Shown piece by piece: positions 1 through 64,000 of a DNA stretch of 64,000 nucleotides. Made by a program: the position numbers and the translations under genes. The stretch covers positions 124,001-188,000 of the forward strand of contig NZ_JACZCQ010000003.1 in assembly GCF_014904705.1 (NCBI RefSeq), in the 5' to 3' direction. Origin of the DNA: Nisaea sediminum. Lineage in GTDB: Bacteria > Pseudomonadota > Alphaproteobacteria > Thalassobaculales > Thalassobaculaceae. Under the pieces are notes generated by a model. The model worked only from the letters and a program-made list of their open reading frames with translations, searched no databases and was not told where the DNA came from. Position 1 is the first letter of the stretch; each line of letters starts with the position of its first letter.

Positions 1-1224
1 GATCGCGAGCCGGATCCCGGCGCCAGTGACCGGCCAGATGAGGCTGTTCAGCGCCTGGCTGGCGAAATAGAGGCAGAGGCCGAGCCCGAAGAAGGTGTAG
101 GCCGGGCCGACGAACTTCAGGTAGCGCGCGGTCGCGGCGGCGATCTCCGCGTCGGCGGTGAAGAGCCCGCTCCAGAGCGCGGGGAACACGGCGAGGAAAC
201 AGCCGATCAGGCCGACGAAGCTCGCGGCGAAGGCGCTGCCAGTCCAGGAGACGCGGAGCGCCCGCGCCCGCTGCCCGGCGCCGAGACTGACCCCCGCCAT
301 GGCGATGCAGGCGCTGCCGAAGGCGAAGATCACCGGAATGATGACGAGTTCGAGCCGGACGCCGATGCCGTAGCCTGCGAGCGCCTTCGGGCCGATCCGC
401 GCCATATAGGCGGTGACGACGAGGGCCATGGCGATGGTCAGCACCGACTGCACCCCGGCGAAGCAGCCGCGCCTTCCGACGCGCCAGACCTGCCCCCAAT
501 CGACCGACCCTGCAAGCTGCACCCATGCGGGACGCCCGGCCCCGAACAGCCGCCAGGCGAGATAGAGGCTGCCCGCCGCATAGCCGATCAGCAGCGAGAG
601 CGCGGCGCCGGTGATGCCGAGCGAGGGGAACGGCCCCATGCCCGCGACCAGCACCAGGGCGGAGAGAATATGCGCCGTCGCGGCGATGCCGAGGGCGATG
701 GCCGGGCGGCGCATCTCCCCCGCCCCGCGCAGCAGGCTCGCTGCCATGTTGAAGAACCAGACGATCACGATGCCGGGGAAAAGGATCCCAGCATAGGCGA
801 CGGCAGTTTCATGAACCTCACCCTCGCCGCCGAGCAGGCGGAAGAAAGCCGGGCCGAAGAGCTGGACAAGCAGAGCACTCGAGCCGCCGCCGGCCAGGGC
901 CAGGACCATCGCCGTCCGCACCAGCGCTCCCGCGCCCTCATGATCGCGTGCGCCGAGCGCCCGCGCGGTCGCCGCGACCACGGCACCGCCGACGGCACCC
1001 GCCGAGAGCATGACCGAGAGGACGAAGAGCGGGAAGACCAGCGCCACGCCTGCCAACGGAAGCGGGCCGAGGGTGCCGACGAAGCGCCCGTCGGCGACAT
1101 AGAGGAAGGATTGCATCAGCCCGCCGAGCAACCCCGGAAGGGCGAGCCGCACCAGCTTCCGCGCTATCGGGCCGTCGAGCAGCGGATGCGGTTCCGCCGC
1201 CGCGCCGGATGCCGCGTCTGTCAT
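1..1224 (-). CDS. MATE family efflux transporter (C-terminus cut by window start)
   Basis: An open frame of 408 codons runs from ATG at 1224 to the first base of the window without a stop, so the C-terminal few dozen residues lie outside. The product is very hydrophobic with about eleven visible membrane segments. It begins with a short polar tail and then the MATE-type opening (LVRLALPGLLGGLMQSF, then a Tyr-Val-Ala-Asp stretch). The repeat of this opening in the second half (WGQVWRVGRRGCFAGVQSV) matches the two-bundle architecture of MATE proteins. MATE carriers export organic cations or drugs in exchange for Na+ or H+; the substrate cannot be read here. It is divergent from the AEC carrier at 1300, with a 75-bp shared upstream region. 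Confidence 0.85.
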   Translation of the reverse strand, partial: MTDAASGAAAEPHPLLDGPIARKLVRLALPGLLGGLMQSFLYVADGRFVGTLGPLPLAGVALVFPLFVLSVMLSAGAVGGAVVAATARALGARDHEGAGALVRTAMVLALAGGGSSALLVQLFGPAFFRLLGGEGEVHETAVAYAGILFPGIVIVWFFNMAASLLRGAGEMRRPAIALGIAATAHILSALVLVAGMGPFPSLGITGAALSLLIGYAAGSLYLAWRLFGAGRPAWVQLAGSVDWGQVWRVGRRGCFAGVQSVLTIAMALVVTAYMARIGPKALAGYGIGVRLELVIIPVIFAFGSACIAMAGVSLGAGQRARALRVSWTGSAFAASFVGLIGCFLAVFPALWSGLFTADAEIAAATARYLKFVGPAYTFFGLGLCLYFASQALNSLIWPVTGAGIRLAI

Positions 1225-1299
1225 TGGCGAGGATTTTCGTTTATCGAATAGGCCAACCGCATTCGCCTCGTCATCCGCCTTTCCCTCTCCGGGTCCGCC

Positions 1300-2238
1300 A
1301 TGGAAATCCTCATCGACATCGTCCTGCCGGTCTTCGGCACCGTTTTCATTGCCTATGGCGCCGCGCGCCTGGGCTGGTTCCCGGAAGCGGCGGTCGACAG
1401 TCTCTCGAAGTTCGTCTTCAACTTCGCCATTCCCCCGATGCTGTTCCACACCATGGCGCGGCAGACCCTTCCTGACCCGATCGAATGGGAATTCCTGATC
1501 TCCTTCTTCGGCGCCGGCTACGCGGTCTGGCTGCTCGGTATGCTGATCTCATTGTGGTGGTTCCGCCGGGACTTCGCTCATGCTTCGTTGGCAGGGATGA
1601 CGGGCGCCTTCGGCAATACGGTGCTGCTTGGCATTCCGCTCATCCTCACCACCTTCGGCGATGCCGGCACGCTGCCCGTCTTCCTCATCATCGCCTTCCA
1701 TTCCTGGCAGTATTTCGCCGTGGTCACGATCCTGGTCGAGGGCGGCCGCGGGCAGAAGGGCGCGCTGCTGGCGATCCCCGTCTCGATCGTGAGAAGCCTC
1801 GCCACCAACCCGATCCTGATCGGGCTGATCGCCGGGCTCGCCTGGAACATCTTCGCCCTGCCACTGCCGAAGCCGGTCTCCGACATCGCCCAGTTCATGG
1901 GCCGCGCCGCCCTGCCCTGCGCCGTCTTCGCCATGGGCGCCTCGCTGGCGCGCTACCGGCTCAGCGGCGCGATCTGGGAGGCGCTGGTCGGCAGCCTGCT
2001 GAAACTGGTGCTGTTCCCGGCCCTGACCTACCTCCTCGCGACCCATGTCTTCTCCATGGATCCGCTCTGGCGCAACGTCGCGGTGATCGTCGCCGCCCTG
2101 CCGGTCGGGGTGAATGTCTATCTCTTCGCCGACCGCTACAATGCGGGCACCCAGGCGGCCGCGACCTCGATGCTGCTCTCGACCTTCCTCTCCTTCGGCA
2201 CCATCGCCTTCGTTCTGCATTTCCTCGGCGTGCGATAG
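1300..2238 (+). CDS. AEC family (auxin efflux carrier-type) transporter
   Basis: The 312-residue product has the usual length for bacterial AEC/malonate-carrier permeases. It has about ten hydrophobic segments in two blocks separated by a short polar centre, and a typical N-terminus (IVLPVFGTVFIAYGAARLGW) followed by the conserved NFAIPPMLFHTMA stretch. The second half contains the matching polar break in a helix (LPVGVNVYLFADRY). The family moves small organic acids or signals across the inner membrane; the substrate is not predictable. ATG at 1300 has no strong Shine-Dalgarno. The gene stands alone, 55 bp before the multicopper oxidase on the same strand. Confidence 0.85.
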   Translation: MEILIDIVLPVFGTVFIAYGAARLGWFPEAAVDSLSKFVFNFAIPPMLFHTMARQTLPDPIEWEFLISFFGAGYAVWLLGMLISLWWFRRDFAHASLAGMTGAFGNTVLLGIPLILTTFGDAGTLPVFLIIAFHSWQYFAVVTILVEGGRGQKGALLAIPVSIVRSLATNPILIGLIAGLAWNIFALPLPKPVSDIAQFMGRAALPCAVFAMGASLARYRLSGAIWEALVGSLLKLVLFPALTYLLATHVFSMDPLWRNVAVIVAALPVGVNVYLFADRYNAGTQAAATSMLLSTFLSFGTIAFVLHFLGVR

Positions 2239-2293
2239 CACCATATTCTTCTCTAAAAGGCCGGCGCGACGACCGGCGCATCGGAGGAGAGCA

Positions 2294-3688
2294 ATGCAGG
2301 TGCGGGATCTTTCCAGACGTGTGTTTCTCGAGAAGGTAGGGGCTGCCAGCTTGGCCGCGGCCGCCTCTGTGCTGCCCGGACGCGCCATCGCCGCCGCGCC
2401 GGAGACGCTCGAAGCCAGGCCGGGAACGGCACGGCTCGCGCCCAAGGAATATCAGCCGACCCCGATCTGGGGCTATGACGGCGGCGTCCCCGGACCGACG
2501 ATCCGGGTCAATCAGGGCGCACGAGTCGACCGCCGCTTCCTGAACAGCCTGCCGCAACCCTCCACCGTGCATTGGCACGGCGTCCGCATCGACAATGCGA
2601 TGGACGGTGTCCCGGAGCTGACGCAAGCCGCCGTCGCACCACAGGCCACCTTCGACTATGCCTTCGCCGCACCGGATGCCGGGACCTACTGGTATCATCC
2701 GCATAACCGGACCTGGGAGCAGCTCGCCCGCGGCCTCTACGGCGCACTGATCGTCGAGGAGCGAGACGCTCCCGACGTCGACCGCGACGAAATCCTGCTG
2801 ATCGACGACTGGCGGCTGACGGAGAAAGCCGAGATCGCCGAAAATCTCGGCGCCATGCACGACTGGTCGCACGGCGGCCGGATCGGCAACTGGATCACGG
2901 TGAACGGCGATGGCTTCTGGACCTCGACCGCCCGCCGGAACGAGCGCCTCCGGTTGAGACTCGTCAATGTCGCCAACGCCCGGATCTTCAGCCTCAGCCT
3001 CGCCGGCCTCGACGGCTGGGTTGTCGCCCTCGACGGCCAGCCGCTCGAGACGCCGCAGCGCGCGGGACGGATGGTTCTGGCCCCGGCACAGCGCGTGGAT
3101 CTGATCGTCGACGTGACCGGCGAGACGGAAGCCTCAATCGTCTCGCACGAGCGCAACGGGAGCTACGCCGTCGCGACCTTCAAGCTGGAGGAAAGTTCGG
3201 CGGCGCGGCGCCCGGAACCCGCGGCCCCGCTTTCGCCGAATCCGGTGACGCCAATCGGTCCGCTCAATACCGCACGTCGCGCCGATTTGCTGATGGAGGG
3301 CGGTGCCATGGGCGGCATGATGGGGGCGATGATGGGCGGCCGATCGATGGACATGCGCGGCTTGGTCCAGCAGGGCAAGGTCTGGGCCTTCAATGGCCGT
3401 GCCGACATGTCGGACCAGCCACTTGTCTCAGCCGCACTGGGCGAAACCGTCAGGATCAGGATCGAGAACCGCACCGGCTGGCCGCATGCCATGCATCTGC
3501 ACGGCCATCACTTCCGCAAGGTTCTGGAGGACGGGACGCTCGGCGCATGGCGGGACACGACTCTGATGCAGCCGGAAGAGAGCTTCGAGATCGCCTTCGT
3601 CGCCGACAATCCGGGGAACTGGCTGTTGCATTGTCACATGGTTGAGCATTCTGCCTCCGGCATGATGACCTGGATCCGCGTCTCCTGA
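2294..3688 (+). CDS. Tat-exported multicopper oxidase (CueO/CopA-like)
   Basis: ATG at 2294 follows a GGAGGA box; the 464-residue product starts with a twin-arginine signal (SRRVFLEKVG) and an Ala-rich segment ending near residue 34, so the enzyme should fold in the cytoplasm and act in the periplasm. All four copper-binding motifs are present: HWHG at 93-96, HPH at 135-137, HAMHLHGHH at 398-406 and HCHMVEH at 446-452, followed by the axial Met near 457. That supports an intact type 1 plus trinuclear copper site coupling substrate oxidation to O2 reduction. A Met-rich loop at about 334-356 (MGGMMGAMMGG) resembles the cuprous-ion loop of CueO, suggesting a role in Cu(I) oxidation and tolerance. 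That role is inferred; no copper transport genes are adjacent. Confidence 0.9.
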   Translation: MQVRDLSRRVFLEKVGAASLAAAASVLPGRAIAAAPETLEARPGTARLAPKEYQPTPIWGYDGGVPGPTIRVNQGARVDRRFLNSLPQPSTVHWHGVRIDNAMDGVPELTQAAVAPQATFDYAFAAPDAGTYWYHPHNRTWEQLARGLYGALIVEERDAPDVDRDEILLIDDWRLTEKAEIAENLGAMHDWSHGGRIGNWITVNGDGFWTSTARRNERLRLRLVNVANARIFSLSLAGLDGWVVALDGQPLETPQRAGRMVLAPAQRVDLIVDVTGETEASIVSHERNGSYAVATFKLEESSAARRPEPAAPLSPNPVTPIGPLNTARRADLLMEGGAMGGMMGAMMGGRSMDMRGLVQQGKVWAFNGRADMSDQPLVSAALGETVRIRIENRTGWPHAMHLHGHHFRKVLEDGTLGAWRDTTLMQPEESFEIAFVADNPGNWLLHCHMVEHSASGMMTWIRVS

Positions 3689-3761
3689 GATCTGTTCCTC
3701 GGGCTCGTCCGGCGGTAGTGTGCCGGGCGGAAATCGGAGCCAAGCCGATCGGGAGGAAGAC

Positions 3762-4559
3762 ATGTCCGTCGTCGAAGAACTCGATAGCACCCTCGTGCTG
3801 CGCAAGGACGCAGACGGGATCGCGCATCTGACGCTGAACCGGCCGCGCGCCTATAACGCGCTCTCGCTTGGGCTGATGGCCGCGCTGCAGGACGAACTCG
3901 ATGCGATCGCGCGCGACCGGAGCGTCAAGGTCGTGGTGCTCGGCGGGGCCGGCAAGGGTTTCTGCGCAGGGCACGATCTCCGCGAAATGCGCTCGCGCAG
4001 CGATGCCGCGTTCCACGAACAGGTCTTCGCCGCCTGCTCCAAACTAATGCTCAGCATCACCCACCTGCCGCAGCCGGTGATCGCGCGCGTGCACGGCATC
4101 GCGACCGCCGCCGGATGCCAGCTCGTCGCCACAGCCGATCTCGCGATCGCAGCCGAGGACACCCGTTTCGGCACGCCGGGCGTCAATATCGGCCTCTTCT
4201 GCTCAACGCCGATGGTTGCCGTCTCCCGCGCCATCCCGCGCAAGCAGGTGATGGAGATGCTTCTGACCGGCGAGATGATCGACGCAGAGACCGCCTTCCA
4301 GCACGGCCTGATCAACAAGGCTGTCCCGGAAGCGGACCTCGACGCCGCAATCGCGGAAATGGCCGGCAAGATCGCCTCGAAATCGCCGCTTGTGCTGAAG
4401 ACCGGCAAGAAAGCCTTCTACCGGCAGCTCGAGATGCCGCTGGCCGAGGCCTACGCCTATACCAGCAAGGTGATGGTCGAGAACATGCAGGCGCGCGACG
4501 CCGCCGAGGGGATCGACGCCTTCATCGAGAAACGCAGCCCGAAATGGACGGGGGAATAG
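3762..4559 (+). CDS. Enoyl-CoA hydratase/isomerase family protein (ECHDC3-like)
   Basis: The 265-residue protein starts at ATG 3762 behind GGGAGGA. It has the crotonase fold signature: LTLNRPRAYNALS near the N-terminus, the oxyanion-hole segment GKGFCAGHDLREM near 65-77, and the second glycine-rich loop around the IATAAGCQLV stretch. The GHDL form is the one I associate with the ECHDC3 branch rather than the fatty-acid oxidation hydratases. It should act on an acyl-CoA thioester in the cytoplasm, but the substrate is unknown. The stop is followed after one base by the start of the CoA-binding/sulfhydrylase fusion, so the two are almost certainly co-transcribed. Confidence 0.9.
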   Translation: MSVVEELDSTLVLRKDADGIAHLTLNRPRAYNALSLGLMAALQDELDAIARDRSVKVVVLGGAGKGFCAGHDLREMRSRSDAAFHEQVFAACSKLMLSITHLPQPVIARVHGIATAAGCQLVATADLAIAAEDTRFGTPGVNIGLFCSTPMVAVSRAIPRKQVMEMLLTGEMIDAETAFQHGLINKAVPEADLDAAIAEMAGKIASKSPLVLKTGKKAFYRQLEMPLAEAYAYTSKVMVENMQARDAAEGIDAFIEKRSPKWTGE

Positions 4560-4560
4560 A

Positions 4561-6384
4561 ATGGCCGAGAGCGAAGCGCAGCGCCGGATCGATCACGACA
4601 ATTATCCGGACAGCTACATCAAGGAGATCCTCTCCTCGGTTCGCACCATCGCCGTCGTCGGGGCGAGCCAGAAATGGACCCGGCCGAGCTATTTCATGGC
4701 GAAGTACCTGCAGGGCAAGGGCTACCGCATCGTGCCGGTCAATCCGGGCCTCGCCGGCGAGGAGATCCTCGGCGAGACGGTCTATGCCTCGCTCAAGGAC
4801 ATCCCCTTCGAGATCGACATGGTCGACATCTTCCGCAACTCCGAGGCCGCCGGCCCGATCGCGGAGGAAGCGGTCGAGATCGGCGCCAAGGTGGTCTGGA
4901 TGCAGCTCGGCGTGCGCAACGACGCGGGCGCCGAGGCCGCCGAGAAGGCCGGGCTGAAGGTTGTGATGAACCGCTGCCCGAAAATCGAGTTCTCCCGGCT
5001 CTATGGCGAGCTCTCCTGGCACGGCTTCGACTCGAACGTGATTTCCTCGAAGCGCCGCGCCGTCGGCATGCCGGGGGCGGAGGAAGCGGAGAACCCGAAG
5101 GCCGCGCCGCAGAAGCGGGCCGGCTTCGAGACCCGGGCGATCCATACCGGCGCCGCACCGGACCCGACCACGGGCGCGCGCTCGACGCCGATCTACCAGA
5201 CCACGGCCTATGTTTTCGACGATGCGGACCACGCCGCCTCGCTCTTCAACCTGCAGACCTTCGGCAACATCTATTCCCGCCTCTCCAACCCGACGACGGC
5301 GGTGCTGGAGGAGCGGATCGCCAGTCTCGAGGGCGGCCGCGGCACGACCTGCACTGCGTCCGGCCATTCGGCGCAGATGCTCGCCCTCTTCCCGCTGATG
5401 CAGCCCGGCGACTTCCTCGTCGCCTCGACCCGGCTCTATGGCGGATCGATCACCCAGTTCGGCAAGACCTTCAAGAAGTTCGGCTGGAACTGCACATTCG
5501 TCGATGTCGACGATCTGGACGCGGTCCGCAGGGCGGTCGACGACCCGAAATGCAAGGCGCTCTTCGCCGAGTCCCTCGCCAATCCGGGCGGCGTGATCAG
5601 CGACATCGCGGCGCTGGCGGAGATCGCGCACGGCGCCGGTGTCCCGCTCATCATCGACAACACCATGGCGACGCCCTATCTCTGCCGCCCGATCGAGCAC
5701 GGCGCCGACCTAATTGTGCATTCGACCACCAAGTTCCTCTCCGGCCACGGCAACGCCATGGGCGGCGCGGTGGTGGATTCCGGCAGGTTCGACTGGGGTC
5801 AGAACGACAAGTTCCCGTCGCTCGCCGAGCCGGAACCCGCCTATCACGGCATCTCCTTCTGGGAGAGCTTCGGTGACCTCGCCTTCACCACCTACGGCCA
5901 TGCAGTGGGTCTCCGCGATCTCGGTCCGACCATGGCGCCGATGAACGCCTATCTCACCATTACCGGCATCGAGACGCTGCCGCTGCGCATGGAGCGGCAT
6001 GTCTCCAACGCCGTGAAGGTCGCCTCCTTCCTCGACGCCCATCCGGCGGTCTCGTGGGTCTCCTATGCCGGGTTGCCCAGCAGCCGCTATCACAAGCTGG
6101 CGCAGAAATACCTGCCGGGGGGCGCCGGTTCCGTCTTCACTTTCGGGGTCAAGGGCGGTTATGCGGCCGGCCAGCGCATCGTTGAGGGCGTCGAGTTGCT
6201 GAGCCACCTCGCCAATATCGGCGATACCCGCTCGCTGATCCTGCATCCGGCCTCGACCACGCACCGCCAACTCACCGAGGAACAGCGCACGGCCGCGGGT
6301 GCCGGGGACGACGTGATGCGGATCTCGGTCGGCCTCGAGACTGCGGACGACATCATCGCGGACTTGGAGCAAGCCCTCGAATGA
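4561..6384 (+). CDS. CoA-binding domain fused to O-acetylhomoserine sulfhydrylase (PLP enzyme)
   Basis: One uninterrupted frame of 607 codons carries two domains. Residues about 18-145 are a YccU-type CoA_binding Rossmann domain ([21 protein letters not shown], then VPVNPG and [10 protein letters not shown]). Residues from about 185 to the end are a Cys/Met-metabolism PLP enzyme of O-acetylhomoserine sulfhydrylase type ([20 protein letters not shown], and the lysine in [11 protein letters not shown], Lys391, expected to hold PLP). The second domain would make homocysteine from O-acetylhomoserine and sulfide, a direct-sulfhydrylation route to methionine. The CoA domain's role is unknown; it could sense an acyl-CoA precursor. 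Stand-alone sulfhydrylases are about 430 residues, so the N-terminal 180 are an addition. There is no stop or frame break at the junction. Confidence 0.9.
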
Positions 6385-6454
6385 GGGAACATGGAGGCTT
6401 GCGGGCCCCGGTCCGCCCCTCCATGCCGATGCGGTCCGTCGCGAAGAGTGCGCC

Positions 6455-6964
6455 ATGAAAACCAGCCGTGACGGAGCGCCACTTCGGCTGCCGGCCTCTT
6501 CCGTCATCAGGTCTGAAGCGGATCTCGCTCATCCCGAGCTGCGCGCGCTGTACAGTTTCTGGAAAGATCGGGCGGGCGACCGCCGGGCACCGTCGCGGAA
6601 CGACTTCGACGTTCTGGAGCTCAAGCAATGGCTCCCGCACCTGCAGCTGCTCGACGTTCTCGACGACTTGTCCGACGTCCGCTATCGCGTGATCGGAACC
6701 TGGATCGCAGAATTCTACGGCAAGGACGATACCGGAAAGACATTTGCCGAGATCGGCCTCAACGAGCAGCGGCGGCGGGTCCTGAGCGAATTTCTGACCG
6801 CAGCCGCGAGCATGACCCCGCAGGCCGTCACCCGCCCCTTCTATGGCCAAAACGAGGTCAAGGAACACCTCCTCGCGGAACGGATCATTCTTCCGCTGAC
6901 GACCGACGGACGGCGCTGCGACAAGCTCCTTTCCGGTATCTACACGCTCGCCAAAAATCCATGA
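6455..6964 (+). CDS. PAS_5-type PAS domain protein
   Basis: A 169-residue soluble protein whose whole length matches the PAS_5 family common in Rhodospirillales and relatives: LYSFWKDRAGDRRAPSR followed by a Leu-Trp/Leu-Pro segment, then DVRYRVIGTWIAEFYGKDDTGK, and a terminal hydrophobic strand (RIILPLTTDG). No output domain is attached, so it is probably a free sensor or adaptor; the ligand is unknown. ATG at 6455 is preferred, with a second in-frame region starting a few codons later. It runs convergent with the DUF1801 gene, whose stop lies only a few bases beyond its own. Confidence 0.8.
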   Translation: MKTSRDGAPLRLPASSVIRSEADLAHPELRALYSFWKDRAGDRRAPSRNDFDVLELKQWLPHLQLLDVLDDLSDVRYRVIGTWIAEFYGKDDTGKTFAEIGLNEQRRRVLSEFLTAAASMTPQAVTRPFYGQNEVKEHLLAERIILPLTTDGRRCDKLLSGIYTLAKNP

Positions 6965-6971
6965 TGCGCCA

Positions 6972-7376
6972 CTAACCGCGCTTCTTCCGTACGTGATAGG
7001 TCAAGGCCATCGCAACGCAATGCGCCAGCTCATCTTCCGGGACGTCCGTCTCCGGGCCGAAATGGATCTCCCGGTTGCCGACGAAGGTGAAGGTCTCCGG
7101 GTAGATCTCCCGAAAGCCCTCCACCAATCCGGTCGTGCAGATGAAATAGACCGAAGCACCGTCCGCTTTCGCATCGATCCGTACCGTGGAGCCGACCCCG
7201 CGCGGTTTCGGCACGAAGCTCGGCTGACCCCATTTCAGGCATTCCTCGAGTTCCGCGACCTCGGCGCAGGACCGGGCCGATCGATGGATCAGTTCGCGCA
7301 AGGCCTGAAGCCGCGAACGCTGTTCGTCCGGATATCCGGCGAGCGTGACACCGATAATGTCTTCGGAACGGGACAT
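6972..7376 (-). CDS. DUF1801 domain-containing protein
   Basis: A 134-residue protein with the DUF1801/YdhG-like pattern: an N-terminal helix with YPDEQRSRLQALRELIHRS, then LKWGQPSF, and a central strand region with VYFICTTGLVEGFREIYP. The end (VAMALTYHVRKKRG) is typical of this small alpha/beta family. Its biochemical function is not established. It lies 27 bp downstream of the phosphatase-like gene on the same strand, so the two may share a transcript. Confidence 0.75.
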   Translation of the reverse strand: MSRSEDIIGVTLAGYPDEQRSRLQALRELIHRSARSCAEVAELEECLKWGQPSFVPKPRGVGSTVRIDAKADGASVYFICTTGLVEGFREIYPETFTFVGNREIHFGPETDVPEDELAHCVAMALTYHVRKKRG

Positions 7377-7403
7377 GTCGCCAGCCTATCAGCTCCGCCA
7401 TCG

Positions 7404-7961
7404 TCAGACGACGTCGAAGGCCTTCCAGGCAGGCACAGGGTCAAAGGTCGAGAACCAGTTGCCGCCGCCATTGCGCGGCTGGTCGAGATCCCGGGAGATA
7501 GGCCTGCCGAGAAGATGCGCGAGCAGCAACGCGCCGACCGCACCGTGCGAGACGACTAGCGGTGCCCCGCCAGGGTCGAGCGCGACGACCGCCGCGGTAG
7601 CTGAGAGGATGCGCTGCTGCTCGATCCTTGCAGGCGTCCAGCCGCGCACCGAACTGTCCGGATCGGCGAAGAATAGATCCGCCGTACGGTCGAATTCCTC
7701 CAGCGGGAGATAGCCGGTCGAGGAGCGGTCGTTCTCTCCGAGATCGGCGTGGGTCCGGATCGCGAGGCCCAAGTGCTCCGAGAGGATTTCCGCCGTGTCG
7801 AGCGCCTTGCGCTCCTCGCTCGACCAGAGACTCGTGACCTGCGTCAACCAGGGCTGCGAAAGCCCCGTTCGGATTCGGGCACGTCCCCGGTCCGTCAGGC
7901 CCCAATCGGTGATCGGGACTTCCGGATCGATCACCACGTCCGCGTGGGTCAGGAAGATCAC
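7404..7961 (-). CDS. Histidine phosphatase superfamily protein lacking the usual RHG arginine
   Basis: The 185-residue product has the phosphoglycerate-mutase-like fold pattern: an N-terminal strand with the catalytic His (IFLTHADV), then the WGLTDRGRARI helix, SSEERKALDTAEIL, a conserved acid region near the middle, and the second His in LVVSHGAVG. In classical members the first motif is RHG or RHA; here Arg is replaced by Thr (LTHAD). The remaining core is intact, so it may be a divergent phosphatase clade or have altered substrate handling. The start at 7961 is ATG. It is divergent from the serine hydrolase starting at 8104. Confidence 0.75.
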   Translation of the reverse strand: MIFLTHADVVIDPEVPITDWGLTDRGRARIRTGLSQPWLTQVTSLWSSEERKALDTAEILSEHLGLAIRTHADLGENDRSSTGYLPLEEFDRTADLFFADPDSSVRGWTPARIEQQRILSATAAVVALDPGGAPLVVSHGAVGALLLAHLLGRPISRDLDQPRNGGGNWFSTFDPVPAWKAFDVV

Positions 7962-8103
7962 TCCCCGTCTCCGCGCCCGGCTGCACTCATCGCCTTCCCT
8001 CCGACAGATCCTCGAAAATCAGATAGGAAAATTCACGCAAATGGCACGTATATTTCACGGGATCGCGCCTACATACTGGCGACGCAGGACAGGAGACGGC
8101 GCA

Positions 8104-9297
8104 ATGGCAACGAACGCGATCCGGTGGACGATTTCCGACAGGGGCAGGTGCGCCCGTCTCATCGCGGCCCTGTTGATCTGCCTCTCTCTCGCCTCCGGAC
8201 AGGCGGACGCCGCGGAGCCAGGCGCCCCTGCGGATCTCGGCGACGGCTGGAAAACCGCCGCGCCTGAGAAATCCGGCTTCGACACCGCCAAACTCGAGAA
8301 GCTGGACGCGGACATCCGCGCCGGCATGCACGGCAACATCCACGCGGTGCTGATCGAGCGGAACGGCGCGCTGGTCTATGAACGCTATTACGAAGGTCCG
8401 GACGAGAACTGGGGAGACCCTCTCGGTGTCCGGAAATCCGGCCCCGCCGAGCTGCACGATCTGCGCTCGGTGACGAAAAGCGTGACCTCGCTCCTGCTCG
8501 GTATCGCCCTCGGCGAGGACTTCGAGCGCGATCTCGGCATGCCCCTGCCGGAACTCTTCCCGGAATACCGGCAGATCATGGTGCCGGAGGCCGCGAACGT
8601 GACCCTCGAAGATGTCCTGACCATGCGCTCCGGTCTCCAATGGAACGAGATGCATGTGCCCTACACCAGCCCGGAGAATGACGAGGTCCGAATGATCCGC
8701 TCGGCCGATCCGATCGCGCTGGTGCTGGCGCGCCCGGTGGTCGAGAAACCCGGAACGCGCTGGGACTACAATGGCGGCAATACCCAGATCCTGAGCAAGC
8801 TGATCGAAAGCCGGACCGGTCAGCGGATCGACCGTTTCGCCGAGAGCACCCTCTTCGCCGCCCTCGGGATCGGGAACTACGAATGGCGGCGCGGTTTCTG
8901 GGGACCCGAATTTGCGCCGAGCGCCGCTTCGGGCCTCCGGCTCGGGCCGCGCGACCTCGCGAAAATCGGCTCCCTTGTGCTCAATGACGGGAAATGGAAC
9001 GGCACCCAGGTGGTTCCGGAAGCCTGGATGCATGCCTCACTCGAACGCCGGGTGGCGGCAGTTCCCTGGCTCGCCGGCACGGGGATCGGCTACGGCTTCA
9101 TGTGGTATACGGGACCGCTCGACCCGGCTACCGGGCCTGACATCGCGATGGCCATCGGCTACGGCCAGCAGCGGCTGTTCGTCGTCCCGGAACTCGGACT
9201 TTCCGTCACCGTGCTCGCCGCGCTCTATCGCGACAACCGCCACCAGGAGGCCGGAAAGATCTTCCGGCGCATCCTCGCAGCGCAGAAACGGCCCTGA
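8104..9297 (+). CDS. Secreted serine hydrolase, class C beta-lactamase family
   Basis: I place the start at ATG 8104, eight bases after AGGAG at 8091, giving 397 residues with an N-terminal hydrophobic signal (LIAALLICLSLASGQADA) and an expected cleavage after the Ala-rich end. The catalytic Ser-x-x-Lys is SVTK (Ser122, Lys125), and a Tyr motif appears at WDYNGGNT (Tyr222). The order and spacing match beta-lactamase class C-like hydrolases, including 6-aminohexanoate-dimer-hydrolase relatives. Such enzymes cleave esters or amides, and most are not antibiotic-resistance enzymes. In-frame starts further upstream exist, but they lie before the signal peptide and overlap the divergent gene. Confidence 0.85.
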   Translation: MATNAIRWTISDRGRCARLIAALLICLSLASGQADAAEPGAPADLGDGWKTAAPEKSGFDTAKLEKLDADIRAGMHGNIHAVLIERNGALVYERYYEGPDENWGDPLGVRKSGPAELHDLRSVTKSVTSLLLGIALGEDFERDLGMPLPELFPEYRQIMVPEAANVTLEDVLTMRSGLQWNEMHVPYTSPENDEVRMIRSADPIALVLARPVVEKPGTRWDYNGGNTQILSKLIESRTGQRIDRFAESTLFAALGIGNYEWRRGFWGPEFAPSAASGLRLGPRDLAKIGSLVLNDGKWNGTQVVPEAWMHASLERRVAAVPWLAGTGIGYGFMWYTGPLDPATGPDIAMAIGYGQQRLFVVPELGLSVTVLAALYRDNRHQEAGKIFRRILAAQKRP

Positions 9298-9301
9298 CAC
9301 T

Positions 9302-10315
9302 TTATTCCGCCGCCATGTCCCTTCCGACGCGCAGCGCCTGCACCCGGTCCATCGCCTCCACCATCTCGTCGACCATCCTGTCGATGATGTCGCCAAGCGG
9401 CTCGATCCGGTCGGCGAAGACAGCGGACTGGCCCATTGAAAGCAGGCCCTTTTCCGGATCGCCCTCCTCGTAGGCCTCGCGCTGCAGCGTGCCGCGCACA
9501 TGCTCGCGGTAGCTCTCGTAGTCGCTGACGCCCGCCGCCTCAAGTTCGGCCACAGCCCGCGCGGTCTCGTTGTCGACCACCCGGTAGGTGTTGCGCATCG
9601 AGGCGAGCACGAGGCGGGAACTTGTCTCGTCCGCCTGCACCACGCGCTGTTTCACCGCGTCATGGCTCCAGACCTCGTCGGCGACCAGGAGACGCGTGCC
9701 GAGCACGACGCCCTCGGCTCCGAAGGCCAGCGCACCCGCAAGCTGGCGGCCGTGGCCGATACCGCCGCCGATCACCACCGGGATATCGACCCGGAGCGCG
9801 GCCAGCACCCCCTGCACCATGTTGCCGATCATGTTGAGCCCCGGATGCCCGCCGCATTCCATGCCGACCACGGAAACAGCATCAATGTCGAGCTTGGCGG
9901 CCGCCGAGACCGCGTGGCGCACGGAGGCGACCTTGTGGATCACCTTGGCGCCGCCTTCCTTCAGCTGACGCACCAGGTCCGCGGGCGGCATTGCCGCCGT
10001 TTCGAAACTGCGAACGCCCGCCTGCAAGGCGAGGTCCGCATGCCCCGAAAGCATCGCGTTCTCTTCCGGGCGTTGCGAAATGTAGAGGTTCACGCCGAAG
10101 GGATTGCCGTTCGCCAGCTGCTTCGCCTTTTCCAGCTCCTCCTTCCAGCGTTCCGGGTCGGGAAAGGTTTTCGCGGTCATGAATCCGAGACATCCGGCAT
10201 TGGCCGCTGCAGCCGCATAATTCGCGTCGGCGAGCCACATGAGGCCACCGCAGAGGATCGGATGACGGATGCCGAAAAGCTCGGTGATGCGGGTACGGAC
10301 GCTTTGCGGCCTCAT
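9302..10315 (-). CDS. Nitronate monooxygenase-type FMN oxidoreductase
   Basis: ATG at 10315 gives 337 residues. The TIM-barrel markers of the NMO/2-nitropropane dioxygenase family are present: RITELFGIRHPILCGGLMW at the N-terminus, GGHPG in the middle, IGGGIGHGRQLAGALAFGAEGVVLGTR for the FMN phosphate site, and the C-terminal MGQSA segment. The family oxidises alkyl nitronates and includes many enzymes of unknown substrate. The start codon overlaps the stop of the acyl-CoA synthetase gene as ATGA, so translation is probably coupled. With the SDR and synthetase this suggests an acyl-CoA-linked catabolic route, in which a true nitronate role is not proven. Confidence 0.88.
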   Translation of the reverse strand: MRPQSVRTRITELFGIRHPILCGGLMWLADANYAAAAANAGCLGFMTAKTFPDPERWKEELEKAKQLANGNPFGVNLYISQRPEENAMLSGHADLALQAGVRSFETAAMPPADLVRQLKEGGAKVIHKVASVRHAVSAAAKLDIDAVSVVGMECGGHPGLNMIGNMVQGVLAALRVDIPVVIGGGIGHGRQLAGALAFGAEGVVLGTRLLVADEVWSHDAVKQRVVQADETSSRLVLASMRNTYRVVDNETARAVAELEAAGVSDYESYREHVRGTLQREAYEEGDPEKGLLSMGQSAVFADRIEPLGDIIDRMVDEMVEAMDRVQALRVGRDMAAE

Positions 10316-12438
10316 GCACTTTCTCCAGACACCGGAACGATGAGCGCATCGACCGCCACCGCGCCCCTGCCCTCGGGCAGAACGACAAAGGGGTTGATAT
10401 CGATGCTGTCCAGACGATCCGCATTCGCCGCGGCGAAGACGGAAAGCTTCGCCAACGCGTCGGCCAGGGCATCGACATCCGCCGGCGGCGCGCCGCGCAC
10501 CCCTTCCAGAATCCTGAAACCCTTGATCTCCCGGATCATCCGGTGCGCCTCGTCGACCGAAAACGGCGCGAGACGGAAGCTGACATCCTTCAGCACCTCG
10601 ACGAGCACGCCGCCGAGCCCGAACATGACCGCCGGGCCGAGCACCGGATCGCGCTGCACGCCGATCACGCATTCGACGCCGCCACTCACCATCTCCGAGA
10701 CGATCACGCCGTCGAGCCGCGCATCCGGGCGCTTCTCCTTCGCCCGCGCCATGAGCGTCTCGAACCCCTCGCGCACAGCCCCCTCGCCTTCGAGGCCAAC
10801 CAGCACGCCGCCGATCTCGGTCTTGTGAGCAATGTCCGGCGACGCGATCTTGAGCACCACGCGACCGCCGAAATCCGCCGCGAACGCCACCGCCTCTTCA
10901 GGCGACGTGGCCATGAATTCACGCACCACGGGGATACCGGCGGAGGCGAGGATCTTCTTGGCCTCATGCTCAGAGGTCGCATGTCGCGGGGCCGCCAGCA
11001 CACCCACCGGAAGCTCCGGCGGCTCGCCGCGATCGGTCGAAAAAGCCTGGCCGAAGAACATCAGTCCGTTCGCCGCCGTCACCGCGGGCACCGGGTCGTC
11101 GAACAGAGGATATCCGTGCCCCTCGTAGAAGCGCCGGGTCTCTTCCGACCCCATGATGGAAAAGAAAAGGTGCTTGTCCGGCCGCTTCTCCTTCAGGGGC
11201 TTCAGGGTCTCGACAATCTCGTCCGCAACCGCCGGGATCGCCGCGCCGGTGGTCAGGAAGGAGATGACGACATCGTAGTCTCCGTCCTCCATCACGATCT
11301 TCAGACATTTGGCGATGGCGTCACGCTGGTTGAAAACCTGGCCGGTGACATCGACCGGATTGCGCGGCGACGCGAACGGCAGAAGCTCGAGGATCTTTTC
11401 CTGCCCGGCCTTCGAGAATTGCGGCATCTCGAGCCCGAGCTCGGAGGCCTTGTCCGCCATCTGCACACCGAGACCGCCCGAGATCGAGACGAAACCGATC
11501 TTCTTTCCGGCCGGGAAATGCCCGTTCTGGCAGCCATAAGCGACTTCCAGCATCTCCGGCGCATCCTCCGCGCGGTAGACTCCATACTGCCGCATCATCC
11601 CGTCGATCACAGCATCCGGACCCGCGAGCGCCGCCGTGTGCGAGGCCGCAGCTGCGGCACCGATGTCGCTGCGCCCGACCTTCACCATGATGATCGGCTT
11701 CTTAAGGCGGCGCGCCTTCTCGAAGGCGGCTTTGAGGCCCGCGCCGTCGCGCAGCCCCTCGGCATAGGACATCACCACCTTCACCGAAGGATCGTCGAGC
11801 AGGTAGGAGATGCATTCCGATAGCTCGACGTCGGATTCGTTGCCCGTCGTGATCCAGCGGCCGACCTGCAGCCCGCGTTTGCGTGCAAGGCTGAAGATAT
11901 GGGCACCGTAGGCGCCGCTCTGGCTGGCGATGGCGATCGGTCCCGGCTCCGGCGGGTCGGCCATAGGTGCGGAAGAAAACGTTCCGGTCCAGCCATTGTC
12001 GCCGTTGAAGCCGCCGAGACAGTTCGGTCCGAGGATCCGCATGCCGGTGCGGCGCGCGACCGACGTCAGCTCGGCCTGCATGGCCTCGCCTTCGGCACCG
12101 AGTTCGGAAAAGCCGGAGCTGAACACGACGCAAGCGCCGACACCCTTGGCCGCGCAGGCTTCCACCGCCTCAAGAACCAGCGACGCTGGCAGCGCCACGA
12201 TGGCCGCATCGACGGCTTCCGGCACGTCGGCGATGGAGGGATAGGCCTTCAGACCCTGCACCGTCTCCCGCTTCGGGTTCACAGGATAGATCTTCCCGGA
12301 AAACCCGAACTTCAGGGAATAGTAGATCGGTCGCCCGCCGATCCTCATCGGATCGTCCGAAGCACCGATAACGGCAAAACTTTTAGGGGCAATCAGGCGG
12401 GCCAGATTGCGTCTGCGGAGATCGCTCATGTCGTTCAT
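10312..12438 (-). CDS. ADP-forming acyl-CoA synthetase (acetate-CoA ligase family, alpha-beta fusion)
   Basis: From ATG 12438 the product is 708 residues. The first part is a CoA-binding domain (SFAVIGASDDPMRIGG, then YPVNP) and ligase-CoA domains with the SQSGAYGAHIFSLA segment and the phospho-His-type SHTAALAG stretch. The C-terminal about 230 residues form an ATP-grasp domain (GGRVVLKIASPDIAHKTEIG, MFGLGGVLVEVLKDV, DINPFVVL). Proteins of this layout make an acyl-CoA from acid, CoA and ATP, or run in reverse for ATP. Its start overlaps the SDR stop (ATGA), and its stop overlaps the NMO start (ATGA), making the middle gene of a tight three-gene unit. Confidence 0.9.
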   Translation of the reverse strand: MNDMSDLRRRNLARLIAPKSFAVIGASDDPMRIGGRPIYYSLKFGFSGKIYPVNPKRETVQGLKAYPSIADVPEAVDAAIVALPASLVLEAVEACAAKGVGACVVFSSGFSELGAEGEAMQAELTSVARRTGMRILGPNCLGGFNGDNGWTGTFSSAPMADPPEPGPIAIASQSGAYGAHIFSLARKRGLQVGRWITTGNESDVELSECISYLLDDPSVKVVMSYAEGLRDGAGLKAAFEKARRLKKPIIMVKVGRSDIGAAAAASHTAALAGPDAVIDGMMRQYGVYRAEDAPEMLEVAYGCQNGHFPAGKKIGFVSISGGLGVQMADKASELGLEMPQFSKAGQEKILELLPFASPRNPVDVTGQVFNQRDAIAKCLKIVMEDGDYDVVISFLTTGAAIPAVADEIVETLKPLKEKRPDKHLFFSIMGSEETRRFYEGHGYPLFDDPVPAVTAANGLMFFGQAFSTDRGEPPELPVGVLAAPRHATSEHEAKKILASAGIPVVREFMATSPEEAVAFAADFGGRVVLKIASPDIAHKTEIGGVLVGLEGEGAVREGFETLMARAKEKRPDARLDGVIVSEMVSGGVECVIGVQRDPVLGPAVMFGLGGVLVEVLKDVSFRLAPFSVDEAHRMIREIKGFRILEGVRGAPPADVDALADALAKLSVFAAANADRLDSIDINPFVVLPEGRGAVAVDALIVPVSGESA

Positions 12439-13157
12439 AGCGGCGCGGACCCGATGGTCAGGCCGCCACAGACATAGAGCACCTGCCCGGTGCAGAAACC
12501 GGCATCCTCGGACGCGAAGAACGCAACGGCCGCCGCCACGTCTTCCGGCTGGCCGATCCGCTTCACCGGGATTGCCGCCTCGATGGCATTGCGGCTGGCG
12601 GAGCCCGCCGGGTTGCCTTCCTCGAACATCTCCGTCGCGATCGGGCCCGGCGCCACGCAGTTCACGGTGATCCCGTCTCCGCCGGCCTCGATCGCCCAGG
12701 TCCTGGTTGCGGCCGCAATTCCGCCCTTGGTCACCGCATAAGCGCTGCGCCCGTGCTTTCCGAGCGCGGCGCGGGAGCCGATATTCACCACCCGGCCGAA
12801 CTTGCGCTTGCGCATCCCCGGCAGAAAAGCCTGCATGCACTGGTAGGGCGCGCGGACATTCACCGACATGAGATGCTGCAGGGTCTCCGGCGTCACCTCC
12901 TCGACAGTGCCGAGCGGGGCGATGCCGGCATTGTTCACCAGCACGTCGATTTCAAACTCGGATGCGATTGCCGCGAGCGCGGAGCGCGTCGCCTCGGCAT
13001 CGGAGAGGTCGGCGGTGCGGAAGGCGCCCGGGAAACTGCCCGACGGCGCGCTGCGCGCCAGGCCCACGACCTGATAACCCTTGTCCGCGAGATATTTGGC
13101 AACCGACCGGCCTATTCCACGGCTCGCACCTGTCACCAGCGCTGTTTTCTGGCCCAT
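12435..13157 (-). CDS. Short-chain dehydrogenase/reductase (FabG-like)
   Basis: A 240-residue classical SDR: TGASRGIG at 9-16, NNAG near 75-78, and catalytic Ser128, Tyr140 and Lys144 (YAVTK). ATG at 13157 follows GGGAGGAGT seven bases upstream, a strong ribosome site as expected for the first gene of an operon. It probably oxidises a beta-hydroxyacyl or similar alcohol; cofactor preference is not clear. It leads the SDR, acyl-CoA synthetase, NMO operon and is divergent from the zinc alcohol dehydrogenase, with 211 bp between them that should carry both promoters. Confidence 0.9.
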   Translation of the reverse strand: MGQKTALVTGASRGIGRSVAKYLADKGYQVVGLARSAPSGSFPGAFRTADLSDAEATRSALAAIASEFEIDVLVNNAGIAPLGTVEEVTPETLQHLMSVNVRAPYQCMQAFLPGMRKRKFGRVVNIGSRAALGKHGRSAYAVTKGGIAAATRTWAIEAGGDGITVNCVAPGPIATEMFEEGNPAGSASRNAIEAAIPVKRIGQPEDVAAAVAFFASEDAGFCTGQVLYVCGGLTIGSAPL

Positions 13158-13368
13158 CGGCCAACTCCTCCCGTTGCCCGGATCCGTGACGCCCGGTCTG
13201 ATGCCGAATTGTCACCGATCCTTTCGCGGCCTCCCCCAAAGAAACCGCGAGATTGTCATGTCCGCAGATGGCAGTCTCACTACCTTGCGAGGTTGCGCGA
13301 TGAGACATCACGTCTTACGAAAACGAAACTGAATTTCGCAAAAGCGATTATCGGGAGGAAATCGATCC

Positions 13369-14427
13369 ATGCAAATGCGGAGTTGGAAAGTCACCGATTT
13401 TGGGAAACCGCTGGAAATGATCCAGCAGGAGATCCCGGAACCGACCGGAACGGAGGTTCTCGTCAAGGTGACGCGTTGCGGGGTCTGTCACTCCGATCTT
13501 CATATCGGTGACGGCTATTTCGATCTCGGTTCCGCCGGGCGCCTGAACATGGGCGACCGCGGCGTGCCGCTGCCCCACGTGCTCGGTCACGAGATTCTCG
13601 GCGAGGTGGTCAAGGGCGGTCCGGATGCGGGGAAGGTCCCGGCGGGCGAAACCAGGCTGATCCACCCATGGATCGGCTGCGGCGAATGCTCGATCTGCAA
13701 GGCTGGCCAGGAAAACCACTGCGCCAAGCCGCGCACACTCGGTGTCTATCGGGACGGCGGCTATCAGGAATACATCCTCGTCCCGCACCCGATGTTCCTG
13801 GTCGATATCGGCGATGTCGATCCGACCGACGCGACGCCCTTCGCCTGCTCCGGCGTCACCGTCTACAGCGCAATCAAGAAAGCGCTGCCGGTACATGACG
13901 ACGAGTGGCTGGTGATCATGGGCGCCGGCGGCCTCGGCCTTGCCGCGGTCAGCATCGCCCATGCCATGGGCGTCAAGCAGGTCCTCTCCTGCGACATCGA
14001 CGACAAGAAGCTCGCCGCGGCGAAGGAAATGGGCGCGACCGCGACCCTGAACATCTCCGGCGACGATGCGGCCAAGAAGCTGGCGGAAGCCACCGGCGGC
14101 GGCCCCCGTGCCGTGGTCGACACGGTCGGCGCCAACCCGACAGCAAAGCTCGGCTATTTCTCGCTCGTGAAAGGCGGACGTTACGTGATCGTCGGTCTTT
14201 ATGGCGGCGACTTCACCGTGCCGCTGCCGACCCTGCCGCTGCGCGCCGCCTCGATGATCGGCTCCTATGTCGGCAGCCTGAAGGAGCTGAAGGAACTGAT
14301 GGAGTTGGTGAAGGCCGGCAAGGTGAAGCAGGTCCCGATCGAGACCCGGCCGATGGACCAGGTGCAGCGCACGCTGGACGACCTCCGCGCCGGCAAGATC
14401 GTCGGCCGCGTGGTGCTGACGAACTGA
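13369..14427 (+). CDS. Zinc-dependent medium-chain alcohol dehydrogenase
   Basis: The 352-residue protein has the full zinc-MDR set: catalytic zinc ligands in GVCHSDL (Cys40) and GHE (His74-Glu75), the structural zinc cysteines 104, 107, 110 and 118 (GCGECSICKAGQENHC), and a Rossmann motif GAGGLGLAAVSIA for NAD(P). A GGGAGGA box lies about eleven bases before ATG 13369. It should oxidise an alcohol or reduce an aldehyde in the cytoplasm. It is divergent from the SDR/acyl-CoA synthetase operon, so the two could serve one pathway under a shared control region, which is inference. A clear terminator follows the stop. Confidence 0.92.
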   Translation: MQMRSWKVTDFGKPLEMIQQEIPEPTGTEVLVKVTRCGVCHSDLHIGDGYFDLGSAGRLNMGDRGVPLPHVLGHEILGEVVKGGPDAGKVPAGETRLIHPWIGCGECSICKAGQENHCAKPRTLGVYRDGGYQEYILVPHPMFLVDIGDVDPTDATPFACSGVTVYSAIKKALPVHDDEWLVIMGAGGLGLAAVSIAHAMGVKQVLSCDIDDKKLAAAKEMGATATLNISGDDAAKKLAEATGGGPRAVVDTVGANPTAKLGYFSLVKGGRYVIVGLYGGDFTVPLPTLPLRAASMIGSYVGSLKELKELMELVKAGKVKQVPIETRPMDQVQRTLDDLRAGKIVGRVVLTN

Positions 14428-14439
14428 CGCATCTTTTCG

Positions 14440-14470
14440 TGCCGGGCGGGACATCTCGCCCGGCATTTTT
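14440..14470 (+). terminator. Rho-independent terminator after alcohol dehydrogenase
   Basis: A perfect 9-bp stem (TGCCGGGCG / CGCCCGGCA) with an 8-base loop is followed at once by TTTTT and a further T-rich stretch. It starts 13 bases after the stop at 14427, in the right place to end the dehydrogenase transcript before the next gene. Confidence 0.85.
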
Positions 14471-14550
14471 ATTTTCAAGATTTTACTTGTTTTTAAATCC
14501 GCGCTGCGGCTCTATCGTTTTCAAGACGCCCGACAGTACGGACCGATCCA

Positions 14551-15432
14551 ATGCATGTCCTGTTGCTCGGCGGTACCGGCTCGATCGGTTCCGCCATTCT
14601 TGACGAACTGATCGCGCACGGCCATCGGGTGACTGCCCTCGCCCGCTCCGAACGATCGGCCGACCGCCTTCGCAAGGCTGGCGCAACACCGCTTCCCGGC
14701 GATCTGACGCGCCCGTGGGACTGGGCAGGTTTCGTCACCGAAGCAGATGCTGTAATCCAAGCCGCAGCGGATTTCGATTCCGACATGGGCGGGATTGATC
14801 GTGCCCTGATCGAGGCCATTTCGTCCGCCGCTTCCGGCAGAGAGATTCCTCTCCGCCTGATCTACACGGGCGGATGCTGGCTGTTCGGCGAGACCGGGAG
14901 CACCGTCGCCGACGAGGCGATGCCTTTCGATCCGCTGCCGAGCTTCGCCTGGATGGTGGAGAACTGGCTCCGGCTTACCGAAGCTCCGGGGATTGCCCCC
15001 ATTCTGATCCACCCCGCAATGGTCTGGGACGAGGATGGCGGCGTGCTGCACCGTTATGTAGAAGCGGCCCGGAACGGGAAAGCTATCGAAATCTGGGGCG
15101 CGCCTGACGCCACATGGCCGCTGGTCCACCGCAAGGACCTCGCCTCCGCCTACCGGCTTGCGCTCGAACATGCTCCGGCGGGAGAGACCTATTGCGTCGC
15201 CGCGGAACAGGGTGTTCCGACAGGAGTCCTTGCCGACGCGGTTGCATCCTGCTTCGGTTCCAAGGTTCCGCACACGATCCTGACGGAGGCGGACGCAATC
15301 GCCCGCCATGGGGACTGGGCCGCCGGGCCGGCGCTGAAGCAGTTCATGAGTGGCGGGAAGATCTCACGAGATCTCGGCTGGAAGCCGCAATATCAGGACT
15401 GCGCGGCCTCATTCCGTTCGGCGGCTTCCTAA
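14551..15432 (+). CDS. NAD-dependent epimerase/dehydratase-like extended SDR
   Basis: The 293-residue protein begins with the dinucleotide motif LLLGGTGSIGSAI, then the arginine helix (ALARSERSADRL) that often marks NADP binding. It has HPAMVW and YCVAAE segments as in extended SDRs and nucleoside-diphosphate-sugar epimerases. The usual YxxxK is not obvious; a Trp-Met pair (FAWMVENW) stands where it might be expected, so catalysis may differ or be absent. It is preceded by an AT-rich region after the terminator at 14440-14470, likely its own promoter. It is convergent and directly adjacent (no gap) to the sulfatase stop. Confidence 0.8.
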   Translation: MHVLLLGGTGSIGSAILDELIAHGHRVTALARSERSADRLRKAGATPLPGDLTRPWDWAGFVTEADAVIQAAADFDSDMGGIDRALIEAISSAASGREIPLRLIYTGGCWLFGETGSTVADEAMPFDPLPSFAWMVENWLRLTEAPGIAPILIHPAMVWDEDGGVLHRYVEAARNGKAIEIWGAPDATWPLVHRKDLASAYRLALEHAPAGETYCVAAEQGVPTGVLADAVASCFGSKVPHTILTEADAIARHGDWAAGPALKQFMSGGKISRDLGWKPQYQDCAASFRSAAS

Positions 15433-17025
15433 TCAGGGATCTTCGGGCTTCCAGTACCCGATTAGAATGCCCTGCCGGTCTGCCCCGCCGGTCCGACGCA
15501 GGATCTCTTCATCGGAGATCGTGACGCGCAGGCGGCGATTGCGGAACCACTCGAACAGCTTCTCGTGCAGCTCCGCACGCACCTCTTCAAAGGCCGGATC
15601 GGCGCCGAGGTCGGTGAATTCCTCGGGATCCGTCTCAAGATCGAACAGCTGCGGGCGGAAGGTTTCGTGCAGGACGTATTTCCAGCGCTCCGTCCGGAGC
15701 ATGTAGCAACGTGCGTCCATCGGGGCCAGATTGAGGTCCGAGCGGGCATCGCGGCCGGAATAGTCGCTCTCGGAAACCGCGAAGCTGCGCCATTCGGTTT
15801 TGCGCCCCTCGATCAATGGGCTTAGCGACCGGCCTTCGAGCCGGTGCGCCGGTACCGTGCCGCCCGCGGCCTCGACGAAGGTCGGGACAAGATCGATGGC
15901 TTCCACCAGCGCGTCGCTGACCGAGCCTCGCGTCGTATCGGCAGAAGAGCGCGGGTCGTAGACGATCAGCGGAATGCGGACGGAGGCCTCATGGAAGAGG
16001 TCCTTCTCCCCGAGCCAGTGATCGCCGAGATAGTCGCCATGGTCGGAGGTGAAGACGATCATGGTATCGTCCAGCCTGCCCTGCCGTTCCAGTTCCTTCA
16101 TCAGCCGGCCGATTTGATCGTCGATCTGTTTGATCAGGCCCATATAGGCCGGGACGATGGTCTCCCGCGCCTCGGGACGGCGGAACAACCGGCTGTCCTT
16201 GTGCCGCATGAAGGCGGCATAGACCGGATGCGGATCCGCTTCCTCTCGCTCATCGCGCTGCACCGGCAGCATGTGCTCCGGGCCATACATCGAGGCATAG
16301 GGCTCTGGCGCGATATAGGGCCAGTGCGGCTTGATGTAGGAGAGATGCAGGCACCAGGGCCTCTCGCCCATCTCGGTGATGAAGTCGATCGCCCGGTCGG
16401 TCATGTAGGGCGTCTCGCTGTCCTCGTCGCTGACCCGCGCGGCGCCTTTGGAATGCCCCCAGTACCAGCCGTCGAGCGTCTCCCCGCCGCCGCCTTCGGT
16501 CGAGTTCGCGTGACTCGACCAGGGATTGTCGCCGCGATAGCCCTTTTGCCGGAGATAACGATTGTACGGCAGGTCCGGATCGGCGCTGTGATCGGGATGG
16601 AGGCCGTCGTCGCGCTCGTAAGGCTCGAAACCGCATTCGGAGACCAGTACGCCGTGCTCCGAGACCGGATCGAGGCCGAGCCGGGCCATGCCTTCCGCAT
16701 CTTCCTTCATGTGCGTCTTGCCGGCGAGCGCAACCCGCATGCCGAGCGGGCGCAGGTAATCCCCAAGCGTCCATTCGTCGACCCTGAGAGGATAGTTGTT
16801 CCAACCCGCCCCGTGGCTAAACATGTAGCGCCCGGTATAGAAGGACATGCGCGAGGGTCCGCAGATCGGAGACTGGCAATAGGCCCGGTCGAACCGGACG
16901 CCGCGCGCCGCAAGCGCGTCGATATGCGGCGTCTGGAGATGCGGATGGCCGGCGCTGGAGAGATAGTCCCAGCGCAACTGGTCGCACATCACAAAGAGAA
17001 TGTTTCGGACTTTGTCTCGGGACAT
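15433..17025 (-). CDS. Sulfatase / phosphonate-monoesterase-type hydrolase
   Basis: I choose ATG 17025 (530 residues) over a TTG 33 bases upstream that would overlap the MaoC-like gene. The formylglycine signature C-x-P-x-R is present as CGPSR with Cys55 as the predicted modified residue. Metal-site motifs include MCDQLRWD near 13-20 and SDHGDYLGDHWLGEKDLFHE in the C-terminal half. This arrangement fits the alkaline phosphatase superfamily branch with sulfatases and phosphonate monoester hydrolases. No signal peptide is seen, so it acts in the cytoplasm. The substrate is unknown. Activity needs a formylglycine-generating enzyme, which is not in this window. Confidence 0.88.
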   Translation of the reverse strand: MSRDKVRNILFVMCDQLRWDYLSSAGHPHLQTPHIDALAARGVRFDRAYCQSPICGPSRMSFYTGRYMFSHGAGWNNYPLRVDEWTLGDYLRPLGMRVALAGKTHMKEDAEGMARLGLDPVSEHGVLVSECGFEPYERDDGLHPDHSADPDLPYNRYLRQKGYRGDNPWSSHANSTEGGGGETLDGWYWGHSKGAARVSDEDSETPYMTDRAIDFITEMGERPWCLHLSYIKPHWPYIAPEPYASMYGPEHMLPVQRDEREEADPHPVYAAFMRHKDSRLFRRPEARETIVPAYMGLIKQIDDQIGRLMKELERQGRLDDTMIVFTSDHGDYLGDHWLGEKDLFHEASVRIPLIVYDPRSSADTTRGSVSDALVEAIDLVPTFVEAAGGTVPAHRLEGRSLSPLIEGRKTEWRSFAVSESDYSGRDARSDLNLAPMDARCYMLRTERWKYVLHETFRPQLFDLETDPEEFTDLGADPAFEEVRAELHEKLFEWFRNRRLRVTISDEEILRRTGGADRQGILIGYWKPEDP

Positions 17026-17029
17026 CGGA

Positions 17030-17854
17030 TCAGGCGTATGAGATCGACGCGACGGCAAGCTCGGCGGTGATCTTTCCGGCGGCGTTCAGCGCACGTAGCC
17101 CGTCGATGAACCCGTCCTTGCCCTTGTGCTGCCAGAGGCTCGCCTCGTCGTCCCAGAAAACCGGGCGGCGAAAGCTTGCAGACAGTTCGAACGAAACCGG
17201 CGGACCGTCCTCGGTCAGGCGTCCCATCATCCAGACCATGGTCTGCAAGCCTTGCGCGAGCGGCGCTCGGTAGCCCAGATTCGCGGCAAAGTCCGGCTCG
17301 AAATGGATCAGGTTTCCGACATCCGAGGAGAACAGCGTTACGTCCTCGGGCGTCATGGTTTTCTCGGCAACTTCTTCGAAACCCTCCCGCGGGTCGGCCG
17401 GCTTTTTGTGATCGGTTTTCGCTGCCGCGGCCGCCCATTTTTCCTTGTCAGGAACCAGACCGATAACGTCCGCGACCAGCGCGACCAGCCCGTCGCGGCG
17501 CACGAATTCGAATGTGCGGTGCAGTCGGTGTCCGCGCTCGACCTCGTCATAGGCTTCGATCCAGCCGCGCTGGGTCAGCGGCTCACCGACGGCAACTGGC
17601 TGGATCTGGCGGAAGCACTGCTCGGTCTGCACCAGCCCGTCGACCTGATGTCCCGCTTCCCGCATCGCCTTGAAACAGTCCTGCCCGAACAGGCCGGCGG
17701 CCGCCTGATCGCCATAGAGCGCCGGCTCGACACCACAGGCCCGGAGCCTGGAATCCTGATATTCCCGCGTCCGAGTGACGGGGCGCTCCGGGAATTTGAA
17801 ACCGGGATAGAACTCTTCCGTCTTGGTCCGCGGCGCGGGGGCAGAATGGATCAT
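17030..17854 (-). CDS. MaoC-like hotdog-fold dehydratase family protein
   Basis: A 274-residue protein with two hotdog-like halves. The C-terminal half carries a MaoC-type hydratase segment: DVTLFSSDVGNLIHFEPD, then LGYRAPLAQGLQTM. This corresponds to the hydratase motif region in which Asp and His act on enoyl-CoA, but here the exact D-x4-H reads with Asn at the turn (SSDVGNLIH). It ends four bases before the sulfatase start, so they are one operon. The link between a dehydratase and a sulfatase-like hydrolase is unexplained. Substrate unknown. Confidence 0.78.
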   Translation of the reverse strand: MIHSAPAPRTKTEEFYPGFKFPERPVTRTREYQDSRLRACGVEPALYGDQAAAGLFGQDCFKAMREAGHQVDGLVQTEQCFRQIQPVAVGEPLTQRGWIEAYDEVERGHRLHRTFEFVRRDGLVALVADVIGLVPDKEKWAAAAAKTDHKKPADPREGFEEVAEKTMTPEDVTLFSSDVGNLIHFEPDFAANLGYRAPLAQGLQTMVWMMGRLTEDGPPVSFELSASFRRPVFWDDEASLWQHKGKDGFIDGLRALNAAGKITAELAVASISYA

Positions 17855-17878
17855 CTCGTTCTCCAGCGCTGTGAGCCG

Positions 17879-18592
17879 TCAGAATGACGGAAAGGTGACG
17901 ATATCCTTTCCCACTCTGACCACCTTGCTCTGATAATTGTCGAGTTCGGACCGGATTTCGACAATAGACGTGGCATTCGCGAAGAACCGCACCAGAAAAT
18001 CCTGCACCTTCTCGTGAGGAGTCTTCGTCAAAATGTAAGATGGGAACACTTCCGCAGTCATCGTCATTGCGACAAAGACACATCCGGATTCCTTGATGAA
18101 ATCCCGAACGCCTTCCACCACGCCGAACCCCATCGCCCGTGCTTGCGGGCCATTCGTCAAGTCGTGACCGAGGACAAACCCGTCCGGTTTTATCTTCGGC
18201 CACACCAACCTCAGGTCCTCCAGCACCGCGTCCCGGGTATGCATGGCATCGACATAGGCCCAATCGAACGTATGATCGGCGAAGCTGGGGAGGATGTCCC
18301 CGGAGAAGCCCCGATGGACATGGACTCTCCCCGCTTCGATTTCCGTCCCGAACTTTCTGGTCACACCGGCAAAACGGCTTTCGTTTTTCGCATCGTCCAC
18401 ATTGTTGCGGTCCGCGATATAATCGGCCCTGTCTTGATGAAGCCAGGGATCGACCAAATGCAATTCCGAAGGCTTGGTCCGATCCAGCAGCACAGACGCG
18501 AATTCACCTTCCGCAACGCCAATCTCGATCCCGACTCCTCCTTTAGGGAGACAGGAAACGAAATCAGCCCGCGTCATAGCTCCTACCAGCAT
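17879..18592 (-). CDS. Class I SAM-dependent methyltransferase (Methyltransf_24 type), copy 2
   Basis: A 237-residue protein starting at ATG 18592 (a second ATG at 18577 is also possible). The SAM-binding motif I reads IEIGVAEGEFASVLL, an acidic strand follows (LHLVDPWLHQDR), and the next core motif is FDWAYVDAMHTRDAVLEDLRL with GFVLGHDLTN. These match the Methyltransf_24 family, whose members methylate diverse, often sugar-type or small-molecule, substrates. The gene is a clear paralogue of its upstream neighbour: both share the LVDPW/LIDPW, VDxMHTxDAVLxDLRL and GFVLGHD blocks. It lies 42 bp downstream on the same strand, with the copies in tandem behind a molybdoenzyme. Confidence 0.82.
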   Translation of the reverse strand: MLVGAMTRADFVSCLPKGGVGIEIGVAEGEFASVLLDRTKPSELHLVDPWLHQDRADYIADRNNVDDAKNESRFAGVTRKFGTEIEAGRVHVHRGFSGDILPSFADHTFDWAYVDAMHTRDAVLEDLRLVWPKIKPDGFVLGHDLTNGPQARAMGFGVVEGVRDFIKESGCVFVAMTMTAEVFPSYILTKTPHEKVQDFLVRFFANATSIVEIRSELDNYQSKVVRVGKDIVTFPSF

Positions 18593-18634
18593 GTCATCTC
18601 AGCCCGCAATCTCGCGGTGGAGGCTCGTCATGTC

Positions 18635-19369
18635 TCAGAAAGACGGCACCGATACCAGCTTGTTATCGAATCTGAAGAGCTTATGCCGATAGGTCTTCGG
18701 CACGCCCCGCAACTCTACGGCCGCCCCGGCTTTCTTCAGCAACGCTTCGACGAATGGCTTTATCCCGGCGCTTTCCGGCTTCGCGAGCACGTAACTCGGA
18801 GACGGTTCCATCGTCATCGCGAGGAATAGCGCGCCGGTTTCCGCAGCGAACTCGTTGACCGCCTCGACCACACCGAACCCCTGTTCGTCCGCGATCTGGC
18901 TATTCGTGTAATCGTGTCCGAGAACAAATCCGTCCCGCTTGATTTTCGCCCATGCCAGCCGCAGGTCCCGCAGCACAGCGTCCTTCGTGTGCATTCCGTC
19001 GACATAGATCCAATCGAAATATCCGTCCGGGAAGTGCGGCAGTATGTTCTCCGAAAAATCCCGGTGGATGACCACCTGCCCTGCCGCGACCTCGGACGCA
19101 AAACGCTTAGCAACGAGGTCATAGCGGGCCGTGTGGATATCCTGGTTTCCGTTGGTCGGATCAACCAGATAATCCTCTCGATCCTGAAAAATCCAAGGGT
19201 CGATCAAATGCGCCTTCGCGGCCCGGCCGTTTCTCAGGATCGCCTCGGAGAAAGCGCCTGCAGCCACACCGATCTCCGCCGCGACGCCGTCCGAAGGCAA
19301 GCATCCGATGAGCTCTTCACGCTCAATATTTACAAGATAGGTCAAGCGAACGAGCCCTTCTCGCGGCAA
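18635..19369 (-). CDS. Class I SAM-dependent methyltransferase (Methyltransf_24 type), copy 1
   Basis: A 244-residue frame with motif I AEIGVAAGAFSEAIL, then HLIDPWIFQDR, WIYVDGMHTKDAVLRDLRLAW and GFVLGHDYTN, all shared with the tandem paralogue. There is no ATG near the N-terminus: the frame opens with TTG at 19369, and another TTG at 19345 sits ten bases after an AAGG, giving a start 8 codons shorter that agrees better with the paralogue's N-terminus. It begins 10 bp after the stop of the molybdopterin oxidoreductase, so co-transcription is likely. Substrate unknown. Confidence 0.8.
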   Translation of the reverse strand: MPREGLVRLTYLVNIEREELIGCLPSDGVAAEIGVAAGAFSEAILRNGRAAKAHLIDPWIFQDREDYLVDPTNGNQDIHTARYDLVAKRFASEVAAGQVVIHRDFSENILPHFPDGYFDWIYVDGMHTKDAVLRDLRLAWAKIKRDGFVLGHDYTNSQIADEQGFGVVEAVNEFAAETGALFLAMTMEPSPSYVLAKPESAGIKPFVEALLKKAGAAVELRGVPKTYRHKLFRFDNKLVSVPSF

Positions 19370-19378
19370 TGCACGATA

Positions 19379-21703
19379 CTAAGCCTTTTCTTCGATCGGC
19401 GGTGGCACGAAGGACGTCACCGGCGGCGGCGTGCCTTGATACTTCTCGACCTCGACCAGAACCGAATGCGCGCTCGGCCCCTGCCCGAGGCTCGAGGTTC
19501 CCTTGTCGCGGGTCAGCACGTTCGGATTGCCGTGCTTGCAGAGCGAGCCGATCACGCCCGGCTCCTCCGGATCGTACCAGGCCCCGGTCGAGAGCTGCAC
19601 CACGCCCGGGCGCACGGCGTCGGTCACGATCACACCCGCGAGACACGCCCCGCGATCGTTGTAAAGCCGCACAACGTCGCCGTTCCCGATCCCGCGTGCC
19701 GCGGCATCCACCGGGTTCATGCTCATCGGCTCGCGGTCCTTGATCTTCGAGCCGCGGCTGATCGCCCCGCTGTCGAGCTGGCTGTGCAGCCGGGTCTTCG
19801 GCTGGTTCGAGATCAGGTGCAGCGGATAGGTCTCGGCCACGGGAGCGCCGAGCCACTCATAAGGCTCGAGCCAGACCGGATGGCCGGGACAGTCCGCATA
19901 ACCGAAGCCGGCAATTTCCTCCGAATAAAGCTCGATCTTGCCGCTCGGGGTCTGCAGTGGATTGGCCTCGGGGTCCTCGCGAAACGCCTCCAGCAGGATC
20001 ATGGACTTCTTAGGCTTCAGGACCTCCATGGTACCGATCTCGCGAAAGGTCTCGAGATCGGGTAGCTCAAATTCGGCTTCGGCGGCGCGCTGGCGCGCCT
20101 GATCCCAGAGATGACGCAGCCAGCCCTCCTCATCCCGTCCTTCGGTGAAGCTCTCCGCAACGCCGAGCCGTTCGGAGAGGCCCGTAAAGACGTCGTAATC
20201 GTGCCGGGACTCGCCAACCGGCTCGATCGCCTTCTGCATGGCGACGATCGTCTGCTCCCAGTGGGTCATGGAGAGGTCGTTGCGTTCCAGCGCCGTGGTC
20301 GTCGGGAAGACGAAGTCGGCGTGACGCGCCATCGCCGTCCACCAGATCTCGTTGACGAAGACAGTGTCCGGCTGCCGGATCGCCTTCACCAGACGGTTCA
20401 GGTCTTGATGGTGGTGGAACGGATTGCCGCCGGCCCAATAGACGGCCTTGATGTCCGGATAGATCCGAGTCTGGCCGTCATAGACGAATTGTCCGCCCGG
20501 ATTGAGCAACATGTCGGAGATGCGGGCGACCGGGATGAAATCCTCGACCGCATTATTGCCTTGAGGAAGCGCCGGCCACTTGAACAGCTCGACAGGGTTG
20601 CCGATGCCGTTCTCCGAGCCGTAGCCGAGGCCGAAGCCTCCACCCGGCAGGCCGATCTGTCCGAGCATTGCCGCCAGCAGCACGGTCAGCCAGAAAGGCT
20701 GCTCGCCGTGATCACCGCGCTGGATGCTCCAGGCCGTCATGATCATGGTTCGGCCGTCCGCCATGCGCCGCGCCAGCTTCCGGATCTCCTCCGCCGAAAC
20801 CTCGGTGACGGCTTCCGCCCATTCCGGTGTCTTCGGCTGCCCGTCGCTCTCCCCGAGCAGATACGGCAGGAACTTCTCGAAGCCGGTGGTGTATTCGGCG
20901 AGAAAATCCTCGTTGTGCAGGCCCTCGCTGTAAAGCACGTGGGCCAGCGCCAGCATCAGAGCCGCATCCGTGTTCGGCCTGGGCGCGATCCAGTCGGCTT
21001 CCACCAGATCCACGACGTCGTTGCGGATCGGGCTGATATTCACGAACTCGACGCCCATGTCATAGGCGTTCTTCAGCCCCTCGAAGACGGTATGACGACC
21101 GACCCCGCCGGAGGTCACCTGCCCGTTCTTGACCGGCACGCCGCCGAACATCACGACCAGCTCGCTGTGTTCCGCGATCACCGGCCAGGTCGTGTGCCGA
21201 TTCAGCAGGTCGGCAAAGGGACCGACGACATGCGGGATAATCACCTGCCCCGCGGCATAGCTGTAGGTATCGACATGGCGCACATAGCCGCCGATGCAGT
21301 TCAGGAACCGGTGCACCTGGCTCTGCGCGTGATGGAAGCGGCCCGCGCTCGACCAGCCATAGGATCCGCCGAAAATCGCCTGGTTGCCGTGCTGCTCCCT
21401 GATCCGCTTCAATTCGGCCGCCGCCATGTCGAGCGCCTCGTCCCACGGCACGGCGACGAAAGGCTCGCCGCCACGGCTCTCGCGCGAGGCCGGGCCCTTC
21501 TCCAGCCAGCCCTTGCGGATCATCGGCCGGCGCACGCGCACGGCGTCGTCCACCGCATCGACGATCCCCGGACCGATGATCGCAGGAGCCGGATCCTTCT
21601 CGTAATCGTGCACGGCGACGAGCTTGCCGTTCTCGACTTCGGCAAAATAGGTGCCCCAGTGCATCGAGGTCGGAATCAGGCGGCGGTCGGTCTTGAGCGA
21701 CAT
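19379..21703 (-). CDS. Molybdopterin oxidoreductase, DMSO/biotin-sulfoxide reductase type
   Basis: A 774-residue protein of the DMSO reductase family. The molybdenum-ligand region reads FGGSYGWSSAGRFHHAQSQ (residues 111-129), with Ser119 at the position of the Mo-coordinating serine of DMSO, TMAO and biotin-sulfoxide reductases. The N-terminal Fe-S cysteines of formate dehydrogenase-like members are absent. Further markers are YSYAAGQVI, GGNPFHHHQDLNRL and the C-terminal QPKTRLHSQLDSGAISR cofactor-binding block. No Tat signal is seen at the N-terminus, pointing to a cytoplasmic BisC-like enzyme reducing an S- or N-oxide. It heads the leftward unit with the two methyltransferases and is divergent from the sulfopyruvate-decarboxylase-like pair. 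Confidence 0.9.
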   Translation of the reverse strand: MSLKTDRRLIPTSMHWGTYFAEVENGKLVAVHDYEKDPAPAIIGPGIVDAVDDAVRVRRPMIRKGWLEKGPASRESRGGEPFVAVPWDEALDMAAAELKRIREQHGNQAIFGGSYGWSSAGRFHHAQSQVHRFLNCIGGYVRHVDTYSYAAGQVIIPHVVGPFADLLNRHTTWPVIAEHSELVVMFGGVPVKNGQVTSGGVGRHTVFEGLKNAYDMGVEFVNISPIRNDVVDLVEADWIAPRPNTDAALMLALAHVLYSEGLHNEDFLAEYTTGFEKFLPYLLGESDGQPKTPEWAEAVTEVSAEEIRKLARRMADGRTMIMTAWSIQRGDHGEQPFWLTVLLAAMLGQIGLPGGGFGLGYGSENGIGNPVELFKWPALPQGNNAVEDFIPVARISDMLLNPGGQFVYDGQTRIYPDIKAVYWAGGNPFHHHQDLNRLVKAIRQPDTVFVNEIWWTAMARHADFVFPTTTALERNDLSMTHWEQTIVAMQKAIEPVGESRHDYDVFTGLSERLGVAESFTEGRDEEGWLRHLWDQARQRAAEAEFELPDLETFREIGTMEVLKPKKSMILLEAFREDPEANPLQTPSGKIELYSEEIAGFGYADCPGHPVWLEPYEWLGAPVAETYPLHLISNQPKTRLHSQLDSGAISRGSKIKDREPMSMNPVDAAARGIGNGDVVRLYNDRGACLAGVIVTDAVRPGVVQLSTGAWYDPEEPGVIGSLCKHGNPNVLTRDKGTSSLGQGPSAHSVLVEVEKYQGTPPPVTSFVPPPIEEKA

Positions 21704-21875
21704 GTCAGTGTTCCCGGTTGGAAGTCGCCAAGACTATGGGGCAGGCATCGACCCAAGACAATGGAACGCTTGGCAATATCGACATCGCGGAACGGGACCG
21801 GTTCCGTCGCCCGCGTGGACAGGCATTCCTGCTGCGGGCACATTGCATGCGAGGCTTCCAACAGACGGAGATCCC

Positions 21876-22421
21876 ATGAGCGGCGACTGGAGTGCGAGCG
21901 CGCACCAGCTCTTCAAGGAGCACGACATCAAGCAGGTGGCCTATGTGCCGGATGCGGGTCTCAGCAAGCTGATCAAGTCCAGCCTCGCGGACAACGACAT
22001 CCAGACCGTGCCGCTCTCCACCGAGGAAGAAGGCATCGCGGTCTCCGCGGGCGCCTGGCTCGGCGGGCAGAAATGCGCCGTGCTGATGCAAAGCAGTGGG
22101 GTCGGCAACACGATCAACATGATCGCCTCGCTGACCACGACCTGCGCCTTCCCGCTCTTCATGATCGTGACCATGCGCGGCGACTACGGCGAGTCAAATC
22201 CCTGGCAGATGCCGATGGGTCGCGCCGTGCAGCCGGTGCTGGAAGCGGTCGGCGTGCGGTGCCTCCGGGCCGAGACGCATGAAGAAGCGGCTGAGGCGGT
22301 CAAGGCGGGACTGATGATGTCCTTCCATGGCGGCGAGGCCGTCGCCGTTCTGATCGGCCAGAAACTGATCGGCGCGAAACCCTTTACCGGCGCCCATGCC
22401 GGCATGCAGGCGGAGGGCTGA
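21876..22421 (+). CDS. Sulfopyruvate/phosphonopyruvate decarboxylase alpha-type subunit (TPP enzyme PYR domain)
   Basis: ATG 21876 follows ACGGAG; the product is 181 residues. It is a TPP-enzyme pyrimidine-binding domain with the catalytic Glu region LSTEEEGIAVSAGAWLGG near 48-65, then LMQSSGVGNTINMI. The size and the following separate 199-residue partner match the split ComD/ComE sulfopyruvate decarboxylase rather than the fused, about 375-residue phosphonopyruvate decarboxylase. The expected reaction is sulfopyruvate to sulfoacetaldehyde and CO2 in the cytoplasm, in sulfonate metabolism. Substrate assignment between sulfo- and phosphono-pyruvate cannot be settled from sequence. It is separated from the beta subunit by three bases. 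Confidence 0.8.
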   Translation: MSGDWSASAHQLFKEHDIKQVAYVPDAGLSKLIKSSLADNDIQTVPLSTEEEGIAVSAGAWLGGQKCAVLMQSSGVGNTINMIASLTTTCAFPLFMIVTMRGDYGESNPWQMPMGRAVQPVLEAVGVRCLRAETHEEAAEAVKAGLMMSFHGGEAVAVLIGQKLIGAKPFTGAHAGMQAEG

Positions 22422-22424
22422 CGC

Positions 22425-23024
22425 ATGGCCACGCAGAAACTGTTCCGACGCGACGTCGTCAAGAAGCTCATGTCGGTGCGCGGCGACGCGCTCTGCATCA
22501 GCGGGCTCGGCTCTCCGACCTGGGATCTGGCCGCGGCCGATCATCGGGATGAGAATTTCTACATCTGGGGCGGTATGGGCGGCGCCACGCCGACCGGCCT
22601 CGGTCTCGCACTGGCGCAACCAGACCGAAAGGTGTGGGTGCTGACCGGTGACGGCGAACAGCTGATGGGCGTCGGCAGCTTCTCGACCGTCGCCCTGCAG
22701 CAGCCGAAGAACCTCGCCATCATCGTGCTCGACAACGAGCATTACGGCGAGACCGGCATGCAGGCGGCACCGACCGGACGCGGTACCGATCTCGCCGCGA
22801 TGGCGGCCGGCGCCGGCATCGCCCAGACCGTGACGGTGACGGACGAAGCCGGGCTGGACGATCTGGCGAAGCGCCTGAAGGAAGGAAATTTCCCCCTGGT
22901 CGCGGTGATCAAGATCGATGTCCGGACCGGAGAAACCGTGATGCCGCCGCGCGACGGCAAATACGTGAAGACCTCTTTCCGCACCGCAGTTCTCGGAGCC
23001 GACAAGGCGCAGCATCCCAGCTGA
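22425..23024 (+). CDS. Sulfopyruvate/phosphonopyruvate decarboxylase beta-type subunit (TPP-binding domain)
   Basis: A 199-residue TPP/Mg2+-binding domain. The diphosphate-binding motif starts GDGEQLMG at 75-82 and ends with the conserved Asn104 in LDNEHYGETG, the normal spacing of the GDG-x(24-30)-N motif. IWGGMGGATPTGLGLALA precedes it, as in ComE. With the alpha subunit immediately upstream it should form the active heteromer. It is followed after 14 bases by an MFS transporter, which may import the substrate or export the product. Confidence 0.82.
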   Translation: MATQKLFRRDVVKKLMSVRGDALCISGLGSPTWDLAAADHRDENFYIWGGMGGATPTGLGLALAQPDRKVWVLTGDGEQLMGVGSFSTVALQQPKNLAIIVLDNEHYGETGMQAAPTGRGTDLAAMAAGAGIAQTVTVTDEAGLDDLAKRLKEGNFPLVAVIKIDVRTGETVMPPRDGKYVKTSFRTAVLGADKAQHPS

Positions 23025-23038
23025 CGGAGAAAGGCGGC

Positions 23039-24277
23039 ATGACCGCACGCCCCGAGACCTCGCCTTCCCCGCCGCCGCTCCGCGACACGGTGACGGTGGT
23101 GTTTTTCATGATCTGGGTGCAGCTTATCGGCTCGATGGCATCCCTTTGGCTGCCGGCCATCGCCCCTGAGGTCGCGGGCAGCCTCGGGGTCGACGCGTCG
23201 CTGATCGGCTTCCAGGTCGTCGCGGTCTATCTCGGCGGGATGGTGACCAGTCTCTTCGCAGGAGGCCTGGTTTCCAGACTCGGAGCATGGCGGATCTCGC
23301 AGGTCAGCCTCATCCTTTTCGCCCTCGCCCATCTGGTAATCGCCAGTGGCTCGATGCCGCTGATCGCCATTGGATCCTTCATCATCGGGTTCGGCTACGG
23401 CCTGATCAATCCGCCCGCAGCGCACCTTCTCTCGAAGGTTGTCACACCGAAGAACCGCAATCTGGTCTTTTCCATCCGCTTCACCGGCGTGCCGCTCGGT
23501 GGGATCGCCGCCAGCACCTTTGCGCCGGCGATCGCACTCGCCGCCGGCTGGCGCCCCAGCATGGGCGTGACGATTGCCGTGGCACTGGGGCTCGCGCTGA
23601 TCATGCAGATCTTCCGCGCGCGGTGGGATGCCGACCGATCGCGCGAAGCCCCGCTCTTCCGCTCACCGTTGGCCGACATCCGGGACGCCTGGGGCCTGCC
23701 GGTGATCCGCTGGATGTGTTTCACCGGACTTTTCCTGGCCGCGATCCAGCTCTCTCTCAACGCCTTTGCCGTGACCTTTCTGGTCGAGGAAACCGGATAT
23801 ACACTGGTCGCGGCCGGTCTCGCCCTGACCGCAGTGCAGGTAGCCGGTGTCATCGGCCGCATCGCCTGGGGCGTCCTCGCAGACCGTATTCGCAGCGGCT
23901 TTAAGGCCCTTGTGATTAACGCTCTGCTGACCGCAGGATCGGCACTCGCGACAGTATTCGTTGCGCCCGAATGGCCGGTCGGCCTGGTCTATCTGCTGTT
24001 TTTCATTTTCGGTTTCACAGCCATGGGCTGGAACGGCGTCTATGCCTCGACCGTGGTCGAACACAGCCCTGATGGCAGAGCCGGGAACATGACCGGCGCG
24101 GCATTGTTCTTCACTTTTTCCGGGGTCATTGCCGGCCCGGCAATCTTCACACTCGGCTACCAACTGACCGGGGCCTATAGCGGCAGCTTCCTGATCACCG
24201 CTCTGCTGGCAATTGCCGGAACAGCCGCAATCCTGCTCGCCGCCCGCGGGGCGCGCAAGGCCGCCAAAGACCGATAG
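23039..24277 (+). CDS. MFS transporter
   Basis: A 412-residue protein with 12 predicted membrane segments. The segment GGLVSRLGAWRISQV after the second helix corresponds to the MFS loop motif, and WGVLADRIRSG is its counterpart in the second half. A Pro-rich short N-terminal tail (SPSPPPLRD) precedes the first helix. It is the third gene of the decarboxylase-like operon, 14 bp after the beta subunit, so it most likely moves a sulfonate or related small anion across the inner membrane; this is inferred from position only. Confidence 0.85.
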   Translation: MTARPETSPSPPPLRDTVTVVFFMIWVQLIGSMASLWLPAIAPEVAGSLGVDASLIGFQVVAVYLGGMVTSLFAGGLVSRLGAWRISQVSLILFALAHLVIASGSMPLIAIGSFIIGFGYGLINPPAAHLLSKVVTPKNRNLVFSIRFTGVPLGGIAASTFAPAIALAAGWRPSMGVTIAVALGLALIMQIFRARWDADRSREAPLFRSPLADIRDAWGLPVIRWMCFTGLFLAAIQLSLNAFAVTFLVEETGYTLVAAGLALTAVQVAGVIGRIAWGVLADRIRSGFKALVINALLTAGSALATVFVAPEWPVGLVYLLFFIFGFTAMGWNGVYASTVVEHSPDGRAGNMTGAALFFTFSGVIAGPAIFTLGYQLTGAYSGSFLITALLAIAGTAAILLAARGARKAAKDR

Positions 24278-24283
24278 GGAAAT

Positions 24284-24604
24284 TCAGGAACCGAGCTTGA
24301 CCGAACGGGAACGAATGTCTTCGAACTTCGGGTTCGGATTCATTTCCGCGAGCGGATCGGTATATTCACCGTGCTCGGCGAAAATCGTCGCATTTTCCAA
24401 CGCCGTTTTCTCGACCTTCCGGGTCTCCCGGGGGTTGAGCATCCGAAAGGCCTTGTTGGCATCGTTATAGGCCTTGGTCTCGAGCGTCTTGGCTGCTTTC
24501 GCAATCGCTTCGTGAACGAAGCCCGCCCCTACCGTCCGATCGACCGCTTCGGCAAGGATCTCGAGGCTCTTACGCTCAACATATCTGTTATCGACCGCAC
24601 TCAT
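24284..24604 (-). CDS. Hypothetical small helical protein with C-terminal HGxxxDPLxE motif
   Basis: I choose ATG 24604, preceded by GGAGTGAGGCG, giving 106 residues; longer starts at 24619 (ATG) and 24643 (GTG) exist. The protein is charged, mostly helical (LEILAEAVDRTVGAGFVHEAIAK, ALENATIF) and has no signal or membrane segment. I do not recognise the family. Near its C-terminus it has EHGEYTDPLAEM, which resembles RHGDDADPLGEL in the small protein at 58873-59043. It ends 6 bp from the MFS stop on the other strand. Its function is unknown. Confidence 0.6.
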   Translation of the reverse strand: MSAVDNRYVERKSLEILAEAVDRTVGAGFVHEAIAKAAKTLETKAYNDANKAFRMLNPRETRKVEKTALENATIFAEHGEYTDPLAEMNPNPKFEDIRSRSVKLGS

Positions 24605-24643
24605 CGCCTCACTCCACATTGCCGCGCATCGACGCCATGACAC

Positions 24644-24671
24644 CTCATATTGTGGTGATTCGCCGATTCAA
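24644..24671 (-). promoter_or_regulatory. Candidate promoter for the small gene at 24284-24604
   Basis: Reading leftward, a TTGAAT box (24671-24666) and a TATGAG box (24649-24644) are 16 bases apart, about 40 bases before the preferred start codon. The boxes are only partial matches to the housekeeping sigma consensus, so this is a weak call. Confidence 0.3.
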
Positions 24672-24755
24672 AGCCAAGTACTTTTTATGCGGAAAGCATA
24701 CAAGGATAGTCAGCCCACCAATCAGGGTGCGAAATATCACAGCGACGTCGGTATC

Positions 24756-24781
24756 TTAAGTGAAATGCAGGAGTCACTTAA
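24756..24781. repeat. Inverted repeat TTAAGTGA/TCACTTAA
   Basis: Two perfect 8-base arms are separated by 10 bases in the AT-rich gap between the small gene and the aldo/keto reductase stop. There is no T-run on the reductase strand, so it is not a standard terminator for that gene. It could be a weak transcript-end hairpin or a protein-binding site; nothing else supports either. Confidence 0.45.
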
Positions 24782-24800
24782 AAAGTCGCAATCTTGCCGC

Positions 24801-25631
24801 CTAAAGGATCTCCAGAGCGCGTTTTGCCCCCGGAGGTGGAAAAACGCGGTCCAGGCGAGCCAGATCCCTGTCATCGAGCTCGATGTCGAGCGCGGCCCGA
24901 TTGGACCGGACATGTTCCGGATCGGACGATTTCGGTATGGCAATCATCCCGGGGCTTCTCAGAACCCAGGCCAGTGCGATCTGGGCCGCGCTGGCACCCT
25001 TCTCGCGGCCGATCTCGTCAAGCACATCGTTCCGCAGCCGTCCCTGCTCAAGTGGCGAGTAAGCCATCAGGGGCATGCTCCGCTCCCCGGCCCAACGCAC
25101 GAGATCCCATTCGATGCCGCGCCGCGACAGGTTGTAGAGCACCTGATCCGTCTGACAGGAAGCCGGCCCGGCCACCCGCTCCCACGTGTCCATCTCCGCG
25201 ACATCGAAATTGCTGACGCCGTAGCCGCCGATCTTCCCGGCAGTCTTCAGCTCGTCAAACGCCTCGATGGTCTCGCTCAACGGGTGCGAGCCCGGCCAAT
25301 GCAGCAGATAGAGGTCGAACCGGTCAGTCCCGAGACGCCGAAGGCTCGCCTCGCAGGCTGCTATCGTGCCTTTGCGACTCGCGTTGTACGGCAGCACTTT
25401 CGAGACGATGAAAACGTCGTCTCGGCAATCGCGGACAGCTTCGCCGACAACCTCCTCGGCCCCGCCATCCGCGTACATTTCCGCCGTGTCGATCAGCGTC
25501 ATTCCGAGTTCGATGCCGAGCTTGAGGGCACGCACCTCCGCGGCGCGGCTGGCCGCGCGCTCCCCCATGAACCAGGTACCTAGCCCCAATGCGGGAACCT
25601 CGCGCCCGTCCGGAAATGCTATCTGTCTCAT
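24801..25631 (-). CDS. Aldo/keto reductase
   Basis: From ATG 25631, preceded by GGGGAGGA, the product is 276 residues. The AKR catalytic tetrad is complete: Asp48 and Tyr53 (DTAEMYADGG), Lys78 (VSKVLP) and His111 (LYLLHWPG). IPKSSDPEHVRSN near the end is the NADPH phosphate-binding loop. It should reduce aldehydes or ketones with NADPH in the cytoplasm. It lies 38 bp downstream of the isopropylmalate-dehydrogenase-like gene on the same strand, so the two are likely co-transcribed. Confidence 0.9.
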   Translation of the reverse strand: MRQIAFPDGREVPALGLGTWFMGERAASRAAEVRALKLGIELGMTLIDTAEMYADGGAEEVVGEAVRDCRDDVFIVSKVLPYNASRKGTIAACEASLRRLGTDRFDLYLLHWPGSHPLSETIEAFDELKTAGKIGGYGVSNFDVAEMDTWERVAGPASCQTDQVLYNLSRRGIEWDLVRWAGERSMPLMAYSPLEQGRLRNDVLDEIGREKGASAAQIALAWVLRSPGMIAIPKSSDPEHVRSNRAALDIELDDRDLARLDRVFPPPGAKRALEIL

Positions 25632-25669
25632 GACGTTCCTCCCCTGCATGCCCCGATCGTCGGGCAGCT

Positions 25670-26734
25670 TCAGGTTTCCGCGATACGCGCCGCGACCGCC
25701 GCCCCGAAAGCGTCCGTTCCAAGCGTGCCGCCCGTATCCCGGGTCCGGGTCTCCGCTTTGGCGACACAGTGCATGACCGACTTTTCGATAGCGCCCGCAG
25801 CTTGCCTGAGGGCATTGCTGTCGTTTCGCTCCGCCAACCAGTCCAGCAGCATACCCGCCGAAAGCATGACCGAGCTCGGGTTGGCGAGGTTTTTCCCCGC
25901 AATATCGGGGGCCGATCCGTGCGCTGCCTGCGCCACCGCATTGTTCGATCCGGCATTCAGAGAACCGGCAAAGCCCAGTCCGCCGGCAAGTTCCGCCGCT
26001 TCATTGGAAAGGATATCGCCAAACATGTTCGAGGTGACAACCACGTCGAACGCTCCCGGACGGCGGACCAGATGAGAGGCCATGGCATCGACCAGAACCT
26101 CGTCGATCGCGATCTCGGGAAAGGCTGCCGCCCCTTCCTTCACGGCCTCGAGGAACAGGCCGTCGCTCAGCTTCAGCACGTTGGACTTGGTCACGATCGT
26201 GAGCTTCCTGCGCCGGGTCATCGCGAGTTCCGCCGCCGCCCGCCCGATCCGCGTCGCTCCCGCCCGGGTGATCTTGCGGACCGCCATGGCCATGTCCTTG
26301 TCGGGCATGAACTCGCCGCTGCCGGCGAACATCGTGCGGTCGGCGTAGAAGCCCTCGGTATTCTCGCGGACGATCACGAGATCCATGTCCTTCACCAGGG
26401 CCGCTTCGTTGCCGACGGAACGGCTCGGCCGGATGTTGGCAAACAGGTCCATCCGGCGGCGGAATTCGGCGGACGGATTGAGGCCGCCCTGCGCCGCCGG
26501 CGGATAGGTCGCGGTGGAGACAGGTCCGAGAACGACCCCGTCCGCCTCGAGCGCGCGCTGGAACACTTCATCTGGCAAGGTTATCCCGTGCCGCCTGAGC
26601 GCGGCCTCGCCGATCTCGTGCTCCTCGAAATCGAGATCAAGCCCGAACCGCTCCGATGCGGCGCGCAGGACCGTCTTTGTCGCCTCGACGATTTCCGGGC
26701 CGATGCCGTCGCCCGGCAGGATCACGAGCTTCAT
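25670..26734 (-). CDS. Isocitrate/isopropylmalate dehydrogenase family enzyme (LeuB/tartrate-DH-like)
   Basis: A 354-residue beta-decarboxylating dehydrogenase: LVILPGDGIGPEIV at the N-terminus, RENTEGFYADR in the middle, TKSNVLKLSDGLF, and the signature NMFGDILSNEAAELAGGLGFAGSLNAG with the metal-binding Asp. The AHGSAPDIAGKNLANPSSVMLSAGMLLDWL region binds NAD(P). The VRENTEGFYADR loop sits where substrate choice is made and is less like canonical LeuB than that of tartrate or homoisocitrate types. It is not next to leuCD, so a role outside leucine biosynthesis is possible. Confidence 0.85.
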   Translation of the reverse strand: MKLVILPGDGIGPEIVEATKTVLRAASERFGLDLDFEEHEIGEAALRRHGITLPDEVFQRALEADGVVLGPVSTATYPPAAQGGLNPSAEFRRRMDLFANIRPSRSVGNEAALVKDMDLVIVRENTEGFYADRTMFAGSGEFMPDKDMAMAVRKITRAGATRIGRAAAELAMTRRRKLTIVTKSNVLKLSDGLFLEAVKEGAAAFPEIAIDEVLVDAMASHLVRRPGAFDVVVTSNMFGDILSNEAAELAGGLGFAGSLNAGSNNAVAQAAHGSAPDIAGKNLANPSSVMLSAGMLLDWLAERNDSNALRQAAGAIEKSVMHCVAKAETRTRDTGGTLGTDAFGAAVAARIAET

Positions 26735-26791
26735 GAGTTTCCCCTACCTTGTTGATCGCCGTTCACGCGGCTTTTTGAGAGTTCCCGGCCG

Positions 26792-27640
26792 TCAGAGTGA
26801 CCGTCGCAGCATTTCTAGATAGCAAGAGTTGAAGGCTGCCGCGGCCTCGTACTGAACCCAGTGACCGACGCCGTCCAGCACCACGATCTCCGCTTGCGGA
26901 TCCGCGGCGCGAATGTCCGCGTTCCGTCGCTCCAGCATGCCCGCCGCTGTGACATCCTGCGCGCCCCAGATCGCGTTCCGCCGTCCCCGGATGCGCGGCA
27001 ACGAGCGCAGAACCGTGTCGGACAGAGAAAAAGGCCGCGAACGAAAGCGTGCCCTTTCCGTATTCGACAACTGGATATCGATCGCCAATTCATCGACTTT
27101 CGACGGATCGGCGAACATCAACACTTCCAGATTGTTGCGGGCCGCCGCCCGGCGCGCAGGCTGGTCCATATCCGAAGTGATCTTCACCAGACCTTCCGTC
27201 GGACGTTCCCGCGGGCCGAAGCCGGCCGCGCCGACCAGCGTGAAACTGAGCACCCGATCCCCGAATTCGACGGCGACGAGGCTTCCCGGAACGGCGCCGA
27301 ACGAGAAACAGCCGAGTTGAAACGGCTGGTCCGGACCGAGGATTTGCTTCAGTCCACCTCCGAGTATCTCGGCGAGAAGCTCCGCTGTCGCCGGTTCCCC
27401 CGGCCGGTCACTGTCACCAAGCCCCGGCAGATCCGGCGCAATCACGGTAAATTCACGGGAGAGCGTTACGATATTACGACACCAATGATTCCAGGATCCG
27501 AACCCACCGTGCAGCAGAACGACCACAGGCCCGGAACCCCATTGGCGCCAGACCATACGCCCGTCGCCGCAAGGAGTCGTACGCAGCTCCCCTGATTGAA
27601 GTATCGGATCGAGCGCAACTGGGGAAAGAGGCTCTTTCAT
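26792..27640 (-). CDS. Alpha/beta hydrolase
   Basis: I use ATG 27640, which follows GGTGAAGGG; upstream ATG 27670 and TTG 27685 lack a good ribosome site. The 282-residue product has VVVLLHGGFGSWNHW (oxyanion region), APDLPGLGDSDRP, the nucleophile in GCFSFGA (Ser113), and the terminal His in LDGVGHWVQYE. The usual GxSxG is altered: the residue two before the Ser is Cys, with Gly one place earlier. Substrate unknown; it resembles esterase or ring-cleavage-product hydrolases. Confidence 0.8.
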   Translation of the reverse strand: MKEPLSPVALDPILQSGELRTTPCGDGRMVWRQWGSGPVVVLLHGGFGSWNHWCRNIVTLSREFTVIAPDLPGLGDSDRPGEPATAELLAEILGGGLKQILGPDQPFQLGCFSFGAVPGSLVAVEFGDRVLSFTLVGAAGFGPRERPTEGLVKITSDMDQPARRAAARNNLEVLMFADPSKVDELAIDIQLSNTERARFRSRPFSLSDTVLRSLPRIRGRRNAIWGAQDVTAAGMLERRNADIRAADPQAEIVVLDGVGHWVQYEAAAAFNSCYLEMLRRSL

Positions 27641-27868
27641 TCGCCCTTCACCGGAAAAGTCAGATTTCATGACGAGGATTTTCAATCGAAGGATAGATGC
27701 TTAACGAAACTCCGGACAGATCTCAGGCCCCGGTTCCGGCCATTTTACAGGGAGATCCAATCTGTGTCCGGACACCCTGTTTCTCGTTCAAACTCAAAGA
27801 CAAACCGATTGACAACAACCAAAAAGATCGCCGCAATACCGTCGTCACCTTATATGTAAGCGGGCCTT

Positions 27869-28816
27869 ATGCCAGATAGTGTGGACTCAAGAAGAAGCCT
27901 GGTCGCCGACCGGTTGGAAAGGTCGCTTCCAATTCAGATCTGGCACAAAGCTCCGGAAAATGTAAAGGGCTGCATCTGGCTGGTTCTGGCATCCCTGTTC
28001 TTCGCGGTCATGACTGCCGCGATCAAGGATGTCGGCCAGAGGATCCCGGTCTGGGAGATCCTCTTCATCCGCCAGATCTGTGTCATCCTCATCCTCGGAC
28101 CGCAGCTTTTCCGTTCCTTTCCGGCCGGTTTCAAGACCGAACGCCTGCATCTGCATGGCCTGAGGATCGGGTTTTCCCTGCTCGCCATGGCCGCGGGCTT
28201 CACAGCCGTGATCTACATGCCGCTGGCACAAGTCACGGCGATCTCCTTCGCCCGCACCCTGTTCATCACCTTGCTCGCGGTTCTCATCCTGAAGGAAGTG
28301 GTCGACCTCAAACGCTGGGGGGCGACCCTGTTCGGATTTGCCGGGGTGCTGGTCGTCCTGCAGCCGAGCTTCGACGGTATCGATTTCTATGCCGGTCTTG
28401 CGATGGCGTCCGCGGTCTTTGTCGCCGCCGTCATGATCCTGACGCGGATCCTGACGAAAACGGAATCGCCGATGACGATCATGACCTATCAATCCTTCGG
28501 ACTGACGATCGCCTTCGCCATTCCGGCCATTTTGTTCTGGGAAACGCCGACCTACGAGGAAATGGCGATGATGGTGCTGACCGGCGTCCTGATGTCGCTG
28601 GCGCAATATTCCAACATCAAGGCCTACAAGCATGGCGAGGCCTCCGCCGTGCAGCCGATGGAATATACCCGCCTCGTCTTCGCCGGCCTGATCGGTGTGA
28701 TGTTCTTCCAGGAAATGCCCAGTCTCTGGACAATCGTCGGTTCGATCGTGATTTTCGTCGGCGCGATCTATTCGGTCAGGGAAATGCGCCGCAACCGCGC
28801 CGTTCCGGACGAATAA
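27869..28816 (+). CDS. DMT superfamily (EamA) transporter
   Basis: A 315-residue inner membrane protein with ten hydrophobic helices in two EamA repeats: the first begins GCIWLVLASLFFAVMTAAIK, the second around YAGLAMASAVFVAAVMILTR. QPMEYTRLVFAGLIGVMFFQE is the conserved end of the second repeat. A charged N-terminal tail of about 30 residues precedes the first helix. Relatives export or import metabolites; the substrate is unknown. The ribosome site before ATG 27869 is weak. It runs convergent with the hybrid kinase, with only 14 bp between the stops. Confidence 0.85.
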   Translation: MPDSVDSRRSLVADRLERSLPIQIWHKAPENVKGCIWLVLASLFFAVMTAAIKDVGQRIPVWEILFIRQICVILILGPQLFRSFPAGFKTERLHLHGLRIGFSLLAMAAGFTAVIYMPLAQVTAISFARTLFITLLAVLILKEVVDLKRWGATLFGFAGVLVVLQPSFDGIDFYAGLAMASAVFVAAVMILTRILTKTESPMTIMTYQSFGLTIAFAIPAILFWETPTYEEMAMMVLTGVLMSLAQYSNIKAYKHGEASAVQPMEYTRLVFAGLIGVMFFQEMPSLWTIVGSIVIFVGAIYSVREMRRNRAVPDE

Positions 28817-28830
28817 GAGAAATCACCGGC

Positions 28831-31800
28831 TCATTTTCCGCCGGCGTTCGGCATCAGACCGTGTTCGTAAAGGCCGGCAATCAGAAGCCGCAACCGCGGC
28901 CAGTCCACCGGCTTGGTTTCGAACTCCGTCAACCCTGCTTCCATGTATTTCATCCGGTGTTCGGGCATCGCATCGGCGGAAAGTCCAATGATCGCAGCAT
29001 TCCGGTTCGGCCCGGTTCCGGCTCGGATCTCCCGCGTCGCGTCCGGTCCGTCCAGCTCCGGCATCTGCATATCCATCAGGATAAGGTCGAACGGCGTCTC
29101 TTCCGCCTTGCGTACGGCCGCCCGGCCATCGCACGCGATCTCCGTCCTATGTCCCCATTTGCCGAGCATCATCGCAATCAGATCCGCGTTGAGCGAATTG
29201 TCCTCCGCCAGAAGAATATGCATGCTTGGCGTGTTTTTCGGATCGGCCTCCGTTACCGGACTTTCGTCGCGATCGTCCGCCTCGGAATTTGCGGCGGCTT
29301 CCTGGCAGCTTCCGGCCGGTTCGAACTTCAACTCGAAACTGAACCTGCTGCCCTTCCCCACCTCTGAGTCGACGCTGATGCTGCCGTCCATGGCATCGGC
29401 GAGCCTGCGGCAGATTGCCAACCCAAGTCCCGAGCCTCCGAACTTGCGGGTTGTCGAAGTATCGACCTGGTCAAACTGATTGAACAGCCGCGACATGGCC
29501 TCTTCCGGGATTCCCATCCCGGTATCCGAGACGCTCCCCCGCACGATCAGAGCACCGTCCTCGAGGGATGAGCCGAGACGCAGTTCTATCTTGCCTTCCG
29601 CCGTGAACTTGACCGCGTTGCTGATAAGGTTGGCCAGTATCTGCTTGAAGCGCAAAGGATCGCCGCGCAATTCTCCGACGGTATGCGGTTCGACCGACAA
29701 GAGAAGCTCGAGGCCTTTATCGGCCGCTGCGATTTGAAAAAGATCGACTGTTTCGCGCGCCGTCTTCGCGAGGTCGAACTCAATCGACTCGAGCTTGAGC
29801 TGACCGGCTTCGATTTTCGACAGATCCAGAATGTCGTTCAGCAAATTCTGCAGCGTTTTGGCACACTGCCCGAGGACGTCGAGATATCCTCGCTGAGATT
29901 CATTTAGCTTTTCCGCCCGCAGCATCTCGACCATGCCGAGGAGTCCGGTCATCGGCGTGCGGATCTCATGGCTCATCATCGCCAGGAACTGGGACTTGGC
30001 CTCGTTGGCGGCTTCCGCCGCGACACGGGCGGCATCGAGGTCGGCCGCCAGCTTCTCGAGAGCGTCATGCTGCTCGGATAGCTGCGCGTGCGCGATCTCG
30101 AGCGCTGTCTCCCGGCGCTTCAGATCGGTCACATCGGTTACCGTCGAAACCGTTCCACCGTCTTTGGACGTGCGTTCGGCAATCAGGAAGACACGGCCGT
30201 CGGGAACGCCGACGAGGATCGGGTCTTCTTCGGGATGGCGATGCCATTCCATCCGTCTCCTGATCCAGCTCTCCGGATCGTCGACATCATTCGGCAGAAG
30301 ACCGTGCTCCTGCAGGAGACGCAGATAGTCCTCGAACAACAGTCCAGGCATCACGTGCTCGGCAATTTCCGGGCGCAGGTTGCGATAGGTGTCGTTGAAG
30401 ATCACGAGCCTGTCGGCCGCGTCGTAATATGCAAAAGCCTCGTCGATCGCTTCGATGGCATCATTGAGCCGCCGCTCGCTCTGCTGGATGCGCTCCTGCG
30501 CTTCCTTGATCTCGGTAACATCGACCAGCACACCCGTCAGATCGGTCCTGTCCTCGGAAACCGAAACGACTTGCGACATGCTGCGTATCCATCGAATCCC
30601 TCTGAGCGGCAGTTCGTAGCGCGCTTCGAAGCGAACCTGGTCACCGGTCCGCAGGTCCCGCTCCAGCACTTCTCTGACGGTCGCCAGATCTTCCTCGACC
30701 GGCACCAGACCGGCGGTCACACCCATGGGGCTCGAATCCTCGAAACCGAAGATTTCCTCGGCCTTCGGACTGACATATGTGAAGAATGGCTGCCTGTCCT
30801 TGCCAAGCGACCACTGGCAGAGCACGCCCGGGACAGTGCGAGCGATGTCGCGCAAGCGGGCTTCGCTCCGCGCAACCCGCTCCTGGTCGATCTTGCGCCG
30901 CGTCGTATCGACAATGGAGCCGACGATCCGCTCCACGGATCCACTCGGTCCCCTGATCGCCCGGGCGCGCCAATGAACCCAGTTCACGCGGCCGTCCCTC
31001 GAGCAGACGCGCACCTCGATGTCCATCATCGCACGATGCCCGATGCAGGCCCGGAACTGCCCTTTGAAATGGGCAAGATCCTCGGCCTGCACGATCCCGT
31101 TCAGGCCATCCAGCGCACTCGGCGGCTCGTCCAGCCCTCCGGTCAGAATGTCGGAGGCAAAGTCCGACCAGAAAAAGCCGTCTCCGGCGAGGTCATATTC
31201 CCAAACGCCGATTCCGCCGGCAAAAACCGCCAGTTCATAGCGTTCCTTGACCTTTTCCAGCTCCTCGCTGGCGGCACGGGCCTCGGTGACGTCCCGCCGC
31301 ATGGTGATCAGAGCGCCCGTTTCGGTGCGGAATTCGTGCGCGGAATACCAGCGCCCACTCTTGTGCCGGCGCTCGCCCAGATCCGAAACGCCGGCCCGTC
31401 TGGCCGCGATGCGTTGAGCCACGTAGGCCTCCGGATCGTTCAACGCCAGCGGGCTGTCGATGACCCGGTTCTTGAGGCTGATGCGGAGCACCTCTTCGAA
31501 GGTCATGCCCTCAAGGTTATCGATATCTTTCAGGTAGGGAAAAAGTTCGAAATATTTCGGGTTTGCATACACATACCTGTCATCCGGGTCATAGATGCTG
31601 ACCGCTTCGTCAAGCACGTCGATGGTCTGACGCAACAGCTCGTTGACACGCCCTGCCCGCTCGACGTCGCGGCGCTGGGAAATATCCAGGAAAACCCCGA
31701 TGACCGCGACGACCTTTCCGTCCGGGCCCAACTCGGGTGTCCCGCGCGAGACGACGTTGCGGACCTTGCCGTCGGGACGGCGAATTCGCAAAGAGAACTC

Positions 31801-32094
31801 GAACGGCTGCGCGTTTTCGATACAGCGGCGGACCTCGCTCTCGACCTTCGGGCGATCCTCGGGAACATAGGCATTTAATGCCGTCTCGAGACTAGGCGGG
31901 CCTGCTGACGGGTCGAGCCCGTGGATACGGAAAGCCTCATCCGACCAGAAGATCGAGCCGGAAACGAGATCCAGGCGCCAGCAACCGAACCGGGCAAGCC
32001 TTTCGGCCATCTGCAACAAGTCAGCCTGCGATTCAGAGCTCAGTTCGGTCATGTCGCGGGCAGCTTTTTGCTGAGCGGCCTTTGATGAGCACAT
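28831..32094 (-). CDS. Multi-PAS hybrid sensor histidine kinase with receiver domain
   Basis: ATG 32094 behind GAGGAG gives 1087 residues; ATG 32052 is an alternative. Five PAS-like modules occupy about residues 25-650; the second and fifth are the PAS_7-like form (DEAVSIYDPDDRYVYAN; DEAFAYYDAADRLVIFN). A coiled linker leads to the HisKA box SHEIRTPM with His709, then N-box NAVKF, G-boxes DTGMGIPEE and GGSGLGLAICRRLADAMDG. A C-terminal receiver has LAEDN, Asp1008 in LMDMQMPELDG and the Lys in FETKPVDWP. No membrane segment is seen, so it is a cytosolic sensor. No response regulator gene is adjacent; the phosphate target lies elsewhere or the built-in receiver passes it on. Confidence 0.92.
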   Translation of the reverse strand: MCSSKAAQQKAARDMTELSSESQADLLQMAERLARFGCWRLDLVSGSIFWSDEAFRIHGLDPSAGPPSLETALNAYVPEDRPKVESEVRRCIENAQPFEFSLRIRRPDGKVRNVVSRGTPELGPDGKVVAVIGVFLDISQRRDVERAGRVNELLRQTIDVLDEAVSIYDPDDRYVYANPKYFELFPYLKDIDNLEGMTFEEVLRISLKNRVIDSPLALNDPEAYVAQRIAARRAGVSDLGERRHKSGRWYSAHEFRTETGALITMRRDVTEARAASEELEKVKERYELAVFAGGIGVWEYDLAGDGFFWSDFASDILTGGLDEPPSALDGLNGIVQAEDLAHFKGQFRACIGHRAMMDIEVRVCSRDGRVNWVHWRARAIRGPSGSVERIVGSIVDTTRRKIDQERVARSEARLRDIARTVPGVLCQWSLGKDRQPFFTYVSPKAEEIFGFEDSSPMGVTAGLVPVEEDLATVREVLERDLRTGDQVRFEARYELPLRGIRWIRSMSQVVSVSEDRTDLTGVLVDVTEIKEAQERIQQSERRLNDAIEAIDEAFAYYDAADRLVIFNDTYRNLRPEIAEHVMPGLLFEDYLRLLQEHGLLPNDVDDPESWIRRRMEWHRHPEEDPILVGVPDGRVFLIAERTSKDGGTVSTVTDVTDLKRRETALEIAHAQLSEQHDALEKLAADLDAARVAAEAANEAKSQFLAMMSHEIRTPMTGLLGMVEMLRAEKLNESQRGYLDVLGQCAKTLQNLLNDILDLSKIEAGQLKLESIEFDLAKTARETVDLFQIAAADKGLELLLSVEPHTVGELRGDPLRFKQILANLISNAVKFTAEGKIELRLGSSLEDGALIVRGSVSDTGMGIPEEAMSRLFNQFDQVDTSTTRKFGGSGLGLAICRRLADAMDGSISVDSEVGKGSRFSFELKFEPAGSCQEAAANSEADDRDESPVTEADPKNTPSMHILLAEDNSLNADLIAMMLGKWGHRTEIACDGRAAVRKAEETPFDLILMDMQMPELDGPDATREIRAGTGPNRNAAIIGLSADAMPEHRMKYMEAGLTEFETKPVDWPRLRLLIAGLYEHGLMPNAGGK

Positions 32095-32194
32095 AACGTC
32101 GGACGCTCCTCGGCGCGAAGCATTTTGCCGAGCGAAAGGCACGTAACCAGGAAATCAGATGCGCTCCGGCGGCCTCGGCAGCTCCGGAACGATA

Positions 32195-33247
32195 CTAGCT
32201 TACCGCACCGACCTTCTGCTCGATATCCTTGATCCGCTTGAGGCCGGGCTTGATCTCGGAATTGATGAATTCCAGACGCTTCACCGGTCCACCGCCATGG
32301 TTCGGAAAACGTGCCTCGTACAGATTCAGCTTCACCGCCAGACCGCAAAGAACAGCACCGATGCTCACATGGTGCGCGGTAACCAGCTCCTGGAAGGATT
32401 GGAACGAATCGGCGCTGATATTTTCCCAAAATGCATGCGAGCGGTGATTGAAATATTCAAACCGGCCGACGAGAGACGTCGAAATCTCGTTGAGATCCGA
32501 CTCGATATCCATCAACACCTTCAACTGCGCTCGGTCGTTCTGGATCTGATAGTTGCTGTGCAGCTCTTCCATCCAGCTGATGAAAGACGGAAGCTGCGAC
32601 ATGATCTTGTCGAGGCAGCTGCGGAAATAAGACAGCGACAGGAAGATGTCGCCATAGCGCTCAAGGAACTTCGGGACCTCGGTCAGCTCGGTGTTGAGCT
32701 CTTCGGCAAGCCGCTTCAGCTGCGCCACCGCTTCGTTCCGGTTCGGCGATGCGACCATCTTGATGATCTGCCCGACATCGCTGATCTCTTCCGACTTGTC
32801 GCCGCCATAGACACGCTGGATGAGAGGCCGCGTGAAGGCGCGCATATATTCTGTAAGTTCCGCACGCTTGGCGTCGGAAAGCTGCAATGCCGAATAATCC
32901 TCGAAACCGATCTCCAGGTTTCTGAGCTCAAGGCGCAGGGAGTAGACGTCGAAAGATTCGAGGGTCGAAAGTTTTTCAAGAATGATCAGATCGTGCGAGA
33001 GCGCGCCGCCGACATCCTGAAAATAGCCATGCAGTTCCTTCGCCTCGACCTGACCGCTGCCAGACGTACCGTCACGAAACAGTTCGATTGCGCTTTCCAG
33101 GCGCGCATTCTTGATCATGAACGCTTTCTTGAGCCCTGGAGTCTGCAAAGGAATGATCGACAGAGGCATGGTGTGAAGCGAATCAAGCGCTTCTTCGTCC
33201 ACCTTGCCTTTGGCGGATGACTTCTTTTCCTGCAATTCGACGCTCAT
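32195..33247 (-). CDS. Uncharacterised helical protein upstream of hybrid kinase
   Basis: From ATG 33247 (MSVELQEKKSS) the product is 350 residues; the open frame extends upstream but without a better start. It is soluble, charged and almost entirely helical, with heptad-like segments (VAQLKRLAEELNTELTEVPKFLERYG; LEFINSEIKPGLKRIKDIEQKV). I recognise no domain. It is 100 bp upstream of the hybrid kinase on the same strand, so it may be co-expressed and act as a partner or input protein. Codon use is like its neighbours, so it is a real gene. What it does cannot be told from the sequence. Confidence 0.7.
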   Translation of the reverse strand: MSVELQEKKSSAKGKVDEEALDSLHTMPLSIIPLQTPGLKKAFMIKNARLESAIELFRDGTSGSGQVEAKELHGYFQDVGGALSHDLIILEKLSTLESFDVYSLRLELRNLEIGFEDYSALQLSDAKRAELTEYMRAFTRPLIQRVYGGDKSEEISDVGQIIKMVASPNRNEAVAQLKRLAEELNTELTEVPKFLERYGDIFLSLSYFRSCLDKIMSQLPSFISWMEELHSNYQIQNDRAQLKVLMDIESDLNEISTSLVGRFEYFNHRSHAFWENISADSFQSFQELVTAHHVSIGAVLCGLAVKLNLYEARFPNHGGGPVKRLEFINSEIKPGLKRIKDIEQKVGAVS

Positions 33248-33726
33248 ACGAACCAGCTCGTTCAGATTTCGTCTCGGAGTCCATAATCCCTCATTGTGCT
33301 TAAGAATTAATAAACATAAATCGGAGCGGAGTAAAAAACGGCGGGATCTCCACGACGACACACAGGCAAATCCGTTGTCGCTCCGCGAGCTTTCAGGCGC
33401 TTTCCGAACTGAAAGCAGAATCCGGAAGCACGTTCGATCAGCCGCTTCGCATTTCCCCGAAAGTTGCACCGTCCGATCAAACTCCTTTCAGAGTTTACGC
33501 TCTTTTCGGCACAAAAAAGTATGCATTACGGAAACAAAAGCAGAACATATCGGAAACGCGCCTCAATCTGATAAAAAAAATATGCTAAATAGGGGAAATT
33601 TATCTCAATTCGATTCACGAGCGATTCACGATTTCCCCCTTAAAATTCAATCGGCGGCCTCATCCGGGTAGGGAGAGGCTCCGTTTTGGATAGGACATGC
33701 AGTCGTAAATCGGCTCGGAGTGATCG
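33248..33726. other. 479-bp intergenic region between two divergent genes of unknown function
   Basis: It is clearly lower in GC than the coding sequence around it, with runs such as TTAAGAATTAATAAACATAAAT near 33300 and a poly-A run near 33574. It should hold the promoters of the leftward helical gene and the rightward small gene. I see a 10-base direct repeat (listed separately) but no convincing gene, RNA or riboswitch structure. A frame of 155 codons exists across it but has no support. Confidence 0.6.
33611..33631 (+). repeat. Tandem direct repeat CGATTCACGA, 11-bp period
   Basis: CGATTCACGA occurs at 33611-33620 and again at 33622-33631. The 11-base period is close to one helical turn, which would put both copies on one face of the DNA. 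It lies 96 bp before the start of the gene at 33727 and may be a regulator site; there is no other evidence. Confidence 0.4.
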
Positions 33727-34125
33727 ATGCTCGAAAGTTTAGAATTGAACAATCGGGACCCGCGAGGCCGCGAGCTTTACGTTCGCCACCAGCAAGTATA
33801 CTCACTACTCGAACTCAACGTGCGCTTGGTACAGCTTCGCAAGATTGGAACCGATGCTGTGGAAATCGACCGGGCGGCGGAAGATCTTTCGGCTCTGATA
33901 TCGGATATCGTAACCCGTTACGAGGAAGCCGCAGCGCCACGCCGCGAAGCTCCGGTCTATACGGACAGTCAGATCTCGAAACTGGAAAAAGCCCTGACGG
34001 CGCTGAAGCTGCTATGCGAAGATCATGCGCCGATATCGCACCTCATGCGGGCTGCGAGAAATGTCGTGACGGCAGGCTCCTTACCGCGCTTCGATCCGCC
34101 GAAATTGATTGTTTCGAACATGTGA
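33727..34125 (+). CDS. Uncharacterised small soluble protein
   Basis: A 132-residue protein from ATG 33727, preceded by CGGAGTG. The first 90 residues are helical with a Leu-rich core (VYSLLELNVRLVQLRKIG; DLSALISDIVTRYEE). A second helical stretch follows (QISKLEKALTALKLLCEDHAP). No signal, membrane segment or known domain is visible. It is divergent from the helical protein upstream of the hybrid kinase and lies before tRNA-Thr. Whether it belongs with the signalling genes around it is unknown. Confidence 0.65.
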   Translation: MLESLELNNRDPRGRELYVRHQQVYSLLELNVRLVQLRKIGTDAVEIDRAAEDLSALISDIVTRYEEAAAPRREAPVYTDSQISKLEKALTALKLLCEDHAPISHLMRAARNVVTAGSLPRFDPPKLIVSNM

Positions 34126-34193
34126 AGCAGGCCGGTGAAAGACATGCGGTGGCCAGCTTGCGCCGCTTGCAGGCGTTCTGCCAACCGTCTCTG

Positions 34194-34222
34194 TTGACTG
34201 CCGGCGCCGCAGGCTGTATCCC
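34194..34222 (+). promoter_or_regulatory. Predicted promoter of tRNA-Thr
   Basis: A TTGACT box at 34194-34199 and a TATCCC box at 34217-34222 are 17 bases apart, and the -10 ends 16 bases before the first base of the mature tRNA. This is a good fit to a housekeeping sigma promoter giving a short 5' leader. Confidence 0.55.
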
Positions 34223-34238
34223 GCAGAAATCTGAGGAT

Positions 34239-34314
34239 GCCGGTTTAGCTCAGTTGGTAGAGCATCTGATTTGTAATCAGAGGGTCGGGGGTTCAAGTCC
34301 CTCAACCGGCACCA
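34239..34314 (+). tRNA. tRNA-Thr (anticodon TGT)
   Basis: The 76 bases fold as a standard cloverleaf. The acceptor stem is GCCGGTT paired with AACCGGC, with discriminator A and an encoded CCA. The D-arm contains AGCTCAGTTGGTAGAGC, the anticodon stem is CTGAT/ATCAG around TTTGTAA (anticodon TGT), and the T-arm is GGGGGTTCAAGTCCCTC. It decodes ACA and, with modification, other Thr codons. It stands alone, 10 bp from the convergent CHASE kinase stop; there is no integrase or duplicated 3' end to suggest an attachment site. Confidence 0.97.
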
Positions 34315-34324
34315 TTTCCCCGTC

Positions 34325-36316
34325 CTAACGACCGATGCTTCGATTTTCCGGAAAGGCAAGATCGACCGTCGTTCCCTCGCCGAGAACGCTCTGAAGATCG
34401 ACCGCACCGCCGTGCAGCTCGACGAAACGTTTCACGAGTGACAAGCCGAGGCCCGAGCCCTCGTGGCTGAGCAGGGCTGTTTCCCGCACCTGAACGAACG
34501 GTTCCAGAACACGAGCCAGGTGCTCTTCCGGAATACCGATCCCGGTATCCCGGACCTTGATATGGATGCATTCCGCATCATCCCGCTCCGACAGGATCAG
34601 AACCTTCCCGCCACGGTCCGTGAACTTGATCGCATTGGAGACGAGATTCATGACCATCTGCCGGATCAGCCTGGTGTCCGCGCGCAAATAAGCGGCATTC
34701 TCGCCGACCTCGACCTCGAGCGAGATCCCCCGTGATTCTGCGAGGCGTCGAAATCCGCGGCAGACGAAATCAAAAGCGGTCGCGAGTTCGACCTCATCTT
34801 CGGAGAGCTCAAACGTGGAAGATTCGATTTTGGAGAGATCCAGCACGTCGTCCACGAGCGAGAGGAGATGCCTGCCCGAGGTCACAACATCGTTGGCATA
34901 TTCTACATATTGCGGTTTTCCGACCGGCCCCAGCATCTGATCGCGGATAATCTCCGAAAAGCCGATGATCGAATTGAGCGGCGTCCTCAGCTCGTGGCTC
35001 ATTCCGGCGAGAAAATTACTCTTCGCCCTGTTGGCCGCCTCGGCGTGCTCCCACGCCTTCCGCAGTCGGCGTTCGGTCGCCACCTGTTCGTCGATGGACC
35101 GGTCCGCGCCGCGATAGCCGACGAAACGTCCGCTTGAGCTATAGAGCGGCTTTCCGGAAGAGGAAATCCAGCTTTTCGTGCCGTCTGGCCGATCGACGAA
35201 GAAAACGAAATTCGCGAACGGGATCTGTTGCCCCATCGTCGCACTGTGTTCGCGCAAAGCCGCTTCCGACATGCCGGTCACATCGCATTCGGACAAACGA
35301 CGGCCGAGGAAATCCGACGCCGGACGGCCGACAATTTTTTCGAACGCCCCCGATACATATGTAAACCTCTGATCTGCATCGGTTTCCCACAAATAATCGA
35401 AGACAATCTCAGCATGGTCCCGGAAGCGGGCCTCGCTACGGGCCAGCAAGCCGATCTGACGAAGCGCCAGGAAGAGCGCACCGGCGAACAGGGTATTGAC
35501 GAAAAGCACGGGGATCATCGGGCTTACGAGCCCCGAACTCGAGCCATGCGCCCTCACCTCCAGGCGATAAACCTGGTCGAGAACCGTCAGTTCGTGAGAC
35601 AGGCTAGAGACGACCGGCTTATCCGGGGTATTCGACTGTTCGGCCACGAACGCGTCTCCATGATAGAGACCGACCGAAATCCGGCCACGAGGATCGAGCG
35701 CCGCGATGCTGTCGACGAGGTCGTTGAACCGAAGAACGACATTGACCAGCCCCAACGTCTCGCCCCCGCGCGCAACGGGGAAATAGCCCGCGAATCCGCG
35801 CCCGCCTTGCAAAAGCGTGACCGGACCCGTCGCATGCGGCCGTCCGTCCTTGCGAACCGCCGCTATTACGCTCCCCGGTCCATCCAATGCACTCAGGTTC
35901 CGGTCCTTGACCGCCTCGTTCCCTTCCAGAGGAACAATCCAGCGCGCGACCCCTTCGCGATCGACCCAATTCACCGCCTGGACGCCACTGAAATTCTCGT
36001 GGAACGCCCTCGCCAGTTTCACGAATTGTGCCTCTTCGACCGTCGCGTCTGACATCGCCAATTGCGCAACCAGTCCGGCGATCGAACGAAACCGCGTGTC
36101 GAGGTAGTTCTGAAGGTTCTGCGCGATGTGGGCACGGGCGAACGCATGCTGCGCGGCCCGCTCCTCATTGTCACGCGCCTCGATCATAAGTTGCGCATAT
36201 AACGCGGCTGCCAAAACGACAACGAAAGCAAGCGCCGATATCGCGGCCGGCGCGCGCGTCACCCGCTCGCTGAAAAATGACGAGAGCCGGTTCTTTTGCT
36301 TGGTGTGACCTGGCAC
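34325..36316 (-). CDS. Membrane sensor histidine kinase (CHASE-PAS-HisKA-HATPase)
   Basis: I favour GTG 36316 (663 residues), with GGAAAG nine bases upstream, over TTG 36346. A first membrane helix (AISALAFVVVLAAALYAQLMI) is followed by a periplasmic CHASE domain (HIAQNLQNYLDTRFRSIAGL; FSGVQAVNWVDREGVARWIVP) and a second helix near FVNTLFAGALFLALRQIGLL. Then come a PAS domain (YLWETDADQRFTYVSGAFEKIVG), HisKA with His441 in SHELRTPLNS, and HATPase boxes (NAIKFTD, DTGIGIPEE, EGSGLGLSLVKRFVELHGG). CHASE binds small external ligands; which one is unknown. No receiver is attached and no response regulator is adjacent. Confidence 0.9.
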   Translation of the reverse strand: MPGHTKQKNRLSSFFSERVTRAPAAISALAFVVVLAAALYAQLMIEARDNEERAAQHAFARAHIAQNLQNYLDTRFRSIAGLVAQLAMSDATVEEAQFVKLARAFHENFSGVQAVNWVDREGVARWIVPLEGNEAVKDRNLSALDGPGSVIAAVRKDGRPHATGPVTLLQGGRGFAGYFPVARGGETLGLVNVVLRFNDLVDSIAALDPRGRISVGLYHGDAFVAEQSNTPDKPVVSSLSHELTVLDQVYRLEVRAHGSSSGLVSPMIPVLFVNTLFAGALFLALRQIGLLARSEARFRDHAEIVFDYLWETDADQRFTYVSGAFEKIVGRPASDFLGRRLSECDVTGMSEAALREHSATMGQQIPFANFVFFVDRPDGTKSWISSSGKPLYSSSGRFVGYRGADRSIDEQVATERRLRKAWEHAEAANRAKSNFLAGMSHELRTPLNSIIGFSEIIRDQMLGPVGKPQYVEYANDVVTSGRHLLSLVDDVLDLSKIESSTFELSEDEVELATAFDFVCRGFRRLAESRGISLEVEVGENAAYLRADTRLIRQMVMNLVSNAIKFTDRGGKVLILSERDDAECIHIKVRDTGIGIPEEHLARVLEPFVQVRETALLSHEGSGLGLSLVKRFVELHGGAVDLQSVLGEGTTVDLAFPENRSIGR

Positions 36317-36455
36317 GATCGCGAGCTTTCCGTTCCTGCAGACCAAAACGTTGGATCGATAGAGATCGCGATGCTGTCTGCCTTTTTCGACTATCTCCGG
36401 ATAAGCTTAACGAAAGGTTTTCCAACCGGTACTAGCGCGCCCGATTGCGCACTCT

Positions 36456-38393
36456 CTAACTAAAAAAAGCATCCAGGCGCCCTTGGCGAAAGGCCCGAAC
36501 GGCAAAACGGGCCGGGTCGCCGGCCAGCCCCGCCGCCATCTCAAGCGGCCAGACCTCCCCGAACAGCCTTGCCGCCAGCAGTTCAGCCGCCAATGGCGCA
36601 GTGACGAACCCGCGCGAGCCGAGCCCACCGAGCACGAGAATGTTCGATGCCGGAAGGAGAGGTCCTCCGCGCGGAACCGGTTTCGCGAAAGCCGACCGCA
36701 GATCCATTCCGTCCGGCACCGCGCCGAACAACGGCACCCGGTCCGGCGTCACGGCCCGCAGCCGCGCACGGCCAGCCCAGGTCGCATCCGGACTGGAGAC
36801 AAAAGCCGACAGACAGGGCGGAAGGTTGGAATGGTTGCGCCGGTGATCCTCATCGGTCACCGCATCTTCCCATCCCGGGCCGATCCGGTTCACTGGATCG
36901 TGCGTCGCCCCCAGGAGACGGATGCCGTCCCGCACAGGCGACAGATAACCGCCCCAGGAAAGTGCGCATCTGAGTTGGTCGTCCTGCCCGGGCGCCGGGA
37001 CCATTGAGAGCTGGCCGCGCACGGGCGCGAGCGGAAGCCAATCGCCAGCGGAAAAGCTTCCGTTCTCAATGCCGGCCGCAAGAATCACCGTATCGGCCTC
37101 ACCAAGAATGTCACCACGATCGTCAAGCAGCCTCAAACCGCTTCCGGTCCGCGCCAGACTGTCGACACGGCGGGCGACACACGGAGTCCCCTCCATCCAA
37201 TCGCGGAGCAACTTTTCCGTCCCGAGGAGTCCCGCATCGGCATGGAAAAGTCCCGGGCAGTCCAGTTCCACTCCGGCGACATCGCTCGCTCCCGCGGCAT
37301 CCAGAAGTTCGGCGCGGGCGGCCGGATGCCAGTCATGTCCGCGCGCCTTCTCCGCCCGGACGAACGATGCCTCCTGCTCGAGCATGACCAGAACGCCGAC
37401 CGGGTCCCAGGCATCGCTTCTGCCATATTGCTCGACCGCATAACGGTAGGCCGCAGCATGGAACCTGGCGGCCGGGCTGTCGCCCGCATCCATGCGCGGC
37501 ATGACGAGCGCCAAGGGATTCCCCGAGGCCCCCGATCCGACGCCGCCGGCATCGTAGAGATCGGGCGTAACCCCTCGCCGCCGAAACGCGCGGACCAGCG
37601 ACGCGCCGGCAATGCCGCCGCCGACGATGGCGATACGCATGTTCCGGCCGCGCTCCACCACCGGCGAAACCAGCCGTGCAAAGTCGGTTTGCCCGGCAGG
37701 CGCATTGTCTTGTTTCCGAGCCACGGACATCTCGCGCTTGCGCCCGAAGCCCGGGATTTTGGTGACCTCGAATCCGGCGGCGGCCAGCCCCCGGCGCACC
37801 GCCCCCGCCGACGTGAAGGTGGCAAGCGTGCCGCCCTTGGCAGTCAAGCGCCCGATCCCCGTCAGCACCTCCTCGCGCCACATCTCCGGATTGCGCGAAG
37901 GGGCGAAGCCGTCGAGGAACCAGGCATCGATGCGGGCCTTCAGTTTCGGGAGCAAGGCTCCTGCCTCGCCAACGGCGAGTGTCAGGACGATTCCCCACTC
38001 CTCGAAGTGAACGCGGTGCAGCCCCGGCACCGGATCAGGATAGCGTTCGGCCAGCGCGCCGGCGACCTCGGCGATTTCGAGCCACCGTTCGAGCGCGCGG
38101 CGGCACTCCCCGGCGGCGAGCGGAAAGCCCTCTATGCTCACATAATGCAATAGCGCGCCGGGCGAGCGCGTCCGGCGCCAGAGATCGGCGACCGCGCAGA
38201 AATTGAGACCGGTCCCGAAGCCGGTCTCGCCAATGGTGAAGGAATCCCGCCCGACCCAGGCGTCCGGAAGTCCGTTTCCATCCAGAAAGACATGACAGGT
38301 CTCGGCGAGGCCGTCCTCGGCGGAGAAATAGACGTCGCCGAACCGCTCCGAAAACGGGAGAGATCCTTCCTGCCAACTCAGGTTCGGGGAAAT
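36456..38393 (-). CDS. mnmC: Bifunctional tRNA U34 modification enzyme MnmC (MnmD methyltransferase + FAD oxidoreductase)
   Basis: The 645-residue product fuses an N-terminal MnmD methyltransferase (RFGDVYFSAEDGLAET, GETGFGTGLNF, and the hallmark DAWFLDGFAPSRNPEMW) with a C-terminal FAD oxidoreductase (IAIVGGGIAGASLVRAFRRRG; GLGSRGFVTAPLAAELLA). MnmC converts cmnm5s2U34 to nm5s2U and then mnm5s2U in tRNA. No ATG, GTG or TTG lies in frame between the cupin stop and the conserved N-terminus. A perfect AAGGAGG (38408-38402) lies eight bases before an ATT at 38393, which I take as the start; it gives the usual N-terminal length. The cupin gene ends 38 bp upstream. Confidence 0.88.
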   Translation of the reverse strand: MSPNLSWQEGSLPFSERFGDVYFSAEDGLAETCHVFLDGNGLPDAWVGRDSFTIGETGFGTGLNFCAVADLWRRTRSPGALLHYVSIEGFPLAAGECRRALERWLEIAEVAGALAERYPDPVPGLHRVHFEEWGIVLTLAVGEAGALLPKLKARIDAWFLDGFAPSRNPEMWREEVLTGIGRLTAKGGTLATFTSAGAVRRGLAAAGFEVTKIPGFGRKREMSVARKQDNAPAGQTDFARLVSPVVERGRNMRIAIVGGGIAGASLVRAFRRRGVTPDLYDAGGVGSGASGNPLALVMPRMDAGDSPAARFHAAAYRYAVEQYGRSDAWDPVGVLVMLEQEASFVRAEKARGHDWHPAARAELLDAAGASDVAGVELDCPGLFHADAGLLGTEKLLRDWMEGTPCVARRVDSLARTGSGLRLLDDRGDILGEADTVILAAGIENGSFSAGDWLPLAPVRGQLSMVPAPGQDDQLRCALSWGGYLSPVRDGIRLLGATHDPVNRIGPGWEDAVTDEDHRRNHSNLPPCLSAFVSSPDATWAGRARLRAVTPDRVPLFGAVPDGMDLRSAFAKPVPRGGPLLPASNILVLGGLGSRGFVTAPLAAELLAARLFGEVWPLEMAAGLAGDPARFAVRAFRQGRLDAFFS

Positions 38394-38401
38394 GGTCCGG
38401 C

Positions 38402-38408
38402 CCTCCTT
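38402..38408 (-). promoter_or_regulatory. Strong Shine-Dalgarno AAGGAGG in front of an ATT codon (mnmC)
   Basis: Read leftward, AAGGAGG at 38408-38402 is followed after eight bases by ATT at 38393-38391. The optimal spacing and full complementarity to 16S rRNA decide the mnmC start, since no ordinary start codon is available in frame. Confidence 0.7.
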
Positions 38409-38431
38409 GTCCGGCGGGCCGCGTCGCCCGT

Positions 38432-38827
38432 TCAGCTCTCCGGCGCCTCGACTTCGTAGGTCTTGAAATTCGCCGGCGCAACGACCTCGATCAGCTCGAG
38501 ATCCTCGGAATGTTCTATTTCGCGATGTTTGATCATCGGTGGCTGCAAAACACAATCGCCCTCCTTGATCATGTGCACGCCCTGCCCTTCATATTCGAAC
38601 TTCGCCCAGCCCTTCAGGACGTAGAACATCTGGAACGTACAGTCATGCACGTGCCAGGCACCGGTGGCGTTGTGTCCGTCCCGCGCCTTGATGACATGAG
38701 AGACCACATCGCCTTTGGAGGCGTCCTCGATCCCGAGATCGCGATATTCGAAATAGCTCCGGAGCCCACGCGCGACGAACGGATGCTCATCCCCGACGTG
38801 ATGCAGGAACTCGTGTTTTTCCGTCAT
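38432..38827 (-). CDS. Cupin domain protein
   Basis: A 131-residue single-domain cupin. The metal-binding motif is WHVHDCTFQMFYVLKGWAKF, with a first half GxHxHx(E) variant, followed by the conserved strand EGQGVHMIKEGDCVLQPPMIKHREIEHS. The C-terminus ends in an acidic tail. The metal and substrate are unknown; small cupins of this size include metabolite-binding and dioxygenase proteins. The start is ATG 38827. It lies just upstream of mnmC on the same strand, possibly in one transcript. Confidence 0.78.
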   Translation of the reverse strand: MTEKHEFLHHVGDEHPFVARGLRSYFEYRDLGIEDASKGDVVSHVIKARDGHNATGAWHVHDCTFQMFYVLKGWAKFEYEGQGVHMIKEGDCVLQPPMIKHREIEHSEDLELIEVVAPANFKTYEVEAPES

Positions 38828-38941
38828 GTTTTTCCTCCCACTGACTTTGGAATCAGTCTAGCGTTCGCTCGGTGCCGGCCTCAAGCGAAGCCGCATCGAA
38901 ACAGGCCTTCAGGCCGGAACAATGAAAAGTCGGAGAATGAT

Positions 38942-39187
38942 ATGTCGGACTCGGATGCGGGAGTTCTGCCGGACGACGAACAGAAACGCGTTGCGCTGAA
39001 ACTCATCCTCGAGGCCTGGGACGAGGCCGTGGACCAGGGCTGCGCTCCGGAGATGGTCGCCTCATCCGCAATCTTTGCGGCCCTGACCGATATGATCGAG
39101 AATTACGGCGAGCAGGCCGTCGCGGACATGGTGGCCGAATGGCCCGACCGGATCCGCGAAGGAGAATTCACGCTCGCGTCGAAGTAA
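38942..39187 (+). CDS. Hypothetical small acidic protein
   Basis: An 81-residue acidic, helical protein from ATG 38942, preceded by CGGAGA. The sequence (LKLILEAWDEAVDQGCAPEMVASSAIFAALTDMI...) suggests one compact helical domain. I do not recognise a family, though small proteins of this kind recur in Rhodospirillales. It is divergent from the cupin and stands 24 bp before the SDR on the same strand, likely in its operon. Confidence 0.65.
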   Translation: MSDSDAGVLPDDEQKRVALKLILEAWDEAVDQGCAPEMVASSAIFAALTDMIENYGEQAVADMVAEWPDRIREGEFTLASK

Positions 39188-39211
39188 CACCGGACCGGCC
39201 AACGAGTCCGG

Positions 39212-39997
39212 ATGGCAAATAAACAAGGCTTGGGGAGAAGCGCATTGAAGGACGGGGATTTCACCGGTCGCTCCGCGATCGTGACGGGCGGCGCGAAGGG
39301 CATCGGCCTTGCCGTTGCCAAACGCATTCTGGAGCGCGGGGGCAAGGTCGCCCTTTGGGACGTGGATGCGGACGCGCTCGCGGCCCGTGTCTCGGAACTC
39401 GGAAATCCTTCGGGTCTGTCGGCGGCGACGGTCGATGTCAGTTCGGAAGCGAGCGTGGCCGTCGGTCACGCCAATTCGGTCGGCGCCATCGGACCGATCG
39501 ACCTGCTGGTCAACAGCGCCGGCATCATCGGACCGACGGTTCCGACCACCTCCTACGCGTTGCCGGATTGGAAACGGGTCATCGATATCGACCTGACGGG
39601 CGTCTTTCTATGCTCGAAAACCATCGCACCTGGCATGGTCGAGCGCGGCTTCGGGCGGATCGTCAACATCGCCTCGATCGCCGGCAAGGAAGGCACGCCG
39701 AACGCCCCGGCCTACAGCGCGGCGAAAGCCGGCGTAATCGCTTTCACCAAGGCGATGAGCAAAGAGCTTGTGAATACCGGCGTCCTCATCAATTCCATCG
39801 CGCCCGGACCGATTGAAACCGAGATGGTTGCGAACGCGGACCCGAAGCATGTCGAGATCATGATTTCGAAATGTCCGATGGGACGCCTCGGCACCGCGGA
39901 GGAAGTCGCCACCATGGTGTGCTGGCTGCTCTCGGAGGACTGCACCTTCAATACAGGCGCCTGTTTCGACCTGTCCGGCGGCCGCGCCGTCTACTGA
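39212..39997 (+). CDS. Short-chain dehydrogenase/reductase
   Basis: A 261-residue classical SDR: TGGAKGIG at 25-32, an Asp at the end of beta-2 (ALWDVD, Asp50) that favours NAD over NADP, NSAG at 101-104, and catalytic Ser155, Tyr168 and Lys172. ATG 39212 lacks a ribosome site; TTG 39245, seven bases after GGGGAG, would start 11 codons later and still keep the whole fold, so the true start may be there. It is followed by the SCP2-like gene 20 bp downstream. Substrate unknown. Confidence 0.88.
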   Translation: MANKQGLGRSALKDGDFTGRSAIVTGGAKGIGLAVAKRILERGGKVALWDVDADALAARVSELGNPSGLSAATVDVSSEASVAVGHANSVGAIGPIDLLVNSAGIIGPTVPTTSYALPDWKRVIDIDLTGVFLCSKTIAPGMVERGFGRIVNIASIAGKEGTPNAPAYSAAKAGVIAFTKAMSKELVNTGVLINSIAPGPIETEMVANADPKHVEIMISKCPMGRLGTAEEVATMVCWLLSEDCTFNTGACFDLSGGRAVY

Positions 39998-40017
39998 CCC
40001 CGGAGAGACCCAGTTCC

Positions 40018-40392
40018 ATGTTCGACTGCCTGACAGATGCCGTCGCCAGCCGCCCGCACCTTCGCCATATCGGCCGCTACATGCGGTCGGCTTTCTTGCT
40101 CGAGGTCGGCGACACGCCCTATCACGTCACGGTCGAGAACGGCGCCGTCAGCGCCGTCGAGGTGGGCCCCTTCAAGATGCGGAGCTGGGACTTCGCCATT
40201 CGTGCGCCGCGGGAGGTCTGGGAGACATTCTGGTCCGACGCACCGCCGCCGGGCTATCAGGACCTCTTCGCGATGACCCGCTACGGACATGCCCGGCTTG
40301 AAGGCAACACCGCGCCGCTGCTGCACAATCTGCGCTACGTGAAGGAACTGCTCGCGCTTCCCCGGACCCTGCGTCAGGAGGCGGGGAAATGA
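40018..40392 (+). CDS. SCP2-like sterol-carrier-type small protein
   Basis: A 124-residue protein with the SCP2 pattern: a short helix, then strands with YHVTVENGAVSAVEVGPF, an amphipathic helix with the conserved Trp (PREVWETFWSDAPPPGYQD), and LEGNTAPLLHNLRYVKELLALPR at the end. Such domains bind lipid or acyl-CoA. The match is by pattern only. Its stop overlaps the hydrolase start as ATGA, so the two are translationally coupled. Confidence 0.65.
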   Translation: MFDCLTDAVASRPHLRHIGRYMRSAFLLEVGDTPYHVTVENGAVSAVEVGPFKMRSWDFAIRAPREVWETFWSDAPPPGYQDLFAMTRYGHARLEGNTAPLLHNLRYVKELLALPRTLRQEAGK

Positions 40393-41240
40393 GCGCCAGG
40401 ATCGAGCCGATTGCCGGCCGTTACGTGCATCTCGAGATCGAGGGCCGACCCTACCGGATCTATTTCGAGGAAGCCGGCAGCGGTATCCCCCTGCTCTGCC
40501 TGCACACCGCGGGGGCGCATTCGAGCCAGTACCGGCATCTGATGTGTGATGGCGCTGTCACCGACCGGTTCCGGGTCATCGCCTTCGACCTGCCGTGGCA
40601 TGGCAAGTCGAACCCGCCGGAAGGCTGGCAGGACGAGGAATACAAACTGACCAGTAGCTTCTATGTCGCCGCCGTCGAGGCCTTTACCGAAGCGCTCGAC
40701 CTCGATCGCCCTGTGGTGATGGGCTGCTCAATGGGTGGCCGGGTCGTCGTTCGTCTTGCGCTTGAGAAGGGCGCCGCGCTCCGGGCCGTTATCGGCCTAG
40801 AAGGCTCGGACCATCCCTCGCCCTGGTATGACAACAGCTGGCTGGAAAGCCCGGAGTTCCTGCGCGGAGATTTCTGCGCCGCCCTCGTCTCCGGCCTCGT
40901 CGCGCCGCAAAGCCCGGACGAGTTCCGCTGGGAAACGCTCTGGCACTACTATCAAGGCGGCCCCGAGGTCTTTAAGGGCGACATGCATTTCTACCGCACC
41001 GACAGCGACTATGCGCGCCAGAGCGCAACCATAGACACCAGGGTCTGCCCGGTCTTCCTGATGACGGGCGAATACGACTATTCCTGCACGCCGGAGGACA
41101 CGATCGAGACCGCCAAGCGCATTCCCGGCGCGGAAGCGATCATCATGAAGGAGATGGGTCACTTCCCGATGTCGGAAAACCCCGACGCCTTCCGCGAACA
41201 ATTGCTGCCCGTTCTGGCGCGGATCGCCGGGAAGGAGTGA
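40389..41240 (+). CDS. Alpha/beta hydrolase
   Basis: A 283-residue hydrolase with an oxyanion-type [10 protein letters not shown] loop, the Gly-Lys turn (DLPWHGKS), nucleophile Ser114 in GCSMGGR, acid Asp230 in TGEYDYSC and His258 in [10 protein letters not shown]. The triad is complete. Its ATG overlaps the SCP2-like stop. SDR, lipid-binding-type protein and hydrolase suggest processing of an ester or hydroxy-acid, but no specific pathway is identified. Confidence 0.88.
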
Positions 41241-41241
41241 G

Positions 41242-41703
41242 ATGACGGTCGAGAGCGAAATTCGGGACCGCCCCTACTGGAAATCCACGCCGCTCGAGGA
41301 AATGAGCGGCGAGCAGTGGGAAGCACTCTGCGACGGCTGTGGAAAATGCTGTCTGGTGAAGCTGATCGACGATGTGACCGACGAGCTGCATTACACGGAC
41401 GTCGCCTGCAGGCTGCTCGACTGCCATTCCTGCCGCTGCAAGGATTACCCGAACCGAAAGGCCAAGGTGCCGGATTGCGTGATCCTGACGCCGAAACTTC
41501 TCGAGGATCTCGTCTGGATGCCCTCGACCTGCGCCTACCGGCTGGTCAAGGAAGGCAAGGACCTGCCGTTCTGGCATCCTCTCGTCTGCGGCGATCCCGA
41601 GATGGTGCACGAAGCCGGGATTTCGGTCCGGGGACGCGCCGTCTCGGAGGATCTGGTGCCGGACGAGCAACTTATAGAACACATCGTCGAATGGGCCGAA
41701 TGA
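41242..41703 (+). CDS. ycgN: YcgN family cysteine cluster protein (UPF0260)
   Basis: A 153-residue protein with the cysteine cluster CDGCGKCC near its N-terminus, then further Cys in [17 protein letters not shown] and in STCAYR and LVCGDP. This is the complete YcgN pattern, a putative metal-binding cluster of unknown function. It begins one base after the hydrolase stop (ATG 41242), so the two are in one transcript. A short membrane protein follows. Confidence 0.92.
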
Positions 41704-41777
41704 CTGAAAGCGGGGCACATCCCCCTTTTATCAATGGAGAAGCGACCCCACTTTTGGACGGGAGAAAGGGGGCTGAT

Positions 41778-41969
41778 ATGAGCCGAGGCATGTGGATACT
41801 GGCCGCGCTACTGGCCGTGATCGCAATGGCGACGATCTATCAGGAGGAGTTCGGCGGCGGCGTCGACCGGCCATGGGCGGCCTGCAAGGAAAGCATGGTC
41901 CAGCAATGGCTTTCCGGGAACTGCACCCCCAGGGACGGCGCGCAGATCAATATCCAGCCGCAAAATTGA
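41778..41969 (+). CDS. Small single-pass membrane protein
   Basis: A 63-residue protein with one hydrophobic helix (MWILAALLAVIAMATIY) near the N-terminus and a short soluble tail with two Cys. ATG 41778 follows AAGGGGG with normal spacing. The same frame also opens at ATG 41700, which overlaps the ycgN stop as ATGA and would add 26 residues. It is soluble on one side only; function unknown. It lies just before the Zur-box operon but is separated from it by the palindrome. Confidence 0.55.
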   Translation: MSRGMWILAALLAVIAMATIYQEEFGGGVDRPWAACKESMVQQWLSGNCTPRDGAQINIQPQN

Positions 41970-42000
41970 ACCTGGAGCATCGATAGTATCTGGTGAAGTT

Positions 42001-42028
42001 AATTTGTTATGTTATAACATCTCAAATT
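42001..42028. promoter_or_regulatory. Zur-type palindromic operator
   Basis: A perfect 12-bp palindrome ATGTTATAACAT (42009-42020) sits inside a longer symmetric site: AATTTG at 42001-42006 mirrors CAAATT at 42023-42028. Twenty-four of 28 positions are symmetric. This matches the Zur zinc-repressor site of alphaproteobacteria as I know it. It ends 27 bp before ATG 42056, where a bound repressor would block the operon promoter. Confidence 0.75.
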
Positions 42029-42055
42029 CAACTCACCGCTCCCGGAGCTCCGAAG

Positions 42056-42595
42056 ATGATCCGTTCCGCATCAGCCGCCGTTCTGCTTGCCGCCCTGGCC
42101 GCCTCACCCGCCGCCGCGAGCGAAACCCGTTCCTCCAGCGCCCATGAACATGGTCATGGACAGCTCAATATCGCTATCGAAGGCAACAGCGTGCTGATGG
42201 AGCTCGAAATCCCCGGTGCGGATATCGTTGGCTTCGAGCATGAAGCGAAATCCGACGCCGACAAGGCCGCAATGACCGACGCAGAGAAGAAGCTGAAGGA
42301 CGGCGCCGCGCTGTTCCATTTCCAAGGGGCCACCTGCACTTTCGCGCAGGCACAGGTCGAAGACGGTCACGAGGATCACGGCAAGCAGCCCGCCGCGCAG
42401 GAGGAGCAGCATTCCGAATTCCACGTGGCCTACGAGATTTCCTGCGACGACGCCTCCAGGCTCACCGGAATCGAGTTCCCCTTCTTCGCCGTCTTTCCGC
42501 ATAGCGAGGAGCTCGACGTGACGGTCCTCGGCGCGCAAGGTCAGTTCAAGTATGAGGTGGAGCGCGATACGCCTATGCTCCCCCTTAAGAACTGA
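42056..42595 (+). CDS. ZrgA-like secreted His-rich metal-binding protein (DUF2796)
   Basis: From ATG 42056 behind GGAG, a 179-residue precursor has a clear Sec signal (VLLAALAASPAAA) and then a His-rich start (SAHEHGHGQ) and a second His/Glu-rich loop (DGHEDHGKQ, EEQHSEFH). The DUF2796 core is present (LEIPGADIVGFEHEA; VAYEISC; EFPFFAVFPHSEELDV). DUF2796 proteins include ZrgA of the Vibrio zrgABCDE zinc-regulated uptake cluster. A Zur-type site lies just upstream, so it should be made in zinc starvation and bind zinc in the periplasm. It leads the operon to 45131. Confidence 0.85.
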   Translation: MIRSASAAVLLAALAASPAAASETRSSSAHEHGHGQLNIAIEGNSVLMELEIPGADIVGFEHEAKSDADKAAMTDAEKKLKDGAALFHFQGATCTFAQAQVEDGHEDHGKQPAAQEEQHSEFHVAYEISCDDASRLTGIEFPFFAVFPHSEELDVTVLGAQGQFKYEVERDTPMLPLKN

Positions 42596-42618
42596 ACTTC
42601 TCTATCCCGGAACGAACC

Positions 42619-43338
42619 GTGGCAGCCCCCCAACTCCGACCAGACGACAGCTCGCCTGCGATTGCCCTCTCGGGTGTGCAATTCGAATGGAAAGGGACCG
42701 GCTTTCGGGTCGCCGTCGACGCGTTCCAGGTTGCACGGGGGGAGCGGGTTCTGCTGCTCGGCCCGTCCGGCGACGGCAAGTCGACCCTGCTGGGCCTGAT
42801 TTGCGGGATCTCGACGCCGGCCGAGGGGAAGATCGAGATCCTCGGCACGGATCTCGCGGCCCTCTCATCGGCGCGGCGCGACCGTTTCCGGGCGGAGCAT
42901 ATCGGCGTGATCTTCCAGATGTTCAATCTGCTTCCCTATGCCTCGGCACTGGAGAATGTGCGCCTCGGCCTTGCCTTCGCTCCCGGACGCGCCCGCCGCG
43001 CAGGCGGGGATGCGGACGCCGCCGACGAGTTGCTGACCCGTCTCGACCTCCCGGAAGGCAAGATGCGGCTCCGCCCGGCCTCCGGTCTCAGCACCGGCCA
43101 GCAGCAGCGTGTCGCCGCCGCCCGCGCTTTGATCGGCGGTCCGGAGCTCATCGTCGCGGACGAACCGACCTCGGCGCTGGACGGCGCCAGCCAGGAGCGT
43201 TTCCTGGACTTGCTCTTCGCGCAACTCGACAGGCTCGGCGCGAGCCTGCTGATGGTGAGCCACGACGAACGCCTTGCACCGCGCTTCGACCGCGTCGTCC
43301 GCACGACCGACGTTCTCAGAACGGAGGCAGCGGCGTGA
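42619..43338 (+). CDS. ABC transporter ATP-binding protein (MacB/LolD type)
   Basis: A 239-residue ATPase starting at GTG 42619. Walker A is GPSGDGKST (48-56), the Q-loop is in IFQMFNLLPY, the ABC signature LSTGQQQRVAAARAL is complete, and Walker B is LIVADEPTSALDG. The type fits the MacB/LolD branch that partners FtsX-like permeases. The stop overlaps the permease start (GTGA). As the second gene of the Zur-box operon it powers the metal-linked machine. Confidence 0.92.
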   Translation: MAAPQLRPDDSSPAIALSGVQFEWKGTGFRVAVDAFQVARGERVLLLGPSGDGKSTLLGLICGISTPAEGKIEILGTDLAALSSARRDRFRAEHIGVIFQMFNLLPYASALENVRLGLAFAPGRARRAGGDADAADELLTRLDLPEGKMRLRPASGLSTGQQQRVAAARALIGGPELIVADEPTSALDGASQERFLDLLFAQLDRLGASLLMVSHDERLAPRFDRVVRTTDVLRTEAAA

Positions 43339-44594
43339 TTCTGCTGAGACTCACTGGACGCTCCATGGCCAACAGGTGGGCGACCGCATTGCTTACCGTG
43401 CTCGCTCTCGCGGTCAGCATCGCGCTGTTTCTCGGCGTGGAACGGGTTCGGACCGGGGCCCGCGCCAGTTTCGGCAATACCATATCCGGCACCGACCTGA
43501 TCGTCGGTGCGCGCAGCGGCGGTGTGCAGCTCATGCTCTATTCCGTGTTTCGGATCGGCAACGCCACCAACAACATGACCTGGGAGAGCTACCGGGACAT
43601 CGCGCGGCAGCCGGAGGTCGCCTGGACCGTACCGCTCTCCCTCGGCGACAGCCATCGCGGCTTTCGCGTACTCGGCACCACGGAGGCCTATTTCGAGCAT
43701 TACCGCTTCCGCGGCGGCAGGAAGCTCACGATGCGGGCTGGCGAACCCTTCTCGGACCTGTTTGACGCAACCCTCGGCGCGGACGTGGCAGAGGCGCTCG
43801 GCTACAAGGTCGGCGATCCGATCGTCGTCGCGCACGGGCTTGGCGCGATCGGCTTCAGCCGGCACGAGGACATGCCGTTCCGGGTCTCGGGTATTCTCGA
43901 GAAGACCGGCACGCCGGTCGACCGGACAGTACATGTCAGCCTCGCCGCGATCGAGGCGATCCATGTCGACTGGCAGAGCGGCGCCCGCATCCCGGGTCAG
44001 TCGACCGGGGCCGACGCGGTCCGGCAGATCGATCTGACTCCGAAATCGATCACCGCGGCTCTGGTCGGCGTGACCTCGAAACTGAAGACCTTCAAGCTGC
44101 AGCGCTTCATCAACGATTACCCGGAAGAACCGCTGCTCGCCGTGCTGCCGGGCGTCGCGCTGCAGGAGCTCTGGTCGCTCATCGGCGTTGCCGAGACCGC
44201 GCTCGCAGGTGTGTCCGCGATGGTCGTGCTGACCGCCGTCATCGGCATGGTCGCGGCCATTCTTTCCAGCCTTGCAGAACGGCGCCGGGAAATGGCGATC
44301 CTGCGGTCGGTCGGCGCCGGCCCCGGCACGATCGCGCTGCTGACCGTGCTCGAAGCCACCCTTCTCTCGCTCGCCGGCGCCGTTACGGGAACCGCCCTAT
44401 TCCTTGCCGGGCTGGGGATCGCCGGACCGTTGGCGGACGAGGCCTTCGGGCTCTACCTGCCCTTCACGCTTCCGACCGCGCGCGAAGTGGCGATCTTGGG
44501 AATATTCGTTCTCGCTGGTATCGTTGCAGGGCTGTTTCCTGCCCTGCGCGCATACCGGATATCTCTCGCGGACGGCATGACGATCCGGCAATAG
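43335..44594 (+). CDS. FtsX/MacB-type ABC permease
   Basis: GTG 43335 overlaps the ATPase stop and follows GGAGG seven bases upstream, giving 419 residues. An N-terminal membrane helix (ATALLTVLALAVSIALFLGV) is followed by a MacB periplasmic-core domain and then three C-terminal helices with the FtsX-type RREMAILRSVGA loop between them. Such permeases act as mechanical transducers more than as channels and need a periplasmic partner; the ZrgA-like protein is the likely one. The operon position supports zinc-responsive metal handling. Confidence 0.9.
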   Translation: MILLRLTGRSMANRWATALLTVLALAVSIALFLGVERVRTGARASFGNTISGTDLIVGARSGGVQLMLYSVFRIGNATNNMTWESYRDIARQPEVAWTVPLSLGDSHRGFRVLGTTEAYFEHYRFRGGRKLTMRAGEPFSDLFDATLGADVAEALGYKVGDPIVVAHGLGAIGFSRHEDMPFRVSGILEKTGTPVDRTVHVSLAAIEAIHVDWQSGARIPGQSTGADAVRQIDLTPKSITAALVGVTSKLKTFKLQRFINDYPEEPLLAVLPGVALQELWSLIGVAETALAGVSAMVVLTAVIGMVAAILSSLAERRREMAILRSVGAGPGTIALLTVLEATLLSLAGAVTGTALFLAGLGIAGPLADEAFGLYLPFTLPTAREVAILGIFVLAGIVAGLFPALRAYRISLADGMTIRQ

Positions 44595-44603
44595 GAGGCT
44601 GGT

Positions 44604-45131
44604 GTGAGCGACTCTTTCGTTATCTCCCGTAGAACTTTCCTCGCGGCCGCAGGGTCTCTTGCAGCGGCGGGCGCGCTTTCTGCCGGCGCCAGAGCGTCGG
44701 AGACACCGCGCGACATTCTCTGGGAAGACCTCATACCGAACGCCGACGAGCGCCTCCAGGCGACGATGAACCGCCTGGGTGTGGTCCAGCATGGCGGGGT
44801 CCCAGCGCAGACCAGCGACGATTACGGCAAGGATCTGGTGAAGGAGCTGATCGGCCAGAACATCCGCATCGCCGGCTACATCATCCCTCTCGACTATGAC
44901 GGCGTCGGGGTGAAGGAACTGATCCTGGTGCCCTATGTCGGCGCCTGCATCCACGTGCCGCCGCCACCGCCGAACCAGCTCATCCTCGTGCGCACGGAAC
45001 AGCCCTACGATCCGCGGGAGATGTTCGAACCGGTGTATGTCGCCGGTACGCTCGGCATCCTGAACGAGACGAACGATCTGGCGGAAGTCGGCTATTCCCT
45101 GCAGGCCGACTCGATCGAGCCCTACCAATAG
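44604..45131 (+). CDS. Tat-exported DUF3299 protein
   Basis: GTG 44604 lies just after AGGAGG. The 175-residue precursor has a twin-arginine signal (SRRTFLAAAG) followed by an Ala-rich segment, and the mature part shows DUF3299: QNIRIAGYIIPLDYDG, LILVPYVGACIHVPPPPPNQ and a final VGYSLQADSIEPY. DUF3299 genes are found with zinc-regulated ZrgA-type systems. The Cys-x-His in ACIHVP is a likely metal-binding feature. It is the last gene of the operon, exported folded to the periplasm. Confidence 0.85.
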   Translation: MSDSFVISRRTFLAAAGSLAAAGALSAGARASETPRDILWEDLIPNADERLQATMNRLGVVQHGGVPAQTSDDYGKDLVKELIGQNIRIAGYIIPLDYDGVGVKELILVPYVGACIHVPPPPPNQLILVRTEQPYDPREMFEPVYVAGTLGILNETNDLAEVGYSLQADSIEPYQ

Positions 45132-45251
45132 ACGGGATCGCAATCGACCGAATTGCACCGACCGCGCGAAGCGTCCTAGACTTGCCTCCCCACCCTTCAG
45201 GTGCCGCACACTACATGGGGCACCGCATCACATTCGGGAGCTGTCGCCGCC

Positions 45252-45635
45252 ATGCCGTCCGTCGGGCAAATGCTGTCCTTCATCTATACCGATGATCTCA
45301 CATCGGCCTCAGCCTTCCTTGCCGAGACCCTCGGATTCCGGCTGGCGCTGAACCAGAACGACCATTGTCATATCTACGAAGTGGCACCGAATGCCTTTCT
45401 CGGGGTCTGCACCAACCGTCCGCCGTCAGCCGATCCGGCCGTCACCATTTCCTTCGTCTCGGACGATGTCGACGGATTTTACGAGGAGATGTCGGCGAAA
45501 GGCGTCAACTTCGACGGAGCGCCGTCCTACAGCGAGAAGTTCAACGTCTATTCCGCCTTCTTCCGCGGTATCGGCAACTACCGCTTCGAGATTCAGGAGT
45601 TTCGGGATCCGTCCTGGCCGAAACCGGTGAAATGA
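45252..45635 (+). CDS. VOC family protein (glyoxalase/bleomycin-resistance fold)
   Basis: A 127-residue protein from ATG 45252, eleven bases after GGGAG; a GTG at 45201 would add 17 residues without a clear ribosome site. The two beta-alpha-beta modules are visible: LSFIYTDDLTSASAFLAETLGFRLALNQ and VTISFVSDDVDGFYEEMSAKGV. The last strand NYRFEIQEF carries the usual C-terminal Glu ligand. It could bind a metal or a small ligand; function unknown. It is 30 bp before the amidase. Confidence 0.78.
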   Translation: MPSVGQMLSFIYTDDLTSASAFLAETLGFRLALNQNDHCHIYEVAPNAFLGVCTNRPPSADPAVTISFVSDDVDGFYEEMSAKGVNFDGAPSYSEKFNVYSAFFRGIGNYRFEIQEFRDPSWPKPVK

Positions 45636-45665
45636 AGCGGTCTTGCACGTTCTGGAGAGTAAGAA

Positions 45666-47063
45666 ATGAGCCGTGAAATCGCGATGATGAGCGCGACCGA
45701 TCTGATCCAGGCCTATGCGGCCGGAACCCTGTCGCCGGTCGAAGCGACGGAAGCCGCGCTCGGCGCCATCGACCGTCATAACCCACAGCTGAACGCCTTC
45801 GTCCATATCGACACCGAGGGTGCTCTGAAGGCGGCGAAAGAGTCCGAGGCGCGCTGGCGCGACGGCCGCCCGTCCGGGCTTGTCGACGGCGTACCGACCA
45901 CGATCAAGGATCTCGCGGACGTCAAGGGACTGCCGACCCGGCGCGGCTCCAAGACCACCGATCCCGCTTATCGGGCGCCCCAGGACGCACCGTTCGTCGC
46001 CCGGCTGCGCGACCACGGCGCCGTCTTCCTCGGAAAGACCGCGACCCCGGAGATCGGCTGGAAAGGCGTCACCGACAGTCCGCTGACCGGGGTTACACGC
46101 AACCCGTGGAACCCGGAGAAAACGCCCGGCGGTTCTTCCGGGGGCGCTGCGGCCTGCACCGCGACCGGAATGGGCGCGCTAAACCAGGGCACCGACGGCG
46201 GCGGCTCGATCCGCATTCCGGCCGCCTATACCGGCATCTATGGCATCAAGCCAACCTTCGGCCGCGTCCCGCAATATCCGGCGAGCGCGATGGGAACGGT
46301 CTCCCATGTCGGCCCGATGACCCGGACCGTCGCGGACGCGGCGCTGATGCTGCAGGTGATGAGCGGGCCGCATGTCGCGGACTGGTATACGGCGCCCGAC
46401 GACGGATGCGACTTCCGGCGCTTCCCCGCAATCTCTGTCCGCGGCATGCGGATCGCCTTCAGTCCGGATCTCGGCTTCGCGAAGGTCGATCCCGAAATCG
46501 CCGGACTTGTGGCCGCAGCCGTAAAGCGTTTCGCCGAACTGGGCGCTCATGTCGAGCAGGTGGAACTGAACCTGGCCTCATCGGCCGAAACCTTCCGGGC
46601 CCATTGGTTCACCGGCGCGGCCAACGCCTATAGAGCCCTCACCCCCGCCCAGCGCGAGCTGCTCGACCCCGGTCTTGCTGAAGTTTGCCTGGAGGGCCTT
46701 GAAATCACCCTTCCCGAATATCAGGACGCGATCCGGGCGCGGGAACAGCTCGGCTACGACATGAACCGGCTTCTGGACAGCTACGATCTGCTGCTGACGC
46801 CTGCCATGCCCACGGCGGCGTTCGACGCGGATATGGAAGTCCCGGCGGAGTCGGGCATGCGGCGCTGGACCGAATGGACGCCATTCTCATACCCCTTCAA
46901 CCTGACGCAGCAACCGGCCGCCTCCGTGCCCTGCGGCTTCACCTCCGAGGGCCTGCCGGCGGGTCTGCAGATCGTCGGGGCCAAGTACCGCGAGGACAAG
47001 GTCTTCGCCGCCAGCGCCGCCTATGAGACGCTGTGTCCCTTCAAGATGCCGACATTGGATTGA
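45666..47063 (+). CDS. Amidase (amidase signature family)
   Basis: A 465-residue amidase with the Ser-cisSer-Lys triad: Lys81 in TTIKD, the cis-Ser in GGSSGG (158), and nucleophile Ser181 in GGGSIRIPA. The signature stretch ALNQGTDGGGSIRIPAAYTG is intact. It hydrolyses an amide to acid and ammonia; related enzymes include amidases of many pathways and GatA-like members, but no glutamine-tRNA context is present. A VOC protein precedes it by 30 bp. Confidence 0.92.
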   Translation: MSREIAMMSATDLIQAYAAGTLSPVEATEAALGAIDRHNPQLNAFVHIDTEGALKAAKESEARWRDGRPSGLVDGVPTTIKDLADVKGLPTRRGSKTTDPAYRAPQDAPFVARLRDHGAVFLGKTATPEIGWKGVTDSPLTGVTRNPWNPEKTPGGSSGGAAACTATGMGALNQGTDGGGSIRIPAAYTGIYGIKPTFGRVPQYPASAMGTVSHVGPMTRTVADAALMLQVMSGPHVADWYTAPDDGCDFRRFPAISVRGMRIAFSPDLGFAKVDPEIAGLVAAAVKRFAELGAHVEQVELNLASSAETFRAHWFTGAANAYRALTPAQRELLDPGLAEVCLEGLEITLPEYQDAIRAREQLGYDMNRLLDSYDLLLTPAMPTAAFDADMEVPAESGMRRWTEWTPFSYPFNLTQQPAASVPCGFTSEGLPAGLQIVGAKYREDKVFAASAAYETLCPFKMPTLD

Positions 47064-47068
47064 CGCCG

Positions 47069-47095
47069 GACGCTCGCGGTCAGGCTGCGAGCGTC
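47069..47095. repeat. Stem-loop between convergent genes
   Basis: GACGCTCGC and GCGAGCGTC form a perfect 9-bp stem with a 9-base loop. The site overlaps the last codons of the D-aminoacylase gene (which ends at 47080) and starts six bases after the amidase stop. There is no T-run on either side, so termination would not be typical. Confidence 0.4.
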
Positions 47096-48537
47096 GCACC
47101 GCGCCGGAGTGCGCGGCCCGGCCGGGCGCCGGTATGGGCGCCACCGCCCCAGACCATCCGTCCGTTGACGAAGACGCTCTCGATGCCGCCCGCGGGTGCC
47201 GTCGGCCGGTCGAAATCCGCCCGGTCAATCACCGTCTTTTCATCGAAGACGCAGAGATCGGCATAGTTTCCTTCCGCGACGGTACCGCGCCCCTTGAGCC
47301 CGAATTTCTGCGCCGAAAGACCGGTCATGCGCCGCACCGCCTCTTCCAGCGGGAAGAGTTCGAGATCCCGGCAGTAATGGCCGAGCACGCGCGGGAACGT
47401 GCCCCAGAGCCGGGGGTGCGGGAACTCGTCATGCGGCAAGCCGTCGGAGCCGATCATGGCGTGCTCGAACTTGAGGATGCGCTGCACGTCCTCCTCGCTC
47501 ATGGAGAAATAGATCGCGCCCGCCGGCTGCAACTGCTCCGCCGCCTCGTAGATGTCGCAACCGAGTTCTTTGGCGATGTCCGCGAGATCGCGTCCGGCAA
47601 GGTCGGGCCGCGCCTTCGACCAGGTGATTTTCACCCGCTCCGAGAGCGCAATGGAATCCGGCTTCAGCACCGTCGAGGAGGCGCAATAGGGATAGATATC
47701 GAGGCCGATATCCTGATGGTGCATGTGTTTTTCGAAGCAGGCGAGCGTCTCGCAGCTGCGACCGAAATTGTGTTTTCCCTGTACCTTGTGATGCGAGACG
47801 ATCACCGGGCAATCAGCTTCGCGTCCGATGGTGAAGGTTTCTTCCAGCGAGTCCATGATCTCGTCCGACTCGTTCCGCATATGCGTCACATAGCGCGCGC
47901 CAAAAGCTTTCAGGCTGCGCGACAGCTCGATCACCTCTTCGGTCGGCGCCTTGTGCGACGGCGCGTAGAACAGTCCGGTCGAGAACCCGACCGCACCTGA
48001 ATCCAGCGCTTCTTCCAGAAGACCGCGCATCTGCTTGATCTCCTGCCCCGTCGCGCCCCGGTCGAGCCGCTCCATCGTGCCGACACGGAGTGTCGAATGA
48101 CCGACGAGGAAGGCCGCGTTCACCGAGGCCGGTGCCTGCTCCACGGCGGAGAGGAAGCTGTCGAAGGTCCGGAACTTGTACCAGTCGGGATCGCCGATCA
48201 GGTCGAGCGGCGGCGGCGGAGCGATGTCGAGGACCAACGGCGCGAGACTGATGCCGCAATTGCCGACCACCACCGTGGTCACGCCCTGGCTGACCTTGGC
48301 GTCGAAATCGGGCTGCGAGAGCAGCATGCGGTCATCATGGGTGTGTACGTCGATGAAGCCGGGGGCGACGATGCGGTTGCTGACATCCACTCGCTTACCC
48401 GCTTCGGCGCCCGAGAGATCGCCGACCGCGGCGATCTTCTCGTCCCGGATTCCGACATCCGCACGCCGGCGCGGCCCGCCGGTCCCGTCAATGACGTCTC
48501 CGCCCTCAAGCACGATATCGTAGGCAGCCGCAGCCAT
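47080..48537 (-). CDS. D-aminoacylase / N-acyl-D-amino-acid deacylase family amidohydrolase
   Basis: From ATG 48537, preceded by AGGGG, 485 residues. Metal-site features of the D-aminoacylase branch are present: HTHDD (His65, His67), the Cys94 in VVGNCGIS, THMRNE, VSHHK and a late Asp in IGSDGLPHDE. Enzymes of this type remove the acyl group from N-acyl-D-amino acids in the cytoplasm. It is divergent from the D-amino-acid-dehydrogenase-like gene at 48711; the two would release and then oxidise a D-amino acid. The exact substrate is unknown. Confidence 0.88.
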   Translation of the reverse strand: MAAAAYDIVLEGGDVIDGTGGPRRRADVGIRDEKIAAVGDLSGAEAGKRVDVSNRIVAPGFIDVHTHDDRMLLSQPDFDAKVSQGVTTVVVGNCGISLAPLVLDIAPPPPLDLIGDPDWYKFRTFDSFLSAVEQAPASVNAAFLVGHSTLRVGTMERLDRGATGQEIKQMRGLLEEALDSGAVGFSTGLFYAPSHKAPTEEVIELSRSLKAFGARYVTHMRNESDEIMDSLEETFTIGREADCPVIVSHHKVQGKHNFGRSCETLACFEKHMHHQDIGLDIYPYCASSTVLKPDSIALSERVKITWSKARPDLAGRDLADIAKELGCDIYEAAEQLQPAGAIYFSMSEEDVQRILKFEHAMIGSDGLPHDEFPHPRLWGTFPRVLGHYCRDLELFPLEEAVRRMTGLSAQKFGLKGRGTVAEGNYADLCVFDEKTVIDRADFDRPTAPAGGIESVFVNGRMVWGGGAHTGARPGRALRRGATLAA

Positions 48538-48710
48538 GTTCAATCCCCTTGTGATCCCAGTCGGTCCATCGTGATCGGACTGCGTCATGCCGGGTCCTGT
48601 CAACGCCCCTCCCGGAACGAATGCGCTGGCCGCTCGGAACCATTGCCCCCCTTGAGCCACTCCGCCGCATCGGCGTAAGGTCCGGGTCCCACCTTCGGAA
48701 CACCAGCATC

Positions 48711-49874
48711 ATGACCGACACGATTCAGCACGCCGATTTCCTCATCATCGGGGCCGGGATGGCCGGCGCCTCCTGCGCCTATTTTCTCGCGCCGCACGGC
48801 TCCGTCATCCTGCTCGAGCGCGAGGATCAGCCCGGCTACCACACAACCGGCCGGTCCGCCGCGCTCTATATCGAGAGCTACGGCAACGCCGCGATCCGCG
48901 CCTTGAATCGGGCCGGGAAGCCATTCTTCCTCAACCCGCCGGAGGGCTTCGCGCAAGACCCGATCCTGACCCCGCGCGGATCCTTGACCATCGCCGAAGC
49001 CGATCAGGTCGACGCCCTGGAGGCCGCCTATGCGGAGCAGGCAAAGTCGATCAAAGGACTGGAGATCGTCGAGGGCCAGCGCCTGCTGGATCTCTTCCCG
49101 GCCATCGATCCCCAAAAGACGGTGCGCGGCCTCTACGATCCGAACGACATGGACATGGACGTCCACGCTCTGCACTGGGGCTTCATCCGCGGCATGCGGG
49201 ACAGGGGTGGCAAGCTCGTCACCGACGCCGATGTCCGCGGCCTGGCCCGCAGCGCCGACGGCTGGAGTGTCGAGACGCGGGCGGGAACCTTCGCGGCCCC
49301 GGTCGTCATCAACGCCGCGGGCGCCTGGGCGGACGAGATTGGCAAGATGGCGGGCGCGAAACCGATCGGACTGGTGCCGAAGCGCCGCACCGCCTTCACC
49401 TTCGATCCGCCGGAGGGCCTCGATCCCGACAAGCTGCCCGCCGTCGTCAACGTGAACGAGGACTGGTACGTCAAGCCGGAAGCGGGCCGCTTCTTGGGCT
49501 CTCCCGCGGACGAGACCCCGTCCCTGCCGACCGACGCGCAGCCGGAGGATCTCGACCTCGCGATCGCCGTCGACCGGATCGAGAATGCGACCACGCTGAA
49601 GGTCGGCCGGTTCCACAGCCGCTGGGCCGGACTGCGCTCCTTCGTCTCGGACAAGACACCGGTGGTCGGCTTCGAGCCCGGCCTGGAAGGTTTCTTCTGG
49701 CTAGCGGGCCAGGGAGGCTACGGTATCCAGACCTCCGCCGGCCTCGGGATGACTTCCGCCGCGCTCGCCCGCGGCGCGGCGCTACCGGAAGAGGTCGCGT
49801 CGCAGGGACTGAAGGCGAGCGATCTCGCTCCCGACCGTCCGGCCTTGGCTGACGCCGCCTATTTCACCGGGTGA
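48711..49874 (+). CDS. FAD-dependent oxidoreductase, D-amino-acid dehydrogenase (DauA)-like
   Basis: A 387-residue protein of the DAO family. FAD binding is at FLIIGAGMAGA (G14-x-G16-x2-G19). The block YHTTGRSAALYIESYGNAAIRAL matches the D-arginine dehydrogenase-like branch, and WAGLRSFVSDKTPVVGFEPG is the usual conserved end. It should oxidise a D-amino acid to the keto acid and pass electrons to an acceptor. The 173-bp gap to the D-aminoacylase start contains both promoters, so common control is likely. Confidence 0.85.
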   Translation: MTDTIQHADFLIIGAGMAGASCAYFLAPHGSVILLEREDQPGYHTTGRSAALYIESYGNAAIRALNRAGKPFFLNPPEGFAQDPILTPRGSLTIAEADQVDALEAAYAEQAKSIKGLEIVEGQRLLDLFPAIDPQKTVRGLYDPNDMDMDVHALHWGFIRGMRDRGGKLVTDADVRGLARSADGWSVETRAGTFAAPVVINAAGAWADEIGKMAGAKPIGLVPKRRTAFTFDPPEGLDPDKLPAVVNVNEDWYVKPEAGRFLGSPADETPSLPTDAQPEDLDLAIAVDRIENATTLKVGRFHSRWAGLRSFVSDKTPVVGFEPGLEGFFWLAGQGGYGIQTSAGLGMTSAALARGAALPEEVASQGLKASDLAPDRPALADAAYFTG

Positions 49875-49992
49875 ACGCGCGGCGCCGGAACAATGTTGTG
49901 CCGTTCCCTCCAAGACTAAGGTCAGGCTTTCGCCGGAAGCCGCAAATGCGTGACAGGAACGTGCAAATCGTTCCCGCCCCCCTTTTGCGCTT

Positions 49993-50021
49993 TTGACAAG
50001 TCGCCATATGGGGCCTAGAAA
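49993..50021 (+). promoter_or_regulatory. Predicted promoter of the sulfate activation operon
   Basis: TTGACA (49993-49998), a 17-base spacer and TAGAAA (50016-50021) lie 39 bp before the cysD start. The -35 is a full consensus and the spacing is ideal; the -10 is a partial match. Confidence 0.6.
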
Positions 50022-50060
50022 CCGCGCTCCACTTGGAAATAAAACGGAAACACCGGCCCG

Positions 50061-50855
50061 ATGGATCATCTCGACGCGCTGGAAGCGCAGAGTGTCTACA
50101 TTCTGCGCGAGGCTTTTAACAAGTTCGACCGCATGGGCATGCTCTGGTCGCTTGGCAAGGACTCGAACGTCATGGTCTGGCTCGCCCGCAAGGCGTTCCT
50201 CGGCCATGTCCCCTTCCCGCTGATGTTCTGCGACACCGGCAAGAAGTTTCCCGAGATGTACGCCTTCCAGAAGAAATACGCCGCCGAGTGGGGCGTCAAT
50301 CTGATCGTGAAGGACTGCCCGCCGATCGAGGAGATCGACCCGACGCTGCCGCCGGCGACCCGGTCCGCTGCGCGCAAGACCGAAGCCCTGAAGCGGCTCA
50401 TTGCGGAGCGCGATATCCAGGCTGTGATCGCAGGTATCCGTCGCGACGAGGAAGCAACGCGGGCCAAGGAGCGCGTCTTCAGCCCGCGCGGCGAGAACGC
50501 GGAATGGGACTTCCGCGACCAGCCGCCGGAATTCTGGGACCAGTTCAAGACCGACTTCGCCCCCGGCACGCATATCCGGATCCATCCGATCCTGCATTGG
50601 ACCGAGCTCGATATCTGGCGCTACATCCAGCGCGAGAACATTCCGATCGTTGATCTCTATTTCTCGAACAACGGCAAGCGGTACCGCTCCCTCGGCGACC
50701 AGGACATCACCCATCCGATCGAGAGCGAGGCCAGCACGATCGAGGAGATCATCTCCGAGCTGGAAGCGACGACGATCGCCGAGCGCAGCGGCCGGGCCAT
50801 GGACCATGAGGCGGAAGACGCCTTCGAACGGCTCCGCACCGCGGGCTACATGTAA
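50061..50855 (+). CDS. cysD: Sulfate adenylyltransferase subunit 2 (CysD)
   Basis: A 264-residue PP-loop ATPase: WSLGKDSNVM is the CysD form of the PP-loop (Ser30-Ser35), followed by FCDTGKKFPEMYAF, AGIRRDEEATRAKERVFSPRG and SIGDQDI-like SLGDQDITHP. With CysN it makes adenosine 5'-phosphosulfate from sulfate and ATP in the cytoplasm. It is somewhat shorter than the about 300-residue enteric protein, with all motifs kept. It is separated by 39 bp from the CysN-CysC fusion gene. Confidence 0.96.
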   Translation: MDHLDALEAQSVYILREAFNKFDRMGMLWSLGKDSNVMVWLARKAFLGHVPFPLMFCDTGKKFPEMYAFQKKYAAEWGVNLIVKDCPPIEEIDPTLPPATRSAARKTEALKRLIAERDIQAVIAGIRRDEEATRAKERVFSPRGENAEWDFRDQPPEFWDQFKTDFAPGTHIRIHPILHWTELDIWRYIQRENIPIVDLYFSNNGKRYRSLGDQDITHPIESEASTIEEIISELEATTIAERSGRAMDHEAEDAFERLRTAGYM

Positions 50856-50894
50856 ATCGCGGCACGCGTCAGAACCGCACAAAGAGATTTTCCG

Positions 50895-52781
50895 ATGACC
50901 GTTTCCTCCGAAAGCCCCGCCCTCAAGCTCGTCGTGGTCGGCCATGTCGATCACGGCAAGTCGACCCTGATCGGCCGCCTGCTGCACGACACCGGCTCCC
51001 TGCCCGACGGCAAGGCCGAGGCGGTGATCAAGATGTCCGAACGGCGGGGCATGCCGGTCGAATGGGCTTTCGTGCTGGACGCCTTGCAGGCCGAGCGCGA
51101 CCAGGGCATCACGATCGACACGACGCAGATCTTCTTCAATACCGACAAGCGCAATTACGTCATCATCGACGCGCCGGGCCACAAGGAGTTCCTGAAGAAC
51201 ATGGTCTCCGGCGCCGCGCTCTCAGATGCGGCCCTGCTGGTGATCGACGCCAAGGACGGGATGCAGGAACAGTCCCGCCGACACGGCTACATCCTGCACC
51301 TGCTCGGCGTGCGCCAAGTCGCGGTCGTGATCAACAAAATGGACCTCGTCGGTTACCGCGAGGCGCGCTACCAGGAACTGACCGGCGACATCCGCAAGTA
51401 TCTCTCCGGGCTTGGTCTCGAAGCCGCGGCCATCGTTCCGATATCGGCCCGCGAAGGCCAGGGCATGGTCGCCCGCCCGGACCGGATGCCCTGGTACGAG
51501 GGCCCGCACCTTGTCGAGGTGCTGGATGGCTTCAGCCCGCCGGTGCTGCCGACCGACCGTCCGCTGCGCCTGCCGGTCCAGGACGTCTACAAGTTCGACG
51601 AGCGCCGGATCATTGCCGGCCGCATCGAGAGCGGCCGCATCCATACCGGCGACCGGATCCTGATCTCTCCCTCGAACAAGACCGTCACGGTCAAGAGCAT
51701 CGAGAACTGGAACGTGAAGGACCCCGCGCTCGGCGCCTCCGCTGGCCAATCCGTCGGCATCACCCTTTCCGAACAGCTCTTCATCGAGCGTGGCCAGGTG
51801 ATCAGCCACGAAAGCAACCCGCCGATCGAAACCAACGTCTTCCGCGCCCGCATCTTCTGGCTCGGCAGGAAGCCGCTCGAAGTCGGCAAGCGCTACAAGC
51901 TGAAGCTCGCGACGAACGAGCAGACGGTCGAGGTTCAGTCGATCGAGACCGTGATCGATGTCGAGAACCTGACCTCAAGCGCAGGCGACCGGCTCGAGCG
52001 CAACGGCATCGGCGAAGTCACCCTGCGCGCCCGTGCGATGCTGGCGCTAGACGAGTTCTCCGAGAACCCGAAGACAGGCCGCTTCGTGCTGGTCGACGAG
52101 TACGACACGGTCGGCGGCGGCATCATCTTCATGGAAGGCTATCCGGACCAGCGCACCCGCGGCGACGTCCGCTCGACCAACATCACCGCCGTCGAGCACC
52201 GTGTAACGCCCGACCTGCGCGCCCACGCCAACGGCCACGAGGGCGGCATCCTCTGGCTCACCGGTCTCTCCGGCGCCGGCAAGTCGACGCTCGCCATCGA
52301 GGCGGAGCAACAGCTCTTCGCCAAAGGCTACCAGGTTTATGTGCTGGACGGCGACAATATCCGTTTCGGCCTCTCCTCCGATCTCGGCTTCGCGCCGGAA
52401 GACCGGGCGGAGAACATCCGCCGCGTCGGCGAGGTGGCGAAGCTCTTCGCCAGCGCCGGCGTGCTGGTGCTGACCGCCTTCATCTCGCCCTACCGCGCCG
52501 ACCGCGACCGCGCCCGCTCGATCGCGCCGGACCTGTTCCATGAGGTCTATGTCGCCGCCGACGTTGCGACCTGTGAAGGGCGCGATCCAAAGGGCCTCTA
52601 CAAGAAGGCGCGTGCCGGGGAGATCAAGGAGTTCACCGGCGTTTCGGCCCCGTACGAAGAGCCGGTCACGCCGGAGCTGACCGTCGACACCTCGGACAAG
52701 ACGGTGAACGAGTCGGTGGCAGAGCTGCTCGCTTACGTCGAGGAGAATTTCAGCCTGACGCGCAACGGTGGCGGACGCTGA
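50895..52781 (+). CDS. cysNC: Bifunctional sulfate adenylyltransferase subunit 1 / adenylylsulfate kinase (CysNC)
   Basis: A 628-residue fusion. The N-terminal GTPase half has GHVDHGKS (16-23), [12 protein letters not shown] and NKMDL, which drive APS synthesis with CysD. The C-terminal half, from about residue 445, is an APS kinase with Walker [10 protein letters not shown] (457-465) and the DGDNIRFGL and FISPYRADR segments, making PAPS. In-frame fusion of the two is typical of alphaproteobacteria. It follows cysD on the same transcript. A 9-bp inverted repeat lies just after the stop. Confidence 0.96.
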
Positions 52782-52791
52782 CGGAAAAGAA

Positions 52792-52820
52792 AGTCCGGAA
52801 CCATCCGGTTGTTCCGGACT
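52792..52820. repeat. Inverted repeat after cysNC
   Basis: AGTCCGGAA and TTCCGGACT form a perfect 9-bp stem with an 11-base loop, 10 bp after the cysNC stop. There is no T-run, so it may be a processing or Rho-dependent end signal. Confidence 0.5.
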
Positions 52821-52890
52821 CTTCCGGCGCTCTATAGAATTTCCTGTCAGCGGATCCTTCTTCGGATGAAATACGGCAGCCGGTCCGCGT

Positions 52891-54096
52891 ATGGTTCGTG
52901 TAAGTCTGGATACCAACCAAATGACATTCACCCCGGTTAACGAAAGCCCTACCCGAACATTGCCAGGCGACTCCGCACAGGCGTTCTTGCAGAGGACCGT
53001 CAAGCACGCCAGTTTAGCGCTGGACAGTCTGGCCGGGCGTTACATAGTGCTGTGTTTTTTCGGCTCCGGAGCGGAAGCGCACACTCAGAACGCCTGCAAA
53101 GCGGCAAGTTCCCGCCCGGATCTTTTTGACGACAGGCATGCCGCCTTCTTTGGCGTCAGCATCGACCCGGCGGACGAGACCGAGGCCCGGCTAACCCATC
53201 GGAATCCGGGCCACCGGCACTTTTACGACTTCGACCTAAGAGTATCCAAACTTTACGGAGCTCTGCCCCAAACGGCTGACCCGGACAATGCCCTTGGCGC
53301 TTTGACGCGCCAGTGGATCGTGATCGACCCGACGATGCGGGTACGCGATGTCATTCCATTCCGAGACGACCAGAGCGATATTGCCGAAGTCATCTCGCTG
53401 GTAGAGGGACTGCAGCCGGCTGAGCGGGCCTCCGGGATCGAGTTGATGGCACCGATCCTCTACCTCCCGAGGGTATTTGAGACCGATCTCTGCCAGCATC
53501 TGATCGAGACCTATGAAGCGCAGGGCGGTCGGGAGAGCGGCTTCATGCGCGAGATCGACGGAAGAACGGTCAGTGTGATCGATGCCGGCTTCAAGCGGCG
53601 CAAGGACATCACTCTGACGGACGACAGGCTGAACATTGAACTCCAGAAGCGTTTCCTGCGCAGGGTGATCCCCGAAATCGCGAAGGTGCACCAATTCACC
53701 GCGACACGAATGGAGCGCTTCATGGTCGCCTGTTACGCGGCCGAGGATGGCGGGCATTTCGCGCCTCACCGGGACAACAATTCAAGAGGAACTGCCCACC
53801 GGCGCTTCGCCGTGTCCGTCAATCTCAACGACGATTTCGACGGCGGCGAAGTGAGTTTCCCTGAATACGGACCGCGGTCCTTCAAGGCTCCCGCCGGCGG
53901 CGCTGTCGTTTTCTCCTGCTCGCTTCTGCACAGGGTCAGCAAGGTTACGCGCGGGCGGCGTTACGCCTTCCTGCCGTTCCTGTACGATGAAGCGGCCGCA
54001 CGCATCCGTCAGGAAAACGCTCACTTGATCGACTATCAGAAGACAGCACCCGGCAAAACCGAGCCGAAGACGGGCGAGGCCGGCGTCGTTGCGTAA
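52891..54096 (+). CDS. Redoxin-like domain fused to 2OG-Fe(II) oxygenase (prolyl-4-hydroxylase-like)
   Basis: A 401-residue protein from ATG 52891 (ATG 52921 also possible). Residues about 20-180 look like an AhpC/thioredoxin-fold domain (YIVLCFFGSGAEAHTQ; FGVSIDPADETEARL; FYDFDLRVSKLYGAL), but the peroxidatic motif P-x3-T-x2-C is not visible. Residues about 190-380 are a double-stranded beta-helix oxygenase with the Fe ligands His293 and Asp295 (FAPHRDN) and His347 (LLHRVSKVTRGRRYAF), with the nearby Arg for 2-oxoglutarate. It should hydroxylate a protein or small molecule using O2 and 2-oxoglutarate; the redox-fold domain may recognise the target. Confidence 0.82.
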   Translation: MVRVSLDTNQMTFTPVNESPTRTLPGDSAQAFLQRTVKHASLALDSLAGRYIVLCFFGSGAEAHTQNACKAASSRPDLFDDRHAAFFGVSIDPADETEARLTHRNPGHRHFYDFDLRVSKLYGALPQTADPDNALGALTRQWIVIDPTMRVRDVIPFRDDQSDIAEVISLVEGLQPAERASGIELMAPILYLPRVFETDLCQHLIETYEAQGGRESGFMREIDGRTVSVIDAGFKRRKDITLTDDRLNIELQKRFLRRVIPEIAKVHQFTATRMERFMVACYAAEDGGHFAPHRDNNSRGTAHRRFAVSVNLNDDFDGGEVSFPEYGPRSFKAPAGGAVVFSCSLLHRVSKVTRGRRYAFLPFLYDEAAARIRQENAHLIDYQKTAPGKTEPKTGEAGVVA

Positions 54097-54474
54097 AGCG
54101 AAAATAAGACGCCGCTAACCGCCTTCGCCAGCATGGCGGAAGATGCAAGGCCGCGCTCCAAACGGACCGCGCGCGTCATGTTCCGCGATGGCTTGCTGAC
54201 CAACATACTCAATCCGAAAATGGCGATATTCGTTCTCGCCCTCTTCCCGCAATTCATCGTCCGGGAGGCTGGTTCCGTCGCAATGCAGATCATGGTCCTG
54301 GCGACGGTGCTGAACGCCATCGGCTTCTTCGTCAACGGCTGCGTGATCCTTTCCGCCAGCCGTCTCGGGAGCTTTATCGCGGGCAGCGGGCGGCTGCGCA
54401 AACTCTCGCAATATTTCCTCGGTACGGTGTTCGTCGGTCTCGCCGCCCGACTGGCCTTCGACAACCGGAATTGA
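54097..54474 (+). pseudogene. C-terminal remnant of LysE/RhtB family exporter
   Basis: The frame from the in-frame stop before 54097 to 54474 carries only the second half of a LysE/RhtB protein: ARVMFRDGLLTNILNPKMAIFVLALFPQFI (the conserved GLLTNILNPK block), then two more hydrophobic helices and the end LAARLAFDN. LysE proteins have about 205 residues and six helices; here the first three are absent and the redoxin/oxygenase gene ends right before it. ATG 54133 could still give a 113-residue peptide, but an intact exporter is not encoded. It is most likely a decayed fragment. Confidence 0.75.
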
Positions 54475-54486
54475 GCCCCGCCAATC

Positions 54487-54741
54487 TCAGAGATGCTTTC
54501 CGCGCTCGAGAATCTCGAGCACGTATTCCCGATAGGTCATGCCGAGTTCCTTCGCCCGCTTGACGCGGCGCTGGAGAATGAGCCGGTCCGGGGTCTCCCA
54601 GGCCTTGGCGCTCGCTTTCTTCCAGTGCGTCTTGTGCCATGCATTGCTGAGCGGCGGTCCCTGATTGTGTCCGATGCCAATGGGGACCTTCCTGCGCAGG
54701 CCGACCAGCGCAGACACCTTGTGCTGTTTGATGCGGTTCAT
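54487..54741 (-). CDS. Small basic hypothetical protein with HNQGPPL motif
   Basis: An 84-residue basic protein with the recurring GIGHNQGPPL motif of small alphaproteobacterial and phage-type proteins, then a helical part (RVKRAKELGMTYREYVLEILERG). Function is unknown. Its start overlaps the stop of the SufR-like regulator (ATGA), so the two are translated together. Confidence 0.7.
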   Translation of the reverse strand: MNRIKQHKVSALVGLRRKVPIGIGHNQGPPLSNAWHKTHWKKASAKAWETPDRLILQRRVKRAKELGMTYREYVLEILERGKHL

Positions 54742-55364
54742 TTATGCGTGATCCGGTAGGCGCAGCGCCGTGCGCCCGAGAGAATGTGATCAGTCCGCTC
54801 TACCACGCAATCCGGTCCGAGAACATCCTGAAACAGCTCCAGTTCAGCGCGGCAAAGGCCTTGGCATTCGGCCGCCGCAGCACAGACCGGACAATGGTTT
54901 TCCACGAGCAGGTAGCCGTCCTCGTCCGTCCCGGAACATTCGGCCATGTAGCCCTCGCGGTCGCGTAGGGAAACCAGCCGGTCGAGCTTTTGACGAAGCG
55001 AGGATTCCGTCGAGACCTCCGCCTTGTAGACCGCGAGATTCTCAGTTCGGCGCTTCTCAATCAACCGGTCTAGGCCGTCCTCGCCGAAGAGTTCCCGGAC
55101 CGACTGCAGCAGGTCCACCGTGAGCTGCGCATGGCTGTCGGGGAACCGCGCATTGCCCTCTTCCGTCAGCGCCCAGTAGCGCTTCGGCCGCCCGCGTCCC
55201 TCGGGCCGGTCCTCGTGCCTCACCAGTCCGGCGTCGGCCAGCTTCGCGAGATGCTGCCGCGCCGCTTCCCCGGTCATGGAGAAACGCGCGCCGAGTTCTC
55301 CGATGGTCTGCGGACCCCGGGTCTTCAGCTGAAAGAGGATACGGTCTGCGGCTCGGTCATTCAT
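54738..55364 (-). CDS. SufR-like winged-helix regulator with cysteine cluster
   Basis: From ATG 55364, 208 residues. The N-terminus is a DeoR/ArsR-type helix-turn-helix (TIGELGARFSMTGEAARQHLAKL) with a wing (DRPEGRGRPKRYWALTEEG). The C-terminal half has Cys143 and then C158, C161, C167 and C171 (ENHCPVCAAAAECQGLC), the arrangement of SufR, which binds an Fe-S cluster and represses the suf genes. No suf genes are nearby, so the target is unknown; it may sense iron or oxidants. It is coupled to the small gene at 54487. Confidence 0.82.
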   Translation of the reverse strand: MNDRAADRILFQLKTRGPQTIGELGARFSMTGEAARQHLAKLADAGLVRHEDRPEGRGRPKRYWALTEEGNARFPDSHAQLTVDLLQSVRELFGEDGLDRLIEKRRTENLAVYKAEVSTESSLRQKLDRLVSLRDREGYMAECSGTDEDGYLLVENHCPVCAAAAECQGLCRAELELFQDVLGPDCVVERTDHILSGARRCAYRITHK

Positions 55365-55433
55365 TTCGGATTCCAACAGGTTATCCGTCTTTATCAAGAA
55401 ATGGCTTGTGTTGGAAGCGCGCGACACGGGTGA

Positions 55434-57011
55434 TCAGACGATCAGTTTCTCAAGGCTCTCCAGCCGGTCCGCCTCCTCCACAGGCTTGTCCCAGCGGATA
55501 CGGTGGAACCGCGGAAAGCGCATGGCGACGCCGCTCTTGTGGCGAGAAGAACGATGCACGCTGTCGAAGGCAACCTCGACCACCAGGCCCGGCGCGACCT
55601 CGCGCACCGGTCCGTAGCGCTGCACCGTATTGTCCCGCACCCACTTGTCGAGCCGCTTCAGTTCCTCGTCGGTGAAGCCGGAATAGGCCTTGCCGACCGG
55701 GACCAGCTCCGGCCCGCCCTCGCCCTCGCGCCAGGCACCGAAAGTGAAGTCGGAATAGAAGGAGGATCGCTTGCCGTGCCCGCGCTGGGCATACATGACG
55801 ACGGTGTCGAGGGTAAGCGCGTCCCGCTTCCACTTGAACCAGGGGCCCTTCGGGCGGCCGGCAAGATAGGCACTGTCGCGCCGCTTCAGCATCAGACCTT
55901 CGAGCTGCTCGCCACGGCAAGCGTCCCGGAGCGCTTCCAGCGCCGCCAGGTCCTCGAAGGTCACGATCTCCGACAGGTCTGCGCGCGCGGGATTCTCGCG
56001 CTCATGGAATCGCTCCAGCCGCTCCCGGCGCTCCGTGAAGGGCAGCGCCCGCAGATCCTCGTCACCATCGAACAGGATATCGTAGAGGCGGATATGCGCC
56101 GGGTGATCCTGAAGCATGCGGCGCGTCACGCGCTTGCGGTTGAGACGCTGCTGCAGATCGTTGAAGGGAGCCACCTCGCCGTCGCGTAGTACCAGCAGCT
56201 CACCATCGAGCACGCCCTCGAAAGAGATGAAATCGACGATGTCCGGAAAGGCCACCGAGATATCGTCACCGGTCCGCGAATAGAGCCTGACCTCGCCGCT
56301 GCGGGACGCGATCTGCACCCGGATGCCGTCCCATTTCCATTCCGCGACATATTGAGAGAGATCGAGCCGCGCGAGATCGCCGTCTTCCAAGGGGTTCGCC
56401 AGCATCAAAGGCCTGAAGACCGCGCGGTTGCTCATATCCGGCTGATCGGAACGCCCCTCAAGCCAGTCGAAGAGCTCTTTATAGGGCGGCTCCAACCCGT
56501 GCCAGATTTCCTCGATCTCGTCGACTTCGCGGCCGAACGCGTCGGCAAGTGCCGTCTTGGCAAGACGGGCGGAGACGCCGACCCGCATCCCTCCGGTCAC
56601 AAGTTTCAGCAACGCCCAACGCCCGGTCGCATCCAGCGTGTCGAGCCAGCTCTCGATCACCTCCGAGGCTTCGGCCACGCTCAGCCCTTCAAGTTCAGCC
56701 GGGATCTCTGCCAGCCCGGGCGTCGCCCGGTTGGTCGGACGCTCCGGCCAGATCAATGCCGTGGTTTCCGCGAGGTCGCCGACGAAATCGTAGGACCAGC
56801 CAAAGAGTTCGGGATCGACGCGCTGCGTGACGAGGGTGCGGATCGTCGATGGTTTCGCGCTCTTGACATCCAGTACCCCCGCCAGCGCCGCAAGCGCGAT
56901 CCCCCGGTCCGGGTCCGGCGCGGAGCGGAAATAATCCGCCATCAGCTTCAGCTTGGTATTGCGTTGGGGCGCGTAGAGCAGCCGGTCGAGCAGATGGGCG
57001 AAGCGAAGCAT
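55434..57011 (-). CDS. ATP-dependent DNA ligase (ligase-associated DNA damage response type)
   Basis: A 525-residue ligase. The nucleotidyl-lysine motif is EWKWDGIRVQ with Lys226; further motifs are SRTGDDIS, FEGVLDGELLV, GLMLKRRDSAYLAGRPKGPWFKWKRD. The layout (N-terminal helical domain, adenylation domain, OB fold) matches the bacterial ligase that occurs with the MBL exonuclease and the Lhr-type helicase, linked to resistance to cross-linking agents. Its start overlaps the exonuclease stop by one base (TGATG), so the two are coupled. Confidence 0.93.
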   Translation of the reverse strand: MLRFAHLLDRLLYAPQRNTKLKLMADYFRSAPDPDRGIALAALAGVLDVKSAKPSTIRTLVTQRVDPELFGWSYDFVGDLAETTALIWPERPTNRATPGLAEIPAELEGLSVAEASEVIESWLDTLDATGRWALLKLVTGGMRVGVSARLAKTALADAFGREVDEIEEIWHGLEPPYKELFDWLEGRSDQPDMSNRAVFRPLMLANPLEDGDLARLDLSQYVAEWKWDGIRVQIASRSGEVRLYSRTGDDISVAFPDIVDFISFEGVLDGELLVLRDGEVAPFNDLQQRLNRKRVTRRMLQDHPAHIRLYDILFDGDEDLRALPFTERRERLERFHERENPARADLSEIVTFEDLAALEALRDACRGEQLEGLMLKRRDSAYLAGRPKGPWFKWKRDALTLDTVVMYAQRGHGKRSSFYSDFTFGAWREGEGGPELVPVGKAYSGFTDEELKRLDKWVRDNTVQRYGPVREVAPGLVVEVAFDSVHRSSRHKSGVAMRFPRFHRIRWDKPVEEADRLESLEKLIV

Positions 57012-58036
57012 CAGCCCTCCTCCTCATAGCCGAGCAGCCTGAGCGCCTTGGCCTCGATGCCCTTCTGCCGCGCGGCATGGACAAGCGCTTCCTCGCGTCC
57101 GTGCGTCACCCAGACCTCCGGTGCGCCGACATCATCGAGTGTCTGCAGCAACTCGTCCCAGTCGGCGTGGTCCGAGATTACCAGCGGGAGTTCGACGCCA
57201 CCCTGCTTCGCCCGCTGCTTCACCCGCATCCATCCCGATGCCATGGCGACCACCGGGTCCGGCAGGCGCCGCGCCCAGCGGTCGGCGATCGCCGAGGGCG
57301 GGGCAAGAACGATCTCACCTGAAAGATCCGCGCGCGGCTGTCCCTTCTCCCCCGCCGTCGCCGGGAGCAGTTCACCGAGATCGACGCCATGCGCCTGATA
57401 AAGCTCGCAGAGCGGGATCAATGCGCCATGCAGGTACAGAGGCTTGTCGTACCCAGCGGCCCGGATCAGCGAGATCAGCCGCTGCGCTTTTCCGAGAGAG
57501 TAGGTCCCGATGACATGGCAGCGCTCGGGAAACAGGCGCCGCGAATGCATCAGCGTCGCAATTTCGCCCTCGTCAGGCGGGTGGCGGAAGACGGGCAGCC
57601 CGAAGGTCGCTTCGGTGACGAACACGTCGCAAGGCACAGGCTCGAACCCCGCGCAGGTGCGGTCGGGACGGCGCTTGTAGTCGCCGGAGACGACGACCCG
57701 CTCGCCCATGTATTCGAGCACCACCTGCGCGCTGCCGAGCACATGGCCGGCCGGCACGAGGCGCACCCTGACGCCGTTGATCGAGATCGCCTCGCCGAAA
57801 GCCAGTGGCTGGCCGGTGCCGAACGGCGTCTCGCCGTATCGGGTCCGCATGATGGCGAGGGTCGCAGGCGTCGCCGCGACCGCACCATGGCCTGGCCGCG
57901 CATGGTCGGCATGTCCGTGGGTGATGACCGCGCGCTCGACGGCGCGGGTCGGGTCGACATAGAAGCCGCCCGGCTCGACAAGCAGACCCTCCGGTCGGAC
58001 CCTGATCCAGCTTGCCCTGCGTTCGGCTCTTGCCAT
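57011..58036 (-). CDS. Ligase-associated DNA exonuclease (metallo-beta-lactamase fold)
   Basis: A 341-residue MBL-fold protein with THGHADHARPGH (His40, His42, Asp44, His45) for the metal site, GDYKRRPD, FVTEATFG and HVIGTYSLGKAQRL, ending in a beta-CASP-type region (VISDHADWDELL). It is the exonuclease partner of the ATP-dependent ligase; these two with the Lhr-type helicase and a phosphoesterase form a conserved DNA repair set. It starts two bases after the SIS gene stop, so the three leftward genes may be one transcript. Confidence 0.93.
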   Translation of the reverse strand: MARAERRASWIRVRPEGLLVEPGGFYVDPTRAVERAVITHGHADHARPGHGAVAATPATLAIMRTRYGETPFGTGQPLAFGEAISINGVRVRLVPAGHVLGSAQVVLEYMGERVVVSGDYKRRPDRTCAGFEPVPCDVFVTEATFGLPVFRHPPDEGEIATLMHSRRLFPERCHVIGTYSLGKAQRLISLIRAAGYDKPLYLHGALIPLCELYQAHGVDLGELLPATAGEKGQPRADLSGEIVLAPPSAIADRWARRLPDPVVAMASGWMRVKQRAKQGGVELPLVISDHADWDELLQTLDDVGAPEVWVTHGREEALVHAARQKGIEAKALRLLGYEEEG

Positions 58037-58038
58037 CG

Positions 58039-58644
58039 CTACTCGATATTGTCCGTACGTGCCCGCTTACCGAGATAGCCGCCGTGGTGGCGAAGTCCAT
58101 ATTCGTGCCGCGTCACGCCCTTGCGCTCCATAAGCACCAGCGCCAGCGCATCGCTCACCGCTGCCATCACCGCCATGCTGGCCGACGGCGTCAGGCCGAG
58201 CGGACAGGGCTCCTTGATCACGCCCATGTCGATGATGACGTCGGCCAGATCGCGCAGCCCGCTATCGGGGTGAGAGGTAATACCGATGACCTGGCCGGCA
58301 TCGACATGGCGGCTGAGCTCGATGAATTCCAGAACCTCGCGGGTCTTGCCGCTGGTCGAAAAAGCGACGATGCAATCTCCCGGTGCGACCATGCCGAGAT
58401 CGCCATGCGCCGCCTCGCTCGGATGGATGAAGAAGGCCGGCGAGGCCGTCGAACTCAGGATCGCCGCGAACTTGTGCGCGATGAAACCCGCCTTCCCCAT
58501 GCCCGTCGTGATGATCTTGCCGGGCGTGTTCTGCAGGATGTCGAGGGCCCGTTCGTAGGTCTCGTCGACCCGGATCGCGTTGATGGCCGCGGCTTCCGCA
58601 TCGAGGATCATCTTGATGCGGGACTTGATGTCGGAACTGTTCAA
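58039..58644 (-). CDS. SIS-domain sugar-phosphate isomerase (KdsD/GutQ-like, without CBS domains)
   Basis: A 201-residue SIS protein starting at TTG 58644, eight bases after GAGG; ATG 58608 is a possible shorter start. It matches the isomerase part of D-arabinose-5-phosphate isomerases: IITTGMGKAGFIAHKFAAIL, HPSEAAHGDLGMV and FSTSGKTREVLEFI. Normal KdsD/GutQ proteins are about 320 residues with two CBS domains after the SIS domain; these are missing, with a real stop and a new gene start two bases later. It may interconvert a ketose and aldose phosphate. Confidence 0.82.
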   Translation of the reverse strand: MNSSDIKSRIKMILDAEAAAINAIRVDETYERALDILQNTPGKIITTGMGKAGFIAHKFAAILSSTASPAFFIHPSEAAHGDLGMVAPGDCIVAFSTSGKTREVLEFIELSRHVDAGQVIGITSHPDSGLRDLADVIIDMGVIKEPCPLGLTPSASMAVMAAVSDALALVLMERKGVTRHEYGLRHHGGYLGKRARTDNIE

Positions 58645-58872
58645 GGAAGGCCTCGGGGTTTCGGAATGTGAAGCTGCCGGAACTTACCCGACCGGGGCCT
58701 GAGACTCCAGCACGAGATACTTCGCATTTATAGGATCAATAAACGCTCTTTTCGATCATTATATCCAAAAGCGCATCAATTCAATGCTGCATTGCAACAT
58801 TATCAATTTTGCTCTCCAGACCGATATTCTAGTCAGTAATTGAACACTCGACTGGCAGAGCTGGAGCCGGAC
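58645..58872. other. 228-bp AT-rich gap before a small gene
   Basis: No open frame of note. It is more AT-rich than the coding sequence, with ATGCTGCATTGCAACAT around 58783, and should contain promoters for the leftward SIS/exonuclease/ligase set and the rightward small gene. I see no RNA element. Confidence 0.45.
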
Positions 58873-59043
58873 ATGATCAACGAACAGAACAAGCGCCCGC
58901 GGATCTATTTCTCGGACATTCAGCGCAAGTGGTCGACCTTGCAGGTCGACGCGGCGCAGGAAATGATCGACGACTTCTCCCGCCACGGTGACGATGCCGA
59001 TCCGCTCGGCGAATTGAGGCTCGTCCCGTCTAAGGCCGCCTGA
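58873..59043 (+). CDS. Hypothetical small protein with C-terminal HGxxxDPLxE motif
   Basis: I choose ATG 58873, six bases after GGAG, giving 56 residues; TTG 58840 would add 11. The protein is soluble and mostly helical (FSDIQRKWSTLQVDAAQEMI). Its C-terminal RHGDDADPLGEL resembles EHGEYTDPLAEM in the small protein at 24284-24604. I recognise no known family. A clear terminator follows. Confidence 0.6.
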   Translation: MINEQNKRPRIYFSDIQRKWSTLQVDAAQEMIDDFSRHGDDADPLGELRLVPSKAA

Positions 59044-59077
59044 CCCTCTTTTTCCTCCCCAACCTCCCCCTGATGAC

Positions 59078-59112
59078 CCGGGCATTGCCATAAGGCGATG
59101 TCCGGTTTTTTT
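59078..59112 (+). terminator. Rho-independent terminator after the small gene
   Basis: A 12-bp stem (CCGGGCATTGCC / GGCGATGTCCGG, with two G-U pairs) and a 4-base loop are followed by seven Ts. It begins 35 bp after the stop at 59043. Confidence 0.82.
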
Positions 59113-59202
59113 ATTTCGCGTTGCAGCATTCATGAAGACGGATTGACGGAATTATTTTTACAAGATATTTCTTGATAAATATTTTTCTCCCGGACAAAGA
59201 CA

Positions 59203-60645
59203 ATGACCGACAGCCACGTTCCCTGGTCCGAAATTCTGACGCGGAGCAGCGCGCCTTCCCTTTCACTGGTCTGTCTCGGAGTCTGGCTGCATGCAGCGGA
59301 CAGCCTGATCGTTGCAACCATGATGCCGGCGATCATCGACGGCATCGGCGGCGGCGAACTCGTCGCCTGGTCGATCGCCCTTTACGAGATCGGTACCATC
59401 ATTGCCGGCGCCGCGGGCGCCTTCCTCACGGTTCGCTTCGGGCTTCGCGCTCCGATGGCGACGGCGGCCTTCCTGTTTGCCGTCGGGTGCATCGTCAGCG
59501 CGCTTGCCCCGGCCATGCCGATACTGCTCGGCGGACGGCTGATCCAGGGGCTCGGCGGCGGCGGCCTCATGGCGCTCTCCTTCGTTGCGGCAAACCGGCT
59601 GTTTCCGGCACGACTGATACCCCGCGCCATCGCCTCAATGTCCGCCCTCTGGGGCGCCTCCTCCTTCATCGGTCCACTGATCGGCGGACTCTTCGTCGCT
59701 CATGCGGACTGGCGCGCCGGGTTCGGTTTCTTCGCATTGCAGGCCCTTACCCTTGGACTCTGGATCTTGTTCGCCCGCTCACTCTCCGTGCTCGACGCCG
59801 GCCGCCGCTCTCCGCATACAGGCGGCTTACCGATCTTCCGACTGACGCTGGTCGCCGCAGGGGTTGTTCTGATTGCCTATGCCGGCATCGAGATCGGCCC
59901 GGTGGCAACACCGGTCCTAGCGCTCTCCGGCCTGCTCTGTCTCGCCGGTTTTCTCCTTGCCGAGCGGAGGGCCGGAGACCGGAGAATGCTTCCCAAAGCC
60001 CCTTTCGGGATCGCCAGCGCGCCCGCCAGCGCCCTGACCATGATCCTCTTTCTAGCGGCGGCGACGATCGCGATCGGCGCCTATGGCCCGCTGCTGCTGG
60101 TCCGCCTGCACGGTCTTTCCGCGCTCGCGGCAGGGTACATGCTGGCGCTTTCTTCGGTCAGCTGGACCTTCTTCGCATTGATCGTCTCCGGCATCTCGGA
60201 GAGGCACGATCCGCGCTTCATTGCCCTGGGCATGCTCTGCGTCGGAGCCAGTATTCTTGGCTTCGTCTTCAGTGTCCCCGAAGGGCCACTCTGGCTGATT
60301 GCGCTTTCCACAATTCTCGAGGGCGGCGGTTTCGGCATCGCCTGGGTCTTCATCCTCCGCCGTGCCACATCCCTCGCACCACCGGAGGAAGCTGACCGGA
60401 TTTCCGCCGCGATCCCGACCATGCAGCGTCTCGGCTTCGCCCTCGGCGCCGCCTATATCGGCATCGTCGCAAATGCTGCCGGTTTCGCCTCCGCAGACAA
60501 GCTGACGGAGCTTGCAGACATCGCGCGCTGGATCTTCGCAAGCTGCCTCGCACCTGGTCTCGCCGGCCTCGTCGCCGCCGCCTGCTTCCTCTTGCCACAC
60601 TGGCGGATCAAGCTGCCTATTCCCCTTTCGCGCCAGGATACTTAG
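59203..60645 (+). CDS. MFS exporter, 14-helix DHA2-like type
   Basis: A 480-residue inner membrane protein with about 14 hydrophobic helices. MFS motifs include DSLIVATMMPAI near helix 1 (the DHA2-type motif D1) and the GGRLIQGLGGGGLMAL segment, with LWGASSFIGPLIGGL as the helix 5 motif C of drug exporters. It probably exports a drug or metabolite with proton exchange; no substrate can be assigned. It is 37 bp before the second crotonase but has its own ATG at 59203. Confidence 0.88.
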   Translation: MTDSHVPWSEILTRSSAPSLSLVCLGVWLHAADSLIVATMMPAIIDGIGGGELVAWSIALYEIGTIIAGAAGAFLTVRFGLRAPMATAAFLFAVGCIVSALAPAMPILLGGRLIQGLGGGGLMALSFVAANRLFPARLIPRAIASMSALWGASSFIGPLIGGLFVAHADWRAGFGFFALQALTLGLWILFARSLSVLDAGRRSPHTGGLPIFRLTLVAAGVVLIAYAGIEIGPVATPVLALSGLLCLAGFLLAERRAGDRRMLPKAPFGIASAPASALTMILFLAAATIAIGAYGPLLLVRLHGLSALAAGYMLALSSVSWTFFALIVSGISERHDPRFIALGMLCVGASILGFVFSVPEGPLWLIALSTILEGGGFGIAWVFILRRATSLAPPEEADRISAAIPTMQRLGFALGAAYIGIVANAAGFASADKLTELADIARWIFASCLAPGLAGLVAAACFLLPHWRIKLPIPLSRQDT

Positions 60646-60682
60646 GCTGCGGGTTCCAACGTCACTCAAAAGGTCTCCTATC

Positions 60683-61480
60683 ATGTCCGAACCCGTTGTC
60701 CTGCTCTCCAAAGACGAGCGCGGGGTCGCCACCGTCACGATCAACCGGCCCGAAGTGAACAATGCCTATAACGGCGACGTCATCCAGGGCCTGCTCGACG
60801 TCTTCGCGGCCCTCAGCTCCGATGACAAGGTTCGCGTCGTGGTGCTGCGGGGCAACGGTCGGCATTTCCAGGCCGGTGCGGATCTGCGCTGGCTGAACGA
60901 GATGGGCAAGCTCTCGCCGGAGGAGAACGTCGCGGTCTCGCGCCGCACCGCGTCGGCCGTTTGCGGCCTGAACGATTTTCCGAAACCGACCGTCGCTCTG
61001 GTCCACGGCGGCTGTTTCGGCGGCGGCGTCGGAATCGTCGCTGCCTGCGACGTCGTGATCGCCAGCGAGGATGCGATCTTCGCCATCACCGAGGCCCGCT
61101 GGGGTGTGATGGCCGGCATCATCGTCCCGCATCTGAACGCCGCGATGGGGCCGCGCAACGTCCGGCGCTATGCCCTCACCTGCGAGCGTTTCGGCGCGGC
61201 GAAGGCCGCCGAGATGGGCCTGGTCCACGAGGTTTGCCCCACCGGCGGCCTCGACGCCGCAGCGGCTCCTGTCATCGACCAGCTCCTGCTCTCCGCGCCG
61301 ATCGCCATGACTGAGACAAAGCAGGTCATTCTCGACCATGCGAGGATCACGCTCTCCGACGAGTATTTCGAGGAATTGGTGGCCCAGCATGCGGCCAAGC
61401 GCCAGTCGGACGAGGCGGCCGAGGGGCTGAAGAGCTTCGCCGAGAAACGGAACCCCGCATGGTATACCGGCGCGGCTTGA
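60683..61480 (+). CDS. Enoyl-CoA hydratase/isomerase family protein
   Basis: From ATG 60683, after AAAAGG, 265 residues. Crotonase motifs are VATVTINRPEVNNAYN, VLRGNGRHFQAGADLRWL for the oxyanion hole, and LVHGGCFGGGVGIVAACDVVIA for the second loop. The last motif resembles methylglutaconyl-CoA-hydratase-like members, so a branched-chain amino acid role is possible but not certain. It is a different subgroup from the crotonase at 3762. It follows the MFS exporter by 37 bp. Confidence 0.9.
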   Translation: MSEPVVLLSKDERGVATVTINRPEVNNAYNGDVIQGLLDVFAALSSDDKVRVVVLRGNGRHFQAGADLRWLNEMGKLSPEENVAVSRRTASAVCGLNDFPKPTVALVHGGCFGGGVGIVAACDVVIASEDAIFAITEARWGVMAGIIVPHLNAAMGPRNVRRYALTCERFGAAKAAEMGLVHEVCPTGGLDAAAAPVIDQLLLSAPIAMTETKQVILDHARITLSDEYFEELVAQHAAKRQSDEAAEGLKSFAEKRNPAWYTGAA

Positions 61481-61611
61481 GCGATCGAACCGGCGAGCGG
61501 TTCCGCTGCTTCGAGGATCGCGAAGAGGCCACCGCCTGAGCAGCCTGCTCGTCTCCCGAAGCCGCGGATTAATCCCTTGCCGCGCGCCCGGGCGCCCGCC
61601 ACTTTTGCAGC

Positions 61612-64000
61612 ATGCCGGACGCCGCCGCGAAATCACCGACCGACAAACCTGACCTGCCCGAGATCTTCCGAGACTGGTTCGAGGAGAAGGGCTGGCACCC
61701 GCATCCGCACCAGATTGACATGCTGGAGGCGGCGCGGCACGGACGGCACGCGCTCCTGATTGCGCCGACCGGCGGCGGCAAGACTCTCGCCGGCTTCCTG
61801 CCGAGCCTGATCGAGCTTGCCGAGGCTCCCTATGAGGGACTGCACACGCTCTACATCTCGCCGCTGAAGGCGCTCGCGGTCGACATCCACCGCAACCTGC
61901 TGCTGCCGATCGAGGAGATGGACCTTCCGGTCACTGCCGAGACCCGGACCGGCGACACGCCGCAATCGAAGAAACAGCGCCAGCGCGGCACCCCGCCGAA
62001 CATCCTGCTGACCACGCCGGAGAGCCTCGCCCTCCTGCTCTCCTATACCGACGCGCCGAGAATATTCGGACGCTTGCGCACGATCGTCGTCGACGAACTG
62101 CACGCCCTCGCCCCGAACAAGCGCGGCGAGTTGCTTGCCCTCGGCTTTGCCCGGCTGGCGCGGCTGGCGCCGGACGCGCGCCGTGTCGGTCTCTCGGCAA
62201 CCGTCGCCTATCCGGAAGCACTGGAAGCCTATCTCTCTCCCACCGGACGCGCGGGGCAAGGCGATGTTGCAAGGGTGACCGGCGGCGGCGCGGTCGCGGC
62301 GGAGGTCAGAATTCTGATCGGCCGGGGTCATTTCCCCTGGTCCGGCCATATGGGCACCTACGCGGTCGAGGACATCTACGAGCAGATCTGCGGCGCCGAG
62401 ACCACGCTGGTTTTCGTCAACACGCGGGCACAGGCGGAGATCCTCTTCCAGGCGCTCTGGCGGGTGAATGAGGAGAACCTGCCGATCGCCCTGCATCACG
62501 GCTCGCTCTCGGCGGAGCAACGGCGCAAGGTCGAGGCGGTGATGGCCAAGGGCGGCCTGCGTGCCGTGGTCGCCACCTCCTCGCTCGACCTCGGCATCGA
62601 CTGGGCCGCCGTCGACCTTGTGATCCAGGTCGGGGCGCCGAAGGGCTCCTCCCGGCTGCTACAGCGGATCGGGCGCGCCAATCACCGGCTCGACCAGCCG
62701 AGCCGCGCCATCCTGATCCCGGCCAACCGCTTCGAGGTGCTCGAGTGCCAGGCCGCGATCGACGCGGTGAAGGAGATGACGCTCGACGGGGATCTGCCGA
62801 GCGAGGGCGCGCTCGACGTGCTGGCGCAGCATATCCTCGGCACCGCCTGCGCGGGACCGTTCCATCCGGACCGGCTCTATGAGGAAGTGCGGACCGCCGC
62901 GCCCTACGCAGACTTGCCGCGCGAGGATTTCGACGCCGTGCTGCGCTTCGTCACCGACGGCGGCTATGCGCTCCGCACCTACGATCGCTTCCGCCGCTTG
63001 CGGCCGACCCAGGACGGACTGCTCACAGTGGTCAACGAAAGGGTCGCGCGCGCCTACCGGATGAATGTCGGCACCATCGTCGAGGCGGTGACGCTCAAGG
63101 TCAGAATGCGGCGCGGACGCTTCCTCGGCGAGATCGAGGAATATTTCGTCCAGGGCCTGACGCCGGGCGATACCTTCCTCTTCGCCGGTCAACTCCTGAC
63201 CTTCGAGGGCGTGCGCGAGACTGTGGTCGAGGTCAGCCCCGGCGGCGACGGAGAACCTGAAGTGCCAGCTTATATGGGCGGACGCCTGCCTTTCACCACG
63301 CATCTTTCCGACCGGGTGCGCAGCATGCTGGAAGACGACCGCGACTGGCCGACCCTGCCTGCGCCCGTCGAAGACTGGCTCCGCATGCAGCAATGGCGCT
63401 CGGTCATGCCGAAGCGCGACCGCCTGCTGATCGAGATCTTCCCTCGCTCGGGCAAATTCTATCTCGTCGCCTACTGTTTCGCCGGACGCAACGCGCACCA
63501 GACTCTCGGCATGCTGCTGACACGGCGCATGGAGCGGGCCGGGCTCGATCCGCTAGGCTTCGTCGCGAGCGACTACGTGATCGCAGTCTGGGGCCTGAAG
63601 GAACCGCGCCGGGAGGACGTCGAGGCGCTGTTCGACCAGGACATGCTCGGCGACGATCTCGAGGAGTGGATGGCGGAATCGACGCTGCTGAAACGCACCT
63701 TCCGCAATGTTGCGGTTATCGCGGGACTGATCGAACGCAAGCTGCCGGGGCACGAAAAAACCGGGCGCCAGGTCACCTTCAGCGCCGATCTGATCTACGA
63801 CGTCCTCAGAAGCCACGAGCCGGATCACGTGCTGCTGAAAGCGACACGCGCCGATGCGGCGCGCGGCCTCACCGACATCCGCCGACTGGCCGACCTTCTG
63901 GTTCAGGTTCAGGGAAAGATCGATGTCCGCAGCCTTGATCGGGTCTCGCCGCTGGCGGTCCCGATCCTGCTGGAAATCGGTAGGGAACAAGTCCATGGCG
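61612..64000 (+). CDS. Lhr-type DEXH-box helicase, ligase-associated (C-terminus cut by window end)
   Basis: ATG 61612 opens a frame that runs to the window end, 796 full codons, without a stop. Superfamily 2 motifs are complete: LIAPTGGGKTLAGFLPSL (Walker A Lys57), ILLTTPESLALLL, DELH box at 161-164, GLSAT, and ATSSLDLGIDWAAVDLVIQVG with QRIGRANHR (motif VI). The Lhr-type C-terminal region is also visible, so little is missing. It belongs with the ATP-dependent ligase and exonuclease set of DNA repair, here on the other strand 3.5 kb away. A phosphoesterase gene often follows and could lie just beyond the window. Confidence 0.92.
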   Translation, partial: MPDAAAKSPTDKPDLPEIFRDWFEEKGWHPHPHQIDMLEAARHGRHALLIAPTGGGKTLAGFLPSLIELAEAPYEGLHTLYISPLKALAVDIHRNLLLPIEEMDLPVTAETRTGDTPQSKKQRQRGTPPNILLTTPESLALLLSYTDAPRIFGRLRTIVVDELHALAPNKRGELLALGFARLARLAPDARRVGLSATVAYPEALEAYLSPTGRAGQGDVARVTGGGAVAAEVRILIGRGHFPWSGHMGTYAVEDIYEQICGAETTLVFVNTRAQAEILFQALWRVNEENLPIALHHGSLSAEQRRKVEAVMAKGGLRAVVATSSLDLGIDWAAVDLVIQVGAPKGSSRLLQRIGRANHRLDQPSRAILIPANRFEVLECQAAIDAVKEMTLDGDLPSEGALDVLAQHILGTACAGPFHPDRLYEEVRTAAPYADLPREDFDAVLRFVTDGGYALRTYDRFRRLRPTQDGLLTVVNERVARAYRMNVGTIVEAVTLKVRMRRGRFLGEIEEYFVQGLTPGDTFLFAGQLLTFEGVRETVVEVSPGGDGEPEVPAYMGGRLPFTTHLSDRVRSMLEDDRDWPTLPAPVEDWLRMQQWRSVMPKRDRLLIEIFPRSGKFYLVAYCFAGRNAHQTLGMLLTRRMERAGLDPLGFVASDYVIAVWGLKEPRREDVEALFDQDMLGDDLEEWMAESTLLKRTFRNVAVIAGLIERKLPGHEKTGRQVTFSADLIYDVLRSHEPDHVLLKATRADAARGLTDIRRLADLLVQVQGKIDVRSLDRVSPLAVPILLEIGREQVHG

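Follow-up and report, generated by a model that had tools for sequence, protein, structure and literature searches.

What does the MacB-like permease of Zrg systems move? A four-gene operon of Nisaea sediminum bears on this question. The operon lies in a window of 64,000 nt from contig NZ_JACZCQ010000003.1, and all coordinates below are positions in that window. Published mechanisms for the system differ: zinc import is described in Vibrio, as against a proposed export of pyochelin-cobalt in Pseudomonas aeruginosa (the cited papers were available as excerpts, and what is said of them refers to those excerpts). The Nisaea operon is best explained as the alphaproteobacterial orthologue of the Zrg, or PA4063-PA4066, zinc-starvation system, and it is probably a Zrg-type system for zinc acquisition.

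Gene Products of the Operon

All four genes lie on the forward strand. The first, zrgA, starts with ATG and occupies positions 42056-42595; its predicted product is a secreted zinc-binding protein of the DUF2796/ZrgA family (179 aa). In a profile search, this protein matched PF10986 over the cut-off (1.4e-45), and its match to the NCBIfam ZrgA equivalog model fell under the curated cut-off (142.9 of 185 bits). Its sequence contains HEHGHG and a loop rich in His, Glu, and Asp, and it has solved relatives in PA4063 (7ahw) and 8ezw. Residues His30, His32, Glu61, and His119 are conserved without exception in the 32 sequences aligned, the remainder having been removed by a 75% coverage filter.

The second gene (42619-43338) encodes an ABC ATPase of 239 aa with an ABC_tran domain (PF00005, 2e-29). 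The protein is closest to models of the LolD/DevA/YbbA/FtsE/MacB type, with the NCBIfam LolD model at the top and the LolD, DevA, and YbbA matches all below cut-off. The GTG start of the permease gene (43335-44594) overlaps the ATPase stop. The permease (419 aa) has a large periplasmic domain, carries MacB_PCD (3.2e-13) and FtsX (1.5e-15) domains, and resembles LolF and YtrF in sequence. Its structural model has four long helices (mean pLDDT 79), and a Foldseek search with this model returned MacB (5gko) as the top match (2.1e-16, TM 0.57 by query), followed by LolCDE.

Four permease histidines, His107, His167, His177, and His210, do not vary in any of the 75 alphaproteobacterial sequences compared, namely that of the window and those of the 74 loci, among the best 80 of 320, that met a 75% coverage threshold. 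In a wider set of 30 loci, 26 have a permease match, 23 of which span all four histidines, and no covered position differs in any of the 26 sequences. Five of six histidines are invariant there, compared with a background of 26% (P = 0.005). The invariance of the histidines is less striking given the generally high conservation of the permease (in the wider set, 46 of 174 scored positions do not vary). In the model, His167 and His177 are within low-confidence loops and His210 is near such loops. The histidines are found at the aligned places in none of the three other MacB_PCD proteins of the same genome (four loci, two in one frame), an alignment that is weak.

The last gene (44604-45131) starts with GTG 9 bp past the end of the permease gene and encodes a DUF3299 protein of 175 aa (PF11736, 1.3e-37) with a twin-arginine N-terminus, an OB-like fold, and the motif GACIHVPPPPPNQ; its TAT_signal match is under the cut-off of that family. 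The protein matches 4hsp (PA4066) both by sequence (5.9e-27) and by fold (2.3e-13), and its fold matches beyond 4hsp are general OB-folds. Of 99 alphaproteobacterial DUF3299 proteins, 95 have RR among their first 40 residues, and a looser Tat pattern is matched by 73. Eight sequences from other classes were read by eye: seven have no RR at the start of the signal, and one begins with MRRLLF, which is not a classic Tat motif. Tat export as a general part of the mechanism was rejected on these eight sequences. A sequence-only reading had already named the four families, which the profile search confirmed, and had described their junctions as coupled or very close, as they are.

Predicted Control by Zur

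A 28-bp palindrome resembling a Zur box (AATTTGTTATGTTA/TAACATCTCAAATT, 42001-42028) ends 27 bp before zrgA. By eye, 12 of its 14 arm pairs are complementary, and a repeat finder extends it to 41992-42037 at 78%. The perfect core, ATGTTATAACAT (42009-42020), is as first described; it is the sole match in the window at up to two mismatches (expected 0.13), and at least one match arose in 12 of 100 shuffles. A 15-bp register, TGTTATGTTATAACA, lies inside the palindrome at 42005-42019.

Elsewhere in the Nisaea genome, the same motif lies upstream of znuA, a CobW-type GTPase gene, and a porin gene. A search for TGTTATNNNATAACA with at most one mismatch gave six sites, and the reversed pattern gave none. 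Two of the six were set aside as chance matches, one within a reading frame and one before a phage integrase gene. At the GTPase gene, the motif falls within the longest possible frame, and its upstream position depends on a more internal translation start, as judged from the beginning of the protein. The ZnuA and ABC-3 permease families occupy a locus separate from the zrg operon. About 30 kb beyond the operon is a Fur-family gene; after it come genes for two proteins named by reading, an ATPase like ZnuC and a further CobW-like GTPase.

The sequence-only reading had proposed Zur control and a survey of how often the site precedes this gene set. The palindrome proved to be conserved upstream of homologous operons: it is kept in five of five genomes of the genus, and 44 of the 77 zrg promoters that could be used have the motif, as against 0.9 in shuffles. 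This survey drew on the best 80 of 320 confirmed loci, i.e., on the nearest relatives, and three loci with fewer than 200 bases upstream were dropped. The other 33 promoters had no site at 10/12 or better in the scored stretch; they include three SAR11 loci whose perfect site sits closer to zrgA. When the sequence directly before zrgA was counted in the same best 80 loci (two were dropped, their start motif being missing), 20 of 78 had a site at 10/12 or better, compared with 1.0 in shuffles. A chance origin of the palindrome was rejected on the genome-wide sites, the shuffles, the conservation in the genus, and the zrg promoters, and these patterns support Zur as the likely regulator of the operon.

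Distribution and Gene Context

All four genes occur together in 72 of the best 80 of 320 loci. In 42 of the same 80, a Fur-family match in the same orientation as zrgA (three of the 42 Pfam-confirmed) is present in the 700 bases before that gene. Zrg is patchy: ZrgA is over the cut-off in 18 of 289 genomes of the class sample. In a sample of 398 genomes from the phylum, 65 have a strong ZrgA (at least 83 bits, listed by hand), 75 have the permease (at most four candidates scored per genome), and 64 have both, leaving 11 with the permease and no strong ZrgA. One further genome passes the ZrgA family cut-off with a 31-bit match interrupted by stops, giving 66.

In all four SAR11 loci, the genes are arranged as znuA | znuC-znuB-zur-zrgA-ATPase-permease-DUF3299. 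This cluster suggests that Zrg is part of how very abundant marine bacteria acquire zinc. In SAR11, znuA has been reported with a Fur-family gene and other ABC genes (PMC4771312); a narrow literature search found no zrg in the available passages of that paper. The zrg and znu genes also adjoin in some loci besides those of SAR11, and one genome groups folE2, a phosphoribosyl-AMP cyclohydrolase gene, a CobW-type GTPase gene, a Fur-family gene, and the zrg genes.

A Model for Zinc Handling and Its Alternatives

The sequences support the list of parts, the putative Zur site, the linkage to zinc genes, the conserved ZrgA site, and the conserved permease histidines; Zur binding, docking, the direction of zinc, and the roles of the histidines and of DUF3299 are what we infer. 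Zinc-loaded Zur on the palindrome would repress the operon, which would be expressed as zinc falls. ZrgA would take periplasmic zinc at its HxH...E...H site and deliver the metal to the MacB/Lol-type permease at its periplasmic domain. The cytoplasmic ATPase would hydrolyze ATP, and the resulting motion would be relayed to that domain, with the invariant histidines helping to take over or release zinc and more zinc reaching the cytoplasm. Zinc would either cross the membrane via the permease or go to another importer, and DUF3299 may act in the periplasm as an accessory protein, docking on ZrgA or on the permease. The znu-zur-zrg clusters of SAR11, the NRPS-free zrg genomes described below, and the permease histidines favor zinc handling; the detailed mechanism, judged alone, falls somewhat short of an even chance.

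A narrower version is that the permease itself bears a zinc site formed by the four histidines, gets zinc from ZrgA, and passes it on by ATP-driven movement. This version is tentative, and equally so is the corresponding view of Zrg as a branch of the mechanotransmission ABC family that is specific for zinc. If true, it would be, to our knowledge, the first MacB/Lol-type machine carrying a bare metal ion, and the streamlined ocean bacteria of SAR11 would have znu, zur, and zrg in a single zinc module. We know of no precedent for a four-helix MacB-type permease that imports an ion. MacB, LolCDE, and FtsEX, to which the permease is related (by fold, MacB first and LolCDE next), work on the periplasmic side rather than importing. 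Their mode of action favors another role, in which the system strips periplasmic ligands of zinc for ZnuA and has no import of its own. The adjoining zrg and znu genes of SAR11 and some other loci fit such a feeder. Against it, growth without zinc suffers when zrgA is deleted, both in a znuA-null V. cholerae strain (PMC9820375) and in V. parahaemolyticus, where deletion of znuA alone has no effect (PMC9817125), so ZnuA is dispensable for the benefit of ZrgA there. A role as feeder for ZnuABC is thus unlikely.

The proposed acquisition of zinc by the permease is contested in P. aeruginosa. In a znuA zrmB background, loss of PA4065 leaves zinc content unchanged, raises cobalt in a pyochelin-dependent manner, and also worsens low-zinc growth (PMC11481552). 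These mutant, feeding, and metal-content data argue for an ATPase and permease that export a metallophore or metal complex, zinc starvation being merely the signal, and the top fold match to MacB agrees with this. NRPS genes are present in the Nisaea genome (seven condensation-domain matches, contig C10), in four other genomes of the genus, and in two of ten other tested zrg genomes. Yet eight of 15 tested zrg genomes (completeness unstated), including four of four from SAR11, have no condensation-domain match, a distribution that argues against a general role of pyochelin as substrate. Neither MacA nor another adaptor family was found in seven scanned proteins of the operon and its neighbors, zrg is linked to znu, zur, folE2, and CobW-type genes in the loci read, and the growth defects of Vibrio zrgA deletions are curable by zinc. 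Metallophore export is accordingly improbable for the Nisaea operon. Least probable is a LolCDE/DevA-like pump for a component that the envelope requires when zinc enzymes fail, with ZrgA only a zinc sensor: the ATPase and permease resemblances to Lol-type proteins noted above are consistent with it, but the permease is present in 64 of the 65 genomes with a strong ZrgA, and the histidines are not found in the three other MacB_PCD proteins, weakly aligned as these are. For the favored reading of zinc acquisition, the invariant permease histidines provide a direct set of residues with which to test the question of Zrg cargo.

Comparison with Known Systems

The permease shares its domains and its top fold match with MacB of MacAB-TolC; in contrast to MacB, its ATPase is encoded by a separate gene rather than fused, and its four histidines are not seen in the three other MacB_PCD proteins of this genome. 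ZnuABC has the same type of regulator, responds to the same physiological signal, and has a similar site before znuA in this genome, whereas the zrg operon has neither a ZnuA-type binding protein nor an ABC-3 permease. The kinship with Vibrio zrgABCDE held: ZrgA, ATPase, permease, and DUF3299 are shared, as is Zur control, which is predicted for Nisaea, and the Vibrio operon has a zinc phenotype (PMC9817125, PMC9820375). The Nisaea operon differs in having no intervening zrgD-type gene (DUF2607); published Vibrionaceae operons mostly have five genes, and some have four (PMC9817125).

Two claims of novelty did not survive. The MacB-type machine is less poorly described than supposed, its likeness to MacB having been in print since 2022 (PMC9820375) and again in 2024 (PMC11481552), and ZrgA genes beside ABC genes, in an alphaproteobacterial group among others, were reported in 2020 (PMC7731109). 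The compact four-gene form as a new arrangement was likewise rejected: it is that of the Zur-controlled P. aeruginosa operon PA4063-PA4066, which has the same four kinds of genes in identical order (PMC8561739, PMC11481552). The solved first and last proteins of that operon (7ahw and 4hsp) match those of Nisaea, whose DUF3299 protein differs in its twin-arginine start. The Nisaea operon thus adds one more member to a system already in print.

Site conservation

The palindrome, the four genes and their order, the overlap of the ATPase and permease genes, and the 27-bp spacing described in the sequence-only reading were all confirmed when the sequence was rechecked. The 12-bp core occurs once in the 64 kb, against a chance expectation of 0.13 with two mismatches allowed. 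Genome-wide, the site in its 15-bp form, TGTTATNNNATAACA, has six matches with at most one mismatch, and the reversed pattern has none. Four of the six precede genes that a zinc regulon would be expected to include: zrgA, znuA, a porin gene, and a gene for a CobW-type GTPase (COG0523). At the GTPase gene, the site counts as upstream only if translation begins at an internal start of the longest frame. The remaining two fall within a reading frame and ahead of a phage integrase gene. Among the three Fur-family genes of the genome, one about 30 kb past the operon is the putative zur, judged by the genes that follow it: a ZnuC-like ATPase gene and one for a CobW-like GTPase, both named by reading. 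At the porin gene (PF13609; locus L016), the perfect Zur-type site (2979-2993) suggests zinc regulation of that porin.

The putative Zur-type site upstream of the operon is conserved, as the earlier reading had required of homologous operons. zrgA is present in all five genomes of the genus, each with the 15-bp site about 35-40 bases ahead of the likely zrgA start (mismatches 0, 1, 2, 2, and 2). A scan of named genomes by ZrgA alignment gave 320 confirmed loci; the best 80, with titles read as alphaproteobacterial, were used, and the nearest are from Nisaea species. In this set, a Fur-family match lies within 700 bases upstream of zrgA on the same strand in 42 of 80 loci and is absent from 38. 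When the stretch ahead of the first gene of each unit was scored (positive at 10 or more of 12 bases matching), 27 of 39 usable loci with the upstream Fur-family match and 17 of 38 without it carried a site (44/77 in total), versus 0.7 and 0.2 in shuffled DNA. No site at this threshold was found in the scored stretch of the remaining 33 of 77, but three of these, from SAR11, have a perfect site between the Fur-family gene and zrgA. Directly ahead of zrgA, 20 of 78 loci from the best 80 reach 10 of 12, versus 1.0 when shuffled.

Just before the palindrome lie a CxxCxxCC gene (PF03692; window 41242-41703) and a 63-aa frame without a Pfam match (41778-41969), the end of which is recognizable by eye ahead of the site in 5/5 genus genomes.

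Gene content and zinc-gene context

The four genes form a unit. Genes for ZrgA, ATPase, permease, and DUF3299 occur together in 72 of the best 80 loci; a same-strand DUF3299 gene was not found within reach in three loci with ATPase and permease genes, and ABC genes were not seen in five. At two of the incomplete loci (L046 and L067), the contig ends. A permease relative was found in all 11 genomes searched, including the window's own and six without ABC genes seen beside zrgA. In a phylum sample of 398 genomes, 65 have a strong ZrgA match, 75 a permease match (E ≤ 1e-40), and 64 both. Distribution is patchy, since ZrgA occurs in 18 of 289 genomes of a class sample (over cut-off) and 7 of 36 family genomes, five of the latter belonging to the genus. 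Two adjacent DUF3299 genes are seen in 38 of the 72 complete loci (e.g., L038, L082, and L095).

The zinc context extends beyond the Zur-type site. All four SAR11 loci (L085, L086, L107, and L110; Pelagibacteraceae by title) share one order: znuA (reverse), then znuC-znuB-Fur-family gene-zrgA-ATPase-permease-DUF3299, some families having been checked with Pfam. Three carry perfect sites, one between znuA and znuC and one just ahead of zrgA; these loci are probably close kin because their site coordinates are identical. No site was found in the scored stretches of the fourth. In a locus of another class, folE2 and genes for a phosphoribosyl-AMP cyclohydrolase and a CobW-type GTPase are grouped with a Fur-family gene and the four operon genes (zrgA, DUF3299, an ATPase identified by reading, and the permease). 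In two genomes of one genus (L140 and L141, with families checked in one of them), a CobW-type gene stands next to a Fur-family gene, zrgA, and DUF3299, with no ABC genes there. The permease is encoded elsewhere in these genomes, close to another, partial match to ZrgA, and their DUF3299 gene has, by eye, a lipoprotein-like start. L069 and L102 each have two Fur-family genes. The one beside zrgA matches the putative Zur of the window's genome weakly and the one beside znuC/znuB strongly, a pattern that would fit a separate regulator for zrg.

Protein features

ZrgA matches the solved structures PA4063 and 8ezw (deposited as "zinc-binding protein"), the latter taken here to be V. cholerae ZrgA. 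His30, His32, Glu61, and His119 are invariant in 32/32 sequences. In the alignment with 8ezw, the first three coincide with the HxH and E described as ligands of site 1 (PMC9820375). The DUF3299 protein matches PA4066 and OB-folds. Within its GACIHVPPPPPNQ motif, Cys115, His117, Asn124, and Gln125 are the same in all 99 sequences; a frame with this motif was present in 8/8 regions read from other classes, where frames were picked by that motif.

The permease is more strongly conserved than ZrgA, with about 52-66% identity in the wider loci versus 27-43%. Four of its histidines, His107, His167, His177, and His210, lie between long helices 1 and 2. All 75 sequences have them, and so does each of 26 wider sequences at every one of these positions that it covers. 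Across positions 40-213 in 25 wider sequences, five of six histidines are invariant versus 46 of 174 positions overall (P = 0.005). In a weak alignment, three further MacB_PCD proteins encoded by this genome lack the four histidines at the aligned places. The AlphaFold2 model of the permease (mean pLDDT 79) has MacB as its best fold match, though loosely superposed (TM 0.57 by query, rmsd 7.3), followed by LolCDE, HrtBA, YbbAP, BceAB, and FtsEX. The invariant histidines are testable and, with the SAR11 cluster, are what makes the operon of interest.

Possible roles

In a P. aeruginosa study, the ATPase and permease are modeled as a two-chain MacB, and export of pyochelin-cobalt is proposed (PMC11481552). 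NRPS genes are indeed present in the genus of the window (7 to 16 condensation-domain matches, 5/5 genomes), but this role is unlikely to be general because no condensation domain was found in 8 of 15 operon-bearing genomes, including all four from SAR11. The window's own genome (contig C10, 89963-107352) has NRPS genes with seven condensation-domain matches. A role confined to feeding zinc to ZnuA is unlikely in Vibrio, where the genetics speak against it. Since pyochelin export is unlikely to be general and pure feeding is unlikely in Vibrio, Zrg is favored as a zinc-handling mechanotransmission machine in which the permease itself would bind zinc.

Comparison with known systems

Full growth of Vibrio without zinc requires zrgA (PMC9817125, PMC9820375), and ZrgB has already been likened to MacB, with a periplasmic domain that may meet ZrgA (PMC9820375). 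A published ZrgA similarity network includes an alphaproteobacterial group, with 97% of the zrgA genes lying near ABC genes (PMC7731109). P. aeruginosa PA4063-PA4066 comprises the same four genes under Zur control (PMC8561739, PMC11481552). The window operon is a further member of this known Zrg/PA4063-PA4066 system, and its annotation is sound.
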